From: a bacterium
GTDB taxonomy: Bacteria > UBP15 > UBA6099
DNA length: 64,000 nucleotides
Assembly (NCBI GenBank): GCA_029564595.1
Contig: JAKQPS010000176.1
Location: 1 to 64,000, forward strand
Reading direction: 5' to 3'
The position numbers and the translations under genes are program-made. The notes under the pieces were generated by a model. The model had not been told where the DNA came from. It was given only the letters and a program-made list of their open reading frames with translations, and ran no database searches. Each line of letters starts with the position of its first letter. Position 1 is the first letter of the stretch. Of the stretch, positions 1 to 64,000 are shown piece by piece.

Positions 1-63
1 GCCTTCACGCGCTTCGCTCAGTATTCGCACTATCTGCTCTTCGGTGTACCTTTTCTTCTTCAT
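1..63 (-). CDS. IS3-family transposase OrfA, N-terminal fragment (runs off window)
   Basis: The 21 visible codons read MKKKRYTEEQIVRILSEARE plus a glycine. This is the characteristic start of the helix-turn-helix OrfA protein of IS3-type transposases, which binds the element's ends. The ATG at 63-61 is the only possible start, because the ATG five bases upstream runs into a stop after two codons. A weak GGGGG purine run lies upstream. The gene continues past the left edge, so it is impossible to say whether the transposase is intact. Confidence 0.75.
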   Translation of the reverse strand, partial: MKKKRYTEEQIVRILSEAREG

Positions 64-141
64 TCCATGCTACCCCCGTTAGGCTATATTTTACTGCTTT
101 CCTAACTTTCCGGGTGGTACTGTTTTCGGGGCGCATGTCCA
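1..141 (-). mobile_element. IS3-family insertion sequence, left end only
   Basis: Read on the minus strand, the segment starts with a terminal sequence TGGACATGCGCCCCGAAAAC (starting near 141), followed by a short leader and a transposase start codon at 63. This order (terminal repeat, about 75 bp leader, OrfA) fits IS3-family elements. The rest of the element lies outside the window, so neither the other terminal repeat nor target duplication can be seen. The base composition changes sharply at the element's edge, where an AT-rich gene begins at about 154. The insertion may have cut the 5' end of that gene. Confidence 0.7.
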
Positions 142-153
142 GATAATAAAGGT

Positions 154-1170
154 TTGATTAAGCCGCATATGAATCAGTTAGCGGTAGTGAAACAACAGTT
201 TCAAAGTCAAATTGATAGAGATAGAGATATTGATAAAGGCGAATTGAATCTACAATCCCAAAATCAACAAAGAAAGCTAGAACAGATCAAAACGAGCATT
301 TTAGAATTGGTAAATTTGAAGGTCTCAGAAAAGAAAGATGGGGCAAGCGAAACAAGAAAGATAAAGCTTGCCAGTATTGAAAACCTCAATTCACCCGGCC
401 CGATAGCAAACGTGTTATCTGAAGATTTGAAAGAGGGAATATATTTCAGAACAGATTTGCTTTTAGAAATCTCTCAAAAAAAGGCTTCCGTAATTGATGA
501 TTCTCTTTTTGATTGGGTTAAATCAGAAACTGAAACCTATATAAATAAACAAACAGAATCAGGAACGCAATTTATAAAAAACAATCTTTTCTCTCGTGGA
601 ATGGGCGATAGAGTCTTAGGGCCTACAGAAGCTTTTCTGGATAAAATGCAAGTTATTCGACTAGGCGCACTTAGAAAAATCGAAATCGCCAGAAAAGAAT
701 CGAAGCTAAAAAAGATGGATGAAGATAACGCAAATGAGAAAACCAATAAGGTCTTTATTGTTCATGGTCATGATGATGAATTAAAAGAAAAAGTTTCAAA
801 TTTCGTAAAAGGAGTCGGTTTGAATCCGTTGATATTGCATGAACTGCCATCACAAGGTAAAACAATAATTGAGAAATTTGAAACGTATTCAAATGTCTGT
901 TTCGCCATCGCACTTCTGACCCCTGATGATGTTGGATCGTCAAAGAATAATCAAGGTGACCTAAAACCTAGAGCTAGACAGAATGTGTTGTTTGAACTCG
1001 GATTTTTCATAGGAAAGATAGGAAGACGCAACGTTCGTTGTTTATATATGGAAGGCGTCGAGAAACCATCAGATTATGACGGGGTTATTTATATCAAAAT
1101 TGACCCAGAAAACAATTGGCAATGTGAATTGAAAAAAGAAATGAAAGACGCTGGTTTAATATTGACATGA
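154..1170 (+). CDS. TIR-like nucleotide-binding domain protein (Cap12/Pycsar-effector TIR type), possibly 5'-truncated
   Basis: Residues 1-60 are polar and predicted coiled coil. The C-terminal part from about residue 198 contains FIVHGHD, GKTIIEKFE, ALLTPDDVG and RARQNVLFELGFFIG, the motif order of the TIR-like family seen in CBASS Cap12 and related predicted nucleotide-binding proteins. Conserved acidic residues E240 and E281 are candidates for the NAD-cleaving or nucleotide-binding site. The start is uncertain: TTG at 154 or ATG at 169, neither with a good ribosome site. The reading frame is open back through the IS end to about 106, so the true N-terminus may have been removed by the insertion. 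AT-rich codon use differs from every neighbour and suggests transfer. A role in phage defence is inference from the family. Confidence 0.75.
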   Translation: MIKPHMNQLAVVKQQFQSQIDRDRDIDKGELNLQSQNQQRKLEQIKTSILELVNLKVSEKKDGASETRKIKLASIENLNSPGPIANVLSEDLKEGIYFRTDLLLEISQKKASVIDDSLFDWVKSETETYINKQTESGTQFIKNNLFSRGMGDRVLGPTEAFLDKMQVIRLGALRKIEIARKESKLKKMDEDNANEKTNKVFIVHGHDDELKEKVSNFVKGVGLNPLILHELPSQGKTIIEKFETYSNVCFAIALLTPDDVGSSKNNQGDLKPRARQNVLFELGFFIGKIGRRNVRCLYMEGVEKPSDYDGVIYIKIDPENNWQCELKKEMKDAGLILT

Positions 1171-1245
1171 ATAAGGCGTTGATTGAATAGATACATGTTC
1201 CCATGCTTATCGCTATGGGAATAAGAGAGACAGTTATTTTTTCAT

Positions 1246-1338
1246 CGTTGCCAAGGTCTCCTTGGCAATGGATAGACCGAAAGCTCTGCTTTCTCCACGC
1301 TCGTTTAGTCGTTCGTTGCCAAGGCGACCTTGGCAACG
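1246..1338. repeat. Two copies of a TTGCCAAGG palindrome in the 1171-1462 gap
   Basis: The 292-bp space between the TIR gene and the glycoside hydrolase holds two near-identical hairpins. TTGCCAAGG-TCT-CCTTGGCAA spans 1248-1268, and TTGCCAAGG-CGA-CCTTGGCAA spans 1316-1336; both stems extend two further bases to CG on the left. They are 68 bp apart and lack a following T-tract, so they are not obvious terminators. They resemble REP-type mobile palindromes. No gene is seen in the gap. Confidence 0.8.
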
Positions 1339-1462
1339 ATGAGTGAAAAGGATGGAATGACGGGAAAGTAAAATAGAGAATGACGGCATAAATGGAAAAG
1401 CGGGGACAGGCATCGCTGTGACGCGCGCTGCCAGTCCCCGTTTTTCAAGGTTTTTTTATTAG

Positions 1463-3487
1463 TCACTGATTTAGGTTGAAATGTTTTTTTATGGCTTCTC
1501 CGGAGGGGCGCATCCGGGAGCGGTCGAGGGTGTACAGACCGAAGCGGTGGAACGTCCCGGTTTTCTGTCTGACGCTGTGGTAATCAAACGCCGCCCACCA
1601 CGCGCTGCCGACCAAGAACGGACACCCCTTGAAAACGCTTTGCGCCTTTTGGAGGATTTCGACTTGGCGCGCGTCCCCCGCCTCGTCGTCTCCCGTCCAT
1701 ATCCCGTATTCAGCGGCGAGAACCGCTTTGTCAGGATGACGGCCACGAACCGTCTTGAGAACCCTCGCAGTCCCGGCTTCCGGCTCCTCGCTGTCGAACA
1801 CGCCCGAATACAGGCTGAGCGCTATCAGGTCCCCCGCCGCCAGCGCGGACGTCCACAGCGTCGAAAAACTCACGTTGTGATACACCGGGCGTGTTCCGTC
1901 CAGCGCGCGCGCGTCCTCCATCAGCTCCCTGAAAAACTTCACGCTCTCCTCCCCGCCTGTCGTCTCGTTGCCCATGCTCCAGAAAGCCGCCGCCGGACGC
2001 CGCCTGTCCCTCGCTATCATCTCCAGCCACATCTGCCGGGCGATCCCGCGCCGGAGCTGAATCTCGAATCCGCCCTCCTTGAACCAGTACACCGGAATCT
2101 CCTCCGCCGTCAGAAAGCCCTCCCGGTTCGCCAAGTCGAAAAACGCCGGATGGTTCGGATAGTGGGCGGCGCGGACGAAGTTCGCTCCAAGCTCCTTTAT
2201 CAGGCGCAGGTCGTTTTTTATCCCGGCGGTGTCGTCCCATGACTGAGCGCGCCCGACGCCCGGAAGCTCCTCGTGCCGGTTCACCCCGCGGAGCCGGAAC
2301 GCCTCTCCGTTCAGGCGCAGCGGCGGCCCCTGCGCGGCGACCTCTATTTGCCGTAACGCGACAGTCGCGCTCCGCGCGTCCACTGTCCCGCCGTCCGCGT
2401 TCCTGTAAAAAAGCGCAAGCTCGTATTCGACGGGATTGTCGGGGGACCACGCCGAAACGCCCCGCGCCGCGACCGAAGCCCGGAGCGCGAACAGCGTTGA
2501 GCCGTCCGCCTGCGGCTCCGCTCCGGTAATTTCAAAAGAGTCCGAATCCAGCCGCGCCGCCGAGCAGTCCCCGCGCGCGGCCTCAGCCTGCCCTCCGGCT
2601 CCCGCTCGCGCCGTCAAACATCCCTCCAGCCGCCCCCGCATGACCGCGCCTCCGGCCTCCTCCCTCGCCAGCGCCTTCAACGTCAGCCGCCACTCGCCCC
2701 CCTCAAGCCGAGTCTCCACAGTAAAATCCTCTATCCCCGAACGGCCTTCCGCGACGAGATAGACGTCCCTGTATATACCCCCGTAATTCCACCAGTCCGC
2801 GTTAGCGTACGGAACAATCAGCCCGTACGGCTCCGGCGGAACGTCGAACGATTCCGTCCACGGAATATTGTCCACCCGCGCGGCGATGACGTTCTCCGCC
2901 CCGTGCTCCAGCGCGCGGGACGCGTTGAACGCGAACGAAGTGTAGCCGCCCTCGTGCCAACCCAGCCATTCGCCGTTCAGCCACACGTCCGCCACATAGT
3001 TCGCGCCGAGGAAAACCAGCCGGACGCGTTTGCCGCGCCATTCCTCCGGAACCGTGAAGGAGCGGCGGAACCAAACGCCGTCCACATAGGGGTCGGGAGG
3101 AAGGTTTTCGACGCGCGGCAAGATGGCCGGTTCCCAGAGCGAATCGTCGAAGCCAGCCTCGTGTTCCCCGCCCGCTTCGAGCGCGGCGCGCGCGTCCGGC
3201 GTCCGCGCGGACATAGTAAGCGAGTGGTCCATCCCGGCGCGGAGCGCCCGCCATTCGCCGTTCAGCGACAGAGCGGAGCAAATGCCCGCCCCCTGCCCCG
3301 CGCATTCCCCCGGCGACGGGATATCATAGACAAGCCCGTTTTGGGACACGAAACTGAAATCCCCCACCCGCCGCAGTTCCGCCGTCGGCGCCAGCCACCC
3401 CACGCCCGCCGCAGACGACGCGGTCTCCGCTCGCGCGGCTCCGCACATAACAACCAGCGACCACAAAATCAGAATGTTTTTTCTCAT
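1463..3487 (-). CDS. Secreted glycoside hydrolase family 2 (beta-galactosidase/glucuronidase-like)
   Basis: 674 residues with an N-terminal signal peptide (MRKNILILWSLVVMCGAARA), so exported. A sugar-binding jelly-roll region follows at about residues 70-230, with WFRRSFTVPEEW and NYVADVWLNG, then an Ig-like middle and a TIM barrel from about 400 with LRGVNRHEELPGVG. The general acid/base is visible in WSMGNE (E508) and the nucleophile in AAEYG (E593), the usual GH2 pair. The length is shorter than LacZ and close to beta-glucuronidase-type members. Substrate cannot be told from sequence; a secreted exo-glycosidase acting on oligosaccharides is likely. The gene is alone on its strand; the tRNA and the sialidase operon lie further downstream in coordinates. 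Confidence 0.88.
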   Translation of the reverse strand: MRKNILILWSLVVMCGAARAETASSAAGVGWLAPTAELRRVGDFSFVSQNGLVYDIPSPGECAGQGAGICSALSLNGEWRALRAGMDHSLTMSARTPDARAALEAGGEHEAGFDDSLWEPAILPRVENLPPDPYVDGVWFRRSFTVPEEWRGKRVRLVFLGANYVADVWLNGEWLGWHEGGYTSFAFNASRALEHGAENVIAARVDNIPWTESFDVPPEPYGLIVPYANADWWNYGGIYRDVYLVAEGRSGIEDFTVETRLEGGEWRLTLKALAREEAGGAVMRGRLEGCLTARAGAGGQAEAARGDCSAARLDSDSFEITGAEPQADGSTLFALRASVAARGVSAWSPDNPVEYELALFYRNADGGTVDARSATVALRQIEVAAQGPPLRLNGEAFRLRGVNRHEELPGVGRAQSWDDTAGIKNDLRLIKELGANFVRAAHYPNHPAFFDLANREGFLTAEEIPVYWFKEGGFEIQLRRGIARQMWLEMIARDRRRPAAAFWSMGNETTGGEESVKFFRELMEDARALDGTRPVYHNVSFSTLWTSALAAGDLIALSLYSGVFDSEEPEAGTARVLKTVRGRHPDKAVLAAEYGIWTGDDEAGDARQVEILQKAQSVFKGCPFLVGSAWWAAFDYHSVRQKTGTFHRFGLYTLDRSRMRPSGEAIKKHFNLNQ

Positions 3488-3696
3488 TCATTTACCCCGC
3501 GCCGAAGCTGCCGCATTGAGACAATAGACCCGCATTATTCCCAAACGCGGGCCGGCCGATTGTGATATGATACCCCATAACCCCGCCCCGACAGAAACCG
3601 TCCCCCAGAAAACAATCTTAATTTGTTATTACAATCCCGCATAAATTACCGCTTCCATGTTATCATTATTGAAACATCTCGATGGAGAAACAAACG

Positions 3697-4086
3697 ATGA
3701 AAATCGTTATCGTGTTGATACTAGCGGTCGCGGCGGCGCTCTTCGCCACAAGGCATTTCAACGTCTTCGAGCCTCCGGCGGTTAAAGCATACAGGCATGT
3801 CAAAAGGAACCTTACGAAGAACGAGGTGGAGAACCCGAAGGTTTCATTCGTCCCGTATTCATCGCTTGTGCGGTGGGACCTCAAAGTAAGGGACTTCGAA
3901 GCGGAGGGGGACACGGCGCAATTCACTGCAATCGAGCGCATCGTGTTGCTGCCGGAAAACGCCTCGACCTCCAACATGATAAAAGCGATGTCTGTTTACG
4001 AAGTTCAGATGATAAAAAGCGAAAACGTCTGGCACTTGGACGCCGAAAACTTGATAGACCAGAAAGTGGAAAACCCGAACTACTAG
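3697..4086 (+). CDS. Small exported or membrane-anchored protein of unknown function
   Basis: About 129 residues. The N-terminus MKIVIVLILAVAAALFAT is a hydrophobic signal or anchor without an obvious lipobox. The rest is a soluble domain of mixed charge ending in EVQMIKSENVWHLDAENLID. I recognise no family; the size and the alternation of strand-like segments would suit a small NTF2-like or Tim44-like fold, but this is only an impression. An upstream ATG at 3682 is in frame, but GGAG at 3685-3688 sits at good spacing for the ATG at 3697, which is therefore preferred. The gene stands alone between the GH2 gene and tRNA-Ala. Confidence 0.6.
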   Translation: MKIVIVLILAVAAALFATRHFNVFEPPAVKAYRHVKRNLTKNEVENPKVSFVPYSSLVRWDLKVRDFEAEGDTAQFTAIERIVLLPENASTSNMIKAMSVYEVQMIKSENVWHLDAENLIDQKVENPNY

Positions 4087-4117
4087 CCGCGATTGCCCCG
4101 ATATCATGATATTGGTA

Positions 4118-4190
<73 letters not shown>

Positions 4191-4198
4191 GCAAAAGC

Positions 4199-4254
4199 GG
4201 CTCCGCCGCCTGCCGGAGCCACGATAATTATAGCTTTTTTTTTTCGTTGCGCAA
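4199..4254 (-). promoter_or_regulatory. Promoter and leader hairpin of tRNA-Ala
   Basis: On the minus strand TTGCGC (4254-4249) is followed after 16 bp by a perfect TATAAT (4232-4227). Transcription would start near 4220. A 7-bp hairpin GGCTCCG...CGGAGCC occupies 4199-4220, directly upstream of the mature tRNA 5' end at 4190, and may be removed during 5' processing. Confidence 0.6.
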
Positions 4255-4307
4255 TCGGCGCGAAAAATTGTTAGCCCGCATTTTTCTCGTAAAAAATCCG
4301 GGTTAAT

Positions 4308-4336
4308 GCCAATCGGCGGAGATGCCGATACGGCGG
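4308..4336. repeat. 29-bp repeat identical to the 3' end of the orphan gene at 32846-34231
   Basis: These 29 bases recur exactly at 32851-32879. There they encode the C-terminus RRIGISADW of a 461-residue protein. Here, on the same strand, the frame reads AADRRIGISADWH followed by a stop, with no gene attached; the preceding gene ends in another frame at 4351. The most economical reading is a leftover 3' end of a second copy of that gene. Confidence 0.7.
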
Positions 4337-4350
4337 TCGGCGGCAGGGTG

Positions 4351-5448
4351 TCACTTCCCTGCCCCGAATTCGTTGTCCTTGAAATATGAGTAGAACGACG
4401 CCAGCGCTATGAAGTCCATGCCTGCGTACTCTACGGAGGAGCCGTCGGGGCCTTCGGCTTTTTCGTCGGGGCTGCGCTCCCACCTGTATCCGAGGTTGTA
4501 CCCGTCGTCCGTCCATTCGTTGGGCAGATACGGCGGGAAGGCGCGGAGTTTTTCCTCGACGAAAGAGGCGTCGCGCTTGAACACTTTGGCGGCGAACCAG
4601 TCGAACATCGTGTTGTCGTCTTTGGAGACGACTTTGTACCATTCTTTGATGGCTTGGTCGAGGCCGGGGAGCGAGGGTTCGAGCAGTTTGGCGACAAACA
4701 TCCGCTCGAAGAACAGGTTGAGCGTGAAGTAGCGCGGGGTGGCGTGGCGCACGAGGACGGCTTTCTTGAACTGTAGGTAGAAGCGTTCGCGGGCGGCGTC
4801 GAAATCTTCTCCGGGCAGGTACGTGTCCACTCCCAGCCCCATCTTCATGGAGAGCAACTGGAACAGGAAGCGGATGTCTTCGCAGTCGACGTAAGGGCCT
4901 TCGCCCATGCGCCAGTTGTGGGAGTTGCCATAAAGAATCATATTTTTAGTGATGCGGGCTACTTCAGCCTTGAGGTCGTCCGGGCCGAGCAGCCAGACGG
5001 CGGCGATGCCCATAAGCATCTCGCCGTACTGGTCGATACTGGTCGGGTTGGGGTCGTCGTCCGGGTGTTCGGGGAACCGTTTATATTTGCCCGGTTCGAT
5101 TTCCACAAGCGGCCAGTAGGAGAGGTTGACGCGGACAAGGTCCCAGTCGCCCTGAAATGCGAAGGCGGCCATAGTGAGGCCGGTCCATCCCTGACTGTCG
5201 CCTGCTCCCCAGAAGCGGACGACGCGAGTCCGCGTCTCGTCGTCCAGAAGAGCTTCGAGCGTGCCGCCCCTGTCGATGTGCCTAGCTTTGTAGTCTTCGA
5301 TGTACTTTTCATATTTCGCGGCGAGGTCTGGCGGGAGAGCCGCGCGATAAGGCGGAGCGGTGTCGGCGAGCGCCGCCGCCGCAGTCGCGAGAACCGCCAC
5401 CGCCGCGACGACCGCCGCAAGAATTTTTTTCCTCGTCAGAGTCATCAA
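4351..5448 (-). CDS. Exported protein of unknown function, second gene of sialidase operon
   Basis: 365 residues. A signal peptide covers about residues 1-29 (KKILAAVVAAVAVLATAAAALA). The mature part is rich in aromatic residues and helices, for example RFWGAGDSQGWTGLTMAAFA, WRMGEGPYVDCEDIRFLFQL and RYFTLNLFFERMFV. This would suit an alpha/alpha toroid such as those in carbohydrate-active proteins, but no catalytic motif is recognised. The start overlaps the stop of the upstream sialidase gene by four bases (ATGA), so the two are co-transcribed and translationally coupled. A role in sialoglycan use is inferred from that context only. Confidence 0.75.
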   Translation of the reverse strand: MMTLTRKKILAAVVAAVAVLATAAAALADTAPPYRAALPPDLAAKYEKYIEDYKARHIDRGGTLEALLDDETRTRVVRFWGAGDSQGWTGLTMAAFAFQGDWDLVRVNLSYWPLVEIEPGKYKRFPEHPDDDPNPTSIDQYGEMLMGIAAVWLLGPDDLKAEVARITKNMILYGNSHNWRMGEGPYVDCEDIRFLFQLLSMKMGLGVDTYLPGEDFDAARERFYLQFKKAVLVRHATPRYFTLNLFFERMFVAKLLEPSLPGLDQAIKEWYKVVSKDDNTMFDWFAAKVFKRDASFVEEKLRAFPPYLPNEWTDDGYNLGYRWERSPDEKAEGPDGSSVEYAGMDFIALASFYSYFKDNEFGAGK

Positions 5449-6557
5449 TTTTCCTCCCCGCGCGGGGCGCCGCCGGCGTCTTTTCCGTCTGTCAGCCAGT
5501 CAAGGGTGAACCGCGCGAATGTTATTTTTTCCCAGTATTGGACCTCGCCGCGCTCGTAAAGCAGCCCGATTGTCTTGTCAGGCAGAACCGCCAAGTCGGA
5601 ATATCCGGATTTGCCGAGGTTGACGAGTTTGGCGACGGGCCATGAGCGGGCATCGTCGTAGCTGAGTTTGACCGTCATTTTGACGCGCGTGCGGTCTGCG
5701 GGGTTGGAGAACAGAAGCCTGTCGCGACCGCCGTCTGCGGCGAGGCTGAACCGCGCCACGCTCGCTTGGCACACCGGCTCGATGTGGGCTTTCTCGAATC
5801 GGATGTCTGAGAACGACTCGCCGCCGTCTTTGCTGACGGCGAACGCGCGCATGCCCTTCATGTGGTTGCTGCGGCTGTTGAGATAGACCGAGCCGTCCGC
5901 CAGTTCGACGGCGGTCGCCTCGTCCGTGTGCTTGCCCGACGAGCCGCCGAGATTCCACGTATTTCCGTGGTCGTCGCTGTAAATTATGTGCGAATAGATA
6001 ACGCTCTTTTCGGTGTGGTCGCACGGGATGAGCAGGCGGCCTGAACGAAGCTGGATGCCGTGGCCCGGCCCCGCCGCGTACCACTCCCATCCGGGGAGTT
6101 TGACGTCCGGGGTGATGTCCTCCGGCGCGCTCCACGTCAACCCGTCGTCCTCGCTGCGCGCGACGTGGACGGTGTCGTTGTTTTTAGTGAACACAAGGAT
6201 AACGGCTCCCGTCGCCGAGTCCGCCACCGGGACGGGGTTGCCGATAGTGTTCCCGCCGTCGTCCCAAATCATTATCGGGGCGCTCCATGTTTTTCCGTTG
6301 TCGGAACTGCGCTTGAGAATGAGGTCGATGTCGCCCGCGTCCGAGGGGCCGTTTTTTCTGGCCTCGCATATCGCAAGAAGCGCCCCGTTGGGAGTCAGCA
6401 GCAACGCCGGAATCCTGTAAATGGCGTAGCCTTCCTCGCCTCCGACGAAGATGTCGGATTGAGAAAATCCGCCGGGCGGGACATCCGGCGCAGCGAGCGC
6501 AGCCGAAACCGCAAACGCCCCCGCGATAATGGCCATTATGGCAATCTTTGCCCTCAT
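5445..6557 (-). CDS. Secreted exo-alpha-sialidase (GH33-type, BNR repeats)
   Basis: 370 residues with a signal peptide (MRAKIAIMAIIAGAFAVSAA). The YRIP motif that carries the first arginine of the catalytic triad lies near residue 48. Asp-box repeats follow: SSDNGKTWS, SEDDGLTWS, SDDHGNTWN and SKDGGESFS, the signature of six-bladed sialidases. HTDEATAVEL probably supplies an active-site acid, and SGYSDLAV the tyrosine nucleophile. The product would release terminal sialic acid from glycans outside the cytoplasm. No nan catabolic genes are visible in the window. It is the first gene of an operon with the downstream exported protein, which starts inside its stop codon. Confidence 0.88.
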   Translation of the reverse strand: MRAKIAIMAIIAGAFAVSAALAAPDVPPGGFSQSDIFVGGEEGYAIYRIPALLLTPNGALLAICEARKNGPSDAGDIDLILKRSSDNGKTWSAPIMIWDDGGNTIGNPVPVADSATGAVILVFTKNNDTVHVARSEDDGLTWSAPEDITPDVKLPGWEWYAAGPGHGIQLRSGRLLIPCDHTEKSVIYSHIIYSDDHGNTWNLGGSSGKHTDEATAVELADGSVYLNSRSNHMKGMRAFAVSKDGGESFSDIRFEKAHIEPVCQASVARFSLAADGGRDRLLFSNPADRTRVKMTVKLSYDDARSWPVAKLVNLGKSGYSDLAVLPDKTIGLLYERGEVQYWEKITFARFTLDWLTDGKDAGGAPRGEEN

Positions 6558-6727
6558 AGAGCAGCTCCTGTCATGGGCGGACTTCCGGCATTCCGCCTCG
6601 GTTCGTGAATTATAGCAAAAAAAGCGAGCGCGACCTTAGGCGTTTGAAATTCGCCTCCGACACGCTGATGAAAAACGCGAAAACAAATCCTTCTGGAATT
6701 TCCGCGGCAAAACCTTCTAAGCGCGAA

Positions 6728-6756
6728 CTGCCAGACTTAAGAATTGGCGCTATAAT
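6728..6756 (+). promoter_or_regulatory. Sigma-70 type promoter of the ClC gene
   Basis: CTGCCA (6728-6733, four of six consensus bases) and a perfect TATAAT (6751-6756) are separated by 17 bp. The predicted start of transcription, near 6763, rules out the in-frame TTG at 6763 as a normal start codon and supports the ATG at 6817. Confidence 0.6.
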
Positions 6757-6816
6757 GCTCAATTGCCGCGCCTTTTTCAAAGCGAAAAACGAACGGCGGA
6801 CGCGGGACAAGCAATA

Positions 6817-8199
6817 ATGAAGAACGATTTGATAGAAAAGAGCATCGCAGAGGAGACTGTGCTTTTCATAAGCGTAGTCAAGTGGGTCGTGCTTGGGAGC
6901 ATAGTGGGAGCGCTGGTGGGATGCTCGACGGCCTTGTTTTTAGGGCTGTTGGACAGGGCGGCGGAGTCGGCTTCAAGGATAAAGTATTACTATGCGGCGC
7001 TGCCTGCGGCGCTGCTGGCGAGCGTGGCGCTAGTGAACCGGTTCGCGCCGGACGCAAAAGGACATGGCACGGAAAAAGTAATCGAAGCCTTCCACCGGGG
7101 GCGCGGCAAGATAAAAACCGAGGTTGTGCCAGTAAAGCTCGCAGCCACAGTCTTAACGATAGCGGCTGGAGGCTCGGCGGGAAAAGAAGGCCCGTGCGCG
7201 CAGATCGGAGCCGGCCTCGCCGCGCTTGTCGCTAGGCTGTTGCGATTCGACGACACCGACAGAAAAAAACTGGTGATATGCGGCATAAGCTCCGGTTTCG
7301 CCTCAGTCTTCGGGGCGCCGTTTTCCGGAGCTGTCTTCGGCGTGGAAGTGTTGTTCGTCGGCGGAATGCTTTACGAAGCCCTGCTGCCATCTTTTATTTC
7401 AGGAGTGGTCGCGTATCAAGCCGCCTCTTCTCTCGGCGTGGAATATTTTCATCACCCGATAAAACTCGTTCCGGTTTTCACGGGTTTTTTCTTCGCAAAG
7501 GTGGTGGTGGCCGGAGTTTTTTTCGGACTTGTCTCGCTTTTTTTCATAGAAACGATGAAAGCCTTCGAGCGGATTTCGCGGAGCATAAAATGGAGGGAAG
7601 AATGGAAGGCGCTGGCGGGAGGCGCGATACTGGCGATCTCCGCGGTCGCGCTCACGGACCGCCACCTCGGATTGGGCATTGACACCATACAAGCGGCGCT
7701 CGAAGGACAACACACGCCGTGGCACGCGTTCGCCGTGAAAGCGGTGGCGACCAGCGCGACGCTCAACATCGGCGGAAGCGGCGGAGTGGTGACTCCCATA
7801 TTCTACATAGGCTCGACTGCCGGGAGCCTGTTCGGAAACATGATGAATCTGGACGCGGCCACTTTTGCCGCCATAGGTTTCGTGGCCGTGCTCGCCGGAG
7901 CCGCAAACACTCCTATCGCCGCCGGCATTATGGCCGTCGAGATGTTCGGGCCTAAACTCGCCCCTTACGCGACAGTCGCCTGCGTGGTGAGTTTTTTAAT
8001 GACAGGCCACAGAAGCGTTTATCCCTCCCAGATTCTGGGCGCAAAAAAATCCTCCTCGCTATCCGTCGATGTGGGCGCGGATATGGAGCATTTAGAAGCG
8101 AAGTATTCTCCCAGAAAACAAAGCCTCACCGCCCGCGTCAGCCGGTTTTTTGGCGGGATCAAAGAATCAGCGGGAAGCTTGTGGAATCGCCGGAAATAA
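6817..8199 (+). CDS. ClC-family chloride channel or chloride/proton antiporter
   Basis: 460 residues with about ten hydrophobic helices. The GKEGP motif, with the gating glutamate, is present in GGSAGKEGPCAQIGAG. The first filter motif, usually GSGIP, reads KGHGTEKV, and the third, usually GxFxP, reads GGSGGVVTPIF. This is a ClC subfamily with an altered filter, so anion preference is uncertain (fluoride and nitrate ClCs also deviate here). The protein has no C-terminal CBS pair. An in-frame extension back to TTG 6763 adds 18 residues but would be leaderless. The next gene downstream is a K+ channel, 250 bp away. Confidence 0.88.
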   Translation: MKNDLIEKSIAEETVLFISVVKWVVLGSIVGALVGCSTALFLGLLDRAAESASRIKYYYAALPAALLASVALVNRFAPDAKGHGTEKVIEAFHRGRGKIKTEVVPVKLAATVLTIAAGGSAGKEGPCAQIGAGLAALVARLLRFDDTDRKKLVICGISSGFASVFGAPFSGAVFGVEVLFVGGMLYEALLPSFISGVVAYQAASSLGVEYFHHPIKLVPVFTGFFFAKVVVAGVFFGLVSLFFIETMKAFERISRSIKWREEWKALAGGAILAISAVALTDRHLGLGIDTIQAALEGQHTPWHAFAVKAVATSATLNIGGSGGVVTPIFYIGSTAGSLFGNMMNLDAATFAAIGFVAVLAGAANTPIAAGIMAVEMFGPKLAPYATVACVVSFLMTGHRSVYPSQILGAKKSSSLSVDVGADMEHLEAKYSPRKQSLTARVSRFFGGIKESAGSLWNRRK

Positions 8200-8452
8200 A
8201 CGATTAAAGAGAACTCCCTAACAACTCAAAGTCAGACAAATCTCTCGCGTGAAATATGTCGATTTCATCATATCGGCAAGCTTATCAATCCGGATAGTCC
8301 CTGTTCTCCTCAAAGCGGCGATTAACCCGCAGTGGACCATTTTTACAGTTAAGATTGTTTCATTCGGATTGTTGTGTAGTATAAAATGAATCATTAATGT
8401 AGAATATTTTTGACGCTTGTTGGTCGATGTGAAATATTAGCGGGTATCCGGC

Positions 8453-9727
8453 ATGGCAAAAGAGCGAGCGGCGGACGAAAAAAAGAAGGAAACCGGCGGC
8501 TCCGGCGGAGCGGGAGAGGTTTTCAGCGCAATCGCGGGAGCGGTGAAGGGTTTCTTTGCGTCTCTGTGGCAGGCGAAGCTGATACAGCTTCTCATCATCC
8601 TGCTTGCCATCTGCGTGGCGACAGCCTCGATAATGGGATTTATCATTGAGCGCGAAACGGAGATGTTCTCATCCGCGCCGGAGAGCGTGTTTCAGAGGTT
8701 CGTCGATTCGGTGTATTACACGATGGTTACGATGTCTACGGTGGGATACGGGGATTTTTCGCCTAAGACGCCGTCCGGCAAGATATGGGCGATAATCATA
8801 ATATTTTCCGGGGTTATCTGTTTTTCGCTGATGACGGCCACGTTCGCGTCGATCCGGGTGGCGCGGCTGATTAAGGAAGGCAGGGAACAGATGGATTTAT
8901 CCAAACTGAAAAACCACACGATAATCTGCGGCTGGAAGAAAAGGATGGAGCACACGCTCGAAGACATATTCACCGCCAACCCGGAGGTGAAACCTGAAGA
9001 GCTTGTCGTGCTCGCCAACATCTCGGAAGACACGATTTCGATGTTCAACAAGCAGCATCCGAAATTCAAGGGGATCAATTTCATAAGGTGCGAGGATGTG
9101 ACGGAGGCGATGCTGAATCTGGCGAACGTTGCGGCGGCGGGCAGGCTTTTCATACTGGCCGACGAGAGCGGAGACGCTTCCCAGTCCGAAATCGATTCGA
9201 GGACGGTAATGATTGCGATGTCGGTGTCTACGCTGAGCCGCAGCGTGAACATCTGCGCCGAGCTTCTCGACCCCAAGTTCGAGAGCTACCTGAAGAAAGC
9301 GCACGTCTCCGAAATTATCTATCCGAACCTTTACGGGAGGCTGATACTCGCCCAGTCCACAGCGTCCACCGGGATAGTGCAGGTGCTCAACTACCTGCTC
9401 GACCTGCGGGAGGCTCCGAGGTTCAACACCATCCGGTTTCCCGCCGAATACGTAGGCAAACCGTACGCGGACCTGAAGAAGCACGTCGAGAAGGAAAGAT
9501 GCTGCATAGCAATCGGGCTGGTGGAGAACGTGGGAAGTTATTTCGAGAGGAAGCAGGAGGCGCTGCGCGAGGCGCAGAAGACGGCCAACATCTCCAAGCT
9601 GGTGGACAACTTGCACAGGGTGAAAAGCCTCAAGAACAACCATCCTGTGTTCAACCCGCCGGACGACTATGTCGTCCCCTCTAATTCGATGGCGGTCATT
9701 ATCGAAGTGGTCGGAGAATGCAAATGA
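8453..9727 (+). CDS. Two-TM potassium channel with cytoplasmic RCK (TrkA-N) domain
   Basis: 424 residues. TM1 lies at about 42-65, then a pore helix, the selectivity filter TVGYGD at 96-101, and TM2 at about 110-138. After a short linker an RCK Rossmann domain begins at 155 (HTIICGWKKRMEHTLEDI), followed by a second RCK-like C-terminal lobe. The layout is that of MthK-type ligand-gated channels. The RCK nucleotide loop is not the classical GxGxxG, so the ligand is unclear. Its stop codon overlaps the start of a cyclic-nucleotide-binding protein by four bases, which suggests joint action. The start ATG follows a weak ribosome site. Confidence 0.9.
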   Translation: MAKERAADEKKKETGGSGGAGEVFSAIAGAVKGFFASLWQAKLIQLLIILLAICVATASIMGFIIERETEMFSSAPESVFQRFVDSVYYTMVTMSTVGYGDFSPKTPSGKIWAIIIIFSGVICFSLMTATFASIRVARLIKEGREQMDLSKLKNHTIICGWKKRMEHTLEDIFTANPEVKPEELVVLANISEDTISMFNKQHPKFKGINFIRCEDVTEAMLNLANVAAAGRLFILADESGDASQSEIDSRTVMIAMSVSTLSRSVNICAELLDPKFESYLKKAHVSEIIYPNLYGRLILAQSTASTGIVQVLNYLLDLREAPRFNTIRFPAEYVGKPYADLKKHVEKERCCIAIGLVENVGSYFERKQEALREAQKTANISKLVDNLHRVKSLKNNHPVFNPPDDYVVPSNSMAVIIEVVGECK

Positions 9728-10227
9728 GCGACATAGAAAAAATACTGCCGAAGCTGAAAACAATAAGCCTCTTCAAGGCGTTCGCGGAGGACGAGCCGGC
9801 GTTGAGGAAGCTCGCGTCGATAATGGAAATCCGCAAGTTCGCCGCCGGAGAGCGTATCATCGTCGAGGGCGAACAGGGCGACAACATGTTCATCCTGAGC
9901 AAGGGCAGCGTTAGCGTGGAGAAGAGGACGCTCAAAGACGACAGCTACACGGTGGTGAAGCTGGTGGAGTCGATGAACGTGTTTTTCGGCGAACTGGCGC
10001 TAATGGACGACGACGTAAGGTCCGCCACCGTGCTTGCCGAATCCGACTGCGAGTGTTTCAGCATAAAGAAGGCAGACTTCGAGCAACTGGGCGACGAGAA
10101 CCCGGTCATAGGGCTTAAGGTGACGCGGGAGATAGCGAAGATACTAGGCGCGCGGCTTCGCAACTCCAGCCGCGACAACATCATCCTGTTCGAGGCGCTG
10201 GTCTCGGAAATTGAAGACGTAGAATAA
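9724..10227 (+). CDS. Stand-alone cyclic-nucleotide-binding domain protein, coupled to the K+ channel
   Basis: 167 residues, essentially one CNBD. The beta-roll is visible in AGERIIVEGEQGDNMFILSKG and the phosphate-binding cassette in FFGELALMDDDVRSATV, with the key glutamate and arginine retained. There is no DNA-binding domain and no membrane segment. The ATG at 9724 overlaps the channel's TGA (ATGA) and has GGAG seven bases upstream; an in-frame ATG at 9718 is less well placed. The neighbour suggests a detached regulatory subunit of the channel. The C-terminal helix is where channel CNBDs usually connect to the pore. Confidence 0.85.
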   Translation: MSDIEKILPKLKTISLFKAFAEDEPALRKLASIMEIRKFAAGERIIVEGEQGDNMFILSKGSVSVEKRTLKDDSYTVVKLVESMNVFFGELALMDDDVRSATVLAESDCECFSIKKADFEQLGDENPVIGLKVTREIAKILGARLRNSSRDNIILFEALVSEIEDVE

Positions 10228-10348
10228 CCCGGCGTAAAAACTGAGACGGCGACAGCGCGGGCGGATTCTGTTATCATACGGACATCGCCCCGGCGGGCTT
10301 TGATATTGACAATGAACGGTTGCCCCCGCCGCGAGGCAAAGGTCGGCT

Positions 10349-12796
10349 ATGAGACAGACGGACGGACGCCGGGAAAACGACACGGAAACAAATCTTGCGG
10401 CCCGGCTGGCGCTTATCCACAAACGGGTGTCGCTTACGACGCTGCTTATCTTCGCGGCGCTGTTGACCGCGCTGCTGGCAAAACAGTATTTCGATAAGAG
10501 AAGCGTCGCGTTGAGAGCCGCCGGCGACGATCTGGAAGAGCGGGCGCTGAGCGTGGATTATTTTCTAAGCAACGCGGCGGAAGACGTCATAGAGTCAAAG
10601 ATATGGGCGGAGAACTATCTGACGATGTCGGGGATGCCAGTATCGGGGACGGAGTTGACGGAGCCGATCAGGATTGACGCCGAATACGCTCTGAGGCTTG
10701 ACGCGCCGAGCGACGGAGCGAGTCACGGCAACATCCTTTCCGAAGGGGATATCGACCTGAGCGACGCGTCTCTCGTCAGGCAGATAAATATGGCTTTCCG
10801 CCTTTTCGAGGTTCAGCGAATCAATCACTACGCGCCTCCCGATTTCACTTGGAGCGAGTTCTATTCGACGAACGGATTCGGCTCGATTTACCCGTGGATC
10901 GAGAACGAAAAAGGAGCGACGATACTGGCGAGGCCGGTGTCGAGGAAGATGCTCGCAAGCTTCGCGAGCGAGCCGGGAGGGAAAGGCGCGCGAGCGGCGT
11001 TTGAATCTTTCGAGTGGAGCGAAGCGTACGCCGATTCGTCGGGAAAAGGGCTGATGGTGACGTGCGCGTCGCCAGTGTACGATTCCGGGGAACTGGCCGG
11101 GATGGTGTCGGCGGAGATGAGCCTGAGTTTCCTGAGCCATTTTGTGGACAAGCCGGGGTCTCCGAGAGAAATAGCGCTGATCGTCAACAGCGCTGGGCAG
11201 GTTCTCGCCGCCACCGGGATGCGGCCTGAAAAACTGAAAAGAGCGAGCGCTCTGAGGGAGATAGTCCCGGGCGCGCCGGAAAATCTGCTGAGCGCAAAAG
11301 GCGGAGGCGGCGTCGGCAGATACAAAGCCGACAGCGACAACATAATATCCATTCGGCTTAAGAACGCGGACTGGACGATGATGAAAATCGTTCCGGACGC
11401 GGACATAATGAGCGCGTTTCTGCCGGAAGCGCTTTTCGGGGCCGTTCTCATAGGGCTGATGTTCGGATTTCTGACAGCGGCCAACAGGGTGGTGAACAGG
11501 CATTTCGTGAACCCGGCGGTGGGGTTCGTGGGGTTCATAGAGACGGAGGCGAGGACAGGCTCGGCGCCGAAGCCGAGCGTGCCGCCCGCGTGGGAGGAGT
11601 GGTTCGTCAAGATATCCGATTTGCTGGCGTTGAAATCGGTCGCGGCCAATCTGCCGGGAGCGATATTTCAGATGAAAACCGCGCCGGGCGGCGGGATAAG
11701 GATGAGCTTGGCAAGTTCAGGAGCGGGCGCTCTTCTCGGCGTCTCCTTGGATAAGTTGTCGAACAGCGACGAATTGAATTTCGACTTTCTGTCTCCCGGC
11801 GACGCGCGGAGTTTCGCGGGGCTTATTAAAGAATCCGAATCGCGAATGGAGCCGTTCGCGTTCGAGGCGACGGCCGGAAGCGGCGAAGAGAACGGGAAAT
11901 GGGTGCGCTTCATACTCAGCCCCCGCAGGAGCGACGACCCGGAAGGCGGCACGATCTGGGACGGATTAATGCTGGACATATCCGACCGCAAAGCTCTCGA
12001 AGACGAGTTGCGCAGACACAGGGACGACCTCGAAAAAACGGTGGAAGAGAGAACGCGCGAACTGAAGTCAGTCAATGAAGAGTTGAGGAACGAGATAGCC
12101 GAAAGGATACGTTCGGAAAACGAGCTGAAGGCAAGCGAGGAGAGGCTGAGGGCGATGTCGCTGCAGGCGATGCGCGCGCAGGACGACGAGCGAGCGAGGT
12201 TGTCCAGAGAGTTGCACGACGAGATAGGGCAACAGATCGCCGCCGCCCTGTTCCAGTTGCCGGCGATACGGAACAAGCCCGACATCGGGCCTGAAGACAT
12301 CTCGAAGATCGAGGCGATGATAAGAGATATCGGAGGAGACCTGCAAAGGATATGCAAGGGATTGCAACCGATGACGCTCACGCAATTCGGGCTTGTCCCC
12401 GCGCTGAAAATGATGCTGTGGGATTTCATGAAGTCGTACGCTATCAAAATCGACGCGGCGATTGAAAATTTGGAATGCCGCGTGGATAATGAACGCGCGA
12501 GCGCCATATACAGGATTTGCCAAGAGGCGGTGTCCAACAGCGCGAGGCATTCAAAAGCGAGCCGGGTGTCAGTTGCCCTGCGGCGAGAGGGCGGAAAGAT
12601 AACGCTCGAAGTGAGCGACGACGGGATAGGGTTCGACCCGGAGACCGAGCGGGAAAGCTCGAAACTCGGGGTAATTGGAATGAAACAGAGAGCCGAACAG
12701 ATGGGCGGAGAGTTAAGGATTGACGCGGCGCCCGGACGCGGCGCCAGAGTGTCTCTGACGCTGGATATGGATAGCGCGGAAAGAGGAGCCACATGA
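10349..12796 (+). CDS. Sensor histidine kinase, NarL-partner type (HisKA_3), with extracytoplasmic sensor and PAS
   Basis: 815 residues. TM1 lies at about 26-46, a large periplasmic sensor of Cache/CHASE4 appearance from 50 to 350, and TM2 at about 355-376. A PAS-like segment lies at about 425-555 and a coiled coil at 555-600. The phosphoacceptor is in RLSRELHDEIGQQ (H623). The ATPase domain has N-box ICQEAVSNSARHSKAS and DDGIGF near 757. The overlap ATGA with the next gene pairs it with a LuxR-type regulator. The sensed signal cannot be read from sequence. Confidence 0.9.
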   Translation: MRQTDGRRENDTETNLAARLALIHKRVSLTTLLIFAALLTALLAKQYFDKRSVALRAAGDDLEERALSVDYFLSNAAEDVIESKIWAENYLTMSGMPVSGTELTEPIRIDAEYALRLDAPSDGASHGNILSEGDIDLSDASLVRQINMAFRLFEVQRINHYAPPDFTWSEFYSTNGFGSIYPWIENEKGATILARPVSRKMLASFASEPGGKGARAAFESFEWSEAYADSSGKGLMVTCASPVYDSGELAGMVSAEMSLSFLSHFVDKPGSPREIALIVNSAGQVLAATGMRPEKLKRASALREIVPGAPENLLSAKGGGGVGRYKADSDNIISIRLKNADWTMMKIVPDADIMSAFLPEALFGAVLIGLMFGFLTAANRVVNRHFVNPAVGFVGFIETEARTGSAPKPSVPPAWEEWFVKISDLLALKSVAANLPGAIFQMKTAPGGGIRMSLASSGAGALLGVSLDKLSNSDELNFDFLSPGDARSFAGLIKESESRMEPFAFEATAGSGEENGKWVRFILSPRRSDDPEGGTIWDGLMLDISDRKALEDELRRHRDDLEKTVEERTRELKSVNEELRNEIAERIRSENELKASEERLRAMSLQAMRAQDDERARLSRELHDEIGQQIAAALFQLPAIRNKPDIGPEDISKIEAMIRDIGGDLQRICKGLQPMTLTQFGLVPALKMMLWDFMKSYAIKIDAAIENLECRVDNERASAIYRICQEAVSNSARHSKASRVSVALRREGGKITLEVSDDGIGFDPETERESSKLGVIGMKQRAEQMGGELRIDAAPGRGARVSLTLDMDSAERGAT

Positions 12797-13434
12797 CAAG
12801 AATAATAGTCGCGGACGACCACACGCTCGTGCGGGCGGGAATCTGCGCCCTGCTTAACTCGCAAAAGGACTTTCAGGTAATCGCCGAAACGGGCAACGGA
12901 AAGGAAACCGTCGAGCTATGCGAGCGCTTGAAACCGGACATCCTGCTGCTAGACCTCAGCATGCCGGAAATGGACGGCTTGGAGGCGACTAAATCCATCC
13001 TCTCTTCAAACCCGTCAATCAAGATAGTAGTGCTCACTATGTATGAAAACGAGGAATACGCCACCAGGCTGATCAACGCGGGGGCGAAAGGGTTCCTCGT
13101 GAAACGCATGTCTCCGGACGAGCTTCCCGATTCCATCAGAAAAGTCGTGGCCGGAGAGGTCTGCATCACAGACTCGATCATGAGACAGATAGCGCTTCGG
13201 AAAACCAGTTCCGGCGACCAAAGCCCGCTGTCCCTTCTTTCCGACCGAGAGCTTCAAATCTTCCACAATCTAGCCAGAGGACTGAGCGGCGTTCAGGTGT
13301 CGGACGAGCTTGATTTAAGCCCCAGTTCAGTGGCCACTTACAAGTCCCGCATAATGGACAAACTCGGACTGAAAAACCAAGCGGAACTGATGAGATTCGC
13401 TCTCAGGCTCGGCCTGATCGACAAGTTCGAATAA
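12793..13434 (+). CDS. Response regulator of NarL/FixJ type
   Basis: 213 residues. The receiver domain has acidic pocket D8/D9, phosphoacceptor D54 (LLLDLSMPEMDG), T82 and K104. The C-terminal LuxR-type helix-turn-helix begins with LSDRELQIFHNLARGLSG and contains SPSSVATYKSRIMDKLGL. Its start overlaps the kinase stop by four bases, so the two form one transcription unit. Target genes are unknown; the DUF1538 operon that starts 318 bp downstream is the nearest candidate. Confidence 0.93.
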   Translation: MTRIIVADDHTLVRAGICALLNSQKDFQVIAETGNGKETVELCERLKPDILLLDLSMPEMDGLEATKSILSSNPSIKIVVLTMYENEEYATRLINAGAKGFLVKRMSPDELPDSIRKVVAGEVCITDSIMRQIALRKTSSGDQSPLSLLSDRELQIFHNLARGLSGVQVSDELDLSPSSVATYKSRIMDKLGLKNQAELMRFALRLGLIDKFE

Positions 13435-13752
13435 TCCGTCTCCGCTCCACCGACTAGAATATGTTCGCCGCGATATTTTAAAGGATTTGAGCGACGTCTC
13501 CCGCGCCGCGCAATCAAAATAGCGCTACATTGCGCGTCAATGTTAGTCACGGCAGGCGCGGCAACATTTATGACTTAATCCGACAACCTTCTCCGACATA
13601 CAAATCCAAAGAATGAAAACATAATAAATGTAATATGGCCGTCAGACCAGAATAGACTCCGTTTTGCGATCGGCGCGATTTACCGATGAGCAAAAGATAA
13701 TCCGGCGCGGCCATCAGGGAATTCTAATAATCAACATCTTTTCGGAGGCATT
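13435..13752. other. 318-bp intergenic stretch before the DUF1538 operon
   Basis: No open frame with a ribosome site, RNA gene or repeat was found. The segment becomes AT-rich towards 13600-13640, where a promoter would be expected, but no convincing -35/-10 pair stands out. A strong GGAGG ribosome site at 13744-13748 belongs to the next gene. Confidence 0.5.
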
Positions 13753-15879
13753 ATGAGCAATCAACAGCAATCCGGCGGAAAGATAAAAGTCGGTTTCAAG
13801 CAGGCGGCGGCGATGCTGTTTCCGTACGCCAAGTCGCGCATAGTCGAGCAGATCAAATCCGTGGCGTTGATAATCATCTACCTGATATTGTTCCAGACAG
13901 TCGTGCTGGGGATAGCGATAGCGCAGGCTTCGCTGATCGCGGTGGGGCTGGCGCTGGTCATCGGCGGGCTGGCGTTCTTCATGGAAGGGCTGCTGCTGGG
14001 GCTGATGCCGCTGGGGGAAGTCATAGGGCTGAAGTTGCCTCAGAAGTCCAAGCTGCCAGTCATACTGGGCTTCGCTTTCATACTGGGAGCCGGGGCGACG
14101 TTCGCAGAGCCGGCTATAAGCGTGCTGAAAGCGGCCGGCTCCTCGGTCAAGCCATGGGACGCCCCTCTGCTCTTCCTCATGCTCAACAAATTCTCCGGCT
14201 ATCTCGTGATGTCCGTCGGCGCGGGCGTCGGCATCGCCGTCATGTTCGGAATGATACGCTTCATGTACAACATCTCTCTTAAACCTTTCATTTACATCCT
14301 AGTTTCTTTTTTGATCGTTTTCACATTGTGGTCGTTCTTCAGCGAAAACATGAGAAATATCACCGGGCTGGCGTGGGACTGCGGAGCCGTCACCACCGGC
14401 CCCGTCACTGTTCCCCTCGTTCTGGCTCTCGGCATAGGCATCTGTCGCGTGGTCGGCTCGTCGGGTTCCGGGTCGTCCGGATTCGGCGTGGTTACACTGG
14501 CCTCTTTGTTCCCGATAATCTCGGTGCTCATACTCGGCTCTGTTCTTTCAAGCAGCGTTCCGCCCCCGATGGCGGAAAAGGAATTCTTCAGCGCCGCCAA
14601 CAGGGACAAAGCGGAGAAACTTTTCGACAGCCGGGAGGGCATGCTCGGATACGCTTTCCAGAACGCCAAAGAAGAAAGCCAGTTGGCGTTGTTCGACGGC
14701 GACCGCGGAAAGATGCTCGAATACGTGTCCGGCCTCAAATACGATGTAGACCAAGCCGCCGCCGTTTTTGGAGCCGGAGCGGAAGCCATGCAAAAATGGG
14801 CCGCTTTGAAGGGAACCGCCGAGCAGCAGTCGGCGGTTTTCGCGGACAAGTCCGCGACGCTCGCGGCGGTCCAGAAGTTTTCCAGCGTGATGGAAGAGCC
14901 GTTGCGCCCGTCCGAACTCATGTTGCGGAACATCAAAGCGGCGGCTCAGGCGATCATCCCTCTTTCCATCTTCTTCCTGCTCGTGCTCACTTTGTTGCTG
15001 AGGGAGAAGCTGCCGCGCGCGGACGAGGTTTTCCTCGGTCTCGGATTCGCCGTCATCGGAATGATGCTCTTCAATATCGGCATCGAGATAGGCCTTTCCC
15101 GGCTTGGCAATCAGGTGGGCGGAAAAGTCCCGTCGGCTTTCAAAGCCGTCGAGCTTCACGAGCAGCGCAGCGCCATCAACGGGTTCGACCCGGGCATCGT
15201 GAAGACGGCCATCTCCCCGGCCGGGGAGCTTGAGTCGTTCTTCTACGTCAAAGGCAAAACCGGATACAGCCAACTGCCGTTCAAGGAAGAGCAGCACAAT
15301 CCGGAGACGAAACAATACAACTTCACGCCGACTCGCGGGCCGTTGTTCGGAGCCGAGGGAGCGCTTTCAGGCATAATCGTCGCGCTCATTTTCGCGTTCG
15401 CGCTCGGATACGGCGCCACGCTCGCCGAACCGGCGCTTAACGCTCTTGGCATCACCGTCGAAGAGTTGACCGTCGGCGCTTTCAAGAAATCGCTTCTTAT
15501 GCAGGCTGTCGCTCTCGGCGTGGGCGTCGGCATCGCTCTCGGCGTGGCGAAAATCGTATGGAACATTCCCTTGATCTGGATGCTGGGGCCGCCATATATC
15601 CTGTTGCTGATTATCACCAAGATATCCACCGAGGAATTCGTGAACATAGGATGGGACAGCGCGGGAGTCACCACAGGCCCGATAACGGTCCCGCTGGTGC
15701 TCGCGATGGGGCTGGGGATCGGCGGTCAAGTCGGCGTGGTGGAAGGCTTCGGCATCCTCAGCATGGCGTCCGTGTGCCCGATTCTGTCCGTGCTGATGGT
15801 CGGGCTGATGGTAACTAAAAAGAGAAAAGCGGCGCTTCAGGATAACGCCGCCACTGAGCGCGCGGAGGTGGCGGCATGA
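13753..15879 (+). CDS. DUF1538 family membrane protein, internally duplicated (probable transporter)
   Basis: 708 residues with two homologous membrane halves. GATFAEPA (near 116) and the WDCGAVTTGPVTVPLVLALG segment (near 209) recur as GATLAEPA (near 555) and WDSAGVTTGPITVPLVLAMG (near 635). Between the halves lies a hydrophilic region at about 275-395. The inverted or repeated halves with conserved TTGP and AEPA re-entrant-like motifs are typical of DUF1538 proteins, whose substrate is not known. The next gene, encoding PII-like domains, starts inside its stop (ATGA). That arrangement parallels AmtB-GlnK, a transporter controlled by a PII protein, and suggests the same logic here. Confidence 0.85.
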   Translation: MSNQQQSGGKIKVGFKQAAAMLFPYAKSRIVEQIKSVALIIIYLILFQTVVLGIAIAQASLIAVGLALVIGGLAFFMEGLLLGLMPLGEVIGLKLPQKSKLPVILGFAFILGAGATFAEPAISVLKAAGSSVKPWDAPLLFLMLNKFSGYLVMSVGAGVGIAVMFGMIRFMYNISLKPFIYILVSFLIVFTLWSFFSENMRNITGLAWDCGAVTTGPVTVPLVLALGIGICRVVGSSGSGSSGFGVVTLASLFPIISVLILGSVLSSSVPPPMAEKEFFSAANRDKAEKLFDSREGMLGYAFQNAKEESQLALFDGDRGKMLEYVSGLKYDVDQAAAVFGAGAEAMQKWAALKGTAEQQSAVFADKSATLAAVQKFSSVMEEPLRPSELMLRNIKAAAQAIIPLSIFFLLVLTLLLREKLPRADEVFLGLGFAVIGMMLFNIGIEIGLSRLGNQVGGKVPSAFKAVELHEQRSAINGFDPGIVKTAISPAGELESFFYVKGKTGYSQLPFKEEQHNPETKQYNFTPTRGPLFGAEGALSGIIVALIFAFALGYGATLAEPALNALGITVEELTVGAFKKSLLMQAVALGVGVGIALGVAKIVWNIPLIWMLGPPYILLLIITKISTEEFVNIGWDSAGVTTGPITVPLVLAMGLGIGGQVGVVEGFGILSMASVCPILSVLMVGLMVTKKRKAALQDNAATERAEVAA

Positions 15880-17000
15880 GCGACGGCAAACGCATGGCAA
15901 GAGTCTCCGCCGCGACCCACAGAGGAATGGCGGAACAGATATTCATCAAGCTCCGCGAATGCGGGATAACGGGCGGCCACCTCGCCGCCGGGCGCTCTAT
16001 AATGCTCGAAGACAAAAAAGGCTTCCTCGGCGTCGGGGCGCGCTCGGCCATCGTCGAGGACCCCATCGAAATCATTTCCATTATCGCGCCGACGGAAATG
16101 GAGTCCGCCGTCCTCGACGCGGTAGTGTCCGCCGGACGAATCGACATCCCGGGGCGCGGCTCCGTCCACAGCGAGGAAATCGTTCTTCTTAAGGCTCACG
16201 AGTTGTGCGTCGAACAGCCTCGCGGTTGCGTTTCCGGGCAGCAGGGCGGCGCTCAATACATCGAGGAGTTGATGGGCATCTGCTGCATCGTGCAGCGCGG
16301 TCAGGGCGACGCCGTAGCCCGCGTCGCTCTAGACACCGGAACATGCGTGCCCGCCATCACTTTCGGCCTAGGCACCGGAGTGCGCGACAAACTCGGCCTG
16401 CTCCGCATCGCCATCCCCGCCGACAAGGAAGTCGTCGCTCTCGCCGCCAGCGTGCATGACGCCGACGCGGTCATGGAACTGATGATTGACATCGGTAGGC
16501 TCGACGAGCCCGGCAAAGGATTCATCCATCTGTTCCCCATCCGCAAGGGCGTCGTGAACACCAAGATAACGCGCGGAATGCCCAAACACGCCGCAAGCAT
16601 CGAACAGATAATCTCCGCCCTCGATCAGATAAAGGGCGGAACGCAATGGCGCAGCAGAAGCGGCATGGCGGCAGACGGCGTGTCGTCTCGAAGAAAATAT
16701 CTTTCCGGCTTGTCCGGGCTTTCTCTCATCTGCGACGAAGGGCGCGCGGACGACCTTGTGAAAGCCGCGATGTCCGCCGGAGCCGCCGGAGCCACCATCA
16801 GCCGCCTCAAACACGTCAGGCCTCAGGACTCGCCGCTCGCTCAGATTTCTCCAGCCCGCGAACTGTGCGACATGATTGTGGGCGAACAGCAGATACCGGC
16901 CATCCTCGCCGCTCTGGAAAATGCCGGCGCGTTCGACGACAAATCACACGGCCTTCTCTTTTCAAAGCCCGTCCCGAAGGCCTGCACCTTCCTCGGATAG
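15876..17000 (+). CDS. Protein with three PII-like (GlnB/GlnK-type) domains
   Basis: 374 residues. Domain 1 lies at about 18-112 and ends with GRIDIPGRGSVHSEEIVLL. Domain 2 lies at about 133-230 and contains GTGVRDKLGLLRIAIP and GRLDEPGKGFIHLFPI. Domain 3, at about 278-374, ends with FDDKSHGLLFSKPV. Each has the PII pattern of a beta strand, a long loop, a second half and a GxGxx strand near the end. Ordinary PII proteins are about 112 residues and form trimers; here one chain could make a trimer-like unit by itself. Domain 3 is the most divergent. It overlaps the DUF1538 gene by four bases. No uridylylation tyrosine can be assigned. Confidence 0.75.
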   Translation: MSDGKRMARVSAATHRGMAEQIFIKLRECGITGGHLAAGRSIMLEDKKGFLGVGARSAIVEDPIEIISIIAPTEMESAVLDAVVSAGRIDIPGRGSVHSEEIVLLKAHELCVEQPRGCVSGQQGGAQYIEELMGICCIVQRGQGDAVARVALDTGTCVPAITFGLGTGVRDKLGLLRIAIPADKEVVALAASVHDADAVMELMIDIGRLDEPGKGFIHLFPIRKGVVNTKITRGMPKHAASIEQIISALDQIKGGTQWRSRSGMAADGVSSRRKYLSGLSGLSLICDEGRADDLVKAAMSAGAAGATISRLKHVRPQDSPLAQISPARELCDMIVGEQQIPAILAALENAGAFDDKSHGLLFSKPVPKACTFLG

Positions 17001-17050
17001 GCGCGGGCGCGCGTCCCGCGCCGCGGCCCGAAGCCGCAAAGGAGCCTAAT

Positions 17051-17221
17051 GTGAAAAATCCTGCTTCGTCAGCGAACGACGCTATAGCTTCAGGCTCGAT
17101 CTCGGACTCCTTTGCCTCTCTCTCCCCGCAGGCGATGTTCGTCGCTTTCGCCGTCGTCGCTCTGGCGGTTGCCGCCGTCGCCGCTTTTTTGTTCACAAGA
17201 TTTCTCGAAAGAAGAAAGTAA
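17051..17221 (+). CDS. 56-residue single-pass membrane protein in the DUF1538 operon
   Basis: The frame starts with GTG at 17051, seven bases after an excellent AAAGGAG, and encodes 56 residues. A Ser/Ala-rich N-terminus is followed by one hydrophobic helix (MFVAFAVVALAVAAVAAFLF) and a basic tail FTRFLERRK, giving an N-out/C-in topology. The strong ribosome site and its place between two operon genes argue that it is real. It resembles small accessory subunits of transporters in size and layout, but no family is recognised. Confidence 0.7.
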   Translation: MKNPASSANDAIASGSISDSFASLSPQAMFVAFAVVALAVAAVAAFLFTRFLERRK

Positions 17222-17233
17222 AGGAGAACCGCG

Positions 17234-17509
17234 ATGAACGCTATGAACGCCGCGATTGAAGATTGCCGTTACGCAACAATGGAGACGCCGCGCGCGTTGT
17301 CCGCCAGGCGCGACAAGATAAAAGACGCGGCGGGTCAAGACAAGACAAGCAAGGGCGCCTCCGAGGCGGCCGCGCTCCCGGCGCTCCCCGGAAACGCCGC
17401 TATGGATTCAGCCGACAACTCCCTCGTCATTCCGGGCGCGGCTTCGCGCGACAACCCCTCGCTCCGCAAATCGGACGACGAAATCATCAACGGCGTTCCT
17501 CTGGTGTAG
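17234..17509 (+). CDS. 91-residue soluble protein of unknown function, last gene of the DUF1538 operon
   Basis: An AAAGGAG ribosome site at 17220-17226 precedes the ATG at 17234; another ATG four codons on is possible. The protein is hydrophilic and Ala/Asp/Ser-rich, probably largely disordered, and ends with DDEIINGVPLV. No signal peptide or membrane segment is present. No family is recognised. Spacing of 12 bases from the preceding small gene places it in the same operon. After its stop the opposite-strand binding-protein gene converges from 17537. Confidence 0.6.
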   Translation: MNAMNAAIEDCRYATMETPRALSARRDKIKDAAGQDKTSKGASEAAALPALPGNAAMDSADNSLVIPGAASRDNPSLRKSDDEIINGVPLV

Positions 17510-17536
17510 GGGGATAAAACGGGCCGGACGTCGCGC

Positions 17537-18601
17537 TCAGTCCATGCAGGACATCACGCACGAGGCCCCTGCCGCGCCGCATTTTTTCTTGCAGTAATTC
17601 ATGTCCGGCTTCACCGCGACCGGCTTGCCGGGAGACGCCTTCTGCAACTGTTCGGAGAGATATTTCGCCTCGTCCACCCAGCCGAGCTTTTTGGCTTTCT
17701 TGTACAACGCCAACTCATAATCGTACTCGTCCCGGGAGGCCGGGATAAATTTCATTTTTATCATCTTCGTGTATTCAATCGGCGCGCGCAACTGTGGATG
17801 CGTCTTCGAGCGCTTGTCCAGTTTCATTATCGATTCCTTCAGTATCGGCGTCGCCTTCGCCAGATGCTCTTTCTTCACTGTCTTGGGATTGATCGCTATC
17901 ATGCCCCTGTTGTGGACGGCTTCCGTGCAGAAACCATATGACAGTTGAGACCTGACATCCGGCTGAAAAACCTTCAGGATGCTGTCCGCCTCGATGCCGC
18001 TCCACGCGATGTCTCCATCCCCTTTTGCCAGCATCATAAACGTCGTGTTCGGGTTGGGCGCCACAGTGAAACTTTTGAATGCCTTCCACAGCGGCTTGTC
18101 TATCCCGTTGGACGCAAGATGATCCCTCAACTCCAGATATCCGAAATACCCCGTCGCTCCCCACAGAAGGTTTTTTTCTTCCAATTCCGCCAAGCTCTTC
18201 AGCGTTTCCTTTTTCCTGTTCCACACGCACAGCTTATTCTTTCTGTCCTTGCCGATGACGTACGTGGCCCACGGATACACCTCTCCGCCGCTCTCGATTA
18301 TTTCCATTATCGCGCCGTTGTCCAACAGCCCGCCGTCTATCTTGTTCGCTTTGAAAGCCTCCGTCACCGCCTCGTTCGACGGGAATCTTTTTATCTCCAC
18401 CTTGAAGCCGGTCTCCGCCACCGCAAGCTCCGCCACCGTCGTCGCTATCTCATAATAGAAAGACGAGCTTTTGCCGCCCACCGAAGAAAAATGGAACCCC
18501 ATCGCATAGTCATATCCCGGCGACGCGTCCGAGGCCGAAACCGTAACGCCCGCCAGAGCTGCGCACGCCGCGATAATGCATATCAGCGCTGTTCTTTTCA
18601 T
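17537..18601 (-). CDS. PhnD-like periplasmic substrate-binding protein with cysteine-rich tail
   Basis: 354 residues. Signal peptide MKRTALICIIAACAALAGVT; the ATG at 18601 has GGAGAG upstream and is preferred over longer frames. The mature protein has the two-lobe pattern of the PhnD/phosphite and TRAP-TAXI class: GFKVEIKRFPSNEAVTEAF, GGLLDNGAIMEI, and GDIAWSGIEADSILKVFQP. No ABC permease or ATPase gene is next to it, so it may act as an orphan sensor or work with distant partners. The C-terminus carries four cysteines in NYCKKKCGAAGASCVMSCMD, which is unusual and may bind metal or form disulfides. It is divergent from the adenylate cyclase gene across about 155 bp. Confidence 0.75.
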   Translation of the reverse strand: MKRTALICIIAACAALAGVTVSASDASPGYDYAMGFHFSSVGGKSSSFYYEIATTVAELAVAETGFKVEIKRFPSNEAVTEAFKANKIDGGLLDNGAIMEIIESGGEVYPWATYVIGKDRKNKLCVWNRKKETLKSLAELEEKNLLWGATGYFGYLELRDHLASNGIDKPLWKAFKSFTVAPNPNTTFMMLAKGDGDIAWSGIEADSILKVFQPDVRSQLSYGFCTEAVHNRGMIAINPKTVKKEHLAKATPILKESIMKLDKRSKTHPQLRAPIEYTKMIKMKFIPASRDEYDYELALYKKAKKLGWVDEAKYLSEQLQKASPGKPVAVKPDMNYCKKKCGAAGASCVMSCMD

Positions 18602-18755
18602 CAAGACTCTCTCCGAGTTGTTTTCCGCGCTCTTATTATATACTCTTTTCGCGCGTCGGCAAATAATCCCGCCTCGCATCCGGCCCGCCTCGTTTCTGAT
18701 ATAATCATCTTGCGGAAAAATAATATTCGTTTGCGCGGCCCGCTTGTCCGACGTC

Positions 18756-20540
18756 ATGGCTAAAGAGATTAAAGATATCGCGTCTGTGAGAAAAACCAGA
18801 ACCCTCGGGTTCAGGCTTTCGCTTCTGGTTTCCGCCGCAATCATCCTGTTCGGAATCGTCTCGATATGGTTCGTCGCGTTCTGGCAGGAGAGTTCCTACA
18901 AGAACGAGAAGCGCCGGCAATGGAGCATCGCGGTGGACTCGCTGATGCCCAACCTCGCAAACGCCCTCTCCTCGGACAACTCGGACGCGATTAAGTTCAC
19001 TCTCGACCGTCTGGCTTCAAAAAATGAAGACATCAGGTCGCTCGTTCTCGCCGACGAAAAAGGCCGCGTCGTCTATTCTCTGGACGAAAAACTCGTCGGC
19101 AAGCCGCTGGATGAAAAAACGAAAGCCGCCCTGTCAGAGACAAACGGCAAAGAGGAAAAGTCCGGGTTGCCCCTCAGGCAGTACTCGCGCGAGATTAAAA
19201 CCGAGTGGACCAGCCTCGGCCGCCTGTACGCCGGGTTCGCCGTCATGAACTCGCTGGAGAAAGAGCGCCAGAGAAGCATCCTCGCGCTCGAATACATGAT
19301 TGACAACGCGGTCCGCAACGCGGTCCTCTCTTTCGACTTCTACGAGGCCGACCACATCGCGCATGAGATTGTCAAAAACGTGGACGACGTGAAGTTCTTC
19401 AAAATCGTCGCAGCCGACGGCGTCATCCTTTCAAGCTCGGACGACAAAGAGACGCTCAAACAGACGGAAGACGCGCGCCTGTCCGAAATCCTCGCTTCCG
19501 AGGGCGTCAACAGACCGGTTTGGACTAGGATGTTCAAGTCCGAAGGCGCGAGAATCCTCGAAGTCACCCTCGTGATGATCGAGGGAAACGAAAAACTCGG
19601 CGCGATTCAAATCGGCTACGACATATCCTCGCTCAGCGCGTCGGTGAAAAGAAGGAACGCGATACTCGTCCTGCTGTCGGCGGCGGCGGTGGCTATCGCG
19701 GCGATGATAGCAATCATAATCGCCGGAAGGATATCCCGCCCGGTCGCCCACCTGTCCCATGTGGCCCTTCAAGTCGGCGCCGGAGACTTGGACGCCCGCG
19801 CGGAAGTTTCTTCGGGCGGCGACGAAATGCGCCTGCTCGGCTCCGCGTTCAACAAAATGATCGCCGGCCTCAAAGAGCGAGACCTGATTAAGGACACATT
19901 CTCAAGATACGTAACAAAACAGGTCGCCGACGAAATCCTCAAAGACCCCGCCGGTGTCTCTCTCGGCGGCGTCAAGCGCGAGGCGACCATCCTTTTCTCC
20001 GACATCAGAGGCTTCACCGCGTTCGCCGAACGGCATGAGCCGGAAGACGTCATCGCCCGGCTCAACGAGTACCTTGCGGCTATGGTGGACGTGATTTTCA
20101 AATACGAAGGCACGCTCGACAAATTTATCGGCGACGCGATAATGGCCGTTTACGGTTCTCCTATCTCCCGCGAGGACGACCCTCTTCGCGCCGCCATGAC
20201 CGCTCTCGAAATGAGGGAAAGGCTTCAAATCCTGAATGAAAAATGGGCCGCCGAAGGCAGGGAGCCTCTCAAAATCGGCATCGGCATCAACGCCGGCGAA
20301 GTTATAGCAGGCAACATAGGCGACGTCCGCCGCATGGAATACACCGTCATCGGCGACAACGTCAACCTCGCATCCCGCATCGAAGGCCTCACAAAAATCT
20401 TCGACTGCCCCATCATTATCAGCGGCAGCGTTTTTGAAAAAATCAAAGACCGCGTCGTCGCCGTCAAACTCGAATCCACGTTCGTCAAAGGAAAAACCCT
20501 AGCCGTGGAGATTTACGAGCTTAAAGACCTCGCCCGCTGA
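18756..20540 (+). CDS. Membrane-bound class III adenylate cyclase with HAMP domain
   Basis: 594 residues. TM1 lies near 18-40, a periplasmic sensor region fills roughly 45-295, TM2 lies near 300-322 and is followed by a HAMP segment. The cyclase domain starts near 400. Metal-binding aspartates are D416 in FSDIRGF and D460 in KFIGDAIMAVYG. YTVIGDNVNLASRIEG supplies the base-selecting aspartate and the transition-state Asn and Arg; with the lysine in LDKFIGD this favours ATP over GTP. An in-frame TTG at 18744 is possible, but ATG 18756 is more normal. Two other proteins in this window carry cAMP-type pockets, so this enzyme is their likely source of signal. Confidence 0.92.
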   Translation: MAKEIKDIASVRKTRTLGFRLSLLVSAAIILFGIVSIWFVAFWQESSYKNEKRRQWSIAVDSLMPNLANALSSDNSDAIKFTLDRLASKNEDIRSLVLADEKGRVVYSLDEKLVGKPLDEKTKAALSETNGKEEKSGLPLRQYSREIKTEWTSLGRLYAGFAVMNSLEKERQRSILALEYMIDNAVRNAVLSFDFYEADHIAHEIVKNVDDVKFFKIVAADGVILSSSDDKETLKQTEDARLSEILASEGVNRPVWTRMFKSEGARILEVTLVMIEGNEKLGAIQIGYDISSLSASVKRRNAILVLLSAAAVAIAAMIAIIIAGRISRPVAHLSHVALQVGAGDLDARAEVSSGGDEMRLLGSAFNKMIAGLKERDLIKDTFSRYVTKQVADEILKDPAGVSLGGVKREATILFSDIRGFTAFAERHEPEDVIARLNEYLAAMVDVIFKYEGTLDKFIGDAIMAVYGSPISREDDPLRAAMTALEMRERLQILNEKWAAEGREPLKIGIGINAGEVIAGNIGDVRRMEYTVIGDNVNLASRIEGLTKIFDCPIIISGSVFEKIKDRVVAVKLESTFVKGKTLAVEIYELKDLAR

Positions 20541-20628
20541 CAGCCCGCTCTGATTATTTTCGCTGCCCTGCCACATCTACCGTCGCCTTCCTCTGTCGCA
20601 TAAGTTTGATATTTCTTGTAAATAAGTG

Positions 20629-20656
20629 TTGATTTCATATCGCGCGGTGATAAAAT
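20629..20656 (+). promoter_or_regulatory. Candidate promoter for the ZIP-CNBD gene
   Basis: TTGATT (20629-20634) and TAAAAT (20651-20656) are 16 bp apart. A small hairpin CCCGGTT/AACCGGG lies at about 20691-20705 in the leader, just before the purine-rich ribosome site. Confidence 0.45.
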
Positions 20657-20727
20657 CTCTTCAGTTGACATACAACCCATAAAAGGCTGCCCGGTTAAAC
20701 CGGGAATGCCGGAAGGAAAGGGAAACA

Positions 20728-22098
20728 ATGGAGTTCCTGACCCAGCCATACATGATGGCGTTTTGGTTCGGCGCGCTGACCGCCGCTTCGCTGCCTCTGG
20801 GCGCGATGCTGGGTATATGGCTTAAGCCGTCCACGAAGATTGTCGCCGCGTTAATGGCGTTCGGCGCGGGCAACCTTTTGAGCGCTCTCACACTTGAACT
20901 TATCGAACCGTCGTTCATCCACACCGGCTTCTGGCCGATAAGCATAGGCTGCATTCTCGGCGGGACGGTTTTCGTTCTCCTGAACCAGCTTCTGGATAAG
21001 ATGGGCGGCTACATGCGCAAAGCGTCCACTCTCGTTTCCCACATAAAAGCCAAGAAACGCAGCGAGATGCAGGACATGATAGAAAAACTAAGCCAAGTGG
21101 ACATACTTCGCTCGCTTCCTCCGCAGGAAATCCATCATATCGCGCCTAGCGTCGCGGACCGCTCCTTTAAAAAGGGCGACATCATTTTCAGACAGGGAGA
21201 CGTGGGAACTCGGCTCTACTTAATCGAGAGCGGAACAGTCAAGATTGAAAGAAAAGGAAACGGCGACAAAGAGGTGACTATATCCGAACTGGGGCCGGGA
21301 GAAACATTCGGAGAGATGGCCCTCTTATGGAAAGAGCCTCGAACGGCCACTGTCACCGCCGCTTCCGATGTTTTGCTATTGGAGATTCACAGAGACGATT
21401 TCGAAAAGATACTCAAGGCCAGCCCGTCGTTGCGCGCGGATGTTGAAAAACTGGCGGACCAAAGGAAAAAAGGGCTTGCCGCCGCCGCCGTTCTAAGCCC
21501 GGAGGAATGGAAACGGGAAGCGATACAGCGCCTTCACGAGGAAGACACTAGACCTTCGTCAGTCGAGATGGAGCAGGCGTTGAAAGAAGGCCATGCGGGA
21601 GGGGGCGCGGCGCTCTCCATGTGGCTCGGCATATTTCTCGACGGCATCCCGGAATCCCTCGTCATCGGAGCCAGCATGATCGGCAAAGCAGTCAGCCCGG
21701 CGCTCGTCGGCGGCCTTTTCTTCGCAAACCTTCCAGAAGCCATGTCCAGCGGCGCAATGATGAAAAAACAGGGGAAAAGCACAAGCTCGATTTTCTGGAT
21801 GTGGATGTCGCTCTGCGTCATGACCGGAGTCGGCGCGCTGCTCGGCAATATCCTATTCGTCGGCCTCTCGCCGTCAATCCATTCGCTCTTCGGCGGCCTC
21901 GCCGCCGGAGCCATGCTCGCGATGATCGCTCAGACGATGCTGCCGGAGGCTTATGAGCACGGCGGCTGGCTAGTCGGCATCCTCACCGTGTTAGGATTCC
22001 TTTCGGCCCTCATGTTCCGCGCCATCGGCCACGCGGCTTCTGCGGCGGAGCATCACGGCTCAATAATTCAGTCTCTGCTGCAAACGCTCGGAGCTTAG
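20728..22098 (+). CDS. ZIP-family metal transporter with cyclic-nucleotide-binding domain inserted between TM3 and TM4
   Basis: 456 residues. Three membrane helices occupy about 8-90. A complete CNBD follows at about 122-240, with phosphate-binding cassette [16 protein letters not shown] (194-209) that keeps the Glu and Arg which contact cyclic phosphate. Five more helices follow from about 293. The second part carries the ZIP metal-site helices [16 protein letters not shown] (D305, E309) and [12 protein letters not shown] (N334, E337). In the usual ZIP motif HNxPEG the histidine is replaced here by aspartate. In known ZIP topology the TM3-TM4 loop is cytosolic, so the domain sits where cAMP could gate transport. 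The gene follows the adenylate cyclase gene on the same strand. Confidence 0.82.
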
Positions 22099-22235
22099 CG
22101 CGGCTTTTCGTCCTTTCGCATCAGTTTTATCTTTGCCCGAATCAAACGGCAACTCTCTTTTTACGACTTCTCTCTGTTCATATTTCCCCCCGGCAGTCCT
22201 ATAATAGTTCAAAATGTTTTTTTGCGAGGCCGCCC

Positions 22236-24359
22236 ATGAGCGAAGAGAATAAAACAGCAACGCCGGAAAACAAACCCGAATCCGGTCCGGATTTCATCCG
22301 CTCCATCGTCATCGACGACATCCGCACGGGGAAATACGGCGGCAGGGTCGTCACGCGGTTCCCCCCGGAGCCTAACGGCTACCTGCACATAGGCCACGCC
22401 AAAAGCATCTGCCTGAACTTCGGCATAGCGGCGGAATTCGGCGGCGTGTGCCACCTCCGCTTCGACGACACCAACCCCAGCAAGGAAGAGGACGAATACG
22501 TCGAATCCATAAAAGAGGATGTCCGCTGGCTCGGCTTCGACTGGGCGGACAAAGAGTTCTTCGCCTCCTCCTACTTCGACCAGATTTACGAATGGGCGAT
22601 CCAGATGATTAAGGAAGGCAAAGCGTTCGTCTGCGACCTCGACGCCGAACAGATGCGCGAATACAGAGGAACCCTCACTTCCCCCGGAAAAGAAAGCCCT
22701 TACCGCAACCGCTCAATCGAAGAAAACCTCGACCTGTTCGAGAGGATGCGCGCGGGCGAGTTCGAGGAAGGCTCCCGCACCCTCCGCGCTAAAATCGACA
22801 TGGCTTCCCCCAACATCAACATGCGCGACCCCGTTATGTACCGCATCCTCAAAGTCCCCCACCACAGGACGGGCGACAAATGGCTCATCTATCCGTCATA
22901 CGACTTCACTCACGGACAGTCAGACTCCATCGAGCGCATAACCCACTCCATCTGCACGCTAGAATTCGAAGACCACCGCCCGCTCTACGACTGGTTCGTG
23001 GAACAGCTCGGCATCTACCGCCCGCAACAGATAGAGTTCGCGCGGCTCAACCTCACCTTCACGATGATGAGCAAGCGGCTCCTGCTCGAGCTTGTCAATG
23101 AGCGACTCGTCTCCGGTTGGGACGACCCCCGCATGCCCACCATCGCCGGGCTGCGCAGGCGCGGCTTCACCCCGGAGTCCATCCGCGAGTTCTGCCGCCG
23201 CATCGGCGTCGGCAAAGACGAAAGCGTAATCCAGTACGAATACCTCGAATTCTGCCTGCGGGAAGACCTCAACCGCCGCGCCCTCCGCGCTATGGCCGTC
23301 CTCGACCCCCTGCGCGTCGTCATCGAGAACTACCCCGAAGACCTCGTAGAAGAGCTTGACGCCGTCAACAACCCCGAAGACGCTTCCGCCGGAACCCGCA
23401 AAGTCCCCTTCTCCCGCGTCATCTACATCGAGCGGGAAGACTTCATGGAAGAGCCGCCGAAAAAATTCTTCCGCCTTTCGCCCGGAGCCGAAGTGCGCCT
23501 GCGTTACGCTTATTTCATCAAGTGCGTCGGCGTCGTCAAAGACGAGTCCGGCGAAATCGTCGAGTTGCGCTGCGTCTACGACCCCGAAACGCGCGGCGGA
23601 GATTCCCCCGACGGAAGAAAAGTCAAAGCGACCCTTCACTGGGTGTCCGCCGCCCGCGCCGTGGACGCCGAAGTCAGGCTCTACGACCGCCTTTTCTCCA
23701 CCGAAGACCCCTTCGACGTCCCAGAAGGCGGAGACTGGCGAGGCAACCTCAACCCCAATTCGCTGATTGTCCTCAATAACTGCAAACTCGAACCCTCCCT
23801 AGCGTCCGCCAAAACCGGCGACATATTCCAGTTTGAGAGAAAAGGATATTTCAGGGCGGACGACAGTTCGGCCCCCGGCGCTCTTGTGTTCAACCGCTCC
23901 GCCACCTTGAAAGACTCATGGGAAAGAGTTCAAAAGAGAGAGAAAACCGCCTCCGCTCCCGCCCCTGCTGCCAAAAAAGATAAAGCCCCCGCCGCCCCCG
24001 TTAAATCCGCCCCGTTAGAAATCCCCGGCGTCAAAACCGCCGTCGACTTCAACGACTTCGGAAAACTAGACCTGCGCGTCGCCCGCGTGCTCGAAGCCGC
24101 TCCCGTCCCGAAATCAGACAAAATGCTCCGGCTGCTTGTCGACATCGGGCTGGAACAGCGCCAGATAGTTGCCGGCATCGCCAAACACTACTCGCCCGAA
24201 CGCATAACAGGAAAACTTATCGTGGTGGTCGCCAACCTAGAGCCGAGAAAACTAATGGGCGTCGAATCAAACGGGATGTTGCTGGCCGCCACAGACGCCG
24301 ACGGCCTGCGCGTTATCACCCTCGACGGCGACCTCCCCCCCGGAACACGCATAAGCTGA
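22236..24359 (+). CDS. glnS: Glutaminyl-tRNA synthetase with C-terminal Trbp111/EMAP-type tRNA-binding domain
   Basis: 707 residues. The class I synthetase core has [14 protein letters not shown] (HIGH at 51-54) and a KMSKS-type MMSKR near 278; HTIDP-type anticodon beta-barrels follow to about 560. A Lys/Ala/Pro-rich linker (about 565-600) leads to a domain from about 602 with [24 protein letters not shown] and [20 protein letters not shown]. That is the OB-fold of Trbp111, best known at the C-terminus of MetRS. E. coli GlnRS ends without it (about 550 residues); Deinococcus has a different appendage (YqeY). Here it probably increases affinity for tRNA. Confidence 0.9.
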
Positions 24360-24384
24360 ATCCGACTCCCGCCGCGCGCTTTTT

Positions 24385-24430
24385 TTGACTAACCTCGCTA
24401 TGACCATTATAATAGTCAATAAATTGGTCA
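24385..24430 (+). promoter_or_regulatory. Promoter with overlapping inverted-repeat operator of toxin-antitoxin operon
   Basis: TTGACT (24385-24390) and a perfect TATAAT (24408-24413) are exactly 17 bp apart. Two inverted repeats overlap them: TGACCA (24401-24406) with TGGTCA (24425-24430), and TTGACT with AGTCAA (24414-24419). Such palindromes over the -10 region are where Phd-type antitoxins bind to repress their own operon. Confidence 0.65.
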
Positions 24431-24447
24431 ACCGGGAGAGCGCGATA

Positions 24448-24702
24448 ATGAAAACCATTCCTTTGAGCAAAGCCAAAGCCGGGTTTTCCAAACTCGTCGA
24501 GGACGTCGGGAAAACACGTTCCGCGTACAGGATAACAAGAGGCGGAGAAGCCGAAGCCGCGCTCATCAGCATGGAAGAATACGAATCGCTTATCGAAACC
24601 ATCGAAATCCTGTCCGACCCGGAACTGATGAGACAGATAAAACTATCCCGGCTCGACATCGAAAAAGGAAGGCTCGCCACTCACAAAGAGGTCTTCGGTT
24701 GA
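24448..24702 (+). CDS. Phd/YefM-family antitoxin
   Basis: 84 residues starting MKTIPLSKAKAGFSKLVEDV, the DNA-binding N-terminal fold of Phd/YefM proteins, followed by RITRGGEAEAALISMEEYESL, the family's hallmark strand and helix. The C-terminal helix, rich in charge, would wrap the toxin. The ATG at 24448 has GGGAG upstream; the frame is open further upstream but that part lies inside the promoter. The stop overlaps the toxin start (TTGA), giving coupled translation. Confidence 0.88.
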   Translation: MKTIPLSKAKAGFSKLVEDVGKTRSAYRITRGGEAEAALISMEEYESLIETIEILSDPELMRQIKLSRLDIEKGRLATHKEVFG

Positions 24703-24980
24703 AGCGCTACGAAATCTTTTACACTGCGTCCGCCGCAAAAGCGATTCGCAAACTTCCTCCTGACATCAGGGAAATATGCGGGAACGCCGTTGAGCGGCTT
24801 GCCTCAGACCCTTACGAAGGAAAACCCTTAAAGAGACCCTTCGAAGATTTACGCTCGTTCCGCACAAGCTCATACAGAATCATTTACAAAATCGAAGAGA
24901 AAAGAATCTCCATAATAGTCGTCGCCGTCGGACACCGAAAAGATATCTATGAAAAGCTGAAACGATTGCTCGACTCCTGA
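24699..24980 (+). CDS. RelE/ParE-superfamily toxin
   Basis: 93 residues: YTASAAKAIRKLPPDIREIC at the start, then DPYEGKPLKRPFEDLRSFRT, SYRIIYKIEEKRISIIVVAV and GHRKDIYEKL. This is the typical RelE-type mRNA interferase layout, with conserved basic residues K/R in the sheet and the C-terminal GHR(K)DIY. It starts with TTG at 24699 overlapping the antitoxin stop. Reaction: ribosome-dependent mRNA cleavage in RelE members; ParE members instead poison gyrase, and the two are hard to separate by eye, though the GHRxxIY end favours RelE. Confidence 0.85.
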   Translation: MKRYEIFYTASAAKAIRKLPPDIREICGNAVERLASDPYEGKPLKRPFEDLRSFRTSSYRIIYKIEEKRISIIVVAVGHRKDIYEKLKRLLDS

Positions 24981-25222
24981 ATAGCGCTTTCCCCCCGATC
25001 CGACAGATCGCGATACCAGACTCATCGATTTCATAGTCTCATGGCGGCCGTCTTCTCCACACGACAACCTCGATTCCAACATCGCGATGAAAAAGCTTTT
25101 CAGATGTGATAGAATTGTTTTTACCGGATGGAGAACAAAGGCTTCTGTTCTTGCCGTTTTGCCGAATATTCCGAAGCCCTCCAACCGAAACCGGCGTCAG
25201 GCCGCGCGCATCGGGAGCTCTG

Positions 25223-26497
25223 ATGAACACTTCTTCCTCTCTGAGATATCTTTGCTTTGCATTTTTTGTTTCGGTGTTGATATATTGTGGAATGGCAACA
25301 GCGGCGCGCTGCGAAGATACGAAAGAAAAAATCAAAGACGCGCCTGCTGCGATCACTATCGAGGAGTTCGACAGCGCCGTCACGCAGACTATTGAGATTT
25401 TGAAACGGGAATATTACAAGGAGTTCGAACTTACGGAAGATACTCTAACTGCGACGATCCGCGGGTTGCTCTCTTCTCTCGACGAACCTTATTCGAGATA
25501 CATTCCGTCGAAAACCTATTGGAAAAGCAAGAATCAAGATCTGGAGACATATGGAGGAGTCGGGGTCTCTCTCGACTTTACTGAAGACGGAGTCATGGTG
25601 TTTAGAACGGTGGAGAATTCCGCCGCTTCCAAAGCCGGAATCGCCCCCGGCGACTTCATTCTTGAGGTGGAAGGAGTGGAAGCGAAAGCGATTTCTAAAG
25701 AAGAGCTTCACGAACTTTTCGCGGGCGAAATTGGCTCCGACATAAAGCTTAAGGTCAAGAAGGGCGATTCCGAACGCGTGGAGGAATTCGTATTCAAAAG
25801 GTGCATATTGCACACGGTGGACGCCGAGGGGGAGATGCTTGAAGGCAGCATAGGGCGCTTGAAAATCAGCGAGTTCGGATCACACGTTTACGCCCAGACG
25901 ATAGCCGCTCTCGAAGACCTCTCAAAATCCAATTTGAAAGGCCTGATAATAGACATGCGCTACAATCCCGGCGGTCTGGCTTACGAAGCAGCCCTAGTGT
26001 CTGACATCTTTATCGAAAAAGGCCCGGTTATGGTTCTCGAAGACCGCGATCCTAAAAAAAACACGACTTTGTACGCGAAAACCGATCATTCGATTCCAGA
26101 CGTCCCGATTGTTCTTCTCGTGAATAAATACACCGCTAGCGCGGCAGAGATAGTGACTGCCGCTCTCAAACATTATCGAAATTTTCCGGTTCTGGGGGAA
26201 ACCACATTCGGCAAAGGTTTGTCCCAGCGCCACATCACAATGGCCGACGGCTCAGTGTTGAGCCTCACAACCGCCAGAGTGATGATCGCCGGAGAACTGG
26301 ACATAAATGATAAGGGTGTTTCGCCTGACTTCGAGATTGTTCCAGAAAAAGGAACGGACGAAGAAATCGAGGATTTGCAAAAATTGACAGCGGCGCAGAA
26401 GGAAAAACTGCCCGACCCGGTTCTGGATAAAGCGGCCGCGTTTGTGATCGGGCTTGTCGAGAAAAATGAATCAAGCGGGAAGCGGAGCTTGGAATGA
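25223..26497 (+). CDS. S41 carboxy-terminal processing protease (CtpA/Prc type)
   Basis: 424 residues. The ATG at 25223 has GGGAG six bases upstream and opens a signal peptide (SLRYLCFAFFVSVLIYCGMA). A PDZ domain lies at about residues 115-200, with YGGVGVSL and KAGIAPGDFILEVEG. The catalytic dyad is S306 in TASAAEIV and K331 in TTFGKGLS; the 25-residue spacing is standard for CtpA. It acts in the periplasm on C-terminal tails of proteins. It converges with the gene at 26554, leaving only 56 bp between. Confidence 0.92.
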   Translation: MNTSSSLRYLCFAFFVSVLIYCGMATAARCEDTKEKIKDAPAAITIEEFDSAVTQTIEILKREYYKEFELTEDTLTATIRGLLSSLDEPYSRYIPSKTYWKSKNQDLETYGGVGVSLDFTEDGVMVFRTVENSAASKAGIAPGDFILEVEGVEAKAISKEELHELFAGEIGSDIKLKVKKGDSERVEEFVFKRCILHTVDAEGEMLEGSIGRLKISEFGSHVYAQTIAALEDLSKSNLKGLIIDMRYNPGGLAYEAALVSDIFIEKGPVMVLEDRDPKKNTTLYAKTDHSIPDVPIVLLVNKYTASAAEIVTAALKHYRNFPVLGETTFGKGLSQRHITMADGSVLSLTTARVMIAGELDINDKGVSPDFEIVPEKGTDEEIEDLQKLTAAQKEKLPDPVLDKAAAFVIGLVEKNESSGKRSLE

Positions 26498-26515
26498 CGC
26501 GACCGCGCGTTTTTT
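26497..26515 (+). terminator. Short terminator at the end of the protease gene
   Basis: ACGCG-ACCG-CGCGT forms a five-bp stem directly after the stop, followed by six T residues. The stem is short, so efficiency is uncertain. Confidence 0.45.
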
Positions 26516-26553
26516 AACACCGCCCGCGCCGCGTATGAGAGCCGCTCCGCGGC

Positions 26554-28215
26554 TCAATCCGCCTTCTCAAACGCCTTCCTGACCGTTTCGTCGCTCAATC
26601 TGCTTCCGTTCATAAGCAGCCTGAGAGCCTTTTCCAGACTCGACGACTTTTCCGTCAGCGCCGGCCATCCGTCTCCTTTTTCAGAAGCCACAGCCGCGTC
26701 GAACGCCAACATCATTTCTTGTTGCTTTTTTTCGATTTCATCGACTTTCTTTTCTGGGGATGTTCCTGCCGCAATTGCTTTGAGAACTATAATTCTATTT
26801 CCCAGATTCTCTCCGGCGGAGACGGCCTGCCCCCTGTAATTCGCCATGCCTGTCGCCCTGAAAAGCCCTGAGAACTTCAGAAAGTCTCCAAGTTCCTCAA
26901 GCGCTTCCACGCATTTGGAGGTCAACAGCGCGTTTCTGAACATCCCTTTCATTTTTTCATCAGCGATGCCTTCCGCCATCGTCGCTTGAGCGGAAGCGCT
27001 CTTCTGCGCCTCTTCGCGCTTCTTGTCCATTTCTTCCAGCCACTGCTCGGCTATTTTTATATGCTTCCTCGCCTCCGGACACATGTCTGCCCTGTCGCGA
27101 AGCTCCTCGGCAAGTTTTCTTGCAGGCTCCAGATTCTCCGCTTTCTGCCCGTCTTTTAAGGCCATCAGTTTGAACGTCTTGAAATCCTTGTTTTCCGGCT
27201 GCTCTTTCAGCAAATGATTTATCACTTTCTCCGCCGCGTCCTTGAAATCAAAAAGAATCATCGTCATCAACCCATAAGCGCGGCTTTCGATTTCTCCTGA
27301 ACTGAAATACTTTATCGCCGGGTCGACTATCTCTTCTTTCTTTTTTAAATCCCTGTACACGCGTATCTTTAACTGATGGGCTTCTCTCAATTCCGGATAC
27401 AGCGAAATGGCTTTTTCAAGGTTCTCGATGGTTTTCGTCTTGTCCGGATCGCTCCATTCCTTAACGCCTTTGTAGAACTTGGAAGCTTTGCCGTAGCTGT
27501 TGAACGCTTCTCGCATTACGGCCAGACTATCCGTGAATCGGAAAGATTCGGCTGTTTTTATAAAAGCTTCCTCGTATTTCTTATATGTGTGCTCGAGCGA
27601 TGTCCCTTGCATCAATAACACATGGTCTTCATCGAACATGAACGCGTATATTATTCCCTTGAAATTCTTTTCTCCTCCGTACCTCATCTCTTTGCTGAAA
27701 ATTATCCTCTTCATCTTTACGCCGTTAATATCAAACTCGCCGCTCTCCTGCTGATAGTAGTTCGCAGCGTTGTTCTTTAGATTAAGGCCGACGTAAATAT
27801 CTAGGTTTTCAAAGGTCGGTTTCTGAGGTTGTTTCGACACATCAAGCATTGTGACTTCTAATGACGGATTATATTCGATTATCGAGCCGTAAGGCTCTTT
27901 GAGAATTTCAACGATAGTCCCTTCGTACTCCATTGGGTTGAATTCCTTCTCCGACTCTGCGAGATCGTTGAAATAGCTGGCGATGTTGTTTTCTTTAGAC
28001 TGTTTTCTCACGAACTGGTTGGTGCTTATATGCCAGTCCTCCCGCGCCGCAATCTCAAATCCGTACACGTAATTCGAATAGACCTGACCTTCGATTCTTT
28101 CAATCAGCGGATTGAACCTGTCTCTATCGTCGTTCTTAGCCGCTTCCTGAGCGGCCACTGTCGCGGCAAACAAGCAAAAAACCGCAATGAACGCCGCCGG
28201 TATCCTTGTTTTCAT
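26554..28215 (-). CDS. Exported protein of unknown function with TPR-like helical region
   Basis: 553 residues with signal peptide MKTRIPAAFIAVFCLFAATV and cleavage probably after VAA. An N-terminal part of about 200 residues is strand-rich and contains YGFEIAAREDWHIS and ADMC further on. The remaining part is helical with tetratricopeptide-like periodicity (KTIENLEKAISLYPELREAHQLKIRVY). No catalytic motif is recognised. The start pattern, YGFxI followed by a W, is seen in exported PsbP-like or DUF1795-like stress proteins, but the match is weak. It is followed upstream by a DUF2059 gene in the same direction (59 bp gap), and the two are probably co-transcribed. Confidence 0.7.
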   Translation of the reverse strand: MKTRIPAAFIAVFCLFAATVAAQEAAKNDDRDRFNPLIERIEGQVYSNYVYGFEIAAREDWHISTNQFVRKQSKENNIASYFNDLAESEKEFNPMEYEGTIVEILKEPYGSIIEYNPSLEVTMLDVSKQPQKPTFENLDIYVGLNLKNNAANYYQQESGEFDINGVKMKRIIFSKEMRYGGEKNFKGIIYAFMFDEDHVLLMQGTSLEHTYKKYEEAFIKTAESFRFTDSLAVMREAFNSYGKASKFYKGVKEWSDPDKTKTIENLEKAISLYPELREAHQLKIRVYRDLKKKEEIVDPAIKYFSSGEIESRAYGLMTMILFDFKDAAEKVINHLLKEQPENKDFKTFKLMALKDGQKAENLEPARKLAEELRDRADMCPEARKHIKIAEQWLEEMDKKREEAQKSASAQATMAEGIADEKMKGMFRNALLTSKCVEALEELGDFLKFSGLFRATGMANYRGQAVSAGENLGNRIIVLKAIAAGTSPEKKVDEIEKKQQEMMLAFDAAVASEKGDGWPALTEKSSSLEKALRLLMNGSRLSDETVRKAFEKAD

Positions 28216-28274
28216 CTATCCTGCCTCCCTAGTGAGTTCGTGTGCCCGGATTTGGACCGCCTTTGCGGCAATCT

Positions 28275-28847
28275 CTATTTGTACTCCTCCATTTTCGCTT
28301 CCAGTTCGGTGAACATTTCCTGCATCACCTGTTGCAATACCGCCTCAACTTTCGGCTGATAACCGACCGACAACGCCGTGGCGTAATCTTTTGCCATTCC
28401 GTATTGAACGCTAGCATACTTTTGGCCGATCGGCGTCTCGTAATGATTTATAAGAAGCGCCAGTTCCTCCTCGTTGAAGTATTTGTCGTAAATCGGCGCC
28501 CACACCTCGTTTAACAAAGTGTTTTCATCGTAAATCTTCGACACCACTTCCGATAGTCTCTTGGTCAACTCCGGAACGAACACATTGCGCAGAAAACTTT
28601 TCTGGCCTTCAGATACATCTTCGCTTTCCAACGCCGGTGTCAGACTCATCCGTATCTGCCTATCCAGAGTCTCCACCACCACTTCCGACACTACCTTGAC
28701 GGCGCCTTTCATATCCATAAGATCGAATAGCTCGCTTATAAGCTCGCGCTTCTTTTCGGATATTTCCACCTCCGACGCTCCAGACGACGCCGAAAACAGG
28801 GCCACGGCGAAAAATACGGTTAAAACGCATGCGATTCTCTTTCTCAT
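28275..28847 (-). CDS. Exported DUF2059-family protein
   Basis: 190 residues with signal peptide MRKRIACVLTVFFAVALFSA. The C-terminal half has YFNEEELALLINHYETPIGQ, the hallmark of DUF2059, a helical periplasmic domain of unknown function common in Proteobacteria and relatives. The preceding segment with LFDLMDMKGAVKVVSEVV matches the usual N-terminal part of the same family. It heads a two-gene unit with the exported protein that follows. Confidence 0.8.
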   Translation of the reverse strand: MRKRIACVLTVFFAVALFSASSGASEVEISEKKRELISELFDLMDMKGAVKVVSEVVVETLDRQIRMSLTPALESEDVSEGQKSFLRNVFVPELTKRLSEVVSKIYDENTLLNEVWAPIYDKYFNEEELALLINHYETPIGQKYASVQYGMAKDYATALSVGYQPKVEAVLQQVMQEMFTELEAKMEEYK

Positions 28848-29290
28848 TATGTCGCCTCCAGACGATTGAATCTCCGCCGATTATACCATTTTTGTTTAGC
28901 CATACCGCATTATTAAAAAAAAATCGGAGGCGTTTCTCGACGAATCGGATTTCTATTGCATTTTCACAACACACACGAGATTCTATATCCGAGCGTCCGA
29001 TCCGCGCCGCCCGCATCCGGGCGACCCGGCGGGTCGCCCCTGCGGTCGCGCGTTTTAGCATCTCTCGCGTTTCATCGACGTCATTCGTTTCTTTCTCAGG
29101 CATGACATCGGGGCGCGCGGCGGTCCCTGATTAGGCGTGGCGCGGTTCGGATTTCTATTCCTTATTAATAATTATTTAGGAATTGCTCGAAAGAGAGCGC
29201 GGTTGTATGATAGGGGGGTTAAACCGCATTTTTCATCAATGCGGCTGAAATCAGCGGGCGGAAACCCGCGCTTTTAAGGGGGAGACTTCC
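28848..29290. other. 443-bp divergent intergenic region with hairpins
   Basis: The left part must hold the promoter of the DUF2059 gene on the minus strand. A perfect hairpin GGGCGACCC-GGC-GGGTCGCCC lies at 29019-29039, of the REP-like type. Just before the plus-strand dehydrogenase gene are two further hairpins: CCGCAT...ATGCGG (29224-29244) and GCGGG...CCCGC (29254-29269). They precede a GGGGGAG ribosome site at 29279-29284 and could form a regulatory leader. No gene was found. Confidence 0.55.
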
Positions 29291-30385
29291 ATGAAAATCA
29301 TCATTCTCGGCGGTTGCGGGGACATGGCGAAATCGGCCATCCGAATCCTGAAGGACGAGCAGGACGTCACTGAGCTTATCATAGCCGACCTCAATCTGGA
29401 GAAAGCTAAAACCATAGCCGGAGAGCTAGGCGCGCGAGCGAGCGCGGTCAAGGTTGACGCATCGAAGCCGGAGACCGTCCGGGACGCCGTGAAGGGTTGC
29501 GACGTGGCGCTGGGATTCATCGGGCCGTTCTATATGTTTGAAAAAGCCATCGCGGGGGCCTGCATCGATGCGGGAACTCCTTACGTGAGCATCATGGACG
29601 ACTACGACGCGTACCTGAGCGTGATAACTCTCGACGAGAAGGCAAAATCAGCCGGCGTAACCTGCGTGTGCGGCCTCGGCAACTCGCCGGGAATCACCAA
29701 CCTGCTGGCGAAAAAGGGCTATCTGTCGATGGACGAACCGGAGAAGATACACATCCAGTGGGCGGGCGGCTCAGGCGAGGACGTTGGGCTGGCCAACATC
29801 AAGCATGTTCTGCACATTTTCGCCGGAACCACCCTCCAGTGGCGCAACGGCAAAGAAGTCCGGGTGAAGACAGGCACGAACATGAAGGTTGTCGATTTCC
29901 CGGAGCCGATAGGGAAACTCCCCGTGTATTACACCGGGCACGCCGAATCGGTGTCCGTGCCCCGGAACCTGAAAGGGTTGAAGGAAGTGACGCTGCACGG
30001 AGGGGCGCACCCGCCGTATATCGCCCGACTTGCCACTCTCATAGGGAACCTCGGCCTTTCCACCACTCCGAAAAAGCGCGACCGCATAGCAAAGCTGATG
30101 CTGCCCCTCGAACAGGCGGGCGTGTTCGGCAAAGGCGGGGTGGATAAATCGGTGTTCAGAATCGACGTCTACGGTAAAAAGAACGGCAAACCCGTCCACC
30201 ACTACTACACCGGAGTGGGGCATATAGCGGACATCACTAGCATACCGGCTGTGGAAGCGGCGCTGATGGTCGGGCGCGGGGAGCTTAAGAAACCGGGCAT
30301 ACACGCCGCCGAAAGCGCTCTGGAACCGGCGGAATTTCTGCCGAGACTCGAAAAGCGCGGCATAGATTTAAAGTATTACGAATAA
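29291..30385 (+). CDS. Saccharopine dehydrogenase-like NAD(P)-dependent oxidoreductase
   Basis: 364 residues. The N-terminal Rossmann fold begins MKIIILGGCGDMAKSAIRIL, followed by IIADLNLEKAKTIAGELG and a conserved VDASKPETVRDAVKGCDVAL, all typical of the saccharopine-dehydrogenase family. GLGNSPGITNLLAKKG is the usual second motif of this group. Members catalyse reversible oxidative condensation of amino acids with keto acids (saccharopine, carboxyspermidine and others); the substrate cannot be fixed here. The gene stands alone with its own leader, and lysine-biosynthesis genes are not nearby. Confidence 0.85.
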   Translation: MKIIILGGCGDMAKSAIRILKDEQDVTELIIADLNLEKAKTIAGELGARASAVKVDASKPETVRDAVKGCDVALGFIGPFYMFEKAIAGACIDAGTPYVSIMDDYDAYLSVITLDEKAKSAGVTCVCGLGNSPGITNLLAKKGYLSMDEPEKIHIQWAGGSGEDVGLANIKHVLHIFAGTTLQWRNGKEVRVKTGTNMKVVDFPEPIGKLPVYYTGHAESVSVPRNLKGLKEVTLHGGAHPPYIARLATLIGNLGLSTTPKKRDRIAKLMLPLEQAGVFGKGGVDKSVFRIDVYGKKNGKPVHHYYTGVGHIADITSIPAVEAALMVGRGELKKPGIHAAESALEPAEFLPRLEKRGIDLKYYE

Positions 30386-31039
30386 GAAACATCCCGCCCC
30401 GACGGAAATGCTGATCAGCCTGTCCGGGGATTGCTTATTGTCAGAATATGTCCGGCGCGCGCGTCCGTCCGATTCTTGTTTTTTATAAAAAATCTACGCT
30501 TATGTCGTATGTTGTCCGTTTTATTCCGCGCTTAACCGAATTGCTCAGAGCGGATATTTGAAGAATTAGAGAGTATTCCGGCGTATTTTCAAGATTGCTT
30601 CTTTTATTCCCCGATATTAATCGCATCATTGATTTCTGGGGATATTAAAGCTGATTATCAAAGCCCGCATTAAATTTTTTTTATAAAATTGAAAAAAAGT
30701 TTTGAACATTAGGATAGTATATTTAGATTCGCGGGACGCTTGAAGAGCGGCTGTCCCGGGTGAAACTTGAAAACTTCAGAGACCGGAAGAAAGAATATTG
30801 CCGACTTCGGAGGAAACAAAAAAGCCGAAGGACGGATAATAGATAATGTAACGTTGATACCTACGATGATGGTCAGACCGTGACGAAAGGAGGTGCGGAC
30901 ACTTGGAACGGTCAAGACGCCCGGAGCGGATGATGGAGGAAACGTGGACACTCCTTGCGGAAGCGAAGGGAAGAAGATCGAAACACAAGACCATCTCGGC
31001 AACACCAGCATTAGATTCGCACATTCCAAGGAGGAAACA
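30386..31039 (+). promoter_or_regulatory. 654-bp region with AT-rich promoter zone and long leader of the porin gene
   Basis: An AT-rich tract at 30640-30725 ends in TATATT-like sequences (30718-30723), the probable promoter, although no good -35 was found. The downstream leader of about 300 nt has a GGGAC/GTCCC hairpin (30733-30756). It also has three copies of GGAGGAAAC at 30809-30817, 30935-30943 and 31030-31038, of which only the last serves the porin start codon. A frame is open from GTG 30893 into the porin, but the signal peptide starts at 31040, so that extension is not expected to be translated. Confidence 0.5.
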
Positions 31040-32086
31040 ATGAAGAAATCATTAGTAATCACATCGGTCCTCGCGATGGCAATGGCCTTCTCGACGATCG
31101 CGAAAGCCGAAGCGGACTTTCACATGAATTCCCGCTTCTGGTACACGGACAAAGACGGCACTTCCGGCGAGAATCGCATGGGACTGCACGTGGTTGAGTT
31201 CAGCGCTGCCGCTGAAGTTGACAACATCGGCGGAAACCTGACCTACAGAATAGCCGATACCGTGAATGCTGCCGGTGGAGCTGCCAACACTCAGAGCTAT
31301 CCGGTCGAAACGAAAGCCTACATCAAGTTCGGCGAGCAGAAGAACCACAAAATCACCGCCGGATTGCAGTTCGTTCCGTTCGCAATTTACAAATGGAACA
31401 ACCTGTACCATCCGTTCCTTGACAAGCCGGGACAGATGGGCGCGATATGGGACGCTGACTGGGGCGCACTGTACACCTACAATGCGAAACCCATCCTGCT
31501 CGACCTCGGCTACTGGCAGAATGGCGGCGAAAGAATGAATCGGTATGTTACTGAAGATGCCGCTTCAACTTTTGTCAACATCTATACAGAAGATGCTGAA
31601 AAGAACACCATCACCGCCCGCTTGGGCTATGACGTTCTCTCCAACCTGAACCTCGGCGCTTCCTACATGACAGGGAAGATAGACCAAATTGCGGGCGATG
31701 ACCTCTACACCAAGAGGAATCTGTGGGCGCTCGACGGCACGTGGAAAGCTCTCAGCAACCTGCAACTCTCCGGCGAATATGTCGATTTCGACATGAACGA
31801 CAAAGAAGCCGCCGAAGCTGAAGGCGATTTCGGTCTTCTGCAGGTCAAGTATGACATCAACAAAGTTCCGGCCCCGCTGAACATGGTCTCCTTCGTGCTG
31901 CAGTATTCATGGCTCGATGTGGACGGCATGGACAAGCTGAAGAACTATCAGGAGCAGATTTGGGTGAAAGCCGGCAAGAACCTCGACATCTTCTGGCAGA
32001 ATGTTCAGGATGAGCAGATTGACAACGCAGGCGATAAGTACAAGGAGAAATTCCACTACATCGCCTTCAAGTACAGCCTGTTCTAA
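31040..32086 (+). CDS. Outer-membrane porin-like beta-barrel protein
   Basis: 348 residues. Signal peptide MKKSLVITSVLAMAMAFSTI is cut after AKA. The mature protein is made of amphipathic strands ending in aromatic residues (HIAFKYSLF-type C-terminus, here HYIAFKYSLF), with the terminal phenylalanine needed for BAM insertion. Strands such as NITARLGYDVLSNLNLGASY and LQLSGEYVDFDMN are typical of bacterial porins. AAGGAGGA precedes the ATG at 31040. Codon use is less GC-biased than the neighbours, as often seen for very abundant proteins. Strong hairpins after the gene and a long leader also suggest high expression. Cargo unknown. Confidence 0.82.
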   Translation: MKKSLVITSVLAMAMAFSTIAKAEADFHMNSRFWYTDKDGTSGENRMGLHVVEFSAAAEVDNIGGNLTYRIADTVNAAGGAANTQSYPVETKAYIKFGEQKNHKITAGLQFVPFAIYKWNNLYHPFLDKPGQMGAIWDADWGALYTYNAKPILLDLGYWQNGGERMNRYVTEDAASTFVNIYTEDAEKNTITARLGYDVLSNLNLGASYMTGKIDQIAGDDLYTKRNLWALDGTWKALSNLQLSGEYVDFDMNDKEAAEAEGDFGLLQVKYDINKVPAPLNMVSFVLQYSWLDVDGMDKLKNYQEQIWVKAGKNLDIFWQNVQDEQIDNAGDKYKEKFHYIAFKYSLF

Positions 32087-32161
32087 ATCGAACTTGAAGA
32101 AACGGAAGAATCGTACGGAGGGAAAGTACAAACAATTAAAGAGTTTGAACCGGAACTCCTT

Positions 32162-32212
32162 GGTGTGAGAATCAAGGGGGACGGGACACAGCTCCCGGCC
32201 CCCTTTCACACC
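32162..32212 (+). other. Long stable hairpin in the 3' region of the porin transcript
   Basis: Three consecutive stems stack: GGTGTGA/TCACACC (32162-32168 with 32206-32212), AGGGGG/CCCCCT (32175-32180 with 32199-32204) and CGGGA/TCCCG (32182-32186 with 32193-32197). There is no T-tract, so it is more likely an mRNA 3' stabiliser than a terminator. Confidence 0.65.
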
Positions 32213-32261
32213 GGATTCATCCGAAGCGGTTGCTCCAGCTAATCATGATTGACTGGAAAAT

Positions 32262-32290
32262 AAAAAGGCCCTCGCAGCAGGGCCTTTTTT
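32262..32290 (+). terminator. Intrinsic terminator of the porin transcript
   Basis: AAAAAGGCCCT-CGCAGC-AGGGCCTTTTT gives an 11-bp stem with a six-base loop and a T-run. The A-run on the left makes it usable from both strands. Confidence 0.85.
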
Positions 32291-32346
32291 CATTTTTGGC
32301 GCGTTGGCGGCGGCGCTGGCTAAAAATTTTGAAAAACGTTTTAGGT

Positions 32347-32410
32347 TTTGCGGGGAAACCATTTTTTTGCAAAAAACAGGTTTCCCCGCGCCCCTTCCGA
32401 AAAAAACTCT
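32347..32410 (+). repeat. 64-bp direct repeat, copy 1 (with following hairpin)
   Basis: This block is identical over 64 bp to 34266-34329. It contains an 11-bp inverted repeat GCGGGGAAACC/GGTTTCCCCGC around a TTTTTTTGCAAAAAA core. A related hairpin GCCGATTTTG...CAAAATCGGC with T-run follows in both copies (here about 32417-32456), so similarity extends over roughly 110 bp. The two copies bracket the orphan gene at 32846-34231. Confidence 0.9.
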
Positions 32411-32845
32411 CAATCAGCCGATTTTGTTGAACTTCGTTCGATTCAAAATCGGCTTTTAGAAAAATGGCGACATTCGGCGCGGCATTCTCGCGATGGGTAT
32501 TCCTCTTTTCCCAAAAATAAACTTCCGCTTAATAGAAATTACCCACTCCAAAGAATAATCATAAATGGGCGCCACGGGGAAACTTGTTTGCCCGTGCCAT
32601 TTTTTGTGAAACAGCGCCCCCAAACTAGTTTGGGGGTGGCACCCGGGATAGTTAATTTCATTTGATTATTGCTATAAATCTTCGAAAATTTCGTCAAGAG
32701 CGTCAAGAGCGTCTCCATGTTATCAACTTTGACCAAACAAAAAGATGCGAAAAGTTTGGGAAAAGGGGCTTGGGGAAAGAACCCTTTTCAAAGGGTTTTT
32801 CCCCAATCGCCGAAGGCGAAAACTATCACAACTGTTTTTTTGTAA
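32411..32845. other. Gene-free, hairpin-dense interval
   Basis: It holds a perfect 20-bp palindrome, CCCCCAAACTAGTTTGGGGG, at 32617-32636. It also holds a stem CACGGG/CCCGTG at about 32572-32596, a short tandem CGTCAAGAG repeat near 32693-32712, and a 14-bp stem with one bulge (TTGGGGAAAGAACCC to GGGTTTTTCCCCAA, 32770-32806). The last could terminate the orphan gene read from the right. No protein gene is convincing here. Confidence 0.6.
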
Positions 32846-34231
32846 TCAAAGCCAATCGGCGGAGATGCCGATACGGCGGGCGGCGGCGGCGAGGTCGGGA
32901 GCGTCGAGCCGGGCGCGCACAGGATCGGGATGCGAAGCGCAGAACGCGCGGGTCTTGCGCGCGAAATCCAAAATATACGTGAAATCATGCGGAAATCTAT
33001 CGGGGTCAACACCGACGAGCATCGGCGGCTCGCGCCGCGTGAACAGCCGGGTCCAGTCTTCCAGCGGAATCATGTCGAAGGGGGCTGCAAGAGACGGATG
33101 CATGGTGAAAAGGACTTTCGCCTCTTCCGGGACGCGGTCGAGCATGGAGCGGGCGAAATCGAACGACCTGTCGCAATAGTACGGCAGCCACAGGGGCAGA
33201 AGCCGGGATTTCAGGTTGGCGACCGGGTCTAGCTGGTTAAAACAGTCGGCAAACACGAAAGAAGGCTGCGCGCCGTCCCTGCGGGAGGCTTCAATGTGAA
33301 GTTCGAGGGCCAGTTCGCTGAATTTTTCGGGATGGTCGGCGGTCAGAACGAGGAGTTTAATGCCGTTGGCGGCGGCGAAATCGCGGACGGAGGCCTCGAA
33401 TTCCGGTTCTCCGCCCCATTCTGATTCGGGCATGTCGCAAAGTTCGTATCTGCCGTCCCTGAGCCTCCAGCCGCCGTCGCCCGGCGCGGGATCGCCGTGG
33501 CGGGCGCGGTATTCGGCCAGCCGACTGCTGCCTTCAAGGTATTCGGCGTCCGGAATGCCTCCGAGGCCGCCGATCTGGAATGTGACGCGGGGCTTCATGC
33601 GGTACTGTTTCCATTTATATTCGCACCTGATGAGGACGAGAGCGCCGTTGTCTGCGAGATTTCTGGCGATGAAACGGCTGTAAGGGCGCGGAATCCGGGC
33701 GAGTTTTGCGCGGATATGGTTGATAAAAACAAGGACGGGCCTGTCGTGAACAGGGTCGAAGTGGGCGACGAGGCTGAGGGAGGGGTTGTTGCGGGCGATT
33801 CTACCCGCGAGACGCCTTGCGCGCGCGGCGGTGGTGTAAACGTCGTCCACGTTGCGAACGTCGCTGAAACAGAGCAGGAAATGGGAGGAAAGAAAGGGAG
33901 CGTCTAGGATTGAGCCGATGTGGCTAGCGCCGCCGCTGGGCGCGCCGAGGATGATTGTCCTGTAGTTTCTTAAGGGATATAGGGAGGCGGCCCAGAGGGC
34001 CATTTCGTCTTCTCTGACGGCGTCGGCGGCTGATTGAGGCAGTCCGATTCTGCCGAGGGCGAGTCTAGCGGCGGCGGCGGCGGGGCCGCGCGGAACCCAC
34101 GACAGCCAACGCATGGCGCTGCGTGCGGCGAATCCGAGGCCGTACATATCGAAGTGGCGTCCGTGAAGCGCGGCAGCCAGCGCCCTCATCTGCGCTGCGG
34201 ACGAATCGCTTTTTTCCACGTAAAATGCCAT
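32846..34231 (-). CDS. Orphan 461-residue protein of unknown function between direct repeats
   Basis: No signal peptide and no clear membrane segment. RNYRTIILGAPSGGASHIGS near residue 90 has a nucleotide-loop look but is not a canonical P-loop. Central segments VAHFDPVHDRPVLVFINHIR and GALVLIRCEYKWKQYRMKPR, and a C-terminal half with KLLVLTADHPEKFSELALEL, suggest an alpha/beta enzyme such as a glycosyl- or acyl-transferase, but no family is recognised. The last codons match a stray 29-bp fragment at 4308-4336. The gene lies alone in a cassette delimited by 64-bp direct repeats, suggesting it is or was mobile. Confidence 0.7.
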   Translation of the reverse strand: MAFYVEKSDSSAAQMRALAAALHGRHFDMYGLGFAARSAMRWLSWVPRGPAAAAARLALGRIGLPQSAADAVREDEMALWAASLYPLRNYRTIILGAPSGGASHIGSILDAPFLSSHFLLCFSDVRNVDDVYTTAARARRLAGRIARNNPSLSLVAHFDPVHDRPVLVFINHIRAKLARIPRPYSRFIARNLADNGALVLIRCEYKWKQYRMKPRVTFQIGGLGGIPDAEYLEGSSRLAEYRARHGDPAPGDGGWRLRDGRYELCDMPESEWGGEPEFEASVRDFAAANGIKLLVLTADHPEKFSELALELHIEASRRDGAQPSFVFADCFNQLDPVANLKSRLLPLWLPYYCDRSFDFARSMLDRVPEEAKVLFTMHPSLAAPFDMIPLEDWTRLFTRREPPMLVGVDPDRFPHDFTYILDFARKTRAFCASHPDPVRARLDAPDLAAAARRIGISADWL

Positions 34232-34265
34232 AATCCAGATTCAAGTTTAAATAATATGTTGCTTG

Positions 34266-34329
34266 TTTGCGGGGAAACCATTTTTTTGCAAAAAACAGGT
34301 TTCCCCGCGCCCCTTCCGAAAAAAACTCT
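34266..34329 (+). repeat. 64-bp direct repeat, copy 2 (with following terminator-like hairpin)
   Basis: Identical to 32347-32410. Immediately after it, GCCGATTTTG...CAAAATCGGC with seven T residues (about 34335-34377) repeats the hairpin that follows copy 1 with several changes in the loop. It lies just upstream of the orphan gene's start codon. Confidence 0.9.
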
Positions 34330-34448
34330 TGGCCGCCGATTTTGATGAACTTCGTTCATTTCAAAATCGGCTTTTTTTACTCCGAAACAACGCCCATCGG
34401 CAACACAATCCAATCAACTTTTCCTGAATCGCAAAATCAATTGAATAA

Positions 34449-35162
34449 TTATAACATTGAGGCGACGAAGACGTAAACGACGGCTCCCAAGGCGTGGCTG
34501 ATTATGGGCGGCCAGACGGAGTCATGCTTCCTGCCGAGCGAGTGGAAAAGCAGTATGGAAAAGAACTGGATGGCGATGAAAGAGATGAGGTCGTTGCCGA
34601 CGCGGCATAGCAGGCAGATGGAGAAAGAGGCCGCGCCGCCTCCAGCGAGCATGAGGGGAATCATGGGGAGGCGGATCACCTGAGTGCCCCAGAAAACAAG
34701 AACCGAGGCCACTACGACGGCGACAGCGAGCAGGTCCCTCATGTGGCTTTTCAGCCACGCCGCGCTCGAAAACGACTCGAAGAAAGGCGGGAGCATGAGG
34801 TATCCGGCGGACATGAGGGAGCCGATGCTGACGACCAGAACGGCGGCGGCGGCGGTGTCCTTTGCGAGTTTCGCGCTGGCGTTATAGCCGGGGCTGAGCA
34901 GGTCCACGAGCGCCTCTATGCAGGTGTTTATCACCTCCATCGAAAAGACGAACGTTATAACCATGAACAGGTAGGCTTTCTGGAATCCGGTGAGGTCGAG
35001 AACGATGGCGAAGCACATGACCCAGACGGCCATGCAGAAGTGGAAGCGCATGTTGCGCTGAGTGAGCAGGACGTGGAAAAGGCCGGAGAAGGCGTACCTG
35101 AAAGAGGCCAGCACCTTGAGGAGCATATTTTTCGGATGGCGGCTTTCCTCTTTGGGAATCAT
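34449..35162 (-). CDS. dgkA: Diacylglycerol/undecaprenol kinase (DgkA family) with extra C-terminal membrane domain
   Basis: 237 residues, about twice the usual 120. The N-terminal half is a full DgkA: FRYAFSGLFHVLLTQRNMRFH, SMEVINTCIEALVDLL and KLAKDTAAAAVLVVS with the metal- and ATP-binding acidic residues. The second half has four or five more helices and may be a degenerate PAP2-like phosphatase membrane domain, without the catalytic signature that would prove it. The protein phosphorylates a lipid alcohol at the inner membrane. Its start overlaps the ybeY stop (ATGA). It is the last gene of the long minus-strand run. Confidence 0.85.
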   Translation of the reverse strand: MIPKEESRHPKNMLLKVLASFRYAFSGLFHVLLTQRNMRFHFCMAVWVMCFAIVLDLTGFQKAYLFMVITFVFSMEVINTCIEALVDLLSPGYNASAKLAKDTAAAAVLVVSIGSLMSAGYLMLPPFFESFSSAAWLKSHMRDLLAVAVVVASVLVFWGTQVIRLPMIPLMLAGGGAASFSICLLCRVGNDLISFIAIQFFSILLFHSLGRKHDSVWPPIISHALGAVVYVFVASML

Positions 35163-35605
35163 GCTCGGCGCTCCATAGCTCTGAGAAGGGAGCGGCGGCG
35201 GGTTTCCATCGCGCGGGCCTGCTCGTCGGTCTCGTGGTCGTGTCCCATCAGGTGCAGGACGCTGTGTATGACAAGTTCGCGGAGTTTAGCGTCGAGCGAG
35301 ACGCCTTCCTCTGCGGCGTCGGCGATTGCGCGGCGGATGCCGATGACGATATCGCCGACGACGAGAGTCTCGCCGGGAGCCGGGGGGGCGACGCCGTCCA
35401 TCGGGAAACTGATAACGTCCGTCGGGCGGTCTTTGCCGCGCCAGCGGGCGTTGAGCGACTGGATGCGTTTGTCGCCGACGAGGATGATGGAAAGCTCGGC
35501 GTCCTTCCAGCCTTTGACAGCTTCGAGCGCGGAGGCGGCGTATCGGGCCAGAGCGCGCTCGTTGATTTTGACTTTGGTTTTGTTTTCAATCCATACGTTC
35601 GGCAT
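35159..35605 (-). CDS. ybeY: Endoribonuclease YbeY (rRNA maturation)
   Basis: 148 residues. The zinc site HSVLHLMGHDHE shows the three histidines (HxxxHxxxxxH) that define YbeY. SLNARWRGKDRPTDVISFPM is the other conserved block. The enzyme processes rRNA 3' ends and takes part in ribosome quality control. Order phoH, HD protein, ybeY, dgkA is the standard cluster found in many phyla. It overlaps dgkA by four bases and follows the HD protein gene by three. Confidence 0.94.
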   Translation of the reverse strand: MPNVWIENKTKVKINERALARYAASALEAVKGWKDAELSIILVGDKRIQSLNARWRGKDRPTDVISFPMDGVAPPAPGETLVVGDIVIGIRRAIADAAEEGVSLDAKLRELVIHSVLHLMGHDHETDEQARAMETRRRSLLRAMERRA

Positions 35606-35608
35606 TGT

Positions 35609-37753
35609 TCAACCCGCGCCGTTTTTTCTGGGCGCGGCCTCTCGCTCCTTGAACTCTTCGAGGTCGGGGTACTCCATACGTGAGTGATATACGCCCGCGA
35701 GGGTTTTCAGGAGCGAATTTCTGATAGAGTCGATTTGTTTTAGAGTGACGTCGCACTGTTCGAACTGGCCTTCGCGGAGGCGGGCGGCGACGATATTGTC
35801 CACGATGCTTTCGATGGCCTTGGGCGTGGGAGCCTTGAGGGAGCGGACGGCGGCCTCGCAGGAGTCGGCGAGCATGATGATAGCGCCCTCTATGCGGCTG
35901 GGGCGCGGGCCGGGATACCTGAACCTGTTTTCGCCGACGTCCTCGCACTCGCCCGCTTCAACGCGGGCGCGCGCCTGCTGATAGAAGAAAGATATCAGGC
36001 AAGTGCCGTGGTGCTCGGAGATAAGCTCGATCACCTCTTCCGGCAGCCGGTTTTCGCGGGCCATCTCGACGCCGTCTTTGACGTGAGAGGAGATGACGAG
36101 CGCGCCGAGGGTCGGGGCGACATCCGTCAACTGGCTCAGGCCGTCCATGCGGTTCTCTATGAAGAAGTACGGTCGCTTGAGCTTGCCGATATCGTGGTAG
36201 TAGCAAGCAATGCGGACCAGCAGGGCGTCCGCGCCGACCGCCTCGGCGGCGGTCTCGGCGAGATTGCCGACGAGTATCGAGTGGTGATAAGTGCCGGGGG
36301 CCTCGATGAGCAGCTTCTTTAGCAGCGGCTCTTCCGGGTTGGAGAGTTCGAGGAGCCTGTGGGGAGTGGTGACGTTGAACACTTTTTCATAGGCGGGCAT
36401 AAGCCCGGCGGCGAAAACGAAAGACAGCATGCCGTTGAGTCCGCCGAAAATGAAGATGTTTATCGCGGCGTCCGCCGCGGATGAAAACTTGATGAGGGTT
36501 ATGATGAGGATAGAGACCATGCTAATGACCGACACGGCGGCTCCGGCCTTCATGAGGTTGTCTTTGTCGTGCGTGCGGACAGAATAGAAATATGCCGCGA
36601 GAGACGAGGCGATGGCCACAAGCAGATGTTCGGCGGCCATTTCGAGAGAGAGCGCGGTCATCGCGAGGAAGACAGGCATGGCTGCCAGCGTCATCAGGCG
36701 GCTGAGCATTACGCACATGAGGATGGTCGAGGTTCCGGCGGCGACGCCGATTAGATAGCCGGAAAAACTGGGGACTCTAATGATGAGGGCCGACCACGCT
36801 GCGGCAAGCGCAAGAAGAGTGGCGAAGATAAGGAGTTTCTTTTCATCCCTGTAAACGCGAGGATGGAAGGTTTTTATGAAAGCGCCGATGATGAGGAATG
36901 AAAGAGCGATAAGAAGAGCCTTGCCAGCAAGGCGGTTCCACGAGTCGCCGCCGGAGCCGACGCCTGACGTCTTCATGATGTCGAGGTGTTTGGCGCTGAT
37001 GGGATCGCCCCTGCGGACGATGACCTCATTTTTCCGGATAGTCCTCACAACGGGCGGAGCCGATTGGGCGGCCTCTTTGCGAAGGTTCTCCGTGGCCTCG
37101 GCGTCAGTTTCGAGGTTCGACTTCACCGCCACGCTGACGATGTCATGCGCTACTGAAGAGATGGAGGGATCTAAGTCGTCCTGCCGGGCGAGTCTGCCTG
37201 CTTCTTCGGCTATGCCCATAATGTCGCCGGAGCCGACGTTTTCCATTTCGCCCAAGCGGTTTAGGGCGGTGGAGACGGCTACCCACAACTGTACGGCCTT
37301 CTCGACATCCATCGAAAGAAGGGCGCGAACGGAATCGCCGCCGAGGCCGAAATCGTAGAGTTCCTTTTCGAGGCGGGAGAAGTTCTCTGCGGGGCCGCGG
37401 GAGCGGAGAGTTTCGAGCAGTCTCTGAAAAACATCCTCGATGCCGCTTCTGAAGCCGGGAGCGAGAGAATAAACCGGCTCGATTTTTTCGGCTGCCGCGC
37501 GGCGAGCGGCCTCAGTGGCCTCCGCGTCCTCATATTCCATAGTGCGGGGGGACACGATGTCGGACTCCACGATGTCGCCCGCGCGGTAGGCGGAGCCGCC
37601 GAAGGAGCCGTAGAGATAAAGGCCGCAGACGACGAAGTAAAGCGCGACGGCAATCGCCGCGCGCCTGCCGCCGCCCATCCTTAAGTCCGCCAGAGCGTCG
37701 AGAACGCGCGCGCCGAACGGGGAGTTCCCTGCCCTTTTATTGTTTTTCGTCAA
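35609..37753 (-). CDS. 7TM-HD phosphohydrolase (PgpH-type, cyclic di-AMP phosphodiesterase family)
   Basis: 714 residues. One N-terminal TM is followed by a large extracytoplasmic 7TMR-HDED-like domain (about 60-290), seven TM helices (about 300-470) and a cytoplasmic HD domain with YYHDIGKLKRPYFFIEN near 520. In Listeria PgpH this architecture hydrolyses c-di-AMP. No diadenylate cyclase is visible in this window, so the substrate here is inferred from the family. It starts with TTG at 37753 overlapping the phoH stop (TTGA). Confidence 0.9.
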   Translation of the reverse strand: MTKNNKRAGNSPFGARVLDALADLRMGGGRRAAIAVALYFVVCGLYLYGSFGGSAYRAGDIVESDIVSPRTMEYEDAEATEAARRAAAEKIEPVYSLAPGFRSGIEDVFQRLLETLRSRGPAENFSRLEKELYDFGLGGDSVRALLSMDVEKAVQLWVAVSTALNRLGEMENVGSGDIMGIAEEAGRLARQDDLDPSISSVAHDIVSVAVKSNLETDAEATENLRKEAAQSAPPVVRTIRKNEVIVRRGDPISAKHLDIMKTSGVGSGGDSWNRLAGKALLIALSFLIIGAFIKTFHPRVYRDEKKLLIFATLLALAAAWSALIIRVPSFSGYLIGVAAGTSTILMCVMLSRLMTLAAMPVFLAMTALSLEMAAEHLLVAIASSLAAYFYSVRTHDKDNLMKAGAAVSVISMVSILIITLIKFSSAADAAINIFIFGGLNGMLSFVFAAGLMPAYEKVFNVTTPHRLLELSNPEEPLLKKLLIEAPGTYHHSILVGNLAETAAEAVGADALLVRIACYYHDIGKLKRPYFFIENRMDGLSQLTDVAPTLGALVISSHVKDGVEMARENRLPEEVIELISEHHGTCLISFFYQQARARVEAGECEDVGENRFRYPGPRPSRIEGAIIMLADSCEAAVRSLKAPTPKAIESIVDNIVAARLREGQFEQCDVTLKQIDSIRNSLLKTLAGVYHSRMEYPDLEEFKEREAAPRKNGAG

Positions 37754-38712
37754 TTAACGTCACCTTCGCCGTTTTCGCTCTCGTAAGCGCGGATGATTTT
37801 CGCGACAAGCTCATGCCGCACCACGTCGAGTTTGCTGAATCTGACGAACTTGATTTCCGGCAGGCTGCGCAGACGCCGCTCGGCGTCCACCAAGCCCGAC
37901 ATTTTTTCCGGCGGCAGGTCGATTTGAGTGACGTCCCCCGTGATGACCGCCCGGGAGCGCGAGCCGAGTCGGGTGAGGAACATCTTCATCTGCTCGACCG
38001 TAGTGTTCTGCGCTTCGTCCAGTATAACATAAGCGTCTTCGAGAGTCCTGCCCCGCATGAAAGCGAGCGGGGCGACTTCGATAACTCCGGTGTCCATCAG
38101 TCGGCGGCATTTCTCGAAGTTCATCATCGCGAACAAGGCGTCGTAGACGGGCCTCAGGTAGGGATCGACCTTTTCCTGAAAATCGCCGGGAAGGAAGCCG
38201 AGTTTTTCGCCGGCTTCGACTGCCGGACGGCAGATTATAATGCGTTTTACGGCCTCCTCCGCAAGGCAGTTGACCGCGACCGCGACCGCGAGGTAGGTCT
38301 TGCCGGTTCCGGCGGGGCCGATGGCAAAAACGAGGTCGTTTTTCATAATCGCGCGGATGTAGTCGCGCTGGGTGGGGCTGCGGGGGCTGATGGAGCGGCC
38401 GGTTCCGTTGTGGGTTTTGACGACCGCGTCCTCGCCCTCGTCGCCGTCGCCGTTTATTAGCATGGCGCCGTACTTGAAGTCGGCGCCGGTGACGCTGCCG
38501 CCCTTGCGGAGGCGTTCGAGGAGGCGTTCAAGCATTTCCGCCGCCTGCGCGGCCAGAGCGCCGCTAAGCTTGACCTCGCCGTCCCTGTAGGAGCAGGTCA
38601 CGCCCGCTTCCCGCTCCAGCCATTTGAGGTTTTCGTCCCTGTTTCCGAACAGGCCGAGGGCTTCGTCCTGACTGTTGAGCCTGACTATCGATTTTTTCTT
38701 TTTATCTCCCAA
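37750..38712 (-). CDS. phoH: PhoH-family ATPase
   Basis: 320 residues. Walker A IGPAGTGKT at 132-139 and Walker B YVILDEAQN near 237; TRLGSRSRAVITGDVTQIDLP is the typical sensor block. An N-terminal KH-like segment precedes the ATPase, as in PhoH/PhoL proteins linked to RNA metabolism and ribosome work with YbeY. The start is TTG at 38712, because an in-frame stop lies directly before it, and AAGGA is seven bases upstream. It abuts rsmE without a gap. Confidence 0.93.
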   Translation of the reverse strand: MGDKKKKSIVRLNSQDEALGLFGNRDENLKWLEREAGVTCSYRDGEVKLSGALAAQAAEMLERLLERLRKGGSVTGADFKYGAMLINGDGDEGEDAVVKTHNGTGRSISPRSPTQRDYIRAIMKNDLVFAIGPAGTGKTYLAVAVAVNCLAEEAVKRIIICRPAVEAGEKLGFLPGDFQEKVDPYLRPVYDALFAMMNFEKCRRLMDTGVIEVAPLAFMRGRTLEDAYVILDEAQNTTVEQMKMFLTRLGSRSRAVITGDVTQIDLPPEKMSGLVDAERRLRSLPEIKFVRFSKLDVVRHELVAKIIRAYESENGEGDVN

Positions 38713-39429
38713 TCATACATCCTTTCCGGCCAGCGAGAAGATAGCCGCCGCCGCTATAGCCGCCGTTTCAGCCCGGAGAATGAGCGGGCCGAGAGCCGCC
38801 GCGCGGAAACCCGAGTCGGCAGCCGCCCTCGATTCCGAGTCCGACCAGTCGCCTTCCGGGCCGACCATCACAACTGTTTCGCCGTCTTCAAGCTCGCGGA
38901 CGGCTGTTGCGAACGATTCCGCCGCGCCGCGAGTTATAAGTATAAATTTATTAGGCGCGCCGGATAGGCGGGCGACCGCCGAAGCTAGGTTTTCCGGCTC
39001 GCAGATTTCCGGCGCTCTGCCCGCGCATTGCGCCGAAGCTCCGCCGAGTATTCGCCGCCACCGCTCCAGCCTTTCAGAGGAATCCTCGCCGGAGAGTTTA
39101 GCGACGCTTCTTTCGGCGGCAAGGGGGATTATTCGGCCAACGCCCAGTTCGGCGGCCTTTTCAAGGAGCAAATCCCACCTTCTGCCTTTAAGAAGGGCGG
39201 CGGCAAGAGTGAGCCGCGAGCCGGGAGTCTCCGGCAAATCCCTCTCGGCGACCACATCCGCCAGAACCGCGCCTCCGTCGAACCCCGCAACGCGGAGTAT
39301 CCGTTCGCGGGAGCCGTCGTAGCCTGCGAAGACATCGCCGACGCGCGCGCGCAGGACTTTCACCGCGTGCCGCGCGGCGGCTCCCCGCACAGCCGTTCCG
39401 TCGAAATCGTCAAGCCAGACCCGCTCCAA
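38713..39429 (-). CDS. rsmE: 16S rRNA m3U1498 methyltransferase RsmE
   Basis: 238 residues. VERVWLDD start, then RHAVKVLRARVGDVFAGYDG (PUA-like part), GRRWDLLLEKAAELGVGRI, and the SPOUT knot VVMVGPEGDWSDSE. These are the RsmE signatures. A TTG at 39429 is the likely start, with GAGG nine bases upstream located at the end of dnaJ. The enzyme methylates 16S rRNA U1498 using AdoMet. Position after dnaJ is common in bacteria. Confidence 0.92.
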   Translation of the reverse strand: MERVWLDDFDGTAVRGAAARHAVKVLRARVGDVFAGYDGSRERILRVAGFDGGAVLADVVAERDLPETPGSRLTLAAALLKGRRWDLLLEKAAELGVGRIIPLAAERSVAKLSGEDSSERLERWRRILGGASAQCAGRAPEICEPENLASAVARLSGAPNKFILITRGAAESFATAVRELEDGETVVMVGPEGDWSDSESRAAADSGFRAAALGPLILRAETAAIAAAAIFSLAGKDV

Positions 39430-39440
39430 GCGTCACCGCC

Positions 39441-40559
39441 TCACTTGAACATCTCGATAATTTTTTTAAGCGGGCCGGTCTGCGGACGCCTCAATTCCTC
39501 TCCGCCCGCTTCGGCGAATTCGGAGAGAAGTTTTTTCTGTTTGGAGTTAAGTTTTTTCGGCACGACCACTTTGACCATGACATGCTGGTCGCCCCTGCTC
39601 TTGCCACGAAGGTTCGGGAATCCTTTTTCGCGGAGCCGGAACACCATGCCTGATTGAGTTCCGGCGGGAATATCGATTTTTTCGGGGCCGCGAAGAGTGG
39701 GCACTTCGATTTCGTCTCCGAGGGCGGCTTGAGTGAAACTGATGGGGACCTCGCAGAAGATGTCCTGCCCGTTGCGTTTGAAGAACTCGTGTTCGGCGAC
39801 GAAGACGACGACGTAGAGGTCGCCGCGGGGGCCGCCGAGTTCGCCGGGCTCGCCTTCGCCGACGAGGCGCAGCTTCTGTCCGCTGTCCACCCCGGCGGGA
39901 ATGGAAATTTTTACTTTTTTCATGGCGCGGACCCTGCCTGAGCCGGAGCAGGCGCGGCAGGGGTCGGGAACCTGACGACCCGCGCCTCTGCACGCCGGGC
40001 AGGTGACAACACTCTGCATCTGGCCGAAAATGGTGTTGCTGACCTGCCTGACCTGTCCGGAGCCGCCGCAAGTCGAGCAAGTGACGGGGTGAGACCCGCT
40101 GGCAGAGCCTGTGCCGGAGCATTTTTCGCAGTCCACGATGGTTGGAATCTCGATTTCGGCGTCTTTGCCGAAGGCGGCGTCCCGGAAAGATATTTCGATG
40201 TCGTATCTGACATCCGCGCCGCGCGAGGGTCTGTGCTGGCGCCTGCCGCCTCGCGCTCCGCCGCCGCCGAAAAACATGTCGAAGATGTCGCCGAACCCGC
40301 TGAAACCGAAGTCCTCGAACCCGCCGCCGCCCCCGTTCATGCCGGAGTGGCCGAATGTGTCGTACTGCCTGCGCTTGTTGTCGTCGCTGAGGACTTGATA
40401 TGCCTCGGAGATTTGTTTAAAGCGCTCTTCGGCGGCTGCATCGCCGGGGTTAAGGTCGGGGTGCAGCTTGCGCGCCAGACGCCTGTACGATTTTTTTATT
40501 TCGTCGTTGGAAGCGTTTTTAGGCACTTCCAGCAGTTCGTAATAGTCCTGTTTCTCCAT
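39441..40559 (-). CDS. dnaJ: Chaperone DnaJ
   Basis: 372 residues. The J domain includes YYELLEVPKNASNDEIKKSY and the HPD motif in RKLHPDLNPGD. A Gly/Phe-rich stretch follows, then four zinc repeats (CEKCSGTG, CSTCGGSG, CPACRGAG, CRACSGSG) and the two C-terminal substrate-binding domains. It is a co-chaperone of DnaK. Unusually, neither dnaK nor grpE is next to it; the gene upstream is hrcA, 79 bp away. Confidence 0.96.
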   Translation of the reverse strand: MEKQDYYELLEVPKNASNDEIKKSYRRLARKLHPDLNPGDAAAEERFKQISEAYQVLSDDNKRRQYDTFGHSGMNGGGGGFEDFGFSGFGDIFDMFFGGGGARGGRRQHRPSRGADVRYDIEISFRDAAFGKDAEIEIPTIVDCEKCSGTGSASGSHPVTCSTCGGSGQVRQVSNTIFGQMQSVVTCPACRGAGRQVPDPCRACSGSGRVRAMKKVKISIPAGVDSGQKLRLVGEGEPGELGGPRGDLYVVVFVAEHEFFKRNGQDIFCEVPISFTQAALGDEIEVPTLRGPEKIDIPAGTQSGMVFRLREKGFPNLRGKSRGDQHVMVKVVVPKKLNSKQKKLLSEFAEAGGEELRRPQTGPLKKIIEMFK

Positions 40560-40638
40560 CCCTCTGGTTGTCGTCTCCCATGTGTGATTTAACGGCGGCC
40601 GGTCGTCCTTTTCTCGGCGGCGGGGATTATCGAAGGAG

Positions 40639-41664
40639 TCAGAGCCTCGGATACTTATCGAGAGCGTGGCTTAATGCCCCCGCCATGTCGCGGACGAGCC
40701 AGATCATGCGCGCGTAGTCCATGCGGCGCGGGCCGATGACGCCGATGGCGCCGAGCGTCTGGTCGCCGAACCTGAAGCAACTTTTCACCACGCTGCACTC
40801 GCGCAGCGCGCCGAGACTGTTCTCCCTGCCGATCACCACGCTCACCGAGTCCCCGGAATCTCTTGTCTCGAACATCTCCGACCCGCTCTCCGCGCTGTCA
40901 ATCAATTCCAGCACCTGCCCCATCGCCCCGACGTTCTGAAACTCCGGATGCCTGACCAATTTGGCGGTCCCGTCGAAATATATCTTGCGCCCGAAAGCGA
41001 AAATCAACTCCTCGAAGAATCTTTTCAAACCGCCGTAAAGAAGTTCCTCGCTGATGCGGACGTCCCTGACGGCGGCGGCGAGCGCTCCGGAGGTCACCTC
41101 CACGAGGCGAAGCCCCGCGAGCCTTTCGTTCAGCGTTTTTGCCAGATGTTTCAGCGGCAGTCTGTCCGCGTGCGTCGGAAGCTCGACCAGCCTGTTTTCT
41201 ATCAGGCCGTTGCTCATGACCAGAATAATCAGCAGCCCGTTGGCGGAGACGGCGGTCAACTCGATGCGGGCGATTCTGCTCATGTCCTCTCCGGGCGCGG
41301 CCACAAACGACAGGCAGTCGCCCATCTCGGACAGCAGTTCGGACGCCTTCTCGAACAATTGCTCCAGCTTGAAGCGGATGATGTCGAGAGACTGCTGGAC
41401 GCCGCGACATTCCTCTTCCGCCGCTCTGTACTCGTCAAGAAGATAGTCAACGAAGAACCTGTAACCGGGGTCTCCGGGAACGCGGCCCGCGGAAGTGTGC
41501 GGCTGTTCGAGGTATCCTTCCTCTGAAAGCTCATGCATGGCGTTCCTGACGGTGGCCGGGCTGACGCCGAGCCGCTCGGCTATTCGTTTCGAGCCGACAG
41601 GCGCGCACGTGCCGACGTAGTCGGTGACGACGTGCTTGAGGATATTAGCTTTGCGTTCCTTCAT
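40639..41664 (-). CDS. hrcA: Heat-inducible transcription repressor HrcA
   Basis: 341 residues. The N-terminal winged helix (ILKHVVTDYVGTCAPVGSKR, VSPATVRNAMHELSEEGYLE) and QPHTSAGRVPGDPGYRFFVD are diagnostic. The protein binds CIRCE (TTAGCACTC-N9-GAGTGCTAA) and represses chaperone genes. I found no CIRCE element upstream of hrcA, dnaJ or hsp20 in this window, so its targets lie elsewhere or its operator has diverged. Confidence 0.94.
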   Translation of the reverse strand: MKERKANILKHVVTDYVGTCAPVGSKRIAERLGVSPATVRNAMHELSEEGYLEQPHTSAGRVPGDPGYRFFVDYLLDEYRAAEEECRGVQQSLDIIRFKLEQLFEKASELLSEMGDCLSFVAAPGEDMSRIARIELTAVSANGLLIILVMSNGLIENRLVELPTHADRLPLKHLAKTLNERLAGLRLVEVTSGALAAAVRDVRISEELLYGGLKRFFEELIFAFGRKIYFDGTAKLVRHPEFQNVGAMGQVLELIDSAESGSEMFETRDSGDSVSVVIGRENSLGALRECSVVKSCFRFGDQTLGAIGVIGPRRMDYARMIWLVRDMAGALSHALDKYPRL

Positions 41665-41714
41665 GCCAGCATGCTCCGCCGGGCCGGAATCTCTCTCCGG
41701 CTCGCCTGCGCAAA

Positions 41715-41743
41715 ATTATAACAAATAGTCAAATTAATGCCAT
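41715..41743 (-). promoter_or_regulatory. Promoter of the hrcA-dnaJ unit
   Basis: On the minus strand ATGGCA (41743-41738) and a perfect TATAAT (41720-41715) are 17 bp apart. No CIRCE inverted repeat overlaps them. A promoter here would allow transcription of hrcA and the genes after it independently of rpoD-leuB. Confidence 0.5.
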
Positions 41744-41795
41744 TATCGACGCCCGCCCCGCCCCGGAGCAAACCGGAACAGGTCGCGCGGCGGCC

Positions 41796-42860
41796 TCACT
41801 CTACAGCCAGTTTCGCAACCAGATCGCCCACCTCGGAGGTGGACATGCCCATCTTTCCGGCGGACATCGACTTGAGGCGGTTTCCGGTCACTTCCATCAC
41901 GGCGCGTTCGACCGCCGCCGCCGCGTCGGCCAGTCCGAGATGATCCAGCATCATCTGCATGGCGCATATAGCCGCCAGCGGATTGATGATATTCATACCG
42001 GTGTATTTCGGGGCGGAGCCGCCTATAGGCTCGAACATGGACACGCCTTTCGGGTTGATATTTCCGCCCGCCGCTATCCCCATTCCCCCCTGCACCATCG
42101 CGCCGAGGTCGGTGATTATGTCGCCGAACATGTTGTCGGTCACGATGACGTCGAACCATTCCGGATTCTTGACCATCCACATGCAGGTGGCGTCCACGTG
42201 CGCGTAGTCCGTCTTCACGTCCGGGTATTCCGAGGCTATTTCGTTGAAAGCGCGTTCCCACAGTCCGAACGCGAAAGTGAGCACGTTGGTTTTTCCGCAG
42301 AGGGTGAGTTTCTTCTCCCCGCCGCGTTTGCGGCAAAGCTCGAATGCGTATCTCAGGCAGCGCTCGACGCCGAACCGGGTGTTGACGGACTCCTGAACGG
42401 CCACCTCGTGAGGAGTCCCCTCGCGCAGCATTCCGCCCGCGCCCGTGTACAGCCCTTCGGTGTTCTCCCGCACCACCACGAAGTCGATGTCTTCCGGCTT
42501 CTTGTCCGCAAGCGGCGTCTCCACTCCCGGATAGAGTTTCACCGGGCGCAGGTTAATGTATTGATCAAGCTCGAAGCGGAGCCTGAGCAGGATGCCCTTT
42601 TCGAGGATGCCGGGTTTCACGTCCGGATGACCGATAGCGCCGAGGAAGATCGAGTCGAACCCTCGCAGGTCCGCCACTGCGGTGTCGGGAAGAACCTCGC
42701 CGGTTCTCTTGAAACGTTCTCCGCCGAAATCGAATGTTTCGGTCTCGTATTTGAAACCGAATTTGTCCGCCACTGCGGACATGACTTTGAGACCCTCGTC
42801 GACTACCTCCGGGCCTGTCCCGTCTCCGGGGATCACAGCGATTTTGTAAACTTTGCTCAT
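41796..42860 (-). CDS. leuB: 3-isopropylmalate dehydrogenase-like decarboxylating dehydrogenase
   Basis: 354 residues. [19 protein letters not shown], then [20 protein letters not shown] with the substrate-binding arginines, [13 protein letters not shown], and [20 protein letters not shown] with the metal-binding aspartates. [16 protein letters not shown] is the NAD-binding loop. The segment with [19 protein letters not shown] is close to the LeuB type found in actinobacteria. Tartrate or isocitrate/homoisocitrate dehydrogenases are alternatives, because no other leucine genes are adjacent. It lies 57 bp after rpoD in the same direction. Confidence 0.8.
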
Positions 42861-42917
42861 GTTGCCTGTCCTTTCGGAATATAGTTCGGGGTCGCGCCGC
42901 TCGCGGCGGCCCCGCGT

Positions 42918-44033
42918 TTACTGTTCGAGATATCCTTTCAGCGTCTTGCTTCTGCTGGGATGGCGCAGTTTGCGAAGCGCCTTGGCCTCTATCTGCCTTA
43001 TCCTCTCGCGCGTCACGTTGAACTGTTTGCCGACCTCTTCGAGGGTTCTGGGATGGCCGTCGTTGAGTCCGAAGCGAAGTTCCAGCACCTTGCGCTCTCG
43101 GTCGGAGAGCGTGTGCAGCACGCTCTGGAGATGCTCCTTGAGGAGCAGCCCGGCGGCGGCCTCTATCGGCGGCTCCGCCCCGTGGTCTTCGAGGAAGTCC
43201 CTCAGGTGGCTGTCCTCCTCTTCCCCGATGGGAGTTTCGAGAGATATCGGTTTCTGCGCGATTTTCAATATTTCCCTGACCTTCGCGCGGGATATGTTCA
43301 TCTCGTTGGCCAGCTCCGCCTCGCTCGCCTCCCTGCCAAGTTCCTGCATCAGGTGTCGCGACACTTTAATGAGTTTGTTAATTGTCTCCACCATGTGGAC
43401 GGGCTTGCGGATGATGTCGCCCTGATCTGCCAGCGCGCGGGTGATGGCCTGCCGTATCCACCACGTGGCGTACGTGCTGAACTTGTAGCCCTTGTGATAG
43501 TCGAATTTCTCCACCGCTCGTATCAGGCCGAGATTCCCCTCCTGTATCAGGTCGAGGAAGTTCATTCCGTGCCCGACGTATTTTTTCGCGATGGAGACGA
43601 CTAGTCGGAGATTGGCCTCGGTGAGCTTCTGTTTGCCTTCCTCTACGCCCGCCTCCATCATCTTGGCGAAGATGACCTCCTCCTCGGCGGAAATGAGCGG
43701 AACCTGCCCTATCTCCTTGAGGTACAGCCGGACGGAGTCGTCGATGCGGATGTCTCCCGGCAGCCTCAGCAACAGGCTGATGTCGAGGTCGGCCTTGTCA
43801 ACCAGTTCAGCAGGCTCCTCGATTTCCTTGTCCAGAAGATTGGAGCCGTCGTTGTCAATGATATCGACATCGAGGTCGAGAAAGTCGTTGAAGATGTTCT
43901 CTATCGCCTCCGGGTCGAGGTCCTGCTTGCACATTATTTCGTCAATGTCGCAGTATTTCACGGAGCCGTCTTTTTTCGCCTTCGTGTAAAGTTCGGAAAG
44001 AGACTGGTTGGCTTTAAGAACCGCTGATGGCAT
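42918..44033 (-). CDS. rpoD: Primary sigma factor RpoD (sigma-70)
   Basis: 371 residues. A short region 1.1 (about 1-60) is followed by [20 protein letters not shown] (1.2). Region 2 has [20 protein letters not shown] and [20 protein letters not shown], with the -10 recognition helix; region 3 is [14 protein letters not shown]. Region 4 has [20 protein letters not shown], the -35 helix-turn-helix. The non-conserved insert of E. coli RpoD is absent, giving the compact length. The many TTGACA/TATAAT-type promoters in this window match its expected specificity. It follows dnaG as in the classic macromolecular synthesis operon. Confidence 0.96.
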
Positions 44034-44086
44034 TGCCGTTCCTCCCCGTTGATGTCGCCGCGGGCGCGGCTCGCATTCTTATGCGT

Positions 44087-45850
44087 TTATTCTTTTCTTT
44101 TTAGCTCAAGCAATTTCGAGGCGAGTTGGGTCGCGAGAGCCTCGTCGCCGTCTTTCTGTGCCTTCTGTATCTGTCTTCGCAAATCGCCTAGCCGCCTTTT
44201 CTGGGCTGCTTTCACGAAGTTGTCCAGCACGCTCGTGGCTTCCTTCTCCGCCTCCTCCGCGCTCGCTCCCCCGGCCAACCGTATCCCGCTGATTATTCTG
44301 ACCGCTTCCTGCGGATGCACGGAGTTGAGAAAATCGTTCGGGGAGAACCCCCCCGTTTTTTCGCGATACTTGCGGCAGTACATGAAAAAGGCGCCGAGGT
44401 TGCGGTCGGAGAAATCCACAGGTTCGAGCCTGTCGAGCACCATCTTCGCCGCGCCCTCCGAGGAGAGCATGATTTCGAGCAGCCGTTTTTCCACTTTGAC
44501 TCCGGGAGCCATCATCCTCTCGACCTCCCCGTCAGTCTCTTCCGGCGGGCGGCCGCCGCGCCGCGATTCTCTCATCTGCAACAACGCGGTGTGCACGTTC
44601 TGCTCCGAAACGCCGAGCCGCTCGCCCAGTTTCTTCTTCTGTTCGTCCCTGAGGATGTCGTTCGGCGTCTTCTCCACGAGCGGGGCCATCTGCAACAGGG
44701 CCTCTCGCTTCTGAGCCGGAGTTTCCGCCCCTATCCTCTGTATGCTTTTTGAGAGGAAGAAATCAAAATAATCCTCGGCGGCGTCCAGCCTTGCCGCGAA
44801 AGCCTCCGGGCCGCCCTTCGTCACTATGCTGTCCGGGTCCTCCCCGTCAGGCAGAGTGACAACCCGGATGTCCATCCCCCGGTCGATTAGCATCTCTATG
44901 CCGCGCATGGACGCGCTGTCTCCGGCGATGTCCGAATCGTAAGAGAGGATGACCTTCATGCTGTAGCGGCGGACGAGGTCCACCTGAGCCGGAGTGAGAG
45001 CGGTTCCCATCGACGCCACCGCGCTCTCGAACCCTGCCCGGTGCAGCGCTATCACGTCCATGTAGCCCTCGGTAAGGATTATGCCGTGCGGGCCGACCTT
45101 CTTCTTGGCCTTGTCCAGCGCGTACACCATCTTTCCCTTGTCGAACAGAGGCGTCTCCGGCGTGTTTAGATATTTCGGCATCGCGTCTCCCCACGCCCGG
45201 CCCGCAAAACCTACCACATCCCCCACCGCGTTCGTCAGCGGGAACATCAGCCTATCCCTGAACCTGTCGTAATGCCGTCCGCTTTCGTTCACTATCACCA
45301 GCCCGGCCTGCGCCAGCTCGCCCTGCGTCACTCCGTTCTTCCCCAGAGTCCTGATTATCCCGTCCCAAGAGTCCAGCGACGCTCCGAGCTTGAACGACTT
45401 TATCTGCTCCTCCGTCACCCCCCGGTTTCCGAGATACTCCATAAATTTTTCGCCCGAGCGGGAGGCGCGCAGTACCTTGGAGAAATACCTCGACGCAAGA
45501 TCGTTGACTTTAAGCAACCTGTCTTTTATCTTTTTTCTCGGCGAGTCCGGCGACCTCGCGTCCGTCAGCGCCACCCCCGCCCTCTTCGCCAGAAACTCCA
45601 CCGCCTCCCCGAAATCCAGATTCTCAACCTCCATCACGAACGAAAAAACATCCCCGCCCTTCTGGCATCCAAAGCAGTGCCACAGCTTGCGCTCCTCGTC
45701 CACCGTGAACGACGCGTCCTTCTCCTGATGGAAAGGACATATCCCCTTGTGCTTGAACGAGCCGGCCTTCTTCAGCCTAGTGTACGACGACACCAGATCG
45801 ACTATGTTCGTGCGCTCGCGCACAAGCTCTTTTTCTTGTTCGGTCGCCAT
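44087..45850 (-). CDS. dnaG: DNA primase DnaG
   Basis: 587 residues. The CHC2 zinc ribbon uses C38, H41, C59 and C62 (GICPFHQEKDASF, WHCFGC). The TOPRIM core has ILTEGYMDVIALHRAGFESA and VILSYDSDIAG with the catalytic acids. The C-terminal DnaB-binding domain is present. It synthesises RNA primers at replication forks. It lies between glyS and rpoD, 53 bp before the latter. Confidence 0.96.
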   Translation of the reverse strand: MATEQEKELVRERTNIVDLVSSYTRLKKAGSFKHKGICPFHQEKDASFTVDEERKLWHCFGCQKGGDVFSFVMEVENLDFGEAVEFLAKRAGVALTDARSPDSPRKKIKDRLLKVNDLASRYFSKVLRASRSGEKFMEYLGNRGVTEEQIKSFKLGASLDSWDGIIRTLGKNGVTQGELAQAGLVIVNESGRHYDRFRDRLMFPLTNAVGDVVGFAGRAWGDAMPKYLNTPETPLFDKGKMVYALDKAKKKVGPHGIILTEGYMDVIALHRAGFESAVASMGTALTPAQVDLVRRYSMKVILSYDSDIAGDSASMRGIEMLIDRGMDIRVVTLPDGEDPDSIVTKGGPEAFAARLDAAEDYFDFFLSKSIQRIGAETPAQKREALLQMAPLVEKTPNDILRDEQKKKLGERLGVSEQNVHTALLQMRESRRGGRPPEETDGEVERMMAPGVKVEKRLLEIMLSSEGAAKMVLDRLEPVDFSDRNLGAFFMYCRKYREKTGGFSPNDFLNSVHPQEAVRIISGIRLAGGASAEEAEKEATSVLDNFVKAAQKRRLGDLRRQIQKAQKDGDEALATQLASKLLELKRKE

Positions 45851-45894
45851 ATCGCGCGGCCCGCCGAGTTAGAGACGGCCCGGCCGCTTCCCCG

Positions 45895-47967
45895 CTATTT
45901 TTTCACTATCATTTTGTAATCCGCTGAATTCTCTGTTATCCCCGTCAATATCTCGAACAGCATGACGCCCCTGTTCTCCCTCACGTTCTCGTCCTTGTCC
46001 ATGACGAGCACCTTGTCGAAGAACGCCGCGCCGGGAGCCGCCAGCGCGAACATCGCCCGCAGCTTGTCCGACTCTGTCGCGTTCGGGTCTTCGAGCGTCG
46101 GCTTCGCCTTCAGCCATGCCTCCCGCAGCGCCCGCTCCTCTTCCGCCTGAAATAAGTCCGGATTCACTCCTCTGCCCACAGACGGTTTCGACTTCGACAT
46201 GATGTTGGATATCCGAGTGAACACCTCCCGGAAATCCCTGAACTCCTCGGTGTCTTTGACCTCGACAATCGCGTCCGCCGCCTCGCGCTTCTTCGCCAAC
46301 GGGGCCTTTCTCGCCGCAAGCGCCTCCATCACGTCGTGCGGGTATCCGGCGGACACCATATAGTTGCGGTAACGCTCCTCAAAGAAATCGACGAGTTTTC
46401 GCCGCGAGTTTTCGTCTCCCGCTATCTCTCCGTGCCGCCCGGCAGACATCCGCGCCAAATCCTCGAAAGTGAACGGCATGTTGAACGCTTCGAGAATCCT
46501 TATAACGCCCAGCGCCGCGCGCCTTAGCTGGTACGGGTCCGCAGACCCGGTGGGAATCAACCCGACGGAGAAATATCCCGTTACGGTGTCCATCTTGTCC
46601 GCCACCGCAAGCAGCGCGCCCGCCGCGCTCGCCGCAAGCGCGTCGTCGGCAAATCTCGGCATGTAGTGCTCCTCGACCGCCTGCGCGACCTCGGTCTTTC
46701 CGCCCTCGGCGAGTATATAATATTTCCCGACCGTCCCCTGTATTTCGGTGTACTCGAAAACCATCTGGGAGGCCAAGTCGGCCTTCATCAGTGAAGCGGC
46801 CTCGACCGCCGTCCGCACATCCTCCGCAGCCGCGCCCCAGCCCGCTCCTAAATCCTGAACCAGCCCCTTTACCCTCTCCTGCTTGTCCCACAGCGAGCCG
46901 AGCTTGTCCTGAAACGTTATCCTCTTCAAAGACTCCGCTCTGTCTTTCATTGAAGTCTTCATATCCTCGTCGTAAAAGAACTTCGCGTCCTTCAGCCGGG
47001 AGTTCAGCACCCGCTCGTATCCCTCGATTACTTTTTTGCTTTCCGTCAACGGAGCGTTCATCGCCACGACGAACTCCGGGAGCATCCGCCCGGTCGCCGG
47101 GTCTGAAACCGGAAAATACCTCTGGTTTTTCTTTATGCAGATAATCAGGACTTCCGGCGGCAGCTCTGTGAACTCGACCGGGAAAGTCCCGATGGCGGCG
47201 TATGGATATTCGACAAGGAAATTGACTTCGTCGAGCAGTTCGCCGGGCATATATGGATTTCCCCGCGCCAGCCCCGTCGCCGCTTGTCGTATCATCTCCC
47301 GCCGCCGCCTGTGGTCTGCCACCACTCCCGCCGCCTCAAGCTTCTCGAAATAATCCGGGATGGACGACACCTTGATTTTTTTCGAGCCGTGCCAGCGGTT
47401 GCCGTATGTGAAGGGGCCGCACGGCAGGCCGTTGAAACCGGCGCGGACTGGCTTGTTTGCGTAAAGCAACAATATCCAGCGGGCCGGGCGCGCGAACCTC
47501 GCGGGCCTCACGTCCCACCTCATGCTCTTGGGAAACGCCAGCCGCTCGAATATGAACTTCGGAAGCTCCGCCAGCGCGGCGGCGGTTTTGCCGCCCTTTT
47601 CCTTCTTCACCATGAACAGGTAGTCGCCCCTGTCGGTGGGCCTGATTTCGAGCTGTTTTAGCGAGCCGCCGCGCGATTCGGCGAACTTCGCCGCCGCCTC
47701 GTTAAACGAGCCGTCCGGGGCGAGCGCCGCCTTCGACGGCGGCCCCTTTATCTCGATGACCATGTCGTCCTGCCTGTCCGCAACCGCCTCCGCCGTCAGC
47801 GCCAGCCGCCGCGGCGTGCCGAACGTCTTCGTTTCTCCGCGGGAAATTCGGTTCTTCTCGCAGAACTCGGCGAACAGTTCTTCCATTCGTTTCAGCGCCG
47901 GCGCCACGTATCCGGCGGGTATTTCCTCGCATCCTATCTCAAGCAGAAGGTCGTGTTTTTCCGTCAC
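45895..47967 (-). CDS. glyS: Glycyl-tRNA synthetase beta subunit
   Basis: 690 residues. The start LLLEIGCEEIPAGYVAPAL and GTPRRLALTAEAV, WILLLYANKPV, LPPEVLIICIKKNQRYFPV and DKMDTVTGYFSVGLIPTGSA are family landmarks, and the HD-like and anticodon-binding C-terminal domains follow. The alpha subunit gene glyQ normally lies directly upstream; here its place is taken by a PPDK-like gene, 18 bp upstream. GlyQ must be encoded elsewhere for the tetramer to form. Confidence 0.93.
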   Translation of the reverse strand: MTEKHDLLLEIGCEEIPAGYVAPALKRMEELFAEFCEKNRISRGETKTFGTPRRLALTAEAVADRQDDMVIEIKGPPSKAALAPDGSFNEAAAKFAESRGGSLKQLEIRPTDRGDYLFMVKKEKGGKTAAALAELPKFIFERLAFPKSMRWDVRPARFARPARWILLLYANKPVRAGFNGLPCGPFTYGNRWHGSKKIKVSSIPDYFEKLEAAGVVADHRRRREMIRQAATGLARGNPYMPGELLDEVNFLVEYPYAAIGTFPVEFTELPPEVLIICIKKNQRYFPVSDPATGRMLPEFVVAMNAPLTESKKVIEGYERVLNSRLKDAKFFYDEDMKTSMKDRAESLKRITFQDKLGSLWDKQERVKGLVQDLGAGWGAAAEDVRTAVEAASLMKADLASQMVFEYTEIQGTVGKYYILAEGGKTEVAQAVEEHYMPRFADDALAASAAGALLAVADKMDTVTGYFSVGLIPTGSADPYQLRRAALGVIRILEAFNMPFTFEDLARMSAGRHGEIAGDENSRRKLVDFFEERYRNYMVSAGYPHDVMEALAARKAPLAKKREAADAIVEVKDTEEFRDFREVFTRISNIMSKSKPSVGRGVNPDLFQAEEERALREAWLKAKPTLEDPNATESDKLRAMFALAAPGAAFFDKVLVMDKDENVRENRGVMLFEILTGITENSADYKMIVKK

Positions 47968-47985
47968 GTTAAAATCTCCGATTGG

Positions 47986-50646
47986 TTATTGTGGGGAGCC
48001 GCCCTTGCCGAACTGGAGCTTGAGCGCGGCCTGCGCCGCCGCAAGCCTCGCCACCGGCACCAGATGCGGCGCGCAGCTTATGTAGTGTATTCCAAGCTTG
48101 TGGCAGAACTCGACCGACGACGGATCCGCCCCGTGTTCCCCGCTCAATCCGAGGAACAGCTTCGGCTTCGCCCTCAGCCCGTCCGCCACCGCTATCCCTA
48201 TCAGCCTCCCGACCCCGTCCGGGTCGAGTTTGTGGAACGGGTTGTATTCCATTATCCGCTCGACGAGATAGTGTCCGAGGAACTTGTGCTCCGCGTCGTC
48301 CCGGCTTATCCCGTAAGTTGTCTGTGTCAGATCGTTAGTTCCGAAGGAGAAGAAATCCGCGTGTTCAGCCAGAGCGGCGGCGGTCAGCGCGGCCCTCGGA
48401 ACCTCTATGAGCGCCCCCACCGAATACGGAATGTCCATCCCTCGCGCCTTCATCGTCTCCGACGCCGTCTCGTCTATCATCCGCCTCACCAGCGCCAGCT
48501 CGTTGACGTGCCCCACCAGCGGTATCAGCAGAGACGGCCACACGGGCGTCCCCTCCGCCGTCGCGTCGCACGCCGACTCGAACACCGCCTCCACCTGCAT
48601 CCTGATTATTTCCGGCCTCACTATCCCCAGCCTGCACCCGCGCAGCCCCAGCATCGGGTTCACCTCGCGGTTGGACATCACCCTTTGCAGCAGCGCCTCC
48701 TTGAGTTTCATCGCCTCGGTCTTCACCCCGTTGCGCCGCATCTCCATCACGTCGCTCATCAGCGGATCGATGTCCGGCATGAACTCGTGCAGCGGCGGGT
48801 CCAGCAGCCGCACGATAAGCGGCCTTCCGTTCAGCGTCTTGAATATCTCAGCAAAATCGCTCTTCTGTATCTCTTTCAGCCTGTCCAGCAGTTCCGCCTG
48901 CTCCGACGGCTCTTCGGTCAGCACCAGAGCCTGCATTACCGGCAGCCTGTTGGCCGCCATGAACATCGCCTCGGTCCGGCACAGCCCTATCCCCTCGGCC
49001 CCGAAATCCTCCACCGCCCTCCTCACGTCCTCCGGCGTGTCCGCGTTTCCTCTCACGCCCAGCGTCTTTATCTCGTCCGCCCACGACAGCAGCGCGCTGA
49101 ACTCTTCTCCTATCGTCGTTTCCCTAGTCTTCACCGTTCCCGCGTACACCCGGCCTGTGTTCCCGTCGATGGTTATCGCCTTTTCCTCGCCGACCGTCGT
49201 GTTCCCGACAGTGAAAGTCCGGCTCTCTAAATCGATGGAAATATCCGGGCAGGAAAACACGCATGGTTTTCCGGCGCGCCGGATCAGCCCGAAAGCGTGG
49301 CCCGACATGTTTCCTCCGGCGATTAGAAGCCCGTCGGCGTCCGCGAGACCTTCAAGGTCTTCCGGGCGCGCGTCCGGCCTCACAAGCACTACCTCCCGCC
49401 GGCTGTCCTTTATCTGTTTGGCCTTCGCCGCGTCGAGCGCGACCAGCCCGTACACCGCCCCCGGAGAGCCGCCCCGCCCCCGCGTCAGGCTCCTCGCCTG
49501 CGCCTCCGGGTCGATATACCTGAACAGCAACTGACCCAAACTCTCCGGCGACACCCGCAGCACGGCCTCCTCTCGGGTGATCAGCCCCTCTCCCGCCATG
49601 TCCACCGCCGTCTTCACCATCGCCGTCGCGGTGCACTCCGCGTCCCTCGTCTGCAGAAAATATATCTTCCCGCGCTCTATCGTGAACTCGATTTCCTGAA
49701 CCGTCCTGTAATGTTTTTCCAGAAGGGCCATCGCCTCGCGCAACCGCGCCGCCGCCTGCGGAAAATCCTCCGCCAGATGGTCCGACACGGACCGGGGCGT
49801 CCTCCGCCCTTCCTGTATCTCCTCGCCCTGCGCCATTATCAGATAGTTGCCCGACGGCTTGTTGTCTCCGTATATCGGATTGCGCGTGAACACAGAGCCG
49901 ACCGCCGAGTCCGGGCCGAGGTTGCCGAACCGCATCGCCTGAACCACCACCGCCGTCCCGTTTTTGTGCGGCATCCTTCTGAGATTTCTGTACGTCTTCG
50001 CCTGCGGGCTGTTCCACGACAGGAACACCGCCTCGATAGCGTCCCTGAGCTGCTCTCGCGGGTCGCTCGGTATCCCCCTGCCCCGGTTCTTTTTGATTAT
50101 CCCCAGAAACCGCTCGCCGAGCCGCTTGAGGTGCTCGTGGCTCAGGCGCTCCGGCGACTGGACGCCCGCCCGGTCGAACTGCGCCCGGATCGCCTCGTCG
50201 AACTCCCTCGCGTCCAGCCCGAACACCGCCCGGCCGTATATCCTCGCGAATCGCTGCCAGCAGTCGTACGCGAACCTCGCGTCCCCCGTCTCGTTTATCA
50301 GCGCCAGAACCGTCTGCGGGTTCATCCCGAGGTCCAGCATCGTCTCCATCATTCCGGGCATGGACGCCGCCGCGCCCGACCTCACCGACAACAGCAGCGG
50401 CCTCTCCGCCCCTCCGTACGTCCGCCCCGTCTTCCCCTCTATCTCCGCCACTCCCTCCAGCGCCTTCTCCATCATCTCGTCGGATATCTTCCCGCCGTTG
50501 TCCAAAAACGCCCGGCACTCGGCTGTCGAGATAATGAAACCCGGAGGAATCTCAAGTCCCAGCCGGAACATGTCTCCCAGCGCGGCCCCTTTAAGCCCCA
50601 GTTCTTCTACCCTGTCAAACGACGCCTGCTCTATCGGTATTATCAT
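47986..50646 (-). CDS. Divergent pyruvate, phosphate dikinase-like protein
   Basis: 886 residues with all three PPDK domains. The ATP-grasp part has LKGAALGDMFRLGLEIPPGF and VRSGAAASMPGMMET. The swivel domain has GGNMSGHAFGLIRRAGKPCV with H450. The PEP/pyruvate barrel has GLCRTEAMF, NPMLGLRGCRLG and FFSFGTNDLTQTTYG. The swivel motif departs from the standard GGMTSHAAVVAR: histidine remains but the regulatory Thr-Ser pair reads Ser-Gly. A second, canonical PPDK lies 600 bp away on the other strand, so this paralogue may have a changed partner or regulation. Its start overlaps the mazG stop (ATGA). Confidence 0.85.
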   Translation of the reverse strand: MIIPIEQASFDRVEELGLKGAALGDMFRLGLEIPPGFIISTAECRAFLDNGGKISDEMMEKALEGVAEIEGKTGRTYGGAERPLLLSVRSGAAASMPGMMETMLDLGMNPQTVLALINETGDARFAYDCWQRFARIYGRAVFGLDAREFDEAIRAQFDRAGVQSPERLSHEHLKRLGERFLGIIKKNRGRGIPSDPREQLRDAIEAVFLSWNSPQAKTYRNLRRMPHKNGTAVVVQAMRFGNLGPDSAVGSVFTRNPIYGDNKPSGNYLIMAQGEEIQEGRRTPRSVSDHLAEDFPQAAARLREAMALLEKHYRTVQEIEFTIERGKIYFLQTRDAECTATAMVKTAVDMAGEGLITREEAVLRVSPESLGQLLFRYIDPEAQARSLTRGRGGSPGAVYGLVALDAAKAKQIKDSRREVVLVRPDARPEDLEGLADADGLLIAGGNMSGHAFGLIRRAGKPCVFSCPDISIDLESRTFTVGNTTVGEEKAITIDGNTGRVYAGTVKTRETTIGEEFSALLSWADEIKTLGVRGNADTPEDVRRAVEDFGAEGIGLCRTEAMFMAANRLPVMQALVLTEEPSEQAELLDRLKEIQKSDFAEIFKTLNGRPLIVRLLDPPLHEFMPDIDPLMSDVMEMRRNGVKTEAMKLKEALLQRVMSNREVNPMLGLRGCRLGIVRPEIIRMQVEAVFESACDATAEGTPVWPSLLIPLVGHVNELALVRRMIDETASETMKARGMDIPYSVGALIEVPRAALTAAALAEHADFFSFGTNDLTQTTYGISRDDAEHKFLGHYLVERIMEYNPFHKLDPDGVGRLIGIAVADGLRAKPKLFLGLSGEHGADPSSVEFCHKLGIHYISCAPHLVPVARLAAAQAALKLQFGKGGSPQ

Positions 50647-51029
50647 TTTTCGCCGCGGCCCGCCTTCTCGGCCTCTTTTATTTTTTTCCAGTTGTCCACT
50701 ATCTCGCTCTCAGTCTCGAACTTCGCGTCCCCGAACACGTGCGGATGCCTACGGATTATCTTCTCGGATATCGATTTCACGCAGTCGTCGAAAGAGAACC
50801 TTCCCTCTTCCTCGGCCACCCGCGCCATCATGCTCACTATCAAAAGCACGTCCCCAAGCTCCTCGCACACATGCGCGTCGTCGCCCTCGGACACCGCCTC
50901 CACCGCCTCGGCGGACTCCTCCGTCAGATACGGAGCCAGCGTGCTCAGAGTCTGCTTCTTGTCCCACGGGCATCCGTCCTCGCCCCTCAGCGCCGCCACC
51001 AGTCCTCTGAATTCCTCGAAAGCCGTCAT
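50643..51029 (-). CDS. mazG: MazG-family nucleotide pyrophosphohydrolase
   Basis: 128 residues, a single MazG domain rather than the two of E. coli MazG (263). FEEFRGLVAALRGEDGCPWD, the EESAE...EELGD metal-binding pattern and RRHPHVFGD are typical. The enzyme removes pyrophosphate from (d)NTPs. ATG at 51029 has GGAAG upstream; the frame is open further, but that region overlaps its promoter. It is the first gene of the minus-strand run and is coupled to the PPDK-like gene by ATGA overlap. Confidence 0.9.
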   Translation of the reverse strand: MTAFEEFRGLVAALRGEDGCPWDKKQTLSTLAPYLTEESAEAVEAVSEGDDAHVCEELGDVLLIVSMMARVAEEEGRFSFDDCVKSISEKIIRRHPHVFGDAKFETESEIVDNWKKIKEAEKAGRGEK

Positions 51030-51057
51030 CCCCGCTTCCTTCCCTTGAAAGTAGCAT

Positions 51058-51086
51058 ATTGTAATATATGAATATTCAAAACTCAA
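51058..51086 (-). promoter_or_regulatory. Promoter of mazG and the downstream minus-strand run
   Basis: On the minus strand TTGAGT (51086-51081) and TACAAT (51063-51058) are separated by 17 bp. It is the only clear promoter at the head of the mazG-PPDK-glyS-dnaG-rpoD series. Confidence 0.6.
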
Positions 51087-51135
51087 TTGCGGCGCGCGCC
51101 GCGCTTCCACCGCCGACGCTCTCCGCGCCCGGCGA

Positions 51136-51164
51136 TTGACAACGCGCTTCCGTTTTCGTAATAT
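51136..51164 (+). promoter_or_regulatory. Promoter of the canonical ppdK
   Basis: A perfect TTGACA (51136-51141) and TAATAT (51159-51164) are 17 bp apart. Transcription would start near 51171, giving a leader of about 85 nt. It stands back to back with the mazG promoter. Confidence 0.7.
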
Positions 51165-51255
51165 GAACGTTACGTCTGATATGAACAACAAACGACAAAA
51201 ATATGAACGGCGTCGGCCCGCACACGGCGGAGGCGGCGCGTTCAGGGAGGCTCTC

Positions 51256-54039
51256 ATGAAAGGAAAATACGTTTACTTTTTCGGAGACGGCAAGGCAGAC
51301 GGCAACGCGGAAATGAAGAACCTGCTCGGCGGCAAGGGCGCGAACTTGGCTGAGATGGTCAGCCTCGGCATCCCTGTCCCCCCGGGGTTCACCGTCACCA
51401 CAGAAGTCTGCACATACTACTACGCCAACGGAAAGAAATACCCCTCCGAACTCAAGGCGCAGGTTAACGCCGCCCTCGCAAAATGCGAGAAAATCATGGG
51501 GGCCAAATACGGCGACCCGGCCAATCCCCTGCTCATGAGCGTCCGCTCCGGCTCCCGGCGATCCATGCCCGGCATGATGGAGACCGTTCTTAACCTCGGC
51601 CTCACCACCAAAACCATTCCCGGCATGATCAAACTCACCGGCAACGAGCGCTTCGTCTACGACGCCTACCGCCGCCTCATCCAGATGTACTCGGATGTCG
51701 TTATGGAAAAAGCCGCAGGCATCGAGCCTGCCGAAGACAGAGGCATCCGCGTCCAACTCGAACACGAACTCGAAAAAGTCAAAAAAGCCCGAGGCATAAA
51801 ATTCGACTCCGAACTCTCCGCCGACGACCTCAAAAAACTCACCGACACCTACAAGAAACTCATCAAGAAAGTCCTCGGCAAGGAGTTCCCGGACGACGCC
51901 CAAGCCCAGATATGGGGCGGCATCGGCGCAGTCTTCCAGTCGTGGAACGGCAGGCGCGCAGTCAACTACCGCCGCATCGAAGGCATCCCGGAAGACTGGG
52001 GAACCGCCGTCAACGTCCAGACTATGGTGTTCGGCAACATGGGCGACAACTCCGCCACCGGCGTCGCTTTCACCCGCAACCCCGCAACCGGCGACCCCCA
52101 CTTCTACGGCGAATGGCTCACCAACGCTCAGGGCGAGGACGTCGTGGCCGGCATCCGCACCCCCAACCCGCTCAACCTCTACATGAAGCACGAGAACGAC
52201 TCAGGCCAGATAAGCCTCGAAGAAAAATATCCAAAACTCTACGCCCAGCTCGACTCCATCAGGAAACGGCTTGAAAAACATTACAGCGATATGCAGGACA
52301 TCGAGTTCACCATTCAGGACGGCAGGCTCTGGATGCTCCAGACCCGCGTCGGCAAACGCAACGGCGTCGCCGCCGTCCGCATGGCGGTCGATATGGCTAA
52401 TGAGAAACTCATCTCGCGCGAGGAAGCCGTGCTGCGCGTAAACCCGGAACAGTTGACCGAGCTTCTGCTGCCGATGCTCGACCCGGCCGCAGAGAAAAAA
52501 GCGCAGGTCATCGCCCGCGGACTGCCCGCAGGCCCCGGCGGCGCTTCAGGCAAAGTCGTCCTCAACGCCGACCGCGCCGAACACGCCCGCGCCAAAGGCG
52601 AAAACGTCATACTCGTTCGCAGCGAAACTTCCCCGGAAGACGTCCACGGCATGCACGCCGCTCAAGCCATCCTCACCGCCAAAGGCGGCATGACCAGTCA
52701 TGCAGCCCTCGTCGCCAGAGGCTGGGGCAAATGCTGCGTCGTCGGCTGCTCGGCTCTCGACATCGATTACGAAAAACGCGTCGTCCGCGTCGCCGGTCTA
52801 ACTATTAAGGAAGGCGACATCATAACCCTCAACGGAACCAAAGGCCTCGTCTACAAGGGCGCTCTGCCCCTGCTGCCCGCAGACCCTGACACGAATCCTT
52901 TTTATAAGCAGATTATGAAATGGGCAGACGGTTTCAGACGGCTCCGCGTCCGCACCAACGCAGACCGCCCGGTTGACGCGCAGCGCGCAGTCGCATTCGG
53001 AGCCGAAGGCATCGGCCTCTGCCGCACCGAACACATGTTCTTCGGCGACGACCGCATCAAACCCATGCGCGAAATGATACTCGCCGACACGCTGGAAAAA
53101 CGGCAGACTGCTCTCGCCAAACTCCTGCCCCTCCAGAAAAAAGACTTCTACGAAATTTTCGTCGCCATGAACGGCAGACCCGTCACCGTCCGCCTGCTCG
53201 ACCCGCCGCTCCACGAGTTCCTGCCCTCCCGCGAAGAGCTTATGGTTGATATCGCCAAACTCGAAATCACCAGCCCCAAATCGCCAAAACTCAAATCCAT
53301 GCGCGCGCTGCTCGACCGCGTTCAGGAACTCCACGAGTTCAACCCCATGCTCGGCCTGAGAGGCATCAGGCTCGGACTGACTATGCCCGAAATCACCGTC
53401 ATGCAGGTTACCGCCATCATGGAAGCCGCTTGCGACATGGTCAAGGCCAAAAAAACCGTCCGACCCGAAATAATGATCCCGCTCACCGGCCACATCAACG
53501 AGATGCGCGCCGCGTTCGACATCACCGAAAAAACCTGCAAGGAAGTCGTCAAACGCCGCGGCGTCAAACCAAGCTACCTCATAGGCACGATGATCGAAGT
53601 GCCCCGCGCCGCCGTCACCGCCGACGAAATCGCCTCCTGCGCTCAGTTCTTCTCCTTCGGCACCAACGACCTCACTCAGATGACATTCGGCTACAGCCGC
53701 GACGACGCCGGCAAATTCATAAAGCCCTACCTCGAAAACAAAATCCTGCCCGAAGACCCCTTCCAGACGCTCGACCAAGACGGCGTAGGCAGGCTCATCA
53801 AACAGGCCGTGGAACTCGGCAGGGGCGTACGCAAGGACATCCACATCGGCATCTGCGGCGAACACGGCGGAGACCCCAAATCAATAGGCTTCTGCCACCG
53901 AACGGGTTTCGACTACGTTAGCTGCTCCCCGTTCAGAGTCCCCATCGCCCGCTTCGCCGCCGCGCACGCCGCCTTAAACGAAAAATCCTCCGCCCCGGCT
54001 AAAACCGCAAAACGCTCCTGCCGCAAACGCGGAAGATAA
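51256..54039 (+). CDS. ppdK: Pyruvate, phosphate dikinase
   Basis: 927 residues starting MKGKYVYFFGDGKADGNAEM; ATG 51256 has GGGAGG five bases upstream. The ATP-binding part has LLGGKGANLAEMVSLGIPVP and SVRSGSRRSMPGMMET. The phosphocarrier motif KGGMTSHAALVARGWGK has H482 with the usual Thr and Ser before it. The PEP barrel has GLCRTEHMFF, NPMLGLRGIRLG and FFSFGTNDLTQMTFGYSRDD, and the catalytic cysteine in GICGEHGGDP. It interconverts ATP, phosphate and pyruvate with AMP, pyrophosphate and PEP, working in glycolysis or gluconeogenesis. A terminator follows. Confidence 0.95.
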   Translation: MKGKYVYFFGDGKADGNAEMKNLLGGKGANLAEMVSLGIPVPPGFTVTTEVCTYYYANGKKYPSELKAQVNAALAKCEKIMGAKYGDPANPLLMSVRSGSRRSMPGMMETVLNLGLTTKTIPGMIKLTGNERFVYDAYRRLIQMYSDVVMEKAAGIEPAEDRGIRVQLEHELEKVKKARGIKFDSELSADDLKKLTDTYKKLIKKVLGKEFPDDAQAQIWGGIGAVFQSWNGRRAVNYRRIEGIPEDWGTAVNVQTMVFGNMGDNSATGVAFTRNPATGDPHFYGEWLTNAQGEDVVAGIRTPNPLNLYMKHENDSGQISLEEKYPKLYAQLDSIRKRLEKHYSDMQDIEFTIQDGRLWMLQTRVGKRNGVAAVRMAVDMANEKLISREEAVLRVNPEQLTELLLPMLDPAAEKKAQVIARGLPAGPGGASGKVVLNADRAEHARAKGENVILVRSETSPEDVHGMHAAQAILTAKGGMTSHAALVARGWGKCCVVGCSALDIDYEKRVVRVAGLTIKEGDIITLNGTKGLVYKGALPLLPADPDTNPFYKQIMKWADGFRRLRVRTNADRPVDAQRAVAFGAEGIGLCRTEHMFFGDDRIKPMREMILADTLEKRQTALAKLLPLQKKDFYEIFVAMNGRPVTVRLLDPPLHEFLPSREELMVDIAKLEITSPKSPKLKSMRALLDRVQELHEFNPMLGLRGIRLGLTMPEITVMQVTAIMEAACDMVKAKKTVRPEIMIPLTGHINEMRAAFDITEKTCKEVVKRRGVKPSYLIGTMIEVPRAAVTADEIASCAQFFSFGTNDLTQMTFGYSRDDAGKFIKPYLENKILPEDPFQTLDQDGVGRLIKQAVELGRGVRKDIHIGICGEHGGDPKSIGFCHRTGFDYVSCSPFRVPIARFAAAHAALNEKSSAPAKTAKRSCRKRGR

Positions 54040-54068
54040 CCGCCCTTTCTTCTATTTCAACCACAATG

Positions 54069-54102
54069 AACTCTCCGCTTTCCAGCGGAGAGTTCTTTTT
54101 TT
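54069..54102 (+). terminator. Intrinsic terminator after ppdK
   Basis: AACTCTCCGCT-TTCC-AGCGGAGAGTT forms an 11-bp stem with a four-base loop, followed by C and a T-run of eight bases. Confidence 0.9.
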
Positions 54103-54759
54103 GCTTTGCGGATTCTTAACGGCAGTGGATTTCTTGCGATTTTCACCCCGAATCCTGTATTGGGATTTGGGAGCGATTGTTCAGAGCGGATGAAATGCTA
54201 TGCGCAAGACGCATTTTTGAAACGAATATACATGCTAATAGATGATTCTACCCACTACCAAGTGTGCCATGCGCAAAACTTTTTCTTTTGCGCATGATGC
54301 TTTTTACCAAATAGTAAATGAGAGCTTTCATTTAGTTCTTCGAGTAGAACATAGGGTTCATGAACAAAAAGGGTGGCGCCTCCATGCGCAGATTGGAGGC
54401 GAGATGCAGTTCGCCGCTATGAAAATCGCCCCGGTTCTTCGGCTCTATCGACGAATCCGTGTTCAATTTTCGGGTGTAAGCTCTCGGGCATATTGCTTGC
54501 TGATTGATTTCATAGCCCGCTTTAAAATGCGCGATACTCCGTCCTGATATCGGTTTTAATTCGTAGGAGCGGGGTCTCCCCGCCCCGGTTTTCCGCTCTT
54601 CCCGCCGGGCGCGGCAACCGCGCCCCTACGTCAAATGGCGTTCTCCGCCATTACATTTATACGACGTATTATTTTATTTTCCCATTGTGACGGCGCCACC
54701 CACAACCCCGTTGTGGGTGTGAGATGGGTAAAACCAATTAAGAAATGGCATAAGTATCA
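54103..54759. other. Gene-poor interval with a palindrome and transposase debris
   Basis: A perfect inverted repeat CATGCGCAAAA-CTTTTTC-TTTTGCGCATG spans 54268-54296. A copy of the REP-like element lies at 54547-54629. Reading leftwards from it on the minus strand, the frame continues YELKPISGRSIAHFKAGYEI, which resembles the equivalent segment YELKPILGQVVAHMKYLSTK of the neighbouring RAYT; this may be the decayed end of another transposase copy. Small open frames here have no ribosome sites, and I call none of them. Confidence 0.55.
54547..54629. repeat. REP-like element, copy 1 (intergenic)
   Basis: The core (54563-54629) begins GTAGGAGCG and ends CGCCCCTAC, so its ends are inverted repeats, with internal GC-rich hairpins. 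A 16-bp flank ATATCGGTTTTAATTC precedes it and is shared with copy 2 at 54990-55073. One base is missing in the middle relative to copy 2, so this copy is out of frame. Confidence 0.85.
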
Positions 54760-55374
54760 TTACTCGTCAAATGATCGCGGCTTCCGGAAAGCGTTCTTTG
54801 GATTGTTCGCGTCTTCATCCCACGTTTTCGGATTAGTTTCAATATAGGTGGAAATTGCTTCGTAAGATTCTTCATTTCGGATTATGTGGTCGTAATAATT
54901 TCGTTGAAAAACCGATTTCCCCGAATTCCCGCTTATCATGTTAACTCTCTTCGTCGACAGGTATTTCATATGCGCGACAACTTGTCCCAATATCGGTTTT
55001 AATTCGTAGGGGCGGGGTCTCCCCGCCCCGGTTTTTACGCTCTTCCCGCCGGGCGCGGCAACCGCGCCCCTACAATTTTTCATTACGCCGCTTGTGTTGC
55101 CGATGCAGCTATCCTTTATCTCCGTGTTACGCCCGTCGTCGCGCGATATGGAAACAATCATGTGAATATGATTCGGCATGATTGTATAGACATCAATCTC
55201 CACGCTATCGTATAAAAGGGATACTTCATTAATCGCTCTGTCGACAATCAGACCTGTCCGGTTTAACCCCATCCAACCATTCGCGATTTCTCCAAATAAA
55301 CACTCCCTGTTCCGGGCGCAAATCGTAATAAAATACTTGCCCGGCCCGGAGTAATCATAACCCTTCAGGCGCAT
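54760..55374 (-). CDS. REP-associated tyrosine transposase (RAYT, Y1_Tnp family)
   Basis: 204 residues from ATG 55374; a few residues more are possible from an upstream TTG. LKGYDYSGPGKYFITICARN starts the fold; VYTIMPNHIHMIVSI contains the HUH histidines, and VFQRNYYDHIIRNEESYEAI forms the C-terminal helix region. RAYTs are single-domain HUH nucleases that move REP palindromes. The protein contains a stretch, NCRGAVAAPGGKSVKTGAGR, encoded by a REP-like hairpin unit lying in frame inside the gene. The gene lies next to the end of ribD and has no obvious promoter. Confidence 0.85.
   Translation of the reverse strand: MRLKGYDYSGPGKYFITICARNRECLFGEIANGWMGLNRTGLIVDRAINEVSLLYDSVEIDVYTIMPNHIHMIVSISRDDGRNTEIKDSCIGNTSGVMKNCRGAVAAPGGKSVKTGAGRPRPYELKPILGQVVAHMKYLSTKRVNMISGNSGKSVFQRNYYDHIIRNEESYEAISTYIETNPKTWDEDANNPKNAFRKPRSFDE
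54990..55073. repeat. REP-like element, copy 2 (inside the RAYT gene)
   Basis: Same element as 54547-54629: 16-bp flank ATATCGGTTTTAATTC and a 68-bp core with inverted ends GTAGGGGCG and CGCCCCTAC (55006-55073). With the flank it is 84 bp, a multiple of three, so it leaves the transposase frame open. Confidence 0.85.
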
Positions 55375-55490
55375 GGGGCTTCTTTTTGCGTTTTGATCGC
55401 TCTGCGCTCGCAAAGCTTCCTCGAATATCGCCGTTGCGACAAGCGAGTCATCCGGCTTTGAATTGTTGCGTAACAGCGAATATGTGATAT

Positions 55491-56600
55491 CTATTTTGCC
55501 ACATCGGCCTGAATCAGAATGTCGTCTCCGACGACTGTCGCGGACATATTGGAAAGCTTGACGCCGGCCTCCACCCGCGGGAAGCCCGCGCCGTCGAAGA
55601 AAGTTTTTGCGTCCGCGCCGCCGAGCAACTTCGGAGCGATAAAAACCGCCACCCTGTCCACCAGCCCGGCCTCTATCATCGCCGCGTTGAGCGTTCCGCC
55701 GCCTTCGAGCAGGACGGATAGAACGCCCATGCCCGCCAGTTCGAGCATGGCTTTGCGAAGGTCCGGCATTCCCGCGCCGTCCGGCGGCAGTTCGATCACC
55801 CGGCAACCCGCGCGGCGCAGCGCTTCCGCCCTGTCCGCCGGCGCTCCCTCAAGCGTGAACACCACGGTTTTTCCGTCCGCCGCCTGCCTCGCCAGTTTCG
55901 AGTCGACGGACAAAATCAGTTCAGGATCGAGCGCCACGCGCAACGGATCCTTTATCTTTTGAGATTCGGGCAGTCGGCAGTTCAGAGCGGGATCGTCCGC
56001 TTTAAAAGTCCCCGCCCCGACCGCCACCGCGTCCGCCTCTCCTCTCATCCGGTGAACCATCTCTCTGCTCGCCTCGCACGATATCCATTTCGAGTCCCCG
56101 GAGCGCGACGCCGTCTTGCCGTCCAGCGTGACCGCCGCCTTCAATGTGACAAACGGCAATCCCGTCCTCATGACTTTCACAAACGCTTCATTCAGCCTGA
56201 GACATTCTTTTTCCAAGACGCCGACTATCGTTTCCACTCCGGAGTTTTTCAAAAACTTGATTCCCGCGCCGCTCACTTTCGGGTTGGGGTCCGTCATGCC
56301 GACCACGACCCTCGCTATCCCCGCGGCGGCCACCGCCGGAGCGCACGGCGGAGTCCGGCCGTGATGCGAACACGGCTCCAGATTGACATACATCGTCGCT
56401 CCTGCGGCCTTCCCGCCAGCCGCCCTGAGCGCGTTTATCTCCGCGTGCGGCTCTCCCGCCTTCCTGTGCCAACCCTCGGCTATCGTCTCTCCTCCCAGCG
56501 TTATCACCGCCCCCACCATCGGGTTCGGCGACGTCCGCCCCCGTCCATGCTCCGCCAGCTCCAACGCCCTCTTCATGTGTTTTTCGTGTTCGTTTTCCAT
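55491..56600 (-). CDS. ribD: Bifunctional riboflavin biosynthesis deaminase/reductase RibD
   Basis: 369 residues. The N-terminal cytidine-deaminase-like domain has zinc ligands in GEPHAEINAL and NLEPCSHHGRTPPC. The C-terminal reductase domain starts near 150 (LPFVTLKAAVTLDGKTASRS) and holds VLLEGGGTLNAAMIEAGLVD. Together they carry out the second and third steps of riboflavin synthesis. No other rib genes are adjacent, and I see no FMN riboswitch in front of it. Confidence 0.95.
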   Translation of the reverse strand: MENEHEKHMKRALELAEHGRGRTSPNPMVGAVITLGGETIAEGWHRKAGEPHAEINALRAAGGKAAGATMYVNLEPCSHHGRTPPCAPAVAAAGIARVVVGMTDPNPKVSGAGIKFLKNSGVETIVGVLEKECLRLNEAFVKVMRTGLPFVTLKAAVTLDGKTASRSGDSKWISCEASREMVHRMRGEADAVAVGAGTFKADDPALNCRLPESQKIKDPLRVALDPELILSVDSKLARQAADGKTVVFTLEGAPADRAEALRRAGCRVIELPPDGAGMPDLRKAMLELAGMGVLSVLLEGGGTLNAAMIEAGLVDRVAVFIAPKLLGGADAKTFFDGAGFPRVEAGVKLSNMSATVVGDDILIQADVAK

Positions 56601-56957
56601 ATCGCCTTCATTCGCTTTTCAACGCTCTCCATTATACCGGCCTGTCGGCTTTTTTCAAAACGCCCCGCTATCATTCCGCCGCCCATTAGATGCCCCTTTC
56701 GAATCAGTAATTATTATTTCTCCCGCCTGAGCCAACTCAGATTTTTTTCAGCCTCACAATGAATTCCACTGTTTTCCACATCCTTTGAGTGACTTCTCAA
56801 CGTTCCCGGAAACAGCCTGATAAACCACTATTTGTCGTTTATGCGATAATAAACTGTCTGAACATCTTTTTTCGTCGAATATCGCCATATAAGAGCGATA
56901 ACGCGCAAAACATAAAAGTTACTAAATAAAAAACGCGGAGAACCGGATTTTAGGTTT
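56601..56957. other. Intergenic stretch between ribD and the nrdJ control region
   Basis: The first part must contain the minus-strand ribD promoter. From about 56820 the DNA becomes AT-rich and leads into the NrdR boxes. No gene, RNA or repeat was recognised between 56630 and 56957. Confidence 0.4.
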
Positions 56958-56958
56958 T

Positions 56959-57006
56959 CCACAATAAATTGTGAACAACTCCACGAAGCCACACAATATA
57001 TGGTGG
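56959..57006 (+). promoter_or_regulatory. Two NrdR boxes upstream of nrdJ
   Basis: Box 1, CCACAATAAATTGTGA (56959-56974), contains a perfect CACAAT/ATTGTG palindrome. Box 2, ACACAATATATGGTGG (56991-57006), matches the published NrdR consensus acaCwAtATaTwGtgt at 14 of 16 positions; box 1 matches 13. Their centres are 32 bp apart, about three helical turns, the arrangement NrdR needs. They lie just before the -35 element of the nrdJ promoter. Confidence 0.8.
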
Positions 57007-57025
57007 TTTTTTTAACCTGCCCCGC

Positions 57026-57055
57026 TTGACATGAGCATTCGCCGGGGGCTAATAT
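57026..57055 (+). promoter_or_regulatory. nrdJ promoter
   Basis: A perfect TTGACA (57026-57031) and TAATAT (57050-57055) are 18 bp apart, giving a start near 57062 and a leader of about 170 nt. NrdR bound just upstream could block or modulate RNA polymerase. Confidence 0.7.
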
Positions 57056-57061
57056 GTACTC

Positions 57062-57233
57062 GCTTGGGGAGCGCATTATTAAAAGCTAAAACCCGACCCG
57101 GTAAGCAGGGAAAAACAGAGTAAAAAACGGCTGAAACCGGCGATTGGCGATTGAACGCGCGGGCGCTCCGAAAAGGCTGGCTCTCGCCCCTTGAAACGGG
57201 CGGGGAAGCGCTAAAAAAAGAATATTTGAGGAT
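57062..57233 (+). other. Structured 5' leader of nrdJ (candidate cis-regulatory RNA)
   Basis: A closing stem GGAGCGC (57068-57074) with GCGCTCC (57163-57169) encloses a multibranch region with small stems CCC/GGG (57097-57099 with 57108-57110) and CGG/CCG (57128-57130 with 57137-57139). A second hairpin CGCCC/GGGCG (57185-57189 with 57198-57202) follows, then the ribosome site GAGG at 57228. It does not contain a recognisable B12 box. Whether it binds a ligand is unknown. Confidence 0.4.
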
Positions 57234-59651
57234 ATGAGAATGGAAATGAAAGCTGAAAGCGCGGCGGCGATAGACGCGGCGGAAAGCGTGCCGATGAAAG
57301 ATATCCCTGTTGTCAAACAGAAAAAATACTCTCCGGCGGACGACTCGCGCGCCAAACAGGCCCCTCAGGAGACGACCGTCGACAGCGCGCTTGAGATAAC
57401 CGTCAACGCCCTGAAAGTTCTTGAACGCAGATACCTCAAGAAAGACGAGCGCAACAAAGTGGTAGAGCGGCCGGAGGACATGTTCCGCCGGGTAGCCCGC
57501 AATATCGCCTCGGCGGACTCGTTCTACGAGCCTTACGCCGATTTGCAGGCCGTCGAGGAAAAGTTCTACCGCATGATGACGGACATGGAGTTCATGCCCA
57601 ACTCGCCGACGCTCATGAACGCGGGGCGCGACCTGCAACAACTCTCCGCCTGCTTCGTTCTGCCCGTCGAAGACTCGATGGAGGACATATTCGAGACGGT
57701 TAAAAACACCGCGCTCATACACAAGTCCGGCGGCGGCACCGGGTTCAGCTTCTCCCGCCTCAGGCCGAAGAACTCGGCCGTGCGCAGCACTCGCGGCGCG
57801 TCCAGCGGCCCGGTGTCATTCATGCAGGTTTTTAATTCCGCCACAGAAATAATCAAACAAGGCGGAACCCGCCGCGGCGCAAACATGGGAATCCTCCGCG
57901 TCGACCATCCGGACATCCTTCAGTTCATCTCCTGCAAAAAAGAAACAGACCGCCTCACTAACTTCAACATCTCCGTCGCGGTTACGGACGCTTTCATGGA
58001 AGCGGTCGAGGCCGGGACGACGTACGAGTTGATCGACCCGCGCACCGGACTGCCCACGTCCGAACTCGACGCCCGCGAGGTCTTCGACCTCATTGTCAAA
58101 ATGGCCCACCGCAACGGCGAACCCGGCATCATCTTCATCGACTCCATGAACTCCGACAACCCCACTCCCCACGTAGGCCGCATCGAAAGCACCAACCCTT
58201 GCGGCGAACAGCCCCTGCTCCCCTACGAGTCCTGCAACCTCGGCTCCATCAACCTCGCCCGCATGGTCAGAAACGGACGCGTCGACTTCGACCGCCTGAA
58301 AACTGTCGTCCGCGACTCCGTCCACTTCCTCGACAACGTCATCGACATGAACAGATACCCGCTGGACAAAATCGAGCAGATGACGAAAGGCAACCGCAAG
58401 ATCGGCCTCGGCGTCATGGGCTTCGCCGATATGCTCATCCAGCTCGGCGTCTCGTACGACTCGCAGGAAGCGGTGGATCTGGCGGAAAAAGTGATGGGCT
58501 TCATCAAAGACAAATCGCGCGCGGCGAGCGCCGACCTCGCGGAAAAAAGAGGCTGCTTCCCGAACTTCGAAGGAAGCGCGCTCGACAAACCCGGCGCTCC
58601 CAAACTCCGCAACGCAACCACCACCACCATCGCCCCCACAGGAACCATCTCCATTATCGCAAACTGCTCCAGCGGCGTCGAGCCTCTTTTCGCAGTCTCA
58701 TACATCCGCACCGTCATGGACAAAGACGAACTGGTGGAGATAAATCCCTACTTTAAAAAAATCGCCCGCGACAGAGGCTTCTTCTCTCCCGACCTCTTCC
58801 TCAAAATCGCCCAGCACGGCTCCATCCAGAGCTTCGAGGAAATCCCGTCGGACGTCAAACGGCTCTTCTCAACCGCGCACGACATCTCCCCCGAATGGCA
58901 CGTCCGCCTTCAGGCGGCCTTCCAAAAATACACGGACAACGCCGTCTCGAAAACGATAAACTTCCCCTCCGACGCGACCGTCGAGGACGTCGAGAACGCC
59001 TACAGGCTCGCGCACAAACTCGGCTGCAAGGGGATCACCGTTTACCGCGAGGGAAGCCGCGAGGATCAGGTGCTGAGCGTCAAAAAAGAGCCTGCCGCTT
59101 CCGCCGCAGCTCCCTCCCCCGCGCCTGCTCCGACCGTCGAAAAAGAACCAGCTCCCCGCAACCGCCCTTCCGTCACCTTCGGAAGAACCGAACGCGTGAA
59201 CACAGGCTGCGGCAACCTTTACGTCACTGTCAACGAAGACGAGCGCGGCTTGTGCGAAGTGTTCACCCAGATGGGGAAAGCCGGCGGCTGCGCCGCAGCC
59301 CAGTCCGAGGCCATTTCCCGCCTCATATCCCTCTGCCTGCGCTCCGGCGTGAAAATTGACCAAGTGAAAAAACACCTGCGAGGCATCCGCTGCCATTCCC
59401 CGGCGTGGGAAAACGGCGGGATGATAACCAGTTGCCCCGACGCAATCGGCATAGTGATCGAGAGACACATGAAATGGAGAGAGGCCGGGAGCGCCCGCGC
59501 TCAAAGCGCCGCCCCCGCCGCCCGCATCGAACGCTCCTCCGCCGGACGCAACGTGGACATCGTAGGCTCCTGCCCCGAATGCGGCAGCGTCATGGAGCCT
59601 GACGGCGGCTGCATCGTCTGCCGCATCTGCGGCTTCTCCAAATGCAGTTGA
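57234..59651 (+). CDS. nrdJ: Adenosylcobalamin-dependent ribonucleotide reductase (class II)
   Basis: 805 residues. The ten-stranded barrel is marked by [37 protein letters not shown] and the catalytic block [18 protein letters not shown] with Cys and Glu. [20 protein letters not shown] is the conserved glycine-radical-type loop shared by this class. The C-terminus carries a cysteine cluster ([20 protein letters not shown]), probably a zinc ribbon and the reducing tail. It makes deoxyribonucleotides with coenzyme B12, with or without oxygen. Starts at 57234, 57240 and 57246 are all in frame; 57240 is best spaced from GAGG. Confidence 0.95.
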
Positions 59652-59702
59652 CGCGGCGGCTCTCCATCCGCCATAACATTTTTTTTCGGGAGAGTTACTG
59701 AC

Positions 59703-60452
59703 ATGGCCATTCTATTCTGGATGATGCGCGAACTCGAAGACGAGCTTAACAAACGGAAAGCCGTCGAAGTCAGGGTCGGACTCGGCTATACCGGAGTGCA
59801 ACTCGACGACGGCTCGATGGGCCTCGCGTACACCTTCAGACACAACACCCGCCACGGTTGCTCGGTGGTGAATAATGCCGGAGCCTTGCGCGGCCCCGCC
59901 ATAGACCTCGCAAAAATGGCCGGCTCCAAAGACGCCATAGAAGCGGCCATCGGGCTTGCGACTATGAACGCTGTCGCCAACTCCCGTCCCGAAGCCATCT
60001 CCGCCGAAAATAAGGATGTGGCCGATTGCTTGGATTTGAGAGATTCGGACAAAATTGCGATGGTCGGCTTCTTCGCCCCGGTGGCGGATAAACTGGCCGG
60101 ACGAGACGTCACTGTTTTCGAGCTGGACAAAGGCGACTGCCACTGCAAAGAGCCTATAGAACGCCAACCTGAACTTCTCCCGCTCATGGATGTGGCAGTC
60201 GTCACATCGACTTCTTTAATCAACCATACCGCCGACGGCCTCCTGTATCACCTGAGCAACGCCCGCGAAGTCGCCTTCCTCGGCGCATCGACGCCTCTTC
60301 TGCCCTCGATTTTTAAAGACACCAAAGTAACGCTGCTTGCCGGAATGATAGTCCGCGACGCCCCTCTCGCATTCGACATAATCAGTCAGGGAGGCGGCGC
60401 TCAAAAACTCTCCGCCGCCGCAAAAAAAGTATTGCTTAGAATCAATCGATAA
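59703..60452 (+). CDS. DUF364/DUF4213-type protein (putative heavy-metal chelation family)
   Basis: 249 residues. The N-terminal part resembles DUF4213 (VRVGLGYTGVQLDDGSMGLA) and the C-terminal Rossmann-like part resembles DUF364: KIAMVGFFAPVADKLAGRDV, ELLPLMDVAVVTSTSLIN and VAFLGASTPLLPSIF. The family has been annotated as putative heavy-metal chelation because of its structure and neighbours; its reaction is not established. A CHC in KGDCHCKEP is notable. Its start lies 52 bp after nrdJ, and it could be co-transcribed; a link to cobalamin metal handling is only a guess. Confidence 0.75.
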   Translation: MAILFWMMRELEDELNKRKAVEVRVGLGYTGVQLDDGSMGLAYTFRHNTRHGCSVVNNAGALRGPAIDLAKMAGSKDAIEAAIGLATMNAVANSRPEAISAENKDVADCLDLRDSDKIAMVGFFAPVADKLAGRDVTVFELDKGDCHCKEPIERQPELLPLMDVAVVTSTSLINHTADGLLYHLSNAREVAFLGASTPLLPSIFKDTKVTLLAGMIVRDAPLAFDIISQGGGAQKLSAAAKKVLLRINR

Positions 60453-60651
60453 AACAACTCCCTGCTTATCAACGTTACGCGATATGTTCCCGCGCAGTTC
60501 GGCGCGTCACCTCTTCGCCCGCAATATTTTTCGCGTTATTCTACCAATATATTATTTGCCGACATAAACAATTCGAGAAATGAGCGTCTATCTTCAAAAA
60601 AACAGCGGTGCAGATATTTTAAAGATTATATGATTTATTTTTTCAGAATGA

Positions 60652-60680
60652 TTGACAGCATAATTATCATGGGTTATAAT
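60652..60680 (+). promoter_or_regulatory. Perfect sigma-70 promoter of hsp20
   Basis: TTGACA (60652-60657) and TATAAT (60675-60680) match consensus completely, with the ideal 17-bp spacer. No CIRCE operator overlaps it. The 271-bp gap before the gene is otherwise AT-rich without recognisable features. Confidence 0.85.
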
Positions 60681-60723
60681 TCAATCGAAAAATAAAATGA
60701 AATATTATATGGAGGTGGTCGTT

Positions 60724-61179
60724 ATGACAATCGTAAGGTGGAGACCGACGGGGTTTCTAAGCGAGATGGGAAGGCTGGACGACACTTTTGACAAACTGTT
60801 CGGGAACAACCTTCTCGGCGACACAGATTCGGGCGCGGCGGCGCGCGGATGGGCTCCCGCTCTTGACGTCTATGAGGAAGAAGGGTCTGTCGTCGTCAAG
60901 GCGGAAGTCCCCGGCATGGCGAAAGACGACATTGCCATCGAGGTTAAGAACGACATTCTCACCATCAGAGGCGAGAAGAAGGTCGAGACCGAGGAGAAAA
61001 ACAGGCGATACTACAGGTCCGAACGCAGATATGGTTCTTTCACGCGCTCCTTCTATCTGCCCGAAGACGCGGACACGGACAACATCAAGGCTTCTTACAA
61101 GGAAGGTTTGCTCGAACTTAGAATCCCCAAAATCGAAAAGAAGGAAGAGGAAGACGTAAAGAAGATCGCCGTCGACTGA
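60724..61179 (+). CDS. Small heat shock protein (Hsp20/alpha-crystallin)
   Basis: 151 residues starting MTIVRWRPTGFLSEMGRLDD; GGAGG lies eight bases before the ATG at 60724, so the in-frame ATG at 60697 is not used. The alpha-crystallin domain runs from about 45 to 135: WAPALDVYEEEGSVVVKAEV, IAIEVKNDILTIRGEKK and YRSERRYGSFTRSFYLPEDA, with LLELRIPKI at the end. It is an ATP-independent holdase that forms oligomers in the cytoplasm. Its consensus promoter suggests constitutive strong expression unless a repressor acts. Confidence 0.95.
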   Translation: MTIVRWRPTGFLSEMGRLDDTFDKLFGNNLLGDTDSGAAARGWAPALDVYEEEGSVVVKAEVPGMAKDDIAIEVKNDILTIRGEKKVETEEKNRRYYRSERRYGSFTRSFYLPEDADTDNIKASYKEGLLELRIPKIEKKEEEDVKKIAVD

Positions 61180-61307
61180 CGAGCGAGCGACCGACATATT
61201 CTCCTGCGGGCGGGGGCGCAGATAAGCCCTGCCCGCTTTTTGTTTTGACATGCGGCGAGGAAATGGGATAACATTGTAGAGAACTTTTGCGCAAATCGGC
61301 GGACTGC

Positions 61308-62429
61308 ATGAATAACAACCTGAAACGGGCGTTCGGAACAGCGGGAGCTTGCGGAGCGGCGCTGGCGTGCGCTTTTTTCCTTTTATCCGTTGTCGCCTCT
61401 GCGCAACAGAAACCCCCGGCGCAAGCCGCCGCAGTCTGGCCCGCCACCATGAATCCGGTCTCCGAGATCGTCATCGTCGCTGTTGACGCAAACACCCTTT
61501 ACTACCTCGGCCCGGAAAAAAGCAAGCGGAGCAATCAGGCGTACACCGGCCCGTATCCAATGCACAGGATGTGGCACGGGCGTCTGGTCGAGCGGCTCAG
61601 GGAGGCCGGCGCTCGCGCGGTCGTGTTCGACATGCTTTTCCAGCAGACTTGGGACACGCGCGACGACAAGATGTTCACCGACGCCGTATCCGCCGGGCCT
61701 CCCCCAGTTATCGCCGGATTCGACATCATTCCCACCCCTCACGCTGTCAACCCCCAAGTTGACCTGCGCTCTTACGCCATCGGCAGAGCGGGAGCCGCGA
61801 TCGGCAGATCAGCCCCCGCTCTGGCCCTTCCCTTCGAGGGCCTCCTAAAAGCGGGCGCTTCCACCGCCGGGCGGTCTCTTTACCCCGACGCGGACGGAAC
61901 CCTGCGCCGCGTGGACATGTTCGTCAGCCATCAGGGCTACGTCCTTCCTTCGCTGTCTCTGGCAGTGTTTCTGGCGGCGGTTGAGGCTTCTCCCTCCGAG
62001 GTTTCTGTCTCAGGCTCCGGCGTTTCCCGCGCAGTCTCCGTCCGGGGCAGAAGTGTGCCTCTGGCTCAAGGAGACACCCTGCAGGTTCTTTTCCCCCCGC
62101 ACAAATCGGTCTTCAAAACCGTTTCCTACTATGATATTGTGAAAGTGAAAGATAATTTTAAGGCGGGCGCGGAAGCGAAACATAACGATAAGATGAGAGA
62201 GATATTCAAGGACCGCGTGGTCATCGTCGGATACACCGACGCCTCGACCGGGGCGCTGATGACGACCCCTGCGGGCGCGGGCTATCCGAGAGTTGAGGCC
62301 ATCGCCGCCGCCGCCAATCAGATGCTGAACCTGTATGCGGGAAGAAACGCCGTCCCGGCCCGGACATCCGAGCCTCGTCCTTCTCCGAAAGGCTACTCCG
62401 ACCCGGAAATCAACATCGAGCGCCGCTGA
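61308..62429 (+). CDS. Exported CHASE2-domain protein without output domain
   Basis: 373 residues from ATG 61308. A signal peptide or anchor occupies about 15-35 (ACGAALACAFFLLSVVASAQ). The CHASE2 sensor follows: IVIVAVDANTLYYLGPE, MHRMWHGRLVERLREAGARA and VVFDMLFQQTWDTRDDKMFT, and near the end DRVVIVGYTDASTGALMTTP. In other proteins CHASE2 is followed by two or three TM helices and a cyclase or kinase; here the chain ends about 50 residues after the sensor, without them. It may be a free periplasmic sensor or the remnant of a larger receptor. An upstream in-frame TTG at 61287 is less likely. Confidence 0.8.
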   Translation: MNNNLKRAFGTAGACGAALACAFFLLSVVASAQQKPPAQAAAVWPATMNPVSEIVIVAVDANTLYYLGPEKSKRSNQAYTGPYPMHRMWHGRLVERLREAGARAVVFDMLFQQTWDTRDDKMFTDAVSAGPPPVIAGFDIIPTPHAVNPQVDLRSYAIGRAGAAIGRSAPALALPFEGLLKAGASTAGRSLYPDADGTLRRVDMFVSHQGYVLPSLSLAVFLAAVEASPSEVSVSGSGVSRAVSVRGRSVPLAQGDTLQVLFPPHKSVFKTVSYYDIVKVKDNFKAGAEAKHNDKMREIFKDRVVIVGYTDASTGALMTTPAGAGYPRVEAIAAAANQMLNLYAGRNAVPARTSEPRPSPKGYSDPEINIERR

Positions 62430-62494
62430 CCCTGCTTTCCGAAGCCCTTCCTGTATAAACATACAAAAACATCCGCGATTGTTTTTGCGTTATA

Positions 62495-63553
62495 ATGTTC
62501 ACCGAGGCGTCTTTGATGGAGCAGAAAAGGCTTATGAGCATGTTGCGCAGGCTGAACGCTAAAAGCGTTCCGGTCAAAGTGCGTTTCGAGTGCACGAAGC
62601 GTTGCAACCTCAGATGCGTCCACTGCAAGATAGCCATCCGCAAAGCCCCCTCCGACGAACTGACGCCAGCCGAGATGGCGGACATATTCGCCCAGTTGAA
62701 AAAGGCGGGGACGTTTCAGTTGGCGGTCACGGGCGGCGAAGTCTTCGCCCGTCCGGACGCGACCGAAGTTCTTGAGACTGTTTTCGCGCAGGACTTCCTT
62801 GTCGCCATCCAGACGAACGGGACGCTGGTCGGCCCGGAACATATAGCGTTGATGAAACGCAACAACGACAAGCTGGTTCGCTGCGCGGTCAGCCTTTACG
62901 GCGGAGACGCCGCGACTCACGAAGCCGTCACCCGCGTCGCAGGCTCGTTCGACGCCGCCGTCCGGACGCTCTCGCTTTTGAAAGAAGCCGGCGTCTCCAC
63001 AGCCGTATTCTGCATGCTGATGAAGGAGAACGCCCCGCATTTCAGAAAAGCCGAGGAGTTCTTCAAACAACTGGGCGTGCATTATCAGTTTTCCACGCTG
63101 ATGGTGGCGCGCGAAGACGGTTGCGCGGACCCTCTCGGCCACGCGGTGGACGACGCGACTCTCAGGTCGCTCCCCATCAAGTGGGACGAATTCCTGAACC
63201 CCGACCCCCTAAGCGTCCCCTCCGCCTATCCGCCGGAAACAATGATATCCGAGTGGTGCGTGGCGGGCCGCATGGCCAACATTTTGCCGAACGGCGACAT
63301 GGCCCCCTGCTCGGTCATCAAAACTCCGGCGGGCAACCTCCGGGAAAGCTCCTTTCAGGAGCTTTACGACTCGCCCCTATTCAACCAACTGCGCGCCCTG
63401 CGGGTGGGCGATATGGAATGCCGGGACTGCGAATACTTCCCCCGTTGCAAACCCTGTCCCGGAATATCATTCAACGAAAGCGGCAGATACACAGCGCGCA
63501 CGCGCGCTTATTGCAAGCTCACAAAAACATTTATCAACTTGCCGGGAGGCTGA
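62495..63553 (+). CDS. Radical SAM/SPASM domain protein
   Basis: 352 residues. The radical SAM cluster motif CxxxCxxC lies in TKRCNLRCVHCK. TGGEVFARPD and LVAIQTNGTLVG are the usual AdoMet-binding strands. A C-terminal SPASM region has EWCVAGRMANILPNGDMAPC and CRDCEYFPRCKPCPG, which would hold extra iron-sulphur clusters. Related enzymes mature peptides or heme cofactors. No precursor peptide gene was found close by. ATG 62495 overlaps a TATAAT, so the in-frame ATG 62516, eight bases after GAGG, may be the real start. One base separates its stop from the next start. Confidence 0.88.
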   Translation: MFTEASLMEQKRLMSMLRRLNAKSVPVKVRFECTKRCNLRCVHCKIAIRKAPSDELTPAEMADIFAQLKKAGTFQLAVTGGEVFARPDATEVLETVFAQDFLVAIQTNGTLVGPEHIALMKRNNDKLVRCAVSLYGGDAATHEAVTRVAGSFDAAVRTLSLLKEAGVSTAVFCMLMKENAPHFRKAEEFFKQLGVHYQFSTLMVAREDGCADPLGHAVDDATLRSLPIKWDEFLNPDPLSVPSAYPPETMISEWCVAGRMANILPNGDMAPCSVIKTPAGNLRESSFQELYDSPLFNQLRALRVGDMECRDCEYFPRCKPCPGISFNESGRYTARTRAYCKLTKTFINLPGG

Positions 63554-63554
63554 C

Positions 63555-64000
63555 ATGAGCGGAATAAAAATCGCCACATTGTGCTGCAACAACGTTATGA
63601 CTAGCGCGGGGCTGCTCGCCGAACACGGCCAGAGCTTTCTGGTCGAAACGCCCGACGCTTCGATTCTTTTCGACGTCGGGCAGACCGACGTCGCGTTGCG
63701 CAACGCGGCAAAAATGGGGAAAGACCTGAGCAAGACGGACTTCGTAGTCCTCAGCCACGGCCACTACGACCACGCGGGCGGACTGCTCGCACTGCTCGAT
63801 GTCGCGAAAAGCTTCAAACTCGTCGTCCACCCGGACGCGTTCGCGGAGAAACTGGCGATGACCCCCAACGGCATGATGCCGATCGGCATTTCAAAAGAGA
63901 TTGTGGACAAGCTTGCCGCCGCCGGAGTGGAGAGGATAGAGACGACCGAGCCGTTCGAGGTCGCCCCCGGAGTGTCCACGACCGGAGAGGTCCCGTCGGC
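63555..64000 (+). CDS. Metallo-beta-lactamase-fold hydrolase (partial, runs off window)
   Basis: 148 codons are visible. The N-terminal strand pattern ILFDVGQTDVALRNAAKMG is followed by the metal-binding motif SHGHYDHAGG (HxHxDH). This layout matches the group annotated as 7,8-dihydropterin-6-methyl-4-(ribofuranosyl)aminobenzene-phosphate synthase-like MBL proteins. GGGAGG lies five bases before the ATG at 63555. The start lies directly after the radical SAM stop, so the two form an operon and may act on the same product. Confidence 0.85.
   Translation, partial: MSGIKIATLCCNNVMTSAGLLAEHGQSFLVETPDASILFDVGQTDVALRNAAKMGKDLSKTDFVVLSHGHYDHAGGLLALLDVAKSFKLVVHPDAFAEKLAMTPNGMMPIGISKEIVDKLAAAGVERIETTEPFEVAPGVSTTGEVPS

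Follow-up and report, generated by a model that had tools for sequence, protein, structure and literature searches.

A fused DUF1538 membrane protein and a three-lobed PII-like protein as a candidate PII-gated cation antiporter

A 64,000-nt stretch of bacterial DNA (hereafter, the window) carries a gene for a fused DUF1538 membrane protein followed directly by a gene for a PII-like protein with three lobes in one chain. This two-gene core is real and well conserved, and it is a variant of the principle by which PII proteins are joined to transporters. The reading that we favor, by a modest measure, is that the pair constitutes a PII-gated monovalent-cation antiporter, in which the fused DUF1538 protein and its dedicated three-lobed PII would serve K+/Na+/pH homeostasis.

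Results

The DUF1538 gene (positions 13753..15879, + strand) encodes a 708-aa, UmpA/UmpB-like protein, and it overlaps, at an ATGA, the gene of the 374-aa PII-like protein (15876..17000, +). Two small ORFs follow on the same strand, namely one with a GTG start that encodes a 56-aa, single-TM protein (17051..17221, +) and one with an ATG start that encodes a 91-aa, soluble and probably disordered orphan protein (17234..17509, +); an AAAGGAG site precedes each. A sequence-only reading had described these four ORFs, the overlap and both ribosome-binding sites, and all were present as described. Further upstream, also on the + strand, are genes for an Ion_trans_2 K+-channel-type protein with an RCK/TrkA domain (8453..9727), a cNMP-binding-domain protein (9718..10227), a sensor histidine kinase with an MCP-like PDC domain (10349..12796) and, directly upstream of the DUF1538 gene, a NarL-type response regulator (12793..13434). 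A promoter scan of the locus gave no signal exceeding shuffles, and the search for a terminator past the 91-aa ORF (after 17509) was likewise negative.

Conservation of the locus was surveyed in 386 genomes from across the domain, nearly all of them outside the window's own phylum. DUF1538 matches were found in 27 of these, one of them weak, and the other 26 genomes yielded 30 loci, the window included. A PII gene was the next gene downstream, on the same strand, in 29 of the 30 loci, and in nearly all it overlapped the DUF1538 gene or lay within ~30 bases of it; the only locus without a neighboring PII gene was that of genome G042. The pairing, which is the adjacency looked for in AmtB-GlnK-like systems, is thus strongly conserved throughout the domain-wide sample, and from this near-constant position behind the transporter it follows that the two genes probably work together. 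The window genome has a transporter-PII arrangement at other places too, as both of its canonical PII genes directly follow ammonium-transporter genes. Within the window's phylum, the system was found in two of seven genomes. In the phylum of genome G099, a three-lobe profile matched 22 of 28 genomes, and DUF1538 was directly upstream of these three-lobed PIIs wherever upstream sequence could be checked. The DUF1538-PII pair also occurs at five annotated plasmid loci (Paraclostridium, Methylocystis, Chelativorans, Vescimonas and Peptoclostridium), where the PII is named as a P-II family nitrogen regulator, and the single-lobe DUF1538-linked PIIs that were sampled exceed the Pfam P-II cut-off (PF00543).

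The same survey bears on the downstream ORFs, for which the sequence-only reading had proposed a conserved four-gene operon. Eight further three-lobe loci were examined together with their flanks, and at none was a counterpart of the 56-aa protein found; nor was any homolog of the 91-aa ORF found in related loci or in the phylum's seven genomes. The downstream genes at other three-lobe loci are unrelated ones. The single candidate counterpart of the 56-aa protein was in genome G001, in which a genome-wide search with it gave its top hit (E = 0.33) exactly on the last TM of a 129-aa protein encoded in syntenic position (L009 9289-9678), with a composition-keeping shuffle value of ~0.01 for the TM similarity. 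In-frame codon bias was 0.275 for the 56-aa ORF and 0.376 for the 91-aa ORF, the 5th percentile of true genes being 0.29, and one antisense frame of the 56-aa ORF scored higher (0.419). The good ribosome-binding sites, the in-frame codon bias and the positional counterpart in G001 would suit a four-part system in which both small proteins are working transporter subunits; however, this is quite improbable given that neither small gene recurs at the eight loci and that the 91-aa ORF is without homologs, and its membership in the system is not supported. Because the sequence-only reading had let its claim depend on conservation of the small ORFs, the four-gene order falls and the two-gene core stays.

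The sequence-only reading had also described the membrane protein as a duplicated DUF1538 protein, which is borne out by two fused PF07556 repeats (350 bits, E = 3.9e-105, in two stretches; curated Pfam cut-off, 22.6). Against the NCBIfam models of UmpA and UmpB it scored 183 and 154 bits, respectively, far under the equivalog cut-offs of 490 and 500 bits (NF041627 and NF041628), and function and substrate were therefore transferred at the family level only. That family includes UmpAB of Halomonas zhaodongensis, a DUF1538 pair with measured antiport of H+ against Na+, Li+ or K+ (PMC5484666), so the substrate, which had been called unknown, is not entirely so. Residues E119, D209, E559 and D635, one acidic pair per repeat, are invariant in all 36 homologues. 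Large non-membrane inserts are indicated by hydropathy at approximately residues 273-392 and 452-528, and the simplest topology drawn from hydropathy and charge would place the termini on the inside and the two inserts on the outside. No solved structure related by sequence to the transporter was found, and an AF2 model of it was weak (pLDDT 41).

The K+-channel-RCK and cNMP-binding genes occur near the pair in three genomes (the window's, G001 and G138). G001 (L009/L074) keeps these two genes, the histidine kinase, the response regulator (all four on L074), DUF1538 and PII, and its PII gene is followed by that of the 129-aa protein, which has two TMs, and then by that of a soluble RCK-like protein. 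The distant genome G138 (L059) likewise has the channel and cNMP genes on the flanks of the pair, and Kup, MscS, DUF1646, SSF, OAD_beta or CBS genes lie beside the pair at other DUF1538-PII loci. The cation-related neighbors vary among genomes and are absent at many loci; taken together, the K+ channel-RCK, Kup, MscS and similar genes favor a role of the module in K+/Na+ homeostasis.

Two other readings of the pair need to be weighed against these neighborhoods. It is rather unlikely, in our estimate, that the PII is a dedicated regulator of a transporter that moves something other than Na+ or K+, such as an organic solute or an anion, with antiport by UmpAB being a side activity or the trait of one branch. 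Only one DUF1538 pair has been assayed so far, and that heterologously (PMC5484666); the window protein carries sizeable additional domains and falls well short of the UmpAB equivalog cut-offs; and SSF, OAD_beta and DUF1646/CitMHS-like carriers adjoin other loci. On the other side stand the K+ channel-RCK, Kup and MscS neighbors, the invariant acidic pair of either repeat, and the listing of DUF1538 with K+ transporters among predictors of growth pH (PMC13255231). The second reading is that the three-lobed PII shares no more than co-expression with the transporter and has its target elsewhere, for instance in the histidine kinase or in metabolism. PII proteins generally have many soluble targets, and in two genomes the pair is preceded by the genes for the histidine kinase and the response regulator; however, the latter two genes are absent from most DUF1538-PII loci, whereas the transporter-PII pair is near-universal, and we regard an action elsewhere as improbable.

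Three PII-like domains had been claimed for the 374-aa chain. Pfam and NCBIfam gave no PII call for this protein, yet a PII profile built from other DUF1538 loci matched it in three stretches, which correspond to lobe 1 (residues ~8-106), lobe 2 (~130-228) and lobe 3 (~276-366), with a conserved helical linker (~229-275) between lobes 2 and 3. In profile-profile comparisons with the single-lobe PIIs of DUF1538 loci, lobes 1, 2 and 3 aligned at 98.6, 99.6 and 98.6% probability, respectively, whereas 20 column-shuffled controls per lobe all remained below 5% and the linker gave no match. A PDB profile search with the three-lobe profile also retrieved solved PIIs (1hwu, E = 5e-6), so that profiles place the protein in the PII (GlnB/GlnK) superfamily where Pfam alone is silent. 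Direct hhalign comparisons of the lobes with the same genome's two canonical PIIs were weak (0.8-41%), and the assignment consequently depends on the single-lobe family as an intermediate, together with the PDB profile matches. Weak Pfam/NCBIfam noise toward Jag/EloR was rejected after the profile comparison with single-lobe PIIs. AlphaFold had been suggested as a check of the fold, and an AF2 model built from three sequences, of low confidence (pLDDT 55, pTM 0.64), ordered the elements of every lobe as beta-alpha-beta-beta-alpha-beta. Foldseek with this low-confidence model returned GlnK matches for each lobe (probability 1.00, TMt 0.54-0.63) among other ferredoxin-like folds; no PII trimer was matched globally. 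Taken together, the two profile approaches and, at low confidence, the predicted element order confirm three PII-like lobes and support the claim that one chain carries all three PII lobes.

The number of lobes varied with the form of the transporter. Split UmpA/UmpB-like pairs and single DUF1538 genes were accompanied by one PII lobe, and ~500-aa fusions by two, carried on one gene or on a pair of genes (none in G042); fusions of 578-600 aa had one to three lobes in all, and each of the ten long fusions (636-724 aa) had three lobes in a single chain. In a tree of 74 lobes, the first, second and third lobes of the three-lobed chains (T1, T2 and T3) each formed one clade (support 99/98, 98/90 and 100/94, respectively), implying that the triplication arose once. 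Nine of the ten long DUF1538 proteins likewise formed one clade (100/99), the placement of the tenth (L069) being unsure. That three lobes go with long fusions therefore reflects, for the most part, one event inherited by descent, and we did not count it as independent evidence.

Conservation was uneven along the chain, with 27 of 99 columns conserved in lobe 2 vs. 2 of 99 in lobe 1 and 11 of 91 in lobe 3, and lobe 2, as the best conserved, is probably the sensing lobe. Three lobes per chain are compatible with a pseudo-trimer. Alternatively, the chain may homotrimerize through lobe 2 or another lobe, with lobes 1 and 3 serving as added interaction modules, a possibility that we hold at somewhat less than even. 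The much lower conservation of lobes 1 and 3, the AF2 model's lack of a global match to a PII trimer and the existence of two-lobed and one-plus-two-lobed relatives are consistent with homotrimerization, whereas 28 distinct sequences all have exactly three lobes, the number that one trimer needs, which argues for the built-in pseudo-trimer.

Ligand residues were compared in an alignment of 46 lobes with the same genome's two canonical PIIs, the 46 being drawn from single-lobe proteins, from two-lobed chains (second lobe) and from three-lobed chains (lobe 2). The position of K90 was I, F or L in all 46 lobes and R101 and R103 were not retained, whereas K58, G87 and G89 mostly were. In addition, the T-loop of the DUF1538-linked lobes is ~4 residues shorter than the canonical one and without Tyr51. 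The set of features that marks canonical nitrogen-sensing PIIs (K58, K90, R101, R103 and a long T-loop with Tyr51) was thus not found in these lobes, and the loss of K90, R101 and R103 suggests that canonical ATP binding by them is unlikely.

Discussion

In the PII-gated antiporter that we favor, the fused, UmpAB-type DUF1538 protein would act, by family-level likeness, as a monovalent-cation/proton antiporter, and the dedicated PII-like protein would sense a cytoplasmic signal and, like GlnK on AmtB, switch the transporter through a direct interaction. The three fused lobes could fold as a built-in pseudo-trimer in which lobe 2 is probably ligand-binding and the diverged lobes 1 and 3 are mainly structural, and the ligand may differ from the canonical ATP/2-oxoglutarate pair. 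With the K+ channel with RCK, the cNMP-binding protein and the two-component system nearby, the module would form part of K+/Na+/pH homeostasis. A broader and more tentative proposal, to which we give distinctly less weight, is that DUF1538 antiporters are, as a widespread class, monovalent-cation transporters gated by PII, that their PII subfamily has given up canonical ATP sensing in favor of a different ligand, and that in one branch a homotrimer became a three-lobed chain with three unequal clefts, a single molecule that would both report and gate.

PII proteins are best known as homotrimeric sensors of nitrogen, carbon and energy. If the reading as a gated antiporter is true, a near-universal PII partner of a Na+/K+:H+ antiporter family would extend the reach of PII control to ion or pH homeostasis. 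A three-lobed chain would also allow each cleft of a PII trimer to be mutated separately, which a homotrimer does not. No paper connecting DUF1538 with PII was found in the part of the open-access literature that was examined. Public annotation already places DUF1538 and PII genes side by side.

The closest system on the transporter side is UmpAB of H. zhaodongensis, which shares with the window protein its family (PF07556) and its two homologous halves. The window protein differs in that the halves are fused, that it has inserts of ~120 and ~75 residues, and that a PII gene follows; the text of the UmpAB paper makes no mention of PII (PMC5484666). On the regulator side, the P-II regulators beside DUF1538 in Methylocystis rosea (WP_124740562.1) and Paraclostridium bifermentans (WP_247013837.1) have the same position and belong to the same PII subfamily, and a single-lobe profile of such regulators matches every lobe of the 374-aa protein, but they have one or two lobes rather than three. 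In AmtB-GlnK, NrtBCD-PII and SbtA-SbtB, transporters are under the control of trimeric PII-superfamily proteins. The window pair has in common with AmtB-GlnK a transporter gene coupled to a PII-fold gene, and direct control would be a further likeness; unlike AmtB-GlnK, it has a transporter of an unrelated family, three lobes per chain and a short T-loop without Tyr51, and it lacks K90, R101 and R103. Among solved structures, the single-lobe DUF1538-linked PIIs are closest to 9p1x_H (E = 3.3e-12), which belongs to an entry whose chains are probably a NifI1/NifI2 heteromeric PII pair. NifI1/NifI2 is likewise a PII complex of unequal lobes, differing from the three-lobed protein in that it has another target and carries its lobes on separate chains.

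Extra genes were found beside the DUF1538-PII pair at several loci in other genomes. In two genomes, a CBS-pair protein joined the module in the gene order umpA-umpB-PII-CBS (L047, 5798-6187; L067, 5782-6186), where umpA and umpB are the split DUF1538 genes. In two genomes of one family, DUF1538-PII was directly followed by a CitMHS-like DUF1646 transporter (L048, 2650-3708; L068, 4609-5664), and L068 also carried two DUF1538-PII units in tandem. The number of PII-fold units, or lobes, per chain was variable: at L061 (5339-6562), a single DUF1538 fusion was followed by a one-lobe PII and a two-lobe PII, giving three lobes over two chains. Among the sampled DUF1538 loci, L050 (genome G042) was the only one that lacked a neighboring PII.

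In the window, a minus-strand gene (17537-18727), convergent with the DUF1538-PII operon, encodes a phosphonate-type substrate-binding protein whose C-terminus is rich in cysteine. A class III nucleotide cyclase (18744-20540) lies near the gene for a ZIP-family metal transporter (20728-22098), whose family match was barely over the cut-off and in which a cyclic-nucleotide-binding domain interrupts the membrane portion.

Elsewhere in the same genome, both canonical PII genes (L005 on contig C80; L006 on contig C131) are immediately preceded by ammonium-transporter genes.
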